The notes beneath the pieces were generated by a model that was not told where the DNA came from, ran no database searches, and was given only the letters and a program-made list of their open reading frames with translations. The translations under genes were made by a program, and so were the position numbers. From IMG/VR virus record IMGVR_UViG_3300023180_000468, positions 1 through 21,520 of that record: 21,520 bases of DNA. One strand, written 5' to 3'. Below are positions 1 through 21,520 of the stretch, in pieces. Numbering within the stretch: position 1 is the stretch's first letter; each line of letters begins with the position of its first letter. Origin of the DNA: a virus.

Positions 1-1915
1 TTCTGCCTCTCTGGGATGCTCTGGCAATGATACCAGTTTGTCCGGAGAAGAATCTTCCAGCAACAGTACATCCAGTCTTGGTGTTTGTTCCTGCCGAAGG
101 AATAGTAATCATATCAGTCTTCGCAAAATTAGCCAGTTCCTTCGGATAGAGAACTGTATCTGCGATGAAGTTAGGAGTTCCAACAATACCATTCTTGGAA
201 GCAACATCCTGGAAGACTGCCTTAATATCTTCTGTAGTGAAGACATCAAGAGACTGAATACCAGATTGATATTCAACATCTTCATTAATAATAACTTGCT
301 CACCAGTCATAAACTTACCAGAAGTTTGTCTCAGACTGTAAACATTGCTGGAAGATGTTGCCAAATATCCAGTAGCACCGCTTGAAAGACCTCTAAAGTA
401 AGAACCAACAGGAACATTAGTCAGATTGTAGGTATTAGCAAGTGTTACTTCAGTATATGTCTGAATATCAAAGAGGTAAAGATCAAATTGTGTGGCGACA
501 TTCTTATAAGTATCGTCCGCAAGTCCAAACCAGTAGACTCTTGCGTCACCAATCTTAGTTCCTAATCCTGCTGTAGCAGCATCTGCTATATTGCTAGTTC
601 CTGAGTGATTTCTTCTGGCAGCATACAGTTCAATGGTATTTGAACTAGTGTTATTGCTTCCAGATGAAAGATCTCCAATATTGATATATGGTGTTCCAGA
701 TACATTATTAACTTTCAGTTTTCCACCCATGCTGAATGGAATGACTGAACTGTTGACTCTCTTAGTTGTTCTTGGTTTTGGAACATCAAGAACAGTAGAA
801 CCAACCAAGTCAACATCATATCCTCTAACATATGCTGTACCAGCAGATACTTTAACAGCAATTTGGTCCTTGGATGGAGTATTTCCCTGCTCAGTTACTT
901 CATCAAATCTGAATAAACCACCATTCCCAGTCTCATCATTCAGTTGATCGGCAGTATCGACAATAAAGTTTTCTACAGCATAGTCACCAGACTCATCAAA
1001 GGTTCTCTTGGCAAAGTAATCTCTGATAAGATTGTAGTTTGACTTATTCTCAAGTTTCTTAATTACACCATTATCAACTCTAACCAACTCAACAAAGTTG
1101 GTATCTTCAGTATCAGTAAGTTGCTTCTTAGCAAGCTTTACACTAATTTTTAGTCTATCTGCTCCTGGAGCAGCATAGTTTGTAAATCCCTTTGCGTTAT
1201 CGTTGAGAGATTCGTCCTGATCTGCGGTTACAATCTCTTCTACAATATCCCACCCAACTCTAAATGAAGGTTCATTATCATATGGATCAAGAACAATCAG
1301 TGAGTCGGGAACATCTACAAATGTTCCTCTGATGAAATATACACCTTGAGCAACACCAACAGCATATCCAATCGCTGTCGCGTTAGAACCATTGAGTGTA
1401 AGAACGGTGTCACCACTTACAAGGGTAGTGTTACCATAAGTTACATTTTCCTCAAGAATCAGAATTTCACCGTTGATGAACTCTGTACTCTCACCATCAA
1501 GAGCACCATCCTTATACTTAACAAATACTGTAATTTCTTCTACACCTTCATCTGGTGGAAGAAGATAACCTCTAACTCTACCTGTAGCACCAGAAGTCTG
1601 ACCTTTTACCTTTGTACCTTTTCCACTAGTAAGAGCATCCAGATAAACCGTTACATCAATGCCAAGATGTGTTGGGTTTACTTTAACAGTGGTAAAGACA
1701 TTATCACAAGTGATTCCACCAGGAATCACCATAGAACCCTCTTTGAACATGTGAGATCCAAAGGATTCTATCTGGTTCTGTAGAATTGACTGAAGACCAG
1801 TTAATTCTCTTGCTTGAACTGGGAATCCAGGTTTAAATAAAACCTTATAGAAGTTGTCGTCCTTATCAAAATCATCATAATAAGGGCTTACGTTGAGGTT
1901 AGTCTTCTGTGGCAT
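1..1915 (-). CDS. DUF4815-type virion structural protein, 3' end beyond the window
   Basis: Reading down from the ATG at 1915, the frame stays open to the left edge, giving 638 visible codons. The N-terminus (MPQKTNLNVSPYYDDFD, then VLFKPGFPVQARELTGLQ and a QNQIESFGSHMFKEG stretch) is the signature of the DUF4815 family found in cyanophage structural proteins. Downstream are beta-rich segments with SGATG and GEQVI-type motifs typical of phage tail-surface proteins. The start lies three bases after the gp8 stop, so the gene is probably co-transcribed with gp8. Its place after gp8 corresponds to T4 genes 9/10, which suggests a peripheral baseplate or fibre-attachment role. That role is inferred from position, and no direct similarity to T4 gp9 or gp10 was seen. 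No good Shine-Dalgarno sequence precedes the start. Confidence 0.85.
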   Translation of the reverse strand, partial: MPQKTNLNVSPYYDDFDKDDNFYKVLFKPGFPVQARELTGLQSILQNQIESFGSHMFKEGSMVIPGGITCDNVFTTVKVNPTHLGIDVTVYLDALTSGKGTKVKGQTSGATGRVRGYLLPPDEGVEEITVFVKYKDGALDGESTEFINGEILILEENVTYGNTTLVSGDTVLTLNGSNATAIGYAVGVAQGVYFIRGTFVDVPDSLIVLDPYDNEPSFRVGWDIVEEIVTADQDESLNDNAKGFTNYAAPGADRLKISVKLAKKQLTDTEDTNFVELVRVDNGVIKKLENKSNYNLIRDYFAKRTFDESGDYAVENFIVDTADQLNDETGNGGLFRFDEVTEQGNTPSKDQIAVKVSAGTAYVRGYDVDLVGSTVLDVPKPRTTKRVNSSVIPFSMGGKLKVNNVSGTPYINIGDLSSGSNNTSSNTIELYAARRNHSGTSNIADAATAGLGTKIGDARVYWFGLADDTYKNVATQFDLYLFDIQTYTEVTLANTYNLTNVPVGSYFRGLSSGATGYLATSSSNVYSLRQTSGKFMTGEQVIINEDVEYQSGIQSLDVFTTEDIKAVFQDVASKNGIVGTPNFIADTVLYPKELANFAKTDMITIPSAGTNTKTGCTVAGRFFSGQTGIIARASQRGR

Positions 1916-1918
1916 TTT

Positions 1919-3487
1919 TTAGAATTCCAGTATAATTTTTAAGTCTTCTTTTTGACGTGCGTTCCTAGCAATGGATGCTCTGTTGTCCAGGTAAATTGTA
2001 TCCCCGGAACCTTTATTTATTTCAGGTGCCGCCATGCCTTGAACGAAGTTAACGCCAAGGTTAATTAATTTGGTTCCTGTTGGATTTGTGGTGATACCAG
2101 AGAATCCAGTATCAATAGAACCCGTGAAACCAGAAGTCTGACCTGTGATTGCGTTGCTGCTTGCTTCAAAAGCGTATGGTCTTCCGTTGGTAGAAATACC
2201 AACATAGTCCTGATGATTTAGTGTTGTACCGTTAAAGAACAAAGATCTGTCTTGAAAATATTTTAAGACTTTTGTTTCTTCATCGTAAGAAGCAACATAA
2301 CCATATGCCTTCGCATTATTGGCAAGAGTCTGTTCAATGACTTCTCCTACTTGAGGAACACCAGTAACACCATTAGCACTTGTATTAAACTTGAATGATG
2401 AAAGACCACTAAAGGTATTATCAGAATAAATGTTATCAGTTCCAACTGCAGTTGGATTCTTTACAATACTAACTTGAGCAAAACTAGTATCAATTGGGAA
2501 ATCTTTTGTAGAATCGTCAAATCTTGCGTAAACAAGAACTTTATCTGTTCCCAACTCAGTGTAAACATCATATCCATGTCCCTTTGATGGTGGGATAATT
2601 GGAATCAAATGTGCTGAAGTTCCAGTGGTACTTGAGTTAATTGAACCCAAATCTACTAGGGCATAACTGTAATCCTTGCCGCCTGAGGTGACAACAGTAT
2701 TCGTAATCTTGCCACCTTCAACGTCAATTCTGACTTTACCGCCAGTACCATCACCAATCAGATTTACTTCCTGATTGAGTCCGTTGGCATAGTTAGCACC
2801 AGATTCTTGAATATATACCGTCTTGATTTGATTTTCGTTAATAGAAGAGTCCGCTGCTTCTCTAACTGCTCTAATTTGAGCATCAGTGGTTGTTTCCCAT
2901 TGGTTGGGAACGGTTATATATTCTGTTGAATCGAATTTGATAATATCACTTGGACTAATCGTGAAGAGATACTTCCAAATATATCCATCACCACTATCAC
3001 CTGCCCTAGAAGGTTCTAAGTCAGTGAATGTTGGTTGGTCCTGAGATACATTACCTTTTACGTTTGTACCACTAGAACCATTTTCAATACAAATATAAAC
3101 CCTGTAATCAGAGTTCATTACATAGTAATTCGCATCATATAATCTAGAAGCATTTGTAATCGGTGAAGGATTCAATATACTGTAATCATCACGATACATC
3201 TCATACCTAGAACCAGCAACCCAATCAATCCTTCTTACAAGTCTTCTGACATTTGAAGAAGTGATTTTTTTGCCATAAAGAACCGTATCACCATAGTGTT
3301 TATGGTAAGTAAGGTTATCAATGGGAGCAGGAGGATTGGTGTTCCAAGTCACATTCCTTCCAAATCCAGTAATGATTGGGTTAGGAAGACCTACCGTAAT
3401 ATAATATGAGTTAGAAGAATTTTCTACTGACTCAACAAAATTACTGGCATTCAGAATTCTAAATTGATCAGTAACAAGTGCGGACAT
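1919..3487 (-). CDS. 8: Baseplate wedge protein gp8, enlarged
   Basis: gp8 is a structural part of the T4-type baseplate wedge, bound alongside gp6, gp7 and gp10. This 522-aa protein keeps the T4 gp8 landmarks in order: the VTDQFR start with an ITVGLPNP strand (residues 5-36), RRIDW (85-89), GDGYIWKYLFTISPSD (166-181), EYITVP (189-194), FAQVSIVKNP (336-345), and the C-terminal IYLDNRASIA...ILEF (498-522). T4 gp8 is about 334 aa. The extra length lies mainly at residues 222-310, with GGxxY repeats like those of the neighbouring giant protein, and at about 352-490. The gene starts 30 bases after the giant gene's stop, behind its own late promoter box, and ends three bases before the next start. 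Homology is argued from recalled T4 gp8 motifs, not from a search. Confidence 0.88.
   Translation of the reverse strand: MSALVTDQFRILNASNFVESVENSSNSYYITVGLPNPIITGFGRNVTWNTNPPAPIDNLTYHKHYGDTVLYGKKITSSNVRRLVRRIDWVAGSRYEMYRDDYSILNPSPITNASRLYDANYYVMNSDYRVYICIENGSSGTNVKGNVSQDQPTFTDLEPSRAGDSGDGYIWKYLFTISPSDIIKFDSTEYITVPNQWETTTDAQIRAVREAADSSINENQIKTVYIQESGANYANGLNQEVNLIGDGTGGKVRIDVEGGKITNTVVTSGGKDYSYALVDLGSINSSTTGTSAHLIPIIPPSKGHGYDVYTELGTDKVLVYARFDDSTKDFPIDTSFAQVSIVKNPTAVGTDNIYSDNTFSGLSSFKFNTSANGVTGVPQVGEVIEQTLANNAKAYGYVASYDEETKVLKYFQDRSLFFNGTTLNHQDYVGISTNGRPYAFEASSNAITGQTSGFTGSIDTGFSGITTNPTGTKLINLGVNFVQGMAAPEINKGSGDTIYLDNRASIARNARQKEDLKIILEF
2014..2021 (-). promoter_or_regulatory. Possible internal late promoter box AATAAATA
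   Basis: The minus strand reads AATAAATA, seven of eight bases of the T4-type late box TATAAATA. It lies inside the last part of gp8, about 99 bases upstream of the DUF4815 gene start. It also encodes ordinary gp8 residues (EINK), so it may be coincidental. Confidence 0.3.
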
Positions 3488-3504
3488 TGTTATCTTTTTT
3501 TATG

Positions 3505-3512
3505 TATTTATA
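3505..3512 (-). promoter_or_regulatory. Late promoter box TATAAATA for gp8
   Basis: The minus strand reads a perfect TATAAATA in the 30-base gap between the giant gene's stop and the gp8 start. This matches the T4 late consensus, which is recognised by the phage late sigma factor and sliding clamp in T4. The box ends 17 bases before the gp8 ATG, so the leader would be only about a dozen bases. The stretch between box and start is A-rich, with no clear Shine-Dalgarno sequence. Confidence 0.7.
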
Positions 3513-3517
3513 GGGGA

Positions 3518-6500
3518 TCACCCACCATAGAATGGTAAAATATTATCTACGTAAAGATCGCTGGAAGATCTTGGTTTTCTAGAGAGAACCGCACCTGTAT
3601 TAATTTCACCAAAGTCACCTCTTCTCTGGATAGTTGGGTGAGTGCTTAATCCAGAGTTGTATGTAAATCCAGTAACGCCGATTGCGATTGGATTGACTCT
3701 ATCACTGAAGTTATAAATTCTACCCCAGGAGAGTCTTCCCAGAGATGTTGTGAGTCCTGCTTGTGTCTGATCAAAGTTGCCAGTTTGTGCGATTCCTGTA
3801 AGAGTACTACCACTGTGTACATTACAAATTACTTCACCGTTAGCAGCAAGACTACTAACACTATCAACAATGTAGATATTATCAAGGAATGATGTTCCAA
3901 TTGAAACAACATCATTGTCAGAACTATAGATAGAAGTTACTCCACTGCCAACCTTAGTGTCTGAGATAACGATTGGGTATCCAGCAACCAAAGTTCCTGT
4001 AGCATTACCATTTTGGAGTTTACCGAGAGTGGTGTAATCCTTCAGAGAATTGTACATGAATTTAATTGCTGTCTCACCGTTAGAACCAGTTGCTGTAGCA
4101 ATTCCAGTAATGATTCCAGTGAATCCCTGAACGTTGGCAATATTGAATATTGATTGTGTAGTAGCAGAAGGAACCTCAATAATTGTATTTGGTGGATTAG
4201 TTGAGGTGTAACCAAATCCCGCGTTTGTTAAGGTGACGGAAGAAATTGTTCCTCCAGCAGAAACGGTTGCTGTTGCTGTAGCAGTAGTTCCAACACCAAC
4301 ACCAACTGACTTGGGAGCAGCAAATGCGATTGAAAGTGTAGAACCAGTATATCCAGCACCTGGATTAGTAATTGTGAGAGAATCAACTATTCCCAATCCG
4401 TTAACTGTCGCAGTGAATGCTGCGGAGACTGGTTCATCACCAGTTACAATAAACGCATCACATCTAAATGTGCTCTGCTTATAATCATATTGAATTTCAT
4501 CATAATCAAAGAATTGTGCGTTATCGACAAAGATTTCTGTAGAATCTGTGTTGATATCCCCAATAATCTTTGCTGTTGGGAAGATAAGAGGTTCAATGTT
4601 GTTTCTGGTTTTGTAAACAACATCACCATTAATGAACTTATCTTTCTTCTGCTTAATCCAATCAAATGGTTTGAAGGTAGAAGAGTTGATACCTGGACCA
4701 GTATACGTTGGAGTTTCCAGTGTATCTGAACCAAGAAGTTCAGTCAGAGTTCTATTAGTTAATTGATCTACAGTGCTCTGGAAGAGTGGATGCTTTTTAA
4801 TGAATACATCATCACCAACCTTTAAAGTTTCTGTAACAGTTGTAATACCAACATCAACTCCATCTTGACCAAGATAGAAGAAGATATCAACTTTATCATT
4901 AGTTTTAGGAGCAGTAGTAAATGTGAATGAAGTACCGCCAGTAAAGTTATAAGAATATCCAGGTCTCTGGAGAACTCCGTTGATAAAGATAACCAGAACA
5001 GCATCGAGGTCAATTGCGCTAGAAAGATCACTTGCTGGATCAAGTTCAAAACTTAACAAGTCATTTTCGTAATATAGTGGGAATCTGGTTCTAATTCCAT
5101 CTTGATATCCAGCAATGCTATCAATGTAGTCCATTTCACCGAACGACCAAGCAGAGAAGAAGTCATTGAATACTTCAGTAACTTCAAGTTGGAAAGGAGC
5201 AAGAGGTTCAGTGAGATGAGCAGCAGTAACAAGACCAGATACTGTCAGGACATCACCAATTTGGAAAGAATATCCATTTCTAACAACCTTAAATGTGTCA
5301 ATATTAAACAGTGTTGCACCAGTTCCGACAATGTGTTCGGTACCAGCAGCACCAACAGTCAGATTTAATAAGAGATTTTCTCCAGTTACTGTGGTGGTTC
5401 CAATACCAAGTCTTGAAACACCAGTGACCTCCATATTTTCATAATTTGGTTCTGGAATAACCAGTCTTGGATTGACATAATCTTGTCCAGCAGCGTCGAT
5501 GCTGAACGACAGACTACCACCAACACCAACTTGTGCTGATACTTGGGCACCATATCCACCACCGCCACCTTTACCAACATTAACGGTAATTGTATTTGAA
5601 GTAACTGCCGTAATTGCTGTACTGATACCTGAAATAGGATCAGTGCTACGTGGATAAGATTGTTCCGTGAAGAATTGGTCATCAGAACATCTGAAGAACA
5701 AACTGTTATTAGCAATCTGAATGGTGTCAGATGTGGTCAAGGTGTGGGAACCAATCGTCAGAACCATTACTCCACTATGAGGAGTGTATTGTGCTGCTGT
5801 TGGAGTAAATGTATCACTGGTGCTTGCGGTAATGCTATCGGTATTAGACCTTGAGAATCTATGTTCAAATTCGAGGTCAGTAACTCCAATAGAAACAGGA
5901 CCTCTGTAACCAGAACCATGATTAAGTGAGAAGTGCTTATAGATTTGACCACTATGGTTGTAGTGATGAGTGATTGAACTTGGTCCAACCAAAACATTCA
6001 GTCTATTGGCATCAATAACATTGTAGACATCAAGTGAACGCTCGTGATCTGGGAACACTGTAGTCGTGATTCCACTATAAGCGGGAGTACAAGTAAAGTG
6101 TAATCCAACCAATTTTACACTGTCTCCACCACCAAGATAATGTGGTTCAGTCGTTTCAATCTCAAGGATTCCAGAGAATTTGTTATAACTTGCGGTGCTG
6201 ATAGACTTAGCACCAATCCAGGTATTGATACCAACAATCTCAGTCAATCCACCATTACTATCTTTCTTTACCAGAGTCTTAGCACCAACAAGAGGAGCAT
6301 AACCCAGACCAGGAGTTGAACCCAGAGATACAATCAGACCACCTCTTGGAATCTGGTTTTGATTGATATCAGTATCGGAAGAGATTGGAACACCATCAAT
6401 GGATTCAATGCCAGTGAATACAAAACTGGAGATGCCAACGTTGGTGTCACGTTCAATAATATAGTTCTGACCAGTGTTATTTTGGGTTGTTGGTGTTTGG

Positions 6501-9500
6501 AATACTCCATTGATAAACAGAATTCCATTTCCGGGTTGAACACCACTGGTGTTAATACCTTCGATAGTTGCTGTATAAGTTTTTCCAATACCAGTAAACT
6601 GGTCTGAAATATCGTCAAACAACATATTGGTATCATAATCAGATCTTAGGAATGTTCTTCCAGAGAACTCTGCCTTGACATATGGAAGATTCGATTCATT
6701 TCTTCTTGCTCTATTGTTACCTTTTGGTGGGTCAATGAAGTGAATCTCATTCTTAACAATATTAAAGGAACCTCTATAAACTCTTACGGTAGCACCATCT
6801 GTGTGGGTTGTGGCAGAACTTCCAACAACTGCTCTCTCAACAGAAACTGTAGGATGTGTAGCAGCAGTACCAGCCGCAATAATACCATTAATTGGACCAA
6901 GAAGTTGACCATTGGTGTTTGTACTTAAACCAACCTCAACAACCTTCATGTATTCATCATCAATTCTAAGAATATCTCTTGGTTGAACTGAACCAATTCC
7001 ACTGATATTGAAGGTGGAAATCCCAGCACTGATTCCTCCATTGTTGAATCTTAAAATGTGGTTGATTGGAGTGAATGTAATTGGTTGTTGAACAATGCCA
7101 TCAAGACCAACAACAGTCTTAGAAAGTTTTTTCGTAAACTCAAGTTCGTGAGCATTACCAACACCAGCATCAGTAAAGGTTACAAAAATTCCTGCTTTTG
7201 CGTATTCTTTTCTAGTAGCAAGTTTGAAAGTATCTGGAGTAATCGCAATTGGATAGACTCTACTTGGAAGTCTATCGGTAACAACACCAAGATAATCCGC
7301 AGTCTGACCAATACCAACGGCAGACTTACCAACACCAACAAAAGTTGACTCTGGTGTGTAAATGAGCTCTTCTCCAGTGTTGAAGAAGTGGTTACGATAA
7401 GTGAACAATCCTGTAGCATAATCTAACTTAGTTGTGTCAGCAGGATCGAAGGTCTTCATATAGATTGGATAACCATCATATGTCAACTTAAAGTTAGTTC
7501 TATTTGCTCTCAGACCATTAAGACCATCAAACGCAGTCAAGAAAATATTCTGAGTAGTTGGACCAAACTTCAGTGGTTGAGACTGATTATCGAAGTCCAT
7601 TTCTCTGTAAAAGACCTCATTATATCCTTGAGTAACTACTTCATAACCAGCATCTGGGTGGAAATTGAGATAGAAATTACCACCATCAATCTCTCCACTA
7701 AAAGTACCAAGACCAGTTACATTATTGACTGGGGCAAATGGTCCAGGAACAACCGTGATGTCATTTTCTTCATTGTTTGCCATGATGACAACTTGGTGGA
7801 TCGCAGAGGAAGAACCAGCAGAAACGCGAACAATAGAGTTAGAAGAAGAAACTCTACTAAGATCAAATGTACCGACACGAATAGTTGAAATTCCACTATT
7901 GACTGTAGATTCGTATCTTGCGCTCTTTTCACTACCTTGTGGTTGATTATTGAGAAGATATCTGTATGTCCCAATTCCAGCAGTTGAAGCAGCAAAACCG
8001 ACAACAGTAGATCTTACATCATAAGATACTAGAGAAGACACCCCAACATTTCTTGCCTTTAATCTGACAATATTTTCGGAAGAGTCATACTCTGTTTCTA
8101 GAACTCCAGTTTGAGTCGCACTATAAGATTGAGTTGTAGCATCAAAATAATACTCACTCAAATAAGTATTGGTGCCGTCAAAGTCTATAAATGCTTCGAT
8201 GTAGTTTGTTTCATTAGTAAATCTATCGCCAATTTCAACACTAGCAAATGCTCCATTGAAGTTAGTTGCAGCATAAGAAACAAGTGTCTTAACGCTACTA
8301 ATACCAGAAACAGAACGCCATGGATCATTAATAGAACCAATACTAGTAATACCAGCAACAAAAGAACCACTTAGAGTTACAGAACCAAATGCTGAAGTTC
8401 CAATACCAACATCACCAGAAGGTAACTGTTGATAAAGATATGATTTTCTTAGAATCTTAATATCGTGGTCAGTTTCATATGGATCGGTTGGAGTGAAGAA
8501 TAGACTTCTTGTTCCAATATCATCCACATCAGCACTAAAGTCTCCAAGTTTGTGGTTAGAGTGTGCTGAGTACTTCTCAAAGAGGAAAGTGTCAGTATTG
8601 GTGGTTTGAAGAACAAGTTCGGAAAGTTGAACGTGACCATTATCAGGATCGACAATTTGAATTGTATATCTTACAAGATTATCCTGTGCATCTACTTCTT
8701 CAAGTTCTGAGAATGTATCTTGGAATCCTCTGGAAGAGAATTTGTCGCTGATATCATCATGAATAAGAACTCTATTAGTTCTACACTCAGTATAACTTGT
8801 AAGTTTTCTGTTCTGAATCTGTAATTTGTTTGATTTCAGGAAATTCCCAACACTGCTTTGCTCAACATCAACGTCTACAGTATTGTCAAAGTTATTGATA
8901 GTATCAACTCTTCTCTCATTAATAACATCAAGAACAACAATAGAAGTTGTGCTTCCACCCAAACCTGCTCTAGCGGAACCAGTAGAGGTTACACCAACAT
9001 CAGCAAAGTTCTTAAGACCTGCTGGGTGAACAATACTATTGAGCGGTGAAGAGAACTCTTCCCAAGTTATTGGACTCTTGACAGAGTATGAGAGATTTTG
9101 GTAATAATCATTATTTGGTGTGACCTGGTAGTCTTCACTAATCTTACCAATATCATTTCTCCATCCAATGTCATTTTTGGATGAGTAGTTTATATTAAAC
9201 TTCGCTCTCTTTCTATCAATACCAGTTACATCTGCGACTGTGCCACTAACAACACCTCTAATCTTTGCTCCTTTTTGAAGGTTGTAGGTGCCGCGAATCT
9301 TAATATAGTCTTCCCTAACTAGAGAGACCTTTAGATCCGTCTGTACAAATCCAGTTCCATTATCAACATAAAGTTGCTCATTGATTTCAAATGGCGATCT
9401 GTTCTGGATAATATTAATAACTGGGTAATTTTTCTTATTAATAATCTGAGCAAATCCAGACTGATTGATTTTAGCAATTCCAGGATTTGTTGAAAGACCA

Positions 9501-12500
9501 ACTCCTCCCGATACAAGTTGGAAGGTAAGTGTTGCTGGACTTGCATTGTTGTAGTCAACTACCTCGAAGAACTTATAATCATAATCTTCTGAGTTATATC
9601 CAGTTCCAGTTGAAGCAAGGGAAACACCCTCAACAAAGACTTCATCTCCTGGAGCAAACAGAGCAGTAGTAAATCCGAGGATTGGAGTTGTCAATGTACA
9701 GGTTGCGATGCCTTGACTTCCAGTCTGCATCGAACTAATTCCAACTCCATTAGAGTTATTAATTGCTATAAGTCTGTGTGGTTCGGATTGAAGACCAAAG
9801 ATTGGTCCAAGTTGCTCAACTTCCGAAATAGCACCGTTTGGTGCCTTAGCTACGAATGTTGTAGTGTCAATGACTTCCTTGGTTGTATCATTGAAGAGAA
9901 TAAGACCAGGATCACTAAGATATCGTGAACCACCAGATTCAATATTAATACTACTAATAGTATCTAAGTTATCAATCTCTATAATTGGGGGAACATCTGC
10001 TTCTGGTCTTAAAGTCTTATCGGAGTGATAATCATATCCGATATCCTTAAATCTAACTTTCTTAATTCTTCCAATGGATGTAGATGCTGCCGAAACATTA
10101 GCATTATATCCATTAGTAGAAACAACTTCTTTGAACTTCGGAAGTTTACTGAAGTTAAATCCTTTAGATAAAGTCTTAATCTTTCCAATACTACCATTAA
10201 TAGCATTAGCAGACTTGGTTGTATATGATAAAGTAGCAGTATCTTGAGTATAATTTAAAATCTCTGGAAGTTTAGATGGTGAGAAAGCAAAAGATGTAGA
10301 TCCTACACCAAAAACATTGTATGTTCCATTATATGGACTATCGACGTAGTTCAGTTCAGAGAATCCAACAACTTCCTTATCCGCAGTGCTAATATATCCA
10401 CCCTTCTCTATTCCATAGAATAGTTTAGTTGGGGTATTTGTAGAATAATTGAGAGTCAAAGATGCTGTTGCAGCAACACCAACAGTTCCTACTCCAACTA
10501 CATTAAAGTTTCTACTATCGTAAGAAGAGACATACTCATTGCTAAATTGACTATCAGTATAAATTTTTAACTGATATCCTCTCAGCGATGTATCTGATAA
10601 ATCGAATTTAAGATTGTTGTTCTTGACAATATTGATTGGTGGATTAATAAGTGAGAATGTATGATTCGTATCACCAGTTCCAACAATATTGACCTCTTGT
10701 TCTGTGAGAGGATTACTCTCATAACGAGTCTCAGCAAGACGGAACTTATCGCTAGTATCTTCGATTACAAAGTAAGATCCTGTATGAAGACCTGAGGCAA
10801 CCTCAACACTCTCATAATAAACCTTATCTCCAGTCTTATAACCATGATTATTGATTGTAATCTGATTAGTTGCCGTATCGATAGCGGATGAAGTAATTCC
10901 AGTTGGATTGATGAGAATCTTTTTCTCATCTTCGTTAAACTTAACTCTAACAGCAGTAGAAGTTCCAGTACCAACGGTGGAGTTTGGAACAACATTAAAC
11001 TTGATAGTGTCACCATACTCAAGACCATGAGTTGCTCCACAGGAAACAACAGTCTTAATCTTACTTACATCGGCAGTAATTTTGGACCTGTTGGTAGTGA
11101 GTCTATACTCGGAGTTATCAGAACCAGTACTAAAGAAGTATAGACCGTTTCCGGCAGTAGTTAATCCAACTTGAGTTGCCAGACCAATATAATCAGCACC
11201 TTTATTGATAATGTATAATGTTGATGTCAGAGATGTATTGTCTGGAATAGAGAAAGAATTTGCTTGTGCCGCATTATTGGCAGCAGTAATGGAAGCAGTA
11301 CCTGGTTTATTGGACTTAGTGAAGATTACTTCCTCACCAGTATTGAATGGGTGATTTGGAATATAAATGGAGCGGTTTGGTACAGAAATAGTTTCCTGTA
11401 CATTTCCAATAGTAAATGTTTTAAGTGTGGAGGTAGTTCCTACACCAACAGAGTCCTGGGCATTAAAGAAAGCAACACTATCAAGAGTAGATTTAAATTT
11501 GCTTGTCTTAATTGGTAGAGTAATTCTATCACCATTAAGTCTCAGTTCACTACTAAAGCTATGAGCAACTCCAGCAGTTCCATATCTCTTAACACGAAGA
11601 ACGCCATTATTGTAATTATTCAATACAGTAAGAAGTTCTACACCATCAGAAGACTTGACAGTAATTGTGCTTCCTACAGATACTGTCTGTAAAGGACTTG
11701 AAACAAAAATATCTTCAAATACACCATGGGGTTGAGAACTATACGCAGTCATGGTTCCTGCGAGAGATACTGTCTCAGTACTAAAACCAATTTTATGTGA
11801 ACCGTTCAGACCAACAACTGATGTTGAAAGACCTGTTACCAAAACAGTATCATTATTTTCGACATTCCATCCACCAACAGTGTAAGCAGAAATCTGCCTA
11901 TCATTGTCCCAAATTAAAGTAGCGTTTTCATAAGTGTCAAGTGAAGTATCAATAGCAGTTACTGCTACACCAACGAGTTCTGAAACTTCACCTCTAATAC
12001 CAACTCCACCAGTACCTTCAATATTAAAATCAACTCTATCACCGATTCTATATCCAATTCCACCATCAATAACTTTGATTTCATCTACTACACCCTGGGT
12101 GACAGACTCGACAACACTAGTCTGGTCAAATGATTCATATCCCTCATTAAAGAAGTCATAATCTGCTTCTTTTTTGGCAACATTGTATGGGAAGGTATTT
12201 CTGACAAGATTAGAATTATTGAAGTCAAATGAATGATCTAAAGTGAAGTTTTCTTTGATAGCCTCAGATTTATATGACTCACCAATAAAATATGGATAAA
12301 GTGGTTCCAAATCACTTGAAGTGGCACTTGTGGTAACACCTACAAAGTAAGCATAAACACCATTGGGAAATTCTGGTGTCTTACAGAAACGACCATTGTG
12401 GCGGTCAAGATCGCCAACTCCAGTGTACTGATAATCATCAGTAAAGAATCCTGCTGTGAAACCGGGTCTATCCGCAACCAATGAGGTTTTGATCTCATAT

Positions 12501-15500
12501 CCAGGTCTAACAAGTCTTACGCCAGACTGAACGTTATCTACTTCACTATAACCAAATGGACCATAGATTGGATTTCCATCATATGCCCAACCAACGATTG
12601 GTGAGTGATTTCCATCAAATGATTCAAAGTTTTGACCAAGGTCTGTGGAGTATCCAAAGATTGCGTGGACCAAAGAATCTTCTTTATCATTCTTATACAG
12701 ATTGGAGAAGATTTTGGTGCTCTTACTTCTAGAGTGATCAGCAAATCTCTCAGCATCATTTACGTGGAGACCTCTAACTCTAGTGTCAAACTTGGCACCA
12801 AATCCTCTTGATCTTACATATATTGAAGTAGCATTACTACTGTAGCCAATGCCACCATTGATTACTATAACATCATCAATACGATTATTAACAATAACTG
12901 GTCTTAAAATAGCACCAGTTCCTGGTGTTTTAGATCTATCTTCTACAACAAGATCTGGGAATGAAACATATCCATCACCCTTATTAAGAACTTGAATAGC
13001 AACGATTTGACCATTATCGATGATTGGCGCTAGCTGCGCGTTATTGCCCTCAGAGATGGTTACAAGCGGTTTCTTATGAAGATTAAGGACAGTAGATCCA
13101 TAACCCGTTCCAGACTCATACAGGTATGCGTCAGCGATGATACCAGTAACTAATGGTGTGAATGTAAACGAACCACCAGTAGTTCCAGCATATGAAACAT
13201 TGGCGTTGATTGTGATAGGTGGATATTGGAATATATGATATCCACTACCAGTGCTTGTGAAGTCTACATACTTCTTCCTGGTAAGTTCGGTAGTTAATGT
13301 TCCGTCAGAACCAAGATTGATGAGTTTGAACCTATCAACATCAATCTTCTCAACATAATATCTGTTATTGTTAGTAAGACCACCAACAGTAGTTTCAGTT
13401 GCTGTATAGATTACAGTCTCACCTGTCTCAAATCCATGTCCCTTGTACTCAATAGTATTGTACTCTACAGAGACATGACTTGGATTTGCTCTTAATTTTC
13501 TGTGGGTATATCCTGAACCACCATCAAGAACTTTAATCTCTCTAAGATTTCCTTGAGAAAGAGTTCTGAATTTATGAATACCTGTAGCATCTGATGGTAC
13601 AGACAATCCAAGAGTATTAATACCAGCGATACCATTCAAAGCATCACCTTCATTAATGTGAAGTTTGACCGTAGTTGTATTGACAACCTTTACAACATAT
13701 TCATCGCCACTAATAAGTTTTCCAGTTTCAGTATTATTAATATCATATGCTTGACCAAGAGCAATTGGATTATTGCCGTTTTGGTTGTAAATGATGCGTT
13801 GACCATCTACAAGACCATGTGCTGTCCTAAAAGTAATAGTTTCATTAGTGATATCAACACCACCACCAAGACTTAGTGGTCTGCTATCGAATTCAATTTC
13901 ACGGAATCTTACACCAACAACGGGTTCCAGGACACATCCTTGACCATTACCGCCAGTCAGTGTTACAGATTCTACATTATCAATATCAAATTCTTGTGGA
14001 TCTACAAAAACTTTTTTGACTGAACCAGTAATGACTGGTTCAACATATGCTGTAGCACCAACACCAGCACTGATAGTAATATTTGGTGGATTAATTACAT
14101 CATAATCTCTACCACCATTGAGAACTTCAAACTTTTCTATAGGACCATAGTAAATTTTATCAGCACTATCAGGACTGCTAATCTCAACACCATCAATCAA
14201 AACACCAATATTTCCAAGATTTCTCTTGGATTCTTTAATACTTGCCAGTGGAGAAGACAGTGGGAACTTTCTTAAAATATTATTGGAGGAGAGTTCTCTA
14301 TCTTCGTGACGAACAAGAGTGAAGTTATGAGTTCCAGTACCTGTAACTGGAGCAAATCTAATGAACTCATTACCAGTCAAAAGTGACTTGGAAGCATAAA
14401 GATAAATTTCTTTTCCATTGACTAACTTAACATAGTAAGTTTCTCCAGAATTTAATCCGGCGAGAGGATTTGTGGCGGTGTATCTAATTTGATCGCCATC
14501 AATAAATCTTACAGGTGTGGCAAACTTAACTGTAGAATATGTTTTAAAGAAATTGCTATATCCACCTAAGTTAACTTCTGTTCCGTCAGGGATAGTAGAC
14601 TCAACAATCTCATCCTGAATTTGATATCCAGGTAAAGAGTGCGAAGCAACATATCCAAATTTACTTAAGTCATCAGTATATACATTCAGTACGTTAGCAA
14701 TATATACACCTTGACCCAACTTAATTACAACACCAGCACTTCTGCTCTTGGTCAAATTTCTTCTGATGCTGTAAGAAACACCAGCAGCAGGTACAAATGA
14801 TGAAATATTACCGAGGGTTAAAGTTCTATTTGTTGGAATCGCAGTAATAATAGCGTCAGCAGATGCCTTTGTATTGCTACTACCAACAAGAATGTCTACA
14901 GAATCACCAACTCTAAACTGTGCTTTATCAATATCAGACTTGACAGCAAAGTTAGCACCATTGATTGACTGTACATTAACTCTTGACTTAGTGTTGTAAA
15001 TCCAAGAGTTGGCAAATACTTCTTTATAAGTCTTATCTTCAGTTGGATTATAGATTACTTCACCAACATTCTTGACGGAAATAACTTCATCTGCTTCCAT
15101 CAAAGGAATATCACTTAGTGCTTCAAAATTAGATAATACTCCAGTGATACGAAGTTCTACTTTCTTCTCAGTATCACCATTCTCATATCCAAAGACAGTT
15201 TCATTTGCCCTGATAGGATCAGTTACTTCAATCTTGGTTGTTACACCAGAGCAACCAAAGAACTGGGTAATACTCTTAGAAGTGTAAGTGATTGTATTTT
15301 CACCACTGATAAGAGTACCAGCAGCAGGAAAACCAATTGTCGAATCAACACTGATAGTAGTACCACCAATCTCAACTGGTTCTAGAACCTTAGAGTACCC
15401 TGGTACAGTGAACTCACCTTCAATTAGATCTCTATCATTATATCCAATAAACAAACCTAGTTTGTAGAATGTCTTATTATTTCTTGTGAATATTTCTACT

Positions 15501-16342
15501 TCAGATACTGAAGCACTGGTATTCAAATCATTCGACTTAAAGATTGTCTGACCTTCAAGTGCTAGTGGATCACCAGACAGTCTTTCTGCGACCACCAGTT
15601 CTCTTCTAATATAATCAGCAGAAGATGGTTTGATAAGTCTTGTCTCAAGGTCAATAACCTTTGCCTCTACGCCATAGAGAACCTTGAAGAGAATAACTAT
15701 AGACTCTTCAATACCTTTGGACTGGTAAAAACTTCTAGCATTTTTGATGAAGTTACCAACATCAAGACCATCAACAAACTTAAGTTCTTCAAATCCTGGA
15801 GTGAAAGTCTTCTTGAGTTTCTTATAGAACTCCTGGAGGAAGAGAGCACTGAGGTTTTGGACCTCAGAGGACGCTGTGTGCGCCTCTGCGGTGGTTTCTT
15901 TGAAGATTACGCTCTGACGGTTGACGTTAGAGAAATACGCCTCTGTAGAGTCATCATATCCAGTGATGCCACTAAATCCACGGATACATCCAGTAAACGT
16001 GGTTTCAGTCTTACCAGTGTAGGTAATGATCTCATCACCAATCTTTAGCAGACCATAATCATCAGGAAAACCTTTTGTTGATGCTACAGTGATTGTAGTA
16101 TCGGACGCAGTGATAGTAGAGGAAAGAGTTGTTTTGCCAACAACAACTTCTGGTACTAGATTATCAACTCTAATATAACGATCGAGGTTATCAATTAAGT
16201 CAGTATTACCGCCCTGAAATTCCTGGGAAATAAAGTACTGTTTAAAAAATTCTACTGCTTTTGGAAAATCGGCAACTAAGAATTCTGGAAGTTGGCTCTC
16301 AATAATCTTATTAAGTTGCACTCTCTTCTCAAAATGAGACAT
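3518..16342 (-). CDS. 7: Giant gp7-like baseplate wedge protein (4274 aa)
   Basis: This gene takes up about 60% of the window and sits between gp6 and gp8, where T4 has gene 7. Residues 1-60 (PEFLVADFPKAVEFFKQYF) and 165-330 (RSFYQSKGIEES at 203-214, LFKVLYG at 218-224, LEGQTIFKS near 262-270) match the C-terminal part of T4 gp7 (RSYDFYSTKGIEAS...LFKVLYNEE...VGQTIY). T4 gp7 is 1032 aa, so this protein keeps the wedge-binding part at its N-terminus and adds almost 4000 residues. The addition holds GFPxxG...IGDEIITYTG modules (about 70-130, again near 320-375), HGFxTGDxVxY repeats, GGxGY repeats, a YHYH-like domain (about 1215-1355), and a C-terminal section with GINGVLQRPG-like and FKPFDWIKQKKD motifs. 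No frameshift or internal stop was seen. The ATG at 16342 has an AGAGAGGA ribosome site at 16351-16358, spaced eight bases, and lies three bases after the gp6 stop. Confidence 0.85.
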   Translation of the reverse strand: MSHFEKRVQLNKIIESQLPEFLVADFPKAVEFFKQYFISQEFQGGNTDLIDNLDRYIRVDNLVPEVVVGKTTLSSTITASDTTITVASTKGFPDDYGLLKIGDEIITYTGKTETTFTGCIRGFSGITGYDDSTEAYFSNVNRQSVIFKETTAEAHTASSEVQNLSALFLQEFYKKLKKTFTPGFEELKFVDGLDVGNFIKNARSFYQSKGIEESIVILFKVLYGVEAKVIDLETRLIKPSSADYIRRELVVAERLSGDPLALEGQTIFKSNDLNTSASVSEVEIFTRNNKTFYKLGLFIGYNDRDLIEGEFTVPGYSKVLEPVEIGGTTISVDSTIGFPAAGTLISGENTITYTSKSITQFFGCSGVTTKIEVTDPIRANETVFGYENGDTEKKVELRITGVLSNFEALSDIPLMEADEVISVKNVGEVIYNPTEDKTYKEVFANSWIYNTKSRVNVQSINGANFAVKSDIDKAQFRVGDSVDILVGSSNTKASADAIITAIPTNRTLTLGNISSFVPAAGVSYSIRRNLTKSRSAGVVIKLGQGVYIANVLNVYTDDLSKFGYVASHSLPGYQIQDEIVESTIPDGTEVNLGGYSNFFKTYSTVKFATPVRFIDGDQIRYTATNPLAGLNSGETYYVKLVNGKEIYLYASKSLLTGNEFIRFAPVTGTGTHNFTLVRHEDRELSSNNILRKFPLSSPLASIKESKRNLGNIGVLIDGVEISSPDSADKIYYGPIEKFEVLNGGRDYDVINPPNITISAGVGATAYVEPVITGSVKKVFVDPQEFDIDNVESVTLTGGNGQGCVLEPVVGVRFREIEFDSRPLSLGGGVDITNETITFRTAHGLVDGQRIIYNQNGNNPIALGQAYDINNTETGKLISGDEYVVKVVNTTTVKLHINEGDALNGIAGINTLGLSVPSDATGIHKFRTLSQGNLREIKVLDGGSGYTHRKLRANPSHVSVEYNTIEYKGHGFETGETVIYTATETTVGGLTNNNRYYVEKIDVDRFKLINLGSDGTLTTELTRKKYVDFTSTGSGYHIFQYPPITINANVSYAGTTGGSFTFTPLVTGIIADAYLYESGTGYGSTVLNLHKKPLVTISEGNNAQLAPIIDNGQIVAIQVLNKGDGYVSFPDLVVEDRSKTPGTGAILRPVIVNNRIDDVIVINGGIGYSSNATSIYVRSRGFGAKFDTRVRGLHVNDAERFADHSRSKSTKIFSNLYKNDKEDSLVHAIFGYSTDLGQNFESFDGNHSPIVGWAYDGNPIYGPFGYSEVDNVQSGVRLVRPGYEIKTSLVADRPGFTAGFFTDDYQYTGVGDLDRHNGRFCKTPEFPNGVYAYFVGVTTSATSSDLEPLYPYFIGESYKSEAIKENFTLDHSFDFNNSNLVRNTFPYNVAKKEADYDFFNEGYESFDQTSVVESVTQGVVDEIKVIDGGIGYRIGDRVDFNIEGTGGVGIRGEVSELVGVAVTAIDTSLDTYENATLIWDNDRQISAYTVGGWNVENNDTVLVTGLSTSVVGLNGSHKIGFSTETVSLAGTMTAYSSQPHGVFEDIFVSSPLQTVSVGSTITVKSSDGVELLTVLNNYNNGVLRVKRYGTAGVAHSFSSELRLNGDRITLPIKTSKFKSTLDSVAFFNAQDSVGVGTTSTLKTFTIGNVQETISVPNRSIYIPNHPFNTGEEVIFTKSNKPGTASITAANNAAQANSFSIPDNTSLTSTLYIINKGADYIGLATQVGLTTAGNGLYFFSTGSDNSEYRLTTNRSKITADVSKIKTVVSCGATHGLEYGDTIKFNVVPNSTVGTGTSTAVRVKFNEDEKKILINPTGITSSAIDTATNQITINNHGYKTGDKVYYESVEVASGLHTGSYFVIEDTSDKFRLAETRYESNPLTEQEVNIVGTGDTNHTFSLINPPINIVKNNNLKFDLSDTSLRGYQLKIYTDSQFSNEYVSSYDSRNFNVVGVGTVGVAATASLTLNYSTNTPTKLFYGIEKGGYISTADKEVVGFSELNYVDSPYNGTYNVFGVGSTSFAFSPSKLPEILNYTQDTATLSYTTKSANAINGSIGKIKTLSKGFNFSKLPKFKEVVSTNGYNANVSAASTSIGRIKKVRFKDIGYDYHSDKTLRPEADVPPIIEIDNLDTISSINIESGGSRYLSDPGLILFNDTTKEVIDTTTFVAKAPNGAISEVEQLGPIFGLQSEPHRLIAINNSNGVGISSMQTGSQGIATCTLTTPILGFTTALFAPGDEVFVEGVSLASTGTGYNSEDYDYKFFEVVDYNNASPATLTFQLVSGGVGLSTNPGIAKINQSGFAQIINKKNYPVINIIQNRSPFEINEQLYVDNGTGFVQTDLKVSLVREDYIKIRGTYNLQKGAKIRGVVSGTVADVTGIDRKRAKFNINYSSKNDIGWRNDIGKISEDYQVTPNNDYYQNLSYSVKSPITWEEFSSPLNSIVHPAGLKNFADVGVTSTGSARAGLGGSTTSIVVLDVINERRVDTINNFDNTVDVDVEQSSVGNFLKSNKLQIQNRKLTSYTECRTNRVLIHDDISDKFSSRGFQDTFSELEEVDAQDNLVRYTIQIVDPDNGHVQLSELVLQTTNTDTFLFEKYSAHSNHKLGDFSADVDDIGTRSLFFTPTDPYETDHDIKILRKSYLYQQLPSGDVGIGTSAFGSVTLSGSFVAGITSIGSINDPWRSVSGISSVKTLVSYAATNFNGAFASVEIGDRFTNETNYIEAFIDFDGTNTYLSEYYFDATTQSYSATQTGVLETEYDSSENIVRLKARNVGVSSLVSYDVRSTVVGFAASTAGIGTYRYLLNNQPQGSEKSARYESTVNSGISTIRVGTFDLSRVSSSNSIVRVSAGSSSAIHQVVIMANNEENDITVVPGPFAPVNNVTGLGTFSGEIDGGNFYLNFHPDAGYEVVTQGYNEVFYREMDFDNQSQPLKFGPTTQNIFLTAFDGLNGLRANRTNFKLTYDGYPIYMKTFDPADTTKLDYATGLFTYRNHFFNTGEELIYTPESTFVGVGKSAVGIGQTADYLGVVTDRLPSRVYPIAITPDTFKLATRKEYAKAGIFVTFTDAGVGNAHELEFTKKLSKTVVGLDGIVQQPITFTPINHILRFNNGGISAGISTFNISGIGSVQPRDILRIDDEYMKVVEVGLSTNTNGQLLGPINGIIAAGTAATHPTVSVERAVVGSSATTHTDGATVRVYRGSFNIVKNEIHFIDPPKGNNRARRNESNLPYVKAEFSGRTFLRSDYDTNMLFDDISDQFTGIGKTYTATIEGINTSGVQPGNGILFINGVFQTPTTQNNTGQNYIIERDTNVGISSFVFTGIESIDGVPISSDTDINQNQIPRGGLIVSLGSTPGLGYAPLVGAKTLVKKDSNGGLTEIVGINTWIGAKSISTASYNKFSGILEIETTEPHYLGGGDSVKLVGLHFTCTPAYSGITTTVFPDHERSLDVYNVIDANRLNVLVGPSSITHHYNHSGQIYKHFSLNHGSGYRGPVSIGVTDLEFEHRFSRSNTDSITASTSDTFTPTAAQYTPHSGVMVLTIGSHTLTTSDTIQIANNSLFFRCSDDQFFTEQSYPRSTDPISGISTAITAVTSNTITVNVGKGGGGGYGAQVSAQVGVGGSLSFSIDAAGQDYVNPRLVIPEPNYENMEVTGVSRLGIGTTTVTGENLLLNLTVGAAGTEHIVGTGATLFNIDTFKVVRNGYSFQIGDVLTVSGLVTAAHLTEPLAPFQLEVTEVFNDFFSAWSFGEMDYIDSIAGYQDGIRTRFPLYYENDLLSFELDPASDLSSAIDLDAVLVIFINGVLQRPGYSYNFTGGTSFTFTTAPKTNDKVDIFFYLGQDGVDVGITTVTETLKVGDDVFIKKHPLFQSTVDQLTNRTLTELLGSDTLETPTYTGPGINSSTFKPFDWIKQKKDKFINGDVVYKTRNNIEPLIFPTAKIIGDINTDSTEIFVDNAQFFDYDEIQYDYKQSTFRCDAFIVTGDEPVSAAFTATVNGLGIVDSLTITNPGAGYTGSTLSIAFAAPKSVGVGVGTTATATATVSAGGTISSVTLTNAGFGYTSTNPPNTIIEVPSATTQSIFNIANVQGFTGIITGIATATGSNGETAIKFMYNSLKDYTTLGKLQNGNATGTLVAGYPIVISDTKVGSGVTSIYSSDNDVVSIGTSFLDNIYIVDSVSSLAANGEVICNVHSGSTLTGIAQTGNFDQTQAGLTTSLGRLSWGRIYNFSDRVNPIAIGVTGFTYNSGLSTHPTIQRRGDFGEINTGAVLSRKPRSSSDLYVDNILPFYGG
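4150..4400 (-). repeat. GGxGY-type repeats near the C-terminus of the giant protein
   Basis: Two tandem units of the form (I/V)xSxTxTNxGxGYT occur here: VDSLTITNPGAGYTGS, then ISSVTLTNAGFGYTS. An alanine/threonine-rich stretch lies between them. The same pattern occurs near residues 950-1180 of the protein and in gp8, which marks it as a recurring beta-structured building block of this baseplate. Confidence 0.6.
12280..12700 (-). other. YHYH-like domain embedded in the giant gp7 (about residues 1215-1355)
   Basis: Within the giant protein, SPIVGWAYDGNPIYGPFGY (1247-1265), LDRHNGRF (1312-1319), NGVYAYFVG (1327-1335) and YPYFIG (1349-1354) follow the motif order of the YHYH family: a G-x-A-x-D-G-x-P-I-Y-G-P segment, an LDxxNGR segment, a Y-x-Y segment and a YPY segment. 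The family name comes from a Tyr-His-Tyr-His motif; here that position reads Tyr-Ala-Tyr-Phe, so the histidine is lost. The biochemical role of YHYH domains is not well established. In a baseplate protein it may be a surface or binding domain, which is inference. Confidence 0.65.
12740..14135 (-). repeat. GGxGY repeat block in the giant protein
   Basis: This block holds a run of units built on V-x-V-L/I-x-G-G-x-G-Y followed by a proline- or glycine-containing strand: VLNGGRDYD (near 14115), VLDGGSGYT (near 13520), YESGTGYGS (near 13110), VLNKGDGYVS (near 12985) and VINGGIGYSS (near 12850). A further copy, VIDGGIGYR, lies just outside near 12060. Spacing is irregular, and some copies alternate with HGFxTGD modules. 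Confidence 0.6.
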
Positions 16343-16345
16343 ATT

Positions 16346-18322
16346 TTATTTCCTCTCTAATGCTCCGTTTGAATAACTTGAAGTATAGTAATCTCTAGTG
16401 AATGAGACGCCAGAAATATCTTCGCCAGATGCGATGACATCTTTAACCATATTTATTCGACTCTTGGAAACATCCAATGTCAAATAGAGATCTTTTAGAC
16501 CAACAACATCATTGGATTCTGGGAATGCTTGAACCTCAATAATTGAGTTATCAGCAACAGTAGAAGTGATGTTAATTGTGTTGAGAAGTATCTCACCTTT
16601 CTTATAATCAACTGTTCCAGCATCCTTAGCAACAACTAATCTATTTCCATTTTTATCAATCTTTACAATGGAAATAATACCCTTTTCAATGTTAAGAGAT
16701 GCTGGTCTTCTCAGGAATGTTTGTGATGCCTCAGTAGCATTTGTGATTTGATCAATACCAGTACCAATAATTGGAGCATCGGTAAAATAAACAATATCAG
16801 AACTACCTGCTAGTGTAAATCCAGTAGACTTAATGTTCAAACCATTAGGATTGACATGGAATCTGTTACCAAAGCAGAGTTCATACTGAGCAAATTGGTT
16901 CTTCAGAACCTTCATATCTCTTCTAATCTTGACTTTAGTGATATTAGAAGTGATAGCAGTGTCAACTCTATCAATAAGTTGTAGTGCTTTACTATATTTG
17001 AATCGTCCACCAAAACGATTCATGTCTACATCTTTAGAATATCTGTTCAAACCAGCAGTAATACTAGTTCTTAGATCATCTGGAGAAGAAACTTGATTAT
17101 TGTTATAGTAAATTGTTGAATCAAGTTCGATATAAAGAACTTTAAGGTCAATAATATTCTGATTGATACCAGCGATTGAGTATTGCTTCAGTCTTGATAG
17201 AATATTTTGCTTATCAAAGTCTGAAACATATGTTCCATTCTTAGGTTTGATACTAATTTGGACTGTACCAAACTTAGGAGGACTTAATTCTTCGCCACCA
17301 ACGACAGCAACCGACTCCATATTGGGATAAACGGAAGAAATAATCGCTTCATAGTCCCTTGCTGTAACTGCTCTGTACTGCGCTGAGTAAAGTCTAGGAG
17401 CAAAGTACTTAATCGACGATACATTCTCTATTTCACCGCCGTTAATCGCTCTCTGGATGGTTGTGACGGGTACTGACGCAGTAGGAATGAGTCTTACACC
17501 ACCATCATCAACAAAACTACCTTGGAAATCAAATAATGAAGGACCATTTCCTGATTCACCATCGGTAACAATATACCTGACAGTAATGACAGCGTTATTT
17601 TCTAATTCTTTTCCAAAATATCCATCACCAAACAGTAATTCATACCTTTCTTCTTGAACTTCTTGAATTAAGAATATTTCAGAGTTCTTATCAATGTTTA
17701 AAATATTATCTACAACGTGATATTCTCTTCCAAGACCAGAATCATTGATACCTTTGACATAAACTCTAACAGTTGACGTATCAATATTAGGATTATCAAG
17801 GATAAAACGCTGATCTTGTGATGTATTAACTAAAAACTGACGTGTCAGGAAAGAACCCTGATACAATTTAATAGGATTATCAGCAGTACCAAACTGAGCA
17901 ACACCATTTTCAACCGTTGCGCTGATGTTTTCAGGTACTGAGAAGCGATATGTGGTATTATCTGATGCGCCAATACACACAAGACCTGCTTCTAAGGAGA
18001 TAAATGCGCCTGAAGTACTTGTTGGAACCGCAAAAGTTACATCTGCGACTGCTGCAGTCTTTGATCTTGGGATATAACCGATGTTTCTTGCCAAAGAAAC
18101 GACGTTTTCACGTACTGTAGCGCCGTCCAGGAAGGATTCATTGACAACTAAGTTCGCATTAAACGCATTGATGTAGGTATTGTAGGCAAGAGTATCGATT
18201 AGGACAGAAAAGTTCGATCCTTCAAAGTCAAAATCCGTGAAATTGGAGTTAGCACGGAGATAATCTTTGATTTGAACCTTAATCTGGTCAAAATCTAGGT
18301 TAGTAAACTGTGTAAAAGGCAT
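16346..18322 (-). CDS. 6: Baseplate wedge protein gp6 (J-like)
   Basis: gp6 forms the inner ring of the T4-type baseplate that joins neighbouring wedges, and it is related to the baseplate J family of contractile systems. This 658-aa protein has almost the length of T4 gp6. Its N-terminus (TQFTNLDFDQIKVQIKDYLRAN, then DFDFEGSNFSVLIDTLAYNTY and SLARNIGYIPRSKTAAVADV) is typical of T4-like gp6 and J-like proteins. The centre (RYELLFGDGYFGKELENNAVI, AVTARDYEAIISSVYPN) carries the conserved J-family FGDGxxG and RDYE motifs. It begins three bases after the gp25 stop and ends three bases before the gp7 start, so it belongs to the same operon. The nearest purine-rich site, GGAGG inside the end of gp25, is about 14 bases from the start, so translation is probably coupled to gp25. 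Confidence 0.93.
   Translation of the reverse strand: MPFTQFTNLDFDQIKVQIKDYLRANSNFTDFDFEGSNFSVLIDTLAYNTYINAFNANLVVNESFLDGATVRENVVSLARNIGYIPRSKTAAVADVTFAVPTSTSGAFISLEAGLVCIGASDNTTYRFSVPENISATVENGVAQFGTADNPIKLYQGSFLTRQFLVNTSQDQRFILDNPNIDTSTVRVYVKGINDSGLGREYHVVDNILNIDKNSEIFLIQEVQEERYELLFGDGYFGKELENNAVITVRYIVTDGESGNGPSLFDFQGSFVDDGGVRLIPTASVPVTTIQRAINGGEIENVSSIKYFAPRLYSAQYRAVTARDYEAIISSVYPNMESVAVVGGEELSPPKFGTVQISIKPKNGTYVSDFDKQNILSRLKQYSIAGINQNIIDLKVLYIELDSTIYYNNNQVSSPDDLRTSITAGLNRYSKDVDMNRFGGRFKYSKALQLIDRVDTAITSNITKVKIRRDMKVLKNQFAQYELCFGNRFHVNPNGLNIKSTGFTLAGSSDIVYFTDAPIIGTGIDQITNATEASQTFLRRPASLNIEKGIISIVKIDKNGNRLVVAKDAGTVDYKKGEILLNTINITSTVADNSIIEVQAFPESNDVVGLKDLYLTLDVSKSRINMVKDVIASGEDISGVSFTRDYYTSSYSNGALERK
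16351..16358 (-). promoter_or_regulatory. Ribosome binding site of the giant gp7 gene
   Basis: The minus strand reads AGAGAGGA, eight bases before the ATG at 16342. It overlaps the last codons of gp6 and fixes the giant gene's start. Confidence 0.6.
16450..16457 (-). promoter_or_regulatory. Possible internal late promoter box AATAAATA
   Basis: The minus strand reads AATAAATA inside the 3' part of gp6, about 108 bases upstream of the giant gp7 start. It is one mismatch from TATAAATA. It encodes ordinary gp6 residues (RINM), so function is uncertain, but its position resembles that of the box before the DUF4815 gene. Confidence 0.3.
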
Positions 18323-18325
18323 TTT

Positions 18326-18727
18326 TTATCGCGTTGCCTCCAATATGAAGGAGAAGGCTTGTGGTGGAAAATCTTGCCCTACAATATCAAAGTAAACACT
18401 GACATTAAAAGAGTTATTATCAGGTCTTGGTTCAACTTGAACTCTTAAATTATCAACTCTATCCTCATAAAATTTGATAGTATTGACAATTTGGTCTTCA
18501 ATAACTCTAGCAGTAGCAAAGTCCACGAACTCAAAAAGAGAATCGCGGACATCAGTACCTAATAATGGTTGAAAAAAGCGTTCCGTCGGGATGGTTTCTA
18601 CTAAATTACGTACAGATCTAACGATTGCACGTTCATTAATGAGCACAGGCAAATCCTTTGTCACAGGATGTGGGTCAAAGGAGAAACTAATATCTTTAAA
18701 TGCTCTTGATACCCTCTGTCGCGCCAT
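18326..18727 (-). CDS. 25: Baseplate wedge protein gp25 (GPW/gp25 family)
   Basis: gp25 is the small wedge protein that helps nucleate the tail sheath on the inner baseplate in T4 and related contractile systems. The 133-aa product is close to T4 gp25 in length (132 aa). The family core is visible: INERAIVRSVRNLVETIPTERFFQP (residues 30-54), LLGTDVRDSLFEFVD (55-69), an amphipathic helix to about 85, and FYEDRVDNLRVQV (86-98). The FF-P...G-x-x-x-x-D-x-LFE pattern is the conserved fold marker. The gene is preceded by a perfect late box at 18753-18760 and followed after three bases by gp6. No strong Shine-Dalgarno sequence is visible between box and start. Confidence 0.93.
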   Translation of the reverse strand: MARQRVSRAFKDISFSFDPHPVTKDLPVLINERAIVRSVRNLVETIPTERFFQPLLGTDVRDSLFEFVDFATARVIEDQIVNTIKFYEDRVDNLRVQVEPRPDNNSFNVSVYFDIVGQDFPPQAFSFILEATR

Positions 18728-18752
18728 TTATAAGGGGTGATTTTCTTAAATT

Positions 18753-18760
18753 TATTTATA
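18753..18760 (-). promoter_or_regulatory. Late promoter box TATAAATA for the gp25-gp6-gp7 operon
   Basis: A perfect T4-type late box lies between the 51-aa gene and gp25, with 25 bases between its end and the gp25 ATG. It is the best candidate for driving the whole wedge operon late in infection. Confidence 0.75.
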
Positions 18761-18764
18761 CCCC

Positions 18765-18920
18765 TCACTCAGATTTTTGATTTGATACCTCATCATTATC
18801 AAATTCTTCTGGACTATCATTAGTCTTATGTGGCATTGACCAATAATCAGTGATTAAACTTTTAGTACCAAATGTTTGATACATGTAATCTTGATCTCTA
18901 TCTACAGGTGAATTGCCCAT
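18765..18920 (-). CDS. Small acidic protein of unknown function (51 aa)
   Basis: The ATG at 18920 opens a 51-codon frame, MGNSPVDRDQDYMYQTFGTK..., ending in an acidic, serine-rich tail (NDSPEEFDNDEVSNQKSE). It has no membrane segment and no domain that I recognise. It lies between the early-side terminator and the gp25 promoter, behind a near-consensus late box, and its stop is five bases from the late box of gp25. Its reading frame and composition look protein-like, but there is no clear ribosome site. A short competing frame starts at 18963 and ends at 18898 (21 codons). The 51-aa frame is longer and fills the gap completely, so it is preferred. Confidence 0.6.
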   Translation of the reverse strand: MGNSPVDRDQDYMYQTFGTKSLITDYWSMPHKTNDSPEEFDNDEVSNQKSE

Positions 18921-18967
18921 GATACTTTTGGTGGTATGAATCCGAAGGGTTTTTATCCCTCATGACG

Positions 18968-18975
18968 TATTTATT
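18968..18975 (-). promoter_or_regulatory. Near-consensus late promoter box AATAAATA
   Basis: The box sits directly downstream of the terminator at 18983-19005 and about 47 bases upstream of the 51-aa gene start. One base differs from TATAAATA. Its position just after a terminator is what a new late transcription unit would need. Confidence 0.5.
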
Positions 18976-18982
18976 GACGAGT

Positions 18983-19005
18983 AAAAAGGGGTCCGAAGAC
19001 CCCTT
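18983..19005 (-). terminator. Intrinsic terminator with UUCG loop
   Basis: On the minus strand an 8-bp stem AAGGGGTC/GACCCCTT closes a TTCG tetraloop and runs into a T-rich tail (18987-18983). It lies eight bases after the stop of the 50-aa gene and ends the glycosyltransferase transcription unit. The opposite strand has only a weak T-run, so it is mainly a minus-strand terminator. Confidence 0.9.
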
Positions 19006-19012
19006 ACTATTA

Positions 19013-19165
19013 TCAACCTTTACCTTGTCCGCGATACATCTTACGTGCTTTATTGCGAGAAGTCGCGGCATACTTTGTATTCGTCCCTGTGCCCTGACGA
19101 GTCTTCTTCGGTTTTCCGGGTGTAAAACCACTCTTGTTCACACCAACCTTTGCCTTAACTGCCAT
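19013..19165 (-). CDS. Small basic protein of unknown function (50 aa)
   Basis: The 50-aa product, MAVKAKVGVNKSGFTPGKPK..., is rich in lysine, arginine, glycine and threonine, and ends in NKARKMYRGQGKG. It would be strongly positively charged and probably disordered, like small nucleic-acid-binding or ribosomal-tail peptides. I recognise the style of a small conserved cyanophage protein but cannot name a function. A strong Shine-Dalgarno AAGGAGAT (19171-19178), spaced five bases, overlaps the end of the preceding gene, and a terminator follows at once. This makes it a well-supported, probably well-translated gene. Confidence 0.85.
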   Translation of the reverse strand: MAVKAKVGVNKSGFTPGKPKKTRQGTGTNTKYAATSRNKARKMYRGQGKG

Positions 19166-19167
19166 AA

Positions 19168-19332
19168 TTAATCTCCTTGTGTAATTTGTGTTTCAAGTTC
19201 CGAGGGGTTCGGAGACCCAGAAGAGTAGAAGTCCTCTGCTAGGTCTGTCATTTTATCAAAGTATTCATCTTGGGTCAAGCCTTCAGCAAGAACTTGACCT
19301 TTGTGGAGAATTGTATAAAACTCCTGCGCCAT
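19168..19332 (-). CDS. Small protein of unknown function (54 aa)
   Basis: The 54-aa frame reads MAQEFYTILHKGQVLAEGLT... and ends SGSPNPSELETQITQGD. A YTILHKG strand followed by an acidic amphipathic helix (about residues 20-37, QDEYFDKMTDLAEDFY) suggests a small folded domain. The pattern resembles small conserved cyanophage proteins, but no function is known to me. It starts two bases after the glycosyltransferase stop and ends two bases before the 50-aa gene, so all three should be co-transcribed. The start has no clear ribosome site of its own, so translation is probably coupled. Confidence 0.8.
   Translation of the reverse strand: MAQEFYTILHKGQVLAEGLTQDEYFDKMTDLAEDFYSSGSPNPSELETQITQGD
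19171..19178 (-). promoter_or_regulatory. Strong ribosome binding site of the 50-aa gene
   Basis: AAGGAGAT on the minus strand, five bases before the ATG at 19165, inside the last codons of the upstream 54-aa gene. It is the strongest Shine-Dalgarno sequence in the window. Confidence 0.85.
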
Positions 19333-19334
19333 TA

Positions 19335-20102
19335 TCAGATCACCCTTGTCTTTTCGTGACCAACTCTAATACGTGGGTCACACCAAATCTCAAAACCTGC
19401 TGCGATAGCATCAAGACAGAATGATACATCCTCTCCACACATGTCCTGTACTTCACCAGATTCAAAGACTTGCATCTTAGGAGCAAACCAAGGATACTTG
19501 ATTTCTTCGTGCTCAAAGACACCATACTTAATCAATAACCAACCAAAACCAGCATAATCAACTGTAAAAGGCTTCTTACGCTTCTGAATGGTTTCTAAAG
19601 TTTCATGATTCATAACACCACCATTGTTACGGAAGTCATCCTCTTCCATCCAATGAGCAACACTAGTGGTCATACCATCTTCAGTACAATACCAACCAGA
19701 AGCAATGTCCTTATCCATCAGAACTAACTGATAGAACTTCTCAGCATTAAACACAATGTCACTATCAATCCATAACTGATAGTCATACTGTAACTTACCA
19801 TCCCATGGTTTCTGGTCAGGTCCACGAAGTACATTAGCACCCAAACACTTACAACGGGCAAAATTCACCATAGAACTATAGTCCTGTGAAATCTGAATAC
19901 TTGCTCCGTTCTGTACTAAGTCAAAACAAAGTTGAACAAAGTTCTTCAAATAAGTATATGATACTCCTCTACCAGGTAGACAGAATACTACTGTCTTCCC
20001 TTTAATCATTTCTCTTGCCTTTGCATAATCCCATTCTACTGCTGATGGTGTAGAAGACGCAACGGGCGTTTTTGCTTTTACTGTAAATCCTTTATTTGCC
20101 AT
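19335..20102 (-). CDS. Putative GT-A-fold glycosyltransferase
   Basis: This 255-aa protein has the layout of a nucleotide-sugar-dependent glycosyltransferase of the GT-A type. A beta strand and phosphate-loop-like segment (TVVFCLPGRGVSYTYLKNF, 37-55) comes first. It is followed by an LWIDSDIVF metal-binding DxD motif (110-118), a central region YAGFGWLLIKYGVF (183-196), and a GEDVSFC...IWCDPRIRVGHE segment (223-250) carrying the usual acidic catalytic residue and C-terminal histidine. It would transfer a sugar in the cytoplasm; the acceptor (phage DNA, virion protein or host glycan) cannot be told from the sequence. The first 25 residues are lysine- and serine-rich and poorly defined. The gene lies behind a sigma70-like promoter and heads a three-gene unit ending at the UUCG terminator. 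The fold is fairly sure, the activity less so. Confidence 0.7.
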   Translation of the reverse strand: MANKGFTVKAKTPVASSTPSAVEWDYAKAREMIKGKTVVFCLPGRGVSYTYLKNFVQLCFDLVQNGASIQISQDYSSMVNFARCKCLGANVLRGPDQKPWDGKLQYDYQLWIDSDIVFNAEKFYQLVLMDKDIASGWYCTEDGMTTSVAHWMEEDDFRNNGGVMNHETLETIQKRKKPFTVDYAGFGWLLIKYGVFEHEEIKYPWFAPKMQVFESGEVQDMCGEDVSFCLDAIAAGFEIWCDPRIRVGHEKTRVI

Positions 20103-20140
20103 AATTTGGTCAAGTTTGAATGTGAATCGATTCAGAAGTA

Positions 20141-20169
20141 ATTATACTACTAATCACTGAGGTTGTCTA
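20141..20169 (-). promoter_or_regulatory. Sigma70-type promoter upstream of the glycosyltransferase
   Basis: On the minus strand TAGACA (-35, 20164-20169) and a perfect TATAAT (-10, 20141-20146) are separated by exactly 17 bases. The promoter lies in the 76-base gap after the AbrB-like gene, and the start codon is about 38 bases beyond the -10. This is the form expected for early genes read by the host RNA polymerase. Confidence 0.75.
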
Positions 20170-20178
20170 CTCCTTTAC

Positions 20179-20376
20179 TCAGTCCTTATTAACTTCAGTG
20201 ATTACAATACAGTCTCCATCAACCTCCATATTTACTTCAGTACCCTCATACCACCTAAACTCACTCAGTATCCACTCAGGTATGACAACATAATACTCTC
20301 CAGTAATTGGATCAACCTCTACGGTCGTAAAATTTTCTCCGGGATTTTTTTGCATCTGAGGTATTTGTGTTTCCAT
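20179..20376 (-). CDS. AbrB/MazE-like small protein
   Basis: The 65-aa product has the outline of a swapped-hairpin AbrB (SpoVT/MazE) DNA-binding domain: a short lead, VDPITGEYYVVIPEWILSEF (21-40), then WYEGTEVNMEVDGDCIVITEV (42-62). This matches the family pattern of a beta strand, I/V-P-x-x-I/L, an E-G-T/D turn and D/G-x-I-V-I. Family members bind DNA as dimers and often act as repressors or antitoxins. No toxin gene is adjacent, so a regulator is likelier than an antitoxin. It lies just upstream of the sigma70-type promoter of the glycosyltransferase unit and just inside the AT-rich DNA, behind a candidate promoter located in GC-rich DNA. The helix is shorter and more aromatic than in typical AbrB, so the family call is moderate. 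Confidence 0.6.
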   Translation of the reverse strand: METQIPQMQKNPGENFTTVEVDPITGEYYVVIPEWILSEFRWYEGTEVNMEVDGDCIVITEVNKD

Positions 20377-20477
20377 TTTTGTTTTATATAGAAAAACTGA
20401 GAGTTATAAAAATAGCTGGCGAAAGCAAGACTTTATAGCTTAAAGGGACCCATGGGTTTTATATACGGGGGGCGGGC

Positions 20478-20506
20478 ATTATAACGCCACACGCGCCACG
20501 GCGCAA
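20478..20506 (-). promoter_or_regulatory. Candidate sigma70-type promoter reading toward the AbrB-like gene
   Basis: On the minus strand TTGCGC (20501-20506) and TATAAT (20478-20483) are separated by 17 bases. The TATAAT is an AT island in GC-rich sequence. It would give a leader of about 95 bases before the AbrB-like start. The -35 overlaps a GC-rich hairpin, so function is uncertain. Confidence 0.5.
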
Positions 20507-20525
20507 CGCCCCCACAACGGGGGGC
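20493..20525 (-). terminator. GC-rich hairpins after the 113-aa gene
   Basis: Two adjacent hairpins are visible on the minus strand: GCCCCC/GGGGGC with a 6-base loop (20508-20525), and GCGCC/GGCGC with a 2-base loop (20493-20504). There is no T-tract, so this is a terminator-like or RNA-stabilising structure, not a classical terminator. Confidence 0.35.
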
Positions 20526-20557
20526 ACTGCCAACCACGAACCCATAAGGACTGGGGG

Positions 20558-20899
20558 TCACAGACCCTTAAGGCGGTCACGGGCAGCGGCACGGCGGTCG
20601 GCAGCGTACTGAGAGGCAGCACGGGCAGCGTTGGCGGACTTATCACCAACCCACTGGCGACCCAAACCAGTGACACGGGTGATGGTGCCACCCTTACCAG
20701 AACCAGTGGCATGGGAAGCGGTCTGACCGTCACCGTCACGGACGGAACCAACACCAGTCAGGTGACCGTATCCGTCGGTGCGCTGCATGGTCTCACCCTT
20801 ACGGGGACCACGGGTCTTAAGGCGCTTAACGGAAACCTCTTTACCAGCAGCGTTAAGGTCGGCAGCGATGGCGGTCAGGTTGGAGAGGGAAGCGTTCAT
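20558..20899 (-). CDS. Basic protein of unknown function in GC-rich DNA (113 aa)
   Basis: The frame from the ATG at 20899 gives MNASLSNLTAIAADLNAAGK..., with an N-terminal amphipathic helix, a KRLKTRGPRKGE basic segment (25-36), a glycine-, threonine- and serine-rich middle (43-82), and a C-terminal alanine- and arginine-rich helix (ANAARAASQYAADRRAAARDRLKGL, last 25 residues). The charge pattern suggests nucleic-acid contact, but no known domain is recognised. Codons end mostly in G or C, unlike the neighbours to the left. An AAAGGA site lies at 20915-20920, about 15 bases from the start, which is further than usual, and a plausible sigma70-type promoter lies upstream. A frame of 91 codons in another phase (20754-20479) overlaps it but has low-complexity valine/proline content and is rejected. 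Confidence 0.65.
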   Translation of the reverse strand: MNASLSNLTAIAADLNAAGKEVSVKRLKTRGPRKGETMQRTDGYGHLTGVGSVRDGDGQTASHATGSGKGGTITRVTGLGRQWVGDKSANAARAASQYAADRRAAARDRLKGL

Positions 20900-20929
20900 G
20901 TCGGTTGGGTGTGTTCCTTTGACTCTTAT

Positions 20930-20959
20930 AAGATACAGGGTCGGAGGGGGTCAGGTCAA
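20930..20959 (-). promoter_or_regulatory. Candidate sigma70-type promoter of the 113-aa gene
   Basis: TTGACC (20954-20959) and TATCTT (20930-20935) are spaced 18 bases apart on the minus strand. The -10 matches four of six consensus bases. The -35 falls in the loop of the hairpin at 20946-20966. Confidence 0.35.
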
Positions 20960-20966
20960 GACCCCC
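20946..20966 (-). terminator. Hairpin after the WATWNVALWI gene
   Basis: GGGGGTC/GACCCCC form a 7-bp stem with a 7-base loop, 18 bases after the stop at 20985. There is no T-tract, so it is only terminator-like. Confidence 0.35.
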
Positions 20967-20984
20967 GGACCAGTAGTCTGACCG

Positions 20985-21212
20985 TCACAGGTCCGCCAGC
21001 ATCTCATCCAGGGCAGCGGTGTCGATGGTGCCATCCATCCAGCGGGCACCGTCAGGGGTCATCTGCCCCCACATCATCTCCAGGCGGGGGATGAGGCGGT
21101 CGTAGGAGTCATAACGCTGGGCGACCTTGTAGGTCGTCTCATCATTGCTGATCCAGAGGGCGACGTTCCAGGTCGCCCAGTTTGCCCATCCGTTGAAAGT
21201 GGTTGCGGTCAT
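20985..21212 (-). CDS. Small WATWNVALWI-motif phage protein (75 aa)
   Basis: The likely start is the ATG at 21212, giving MTATTFNGWANWATWNVALW... (75 aa). The motif NGWANWATWNVALWISNDE (residues 7-25) belongs to a small family seen in phages and their hosts (GY/W-x-N-Y/W-x-T-W-N-V-A-L-W-I-x-N-D). The rest, with an alpha-helical RYDSYDRLIPRLEMMWGQ region and an acidic end (DTAALDEMLADL), is consistent with a small cytoplasmic protein. Function is unknown to me. A longer version would need a TTG start at 21269 inside the previous gene, which is less likely. No strong ribosome site is visible. It lies in the GC-rich segment, between the small membrane protein and the 113-aa gene. Confidence 0.75.
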   Translation of the reverse strand: MTATTFNGWANWATWNVALWISNDETTYKVAQRYDSYDRLIPRLEMMWGQMTPDGARWMDGTIDTAALDEMLADL

Positions 21213-21246
21213 GTCGTTTCGTTTGGTATGAGAGAATTCTACAGGG

Positions 21247-21411
21247 TCAGGGGCGGACTGCCTGCTCAATGGTGGACAGTGCGTCTGCCGTCACAGTACG
21301 GGCAGGGGTGCTGGTCCAGAAGAGAACGCCAACCGCTGCCAGGATGATGAGGCGGAACATGGTCTGATGATGGAAGGATGCGGAACGTGAGCGGGTCAGT
21401 GCTTTGATCAT
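21247..21411 (-). CDS. Small membrane protein of unknown function (54 aa)
   Basis: The frame from the ATG at 21411 gives 54 residues. A basic N-terminus (MIKALTRSRSASFHHQT) is followed by one hydrophobic segment, MFRLIILAAVGVLFW (18-32), and a short polar tail. This is a single-span membrane peptide or an uncleaved signal anchor, with the positive side toward the cytoplasm. A shorter start at Met18 is possible. The ATG overlaps the stop of the preceding gene (TGATG), which argues for translational coupling. No family was recognised. Confidence 0.55.
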   Translation of the reverse strand: MIKALTRSRSASFHHQTMFRLIILAAVGVLFWTSTPARTVTADALSTIEQAVRP

Positions 21412-21520
21412 CAGTCGCGGTCGGAGATATTCCAGGTCCCGTAGGTTCCCTGAGGGCGGGTTGCTTCCCACTTGGCGAACCACTCCTGAGTGCCAGCAGC
21501 GGCAGCATCGCGGATTGCCT
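21411..21520 (-). CDS. C-terminal fragment of a gene entering from the right edge
   Basis: The last 35 codons read AIRDAAAAGTQEWFAKWEAT... and end NISDRD before a TGA at 21411-21413. The tryptophan-rich amphipathic sequence looks like real coding, unlike the two other open phases here (arginine/proline-rich). Its stop overlaps the start of the membrane protein gene. The rest of the protein lies outside the window, so no function can be given. Confidence 0.55.
   Translation of the reverse strand, partial: AIRDAAAAGTQEWFAKWEATRPQGTYGTWNISDRD

Follow-up and report, generated by a model that had tools for sequence, protein, structure and literature searches.

The abrupt change in base composition near the right end of the window (the whole stretch of DNA that was analysed, which is an entire IMG/VR contig of 21,520 bp) is a genuine, natural feature. 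It marks the sharp edge of an array of small, swappable genes, many apparently with a switch of their own, that many marine cyanobacterial viruses keep at the same spot. The array is probably a long-lived, natural GC-rich island of small gene cassettes in a T4-like cyanophage, written in host-like codons, read early by the host and swapped by recombination. This model is based on the observed step, its conservation, the architecture of the locus, leaders shared between cassettes, one case of cassette gain and the age of the GC bias. When the composition of a phage contig jumps, this is routinely taken for a chimera or for recent host DNA; the jump described here is neither, and filters based on GC content would remove genuine phage genes.

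Position and context of the GC step

Across the window, a single changepoint is best placed at position 20465 (likelihood-ratio statistic 215), with GC rising from 38.0% on the left to 60.9% on the right. The initial annotation had placed the shift near 20460 in non-coding DNA, and the changepoint indeed falls between the MazE/AbrB-like ORF and gene A; its hand counts (44 of 60 G+C at 20581-20640 and 17 of 60 at 20101-20160) are exact. Stretches of 500 bp starting left of 19900 reach 44.4% GC at most. The four small genes reported past the step, with their preference for G/C-ending codons, were also recovered, all on the minus strand. GC3 values of genes A, B, C and D are 58, 82, 71 and 67%, gene A showing the weakest bias, while late genes of known type have a GC3 of 26-33%. 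The features of the region are:

16346..18322, minus strand: gp6 baseplate wedge gene (phrog_219, E 2e-197), GC3 27%; late, on the AT-rich side, synteny anchor
18326..18727, minus strand: gp25 baseplate wedge gene (phrog_261, E 9e-51); late, synteny anchor
19335..20102, minus strand: phrog_1574 protein (E 6e-122), final long ORF before the step
20179..20376, minus strand: MazE/AbrB-like small protein (PF04014 below cut-off; phrog_661, E 7e-12), first gene on the AT-rich side
20377..20464, minus strand: AT-rich leader with late-promoter-like sequences TCTATATAAAAC, GCTATAAAG and GTATATAAAACC, putative promoters
20445..20553, minus strand: conserved non-coding junction element, GGGTTCGTG..GGCAGTGCCCCCC-hairpin..GGCGCG..TTATAAT..TATATAAAACC, which contains the GC step
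20466..21520, no strand: GC-rich cassette island, 60.9% against 38.0% GC, cut short by the contig end
20558..20899, minus strand: gene A, 113 aa, pI 10.9, orphan modular family
20925..20966, minus strand: predicted composite stem-loop promoter of gene A, GGGGGTCTTGACCTGACCCCC ... TATCTT, with TTGACC (-35) in the loop region and a spacer of 18
20985..21212, minus strand: gene B, DUF7249 protein, 75 aa (PF23907, 53.5 bits)
21213..21246, minus strand: predicted promoter-leader of gene B, CTGTAGAATTCTCTCATACCAAACGAAACGAC, inside which contig L007 departs from the window, at 21225
21247..21411, minus strand: gene C, 54 aa, with a hydrophobic stretch (phrog_2128, E 6e-14); its start overlaps the stop of gene D
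21411..21520, minus strand: gene D, C-terminal part only (...YGTWNISDRD), ended by the contig (phrog_10986, E 0.003)

The DNA left of the step carries tail genes of the T4-like type, namely gp6, gp25 and an ORF of 4,274 aa that occupies the position of the giant structural gene. At the DNA level, Synechococcus phage S-SKS1 and Prochlorococcus phage P-SSM2 are among the closest relatives of these genes (~70% identity). S-H9-2, S-RIM32, S-CAM3 and S-PM2 also have the structural gene, gp6, gp25 and small genes in this order. The contig thus has the giant structural gene - gp6 - gp25 synteny of Kyanoviridae-type T4-like cyanophages, of which it is a 21.5-kb fragment. The phrog_1574 protein also has a weak glycosyltransferase match (phrog_34859, E 8e-5). 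Gene B scores well above the curated cut-off of 27 bits for DUF7249. The window contains no tRNA, and a tRNA-linked island was therefore rejected.

Conservation and shape of the island

The step is present in independent sequences. Contig L007, from a metagenome (3300023115) different from that of the window, matches it at 99-100% over 17462-21225, through the step. L008, L009, L068 and about 45 further IMG/VR contigs match both sides of the step at lower identity, bringing the spanning contigs to about 50 in all. Within 12 kb upstream of gp25, the best 1-kb window reaches 52% GC or more in eight of 19 isolates (S-PM2, S-RIM32, S-CAM3, S-RIM44, S-WAM2, S-H9-2, ACG-2014f and ACG-2014j) and does not pass 51% in the other eleven. 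S-PM2, S-RIM32, S-CAM3 and S-H9-2 carry a stretch of 53-61% GC at the same locus upstream of gp25, and in the 196-kb genome of S-PM2 this stretch is the sole part that exceeds 50% GC per kb. Another 500-bp stretch, of 59% GC, was observed in S-MbCM6 (L121) at a different position, ~17 kb upstream of gp25.

The mean profile of 27 non-redundant loci shows GC rising from 33% to 64% within ~100 bp and then falling steadily to ~42% over 4 kb. In the direction of transcription this is a steady climb that ends in an abrupt fall at the conserved non-coding element. The step is sharp in these 27 loci and blunter in S-CAM3, S-RIM44, ACG-2014f and S-WAM2. An alignment (A1) of nine sequences of the junction element has 27 invariant columns; invariant blocks include CGTG, GCAGT and GG.GCG. 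The junction model (R1) was found as a single copy, at the step, in eight phages (the window and seven others), with five strong and three weak matches (E 2e-4 to 6e-4); a ninth, in S-SRM01, was marginal (E 0.018). No further copies were detected in 886 kb that included the S-PM2 and S-RIM12 genomes, and an Rfam search at the step returned no known RNA family. The junction as an exceptionally stable RNA was rejected, since the hairpin has a z of -0.7 against shuffles. The hairpin has no U-tail.

Cassette architecture and turnover

An extended -10 box occurs within 80 nt upstream of 48% of 164 called island ORFs, compared to 6% in shuffles, and mostly lies 30-39 nt ahead of the start codon. Of composite elements, defined as a GC-rich hairpin plus a -10 box, the coding strand has 56, compared with 6 for the opposite strand and 2.8 in shuffles. 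S-PM2 has five such elements, for example GGGAGCAGGTTGACGCCTGCTCCC..TATACT, where the -35 box lies in the loop region and TTGACG is spaced 17 from TATACT; the window has one (20925-20966), and several island-bearing isolates have few in the same scan. Late-promoter-like sequences were found on the AT-rich side in 59 of 59 junction regions, TATATAAA in 81% of them, and TATATAA is absent from the islands. A Shine-Dalgarno-like purine tract precedes only 4% of 167 island ORFs. An exact 16-mer is shared with the leader of an unrelated family by 86 of 165 leaders; the control inside ORFs gave 0 of 164. The island leaders were observed to be A/C-rich (CAAACGA..ACC-ATG), nearly devoid of Shine-Dalgarno sequence and common to unrelated genes.

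Turnover of cassettes is illustrated by the comparison of L007 with the window. Both are 99.4% identical over 20001-21225, including genes A and B. Further upstream, gene C of L007 is diverged, and L007 carries one more promoter-leader-gene unit beside gene B. The breakpoint lies inside the gene B leader, ahead of the common ...CAAACGAAACGACATG. Gene A occurs on 63 IMG/VR contigs, many of them related, and has no relative in the phage collection. By hand count, the contig ends less than 1 kb from gene A on the island side in 19 of the 63 and on the side of the tail genes in 3. Strain variation thus seems to break assemblies at the island, which would explain where the window ends.

Gene A itself is modular: its N-terminal block (SNLTAIAADLNAAGKEV) and C-terminal block (GLGRQWVGDK.NA..ADR.AAARDRL) also occur apart, with different partners, and the block pattern (window 20558-20899, L007-L069) looks as if domain shuffling builds small proteins. 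Most island families are orphans. Known are DUF7249, Kyano_Gp96 (PF23790) of S-RIM32 and, from the island of L009, an anti-restriction-like protein (phrog_36653, E 2.5e-16); for the latter no significant match was found in the PDB, and six proteins tried against NCBIfam gave no match. The family of gene D (cluster c2) is found in 14 loci. The islands of L009 and L026 encode, ~0.76-1.53 kb from the step, a 250-aa protein with no family match that carries D...SIKHK, by eye resembling the PD-(D/E)xK nuclease motif, and that is possibly a mobility or host-directed nuclease. In S-PM2, S-PM2p074 is annotated on the strand opposite to a conserved DUF7249 ORF (23807-24058, plus strand; L006 11896-12102 corresponds to S-PM2 23768-23974), and this CDS was also called misannotated elsewhere (PMC10976474). 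The island offers a defined and testable locus at which phages of abundant marine cyanobacteria keep orphan, probably host-directed genes.

Proposed working of the island

The cassettes are transcribed toward gp25, and many would start from a sigma70-type promoter in or just after a GC-rich stem-loop, with leaders that lack a ribosome-binding purine tract. Host RNA polymerase would read them early in infection, the stem-loops, as putative terminators, would set one gene apart from the next, and translation of the host-like codons would run well on the tRNA pool of the host in its unmodified state. Past the step, the AT-rich tail genes would be read later, from TATATAAA-type promoters. Recombination within the shared promoter-leader blocks would add and remove cassettes, making the locus hypervariable. 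Speaking against this model are the unremarkable stability of the junction hairpin and its missing U-tail, the low GC3 of DUF7249 in some phages and the small number of composites in several island-bearing isolates. We infer the early timing from the promoter type and from T4-like precedent. In RNA-seq of S-PM2d, the S-PM2 island gene S-PM2d241 was up-regulated at 3 h under phosphate depletion (PMC10976474), from which it follows that this island gene at least is transcribed, but not that it is early. The locus is a clean case for the question whether a phage uses host codons in its early genes and not in its late ones.

Codon usage and cause of the high GC

Codons AGA, ACA, CCA, CAA and TTA are absent from the island of the window, while AGA makes up 71% of arginine codons in the late genes. 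Island codons fit the ribosomal-protein and elongation-factor genes of Synechococcus WH7803, the host of S-PM2, which served as reference for the codon models and may not be the host of this phage, better than average host genes, with no equally extreme case among 2000 host samples. The value of this observation as proof of translational selection is reduced, because the late codon usage of the phage with a uniform GC tilt describes the four genes of the window equally well (-1.422 against -1.423 bits per codon for the host model). For homologs of genes A and B at large the tilted model is slightly worse than the host model. Codon selection as the cause of the island GC is favoured but not proven, since the tilted model fits the window equally and the GC of island intergenic DNA is raised as well, to about 45-68%.

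A possible, though less probable, explanation is a local GC-biased process: a recombination, replication or packaging hot spot at which GC-biased gene conversion or mutation acts on coding and non-coding DNA alike, starting from a fixed junction point. The one-sided ramp with its sharp edge at a conserved, single-copy non-coding element would be expected from such a process, and it would account for the GC-rich non-coding DNA of the island and for the fit of GC-tilted late codon usage to the window. It would also agree with a 2-3 fold bump in read density downstream of the S-PM2 ORFanage, which was taken for chromosome ends (PMC4503421). The bump may lie close to the GC island, and it could also stem from GC bias in sequencing. 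However, the DUF7249 genes of S-RIM12, S-MbCM6 and S-RIM14 have a GC3 of 62-68% despite flanks of only 40-46% GC, which indicates that the effect can act at the level of the gene. Furthermore, in almost every island for which genes were called GC3 (60-86%) is higher than the GC of the intergenic DNA, and for gene A homologs the model based on host ribosomal-protein genes is ahead of the tilted model by 0.09 bits per codon. A more specific proposal, that the junction element is a fixed recombination, replication-start or chromosome-end site launching a one-sided GC-biased conversion gradient ~4 kb into the array, is rather doubtful. If true, a phage 'GC ramp' would both shuffle cassettes and drive host-like composition.

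Age and origin of the GC bias

The high GC of the island genes is, as judged from the homologs, an old and maintained state rather than the mark of fresh DNA. Homologs of DUF7249 mostly keep a GC3 of ~60-80% down to 35-50% protein identity, with at least 60% in 75 of 89 distinct sequences; gp25 homologs have a mean GC3 of 25%. At 35-50% protein identity the 4-fold sites of DUF7249 are nearly saturated (identity 0.48 observed, 0.39 expected if saturated). Retention of a high GC3 at this divergence, and against low-GC flanks, points to maintenance. Some phages have DUF7249 alleles of low GC3, for example S-SKS1 (~35%).

A recent import, in which a block from the host or from a high-GC phage has still to drift toward the phage composition, is very unlikely. 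In its favour, GC level and codons are like those of marine Synechococcus, and the locus does gain and lose genes. However, no relatives of gene A are present among the ~85,000 bacterial and archaeal genomes of GTDB, and DUF7249 is found in just 3 of 300 host-family genomes. Several phage genera carry a GC-rich stretch at this locus, and high GC3 persists at near-saturated 4-fold divergence; both also argue against it. Close relatives in the host were thus not found, and recently acquired host DNA is largely refuted as a reading; single genes may have an ancient outside origin. An assembly chimera, with two genomes fused near 20460, can be dismissed. The contig end only ~1 kb past the step, within the part of odd composition, might be cited for it, but the join is present in L007 at 99-100% from a separate metagenome, in L008, L009, L068 and the ~45 other contigs at lower identity, and in the same arrangement in isolates. 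The initial annotation had left the choice between a segment from a high-GC phage or host and an assembly join; what stands is the natural island, while the join and a recent high-GC source do not.

Comparison with known systems

No report of a GC island was found in a literature search whose coverage lay outside the defining PeSL papers and Mann 2005; within that coverage the sharp-edged island, its ramp, the host-like codons and the junction element are apparently undescribed. Small-gene regions of T4-like cyanophages have been described before. Sullivan et al. 2010 (PMC3037559) listed a hot-spot (ii) of small genes, enriched in Synechococcus phages, 'between gp46 and gp25'. In S-PM2d, gp46 lies ~60 kb from gp25 (PMC10976474 Table 1). 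The island shares with this hot-spot the small orphan genes adjoining gp25 in T4-like Synechococcus cyanophages, and the two regions are likely to be the same; the passages on that hot-spot make no mention of a local GC island or of promoter cassettes. The S-PM2 ORFanage (PMC4503421) likewise consists of small orphan genes in the same genome neighbourhood that are gained and lost as blocks. Unlike the island, the ORFanage (ORF 017-050) is not GC-rich and lies outside the GC-rich stretch (~21-25 kb in S-PM2).

In its proposed working, the island comes closest to the PeSL (promoter early stem-loop) cassettes found in hyperplastic regions of T4-like phages (Arbiol 2010; Comeau 2014; both as cited in PMC4503421). 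A search for PeSLs around the S-PM2 ORFanage, the neighbour of the island, had revealed only sparse ones (PMC4503421). As in PeSL regions, small genes lie between conserved core blocks and are split by composite stem-loop/early-promoter elements, here predicted from the excess of composites on the coding strand over the opposite strand and shuffles. These elements are common to unrelated genes and appear to serve as swap points, as seen in the L007 breakpoint, the one case at hand, and in the 16-mers shared across families. Different from PeSL regions are the sharp edge of the island, its GC content of more than 20 points above that of the genome, the host-like codons, the conserved junction element and the leaders devoid of a purine tract.
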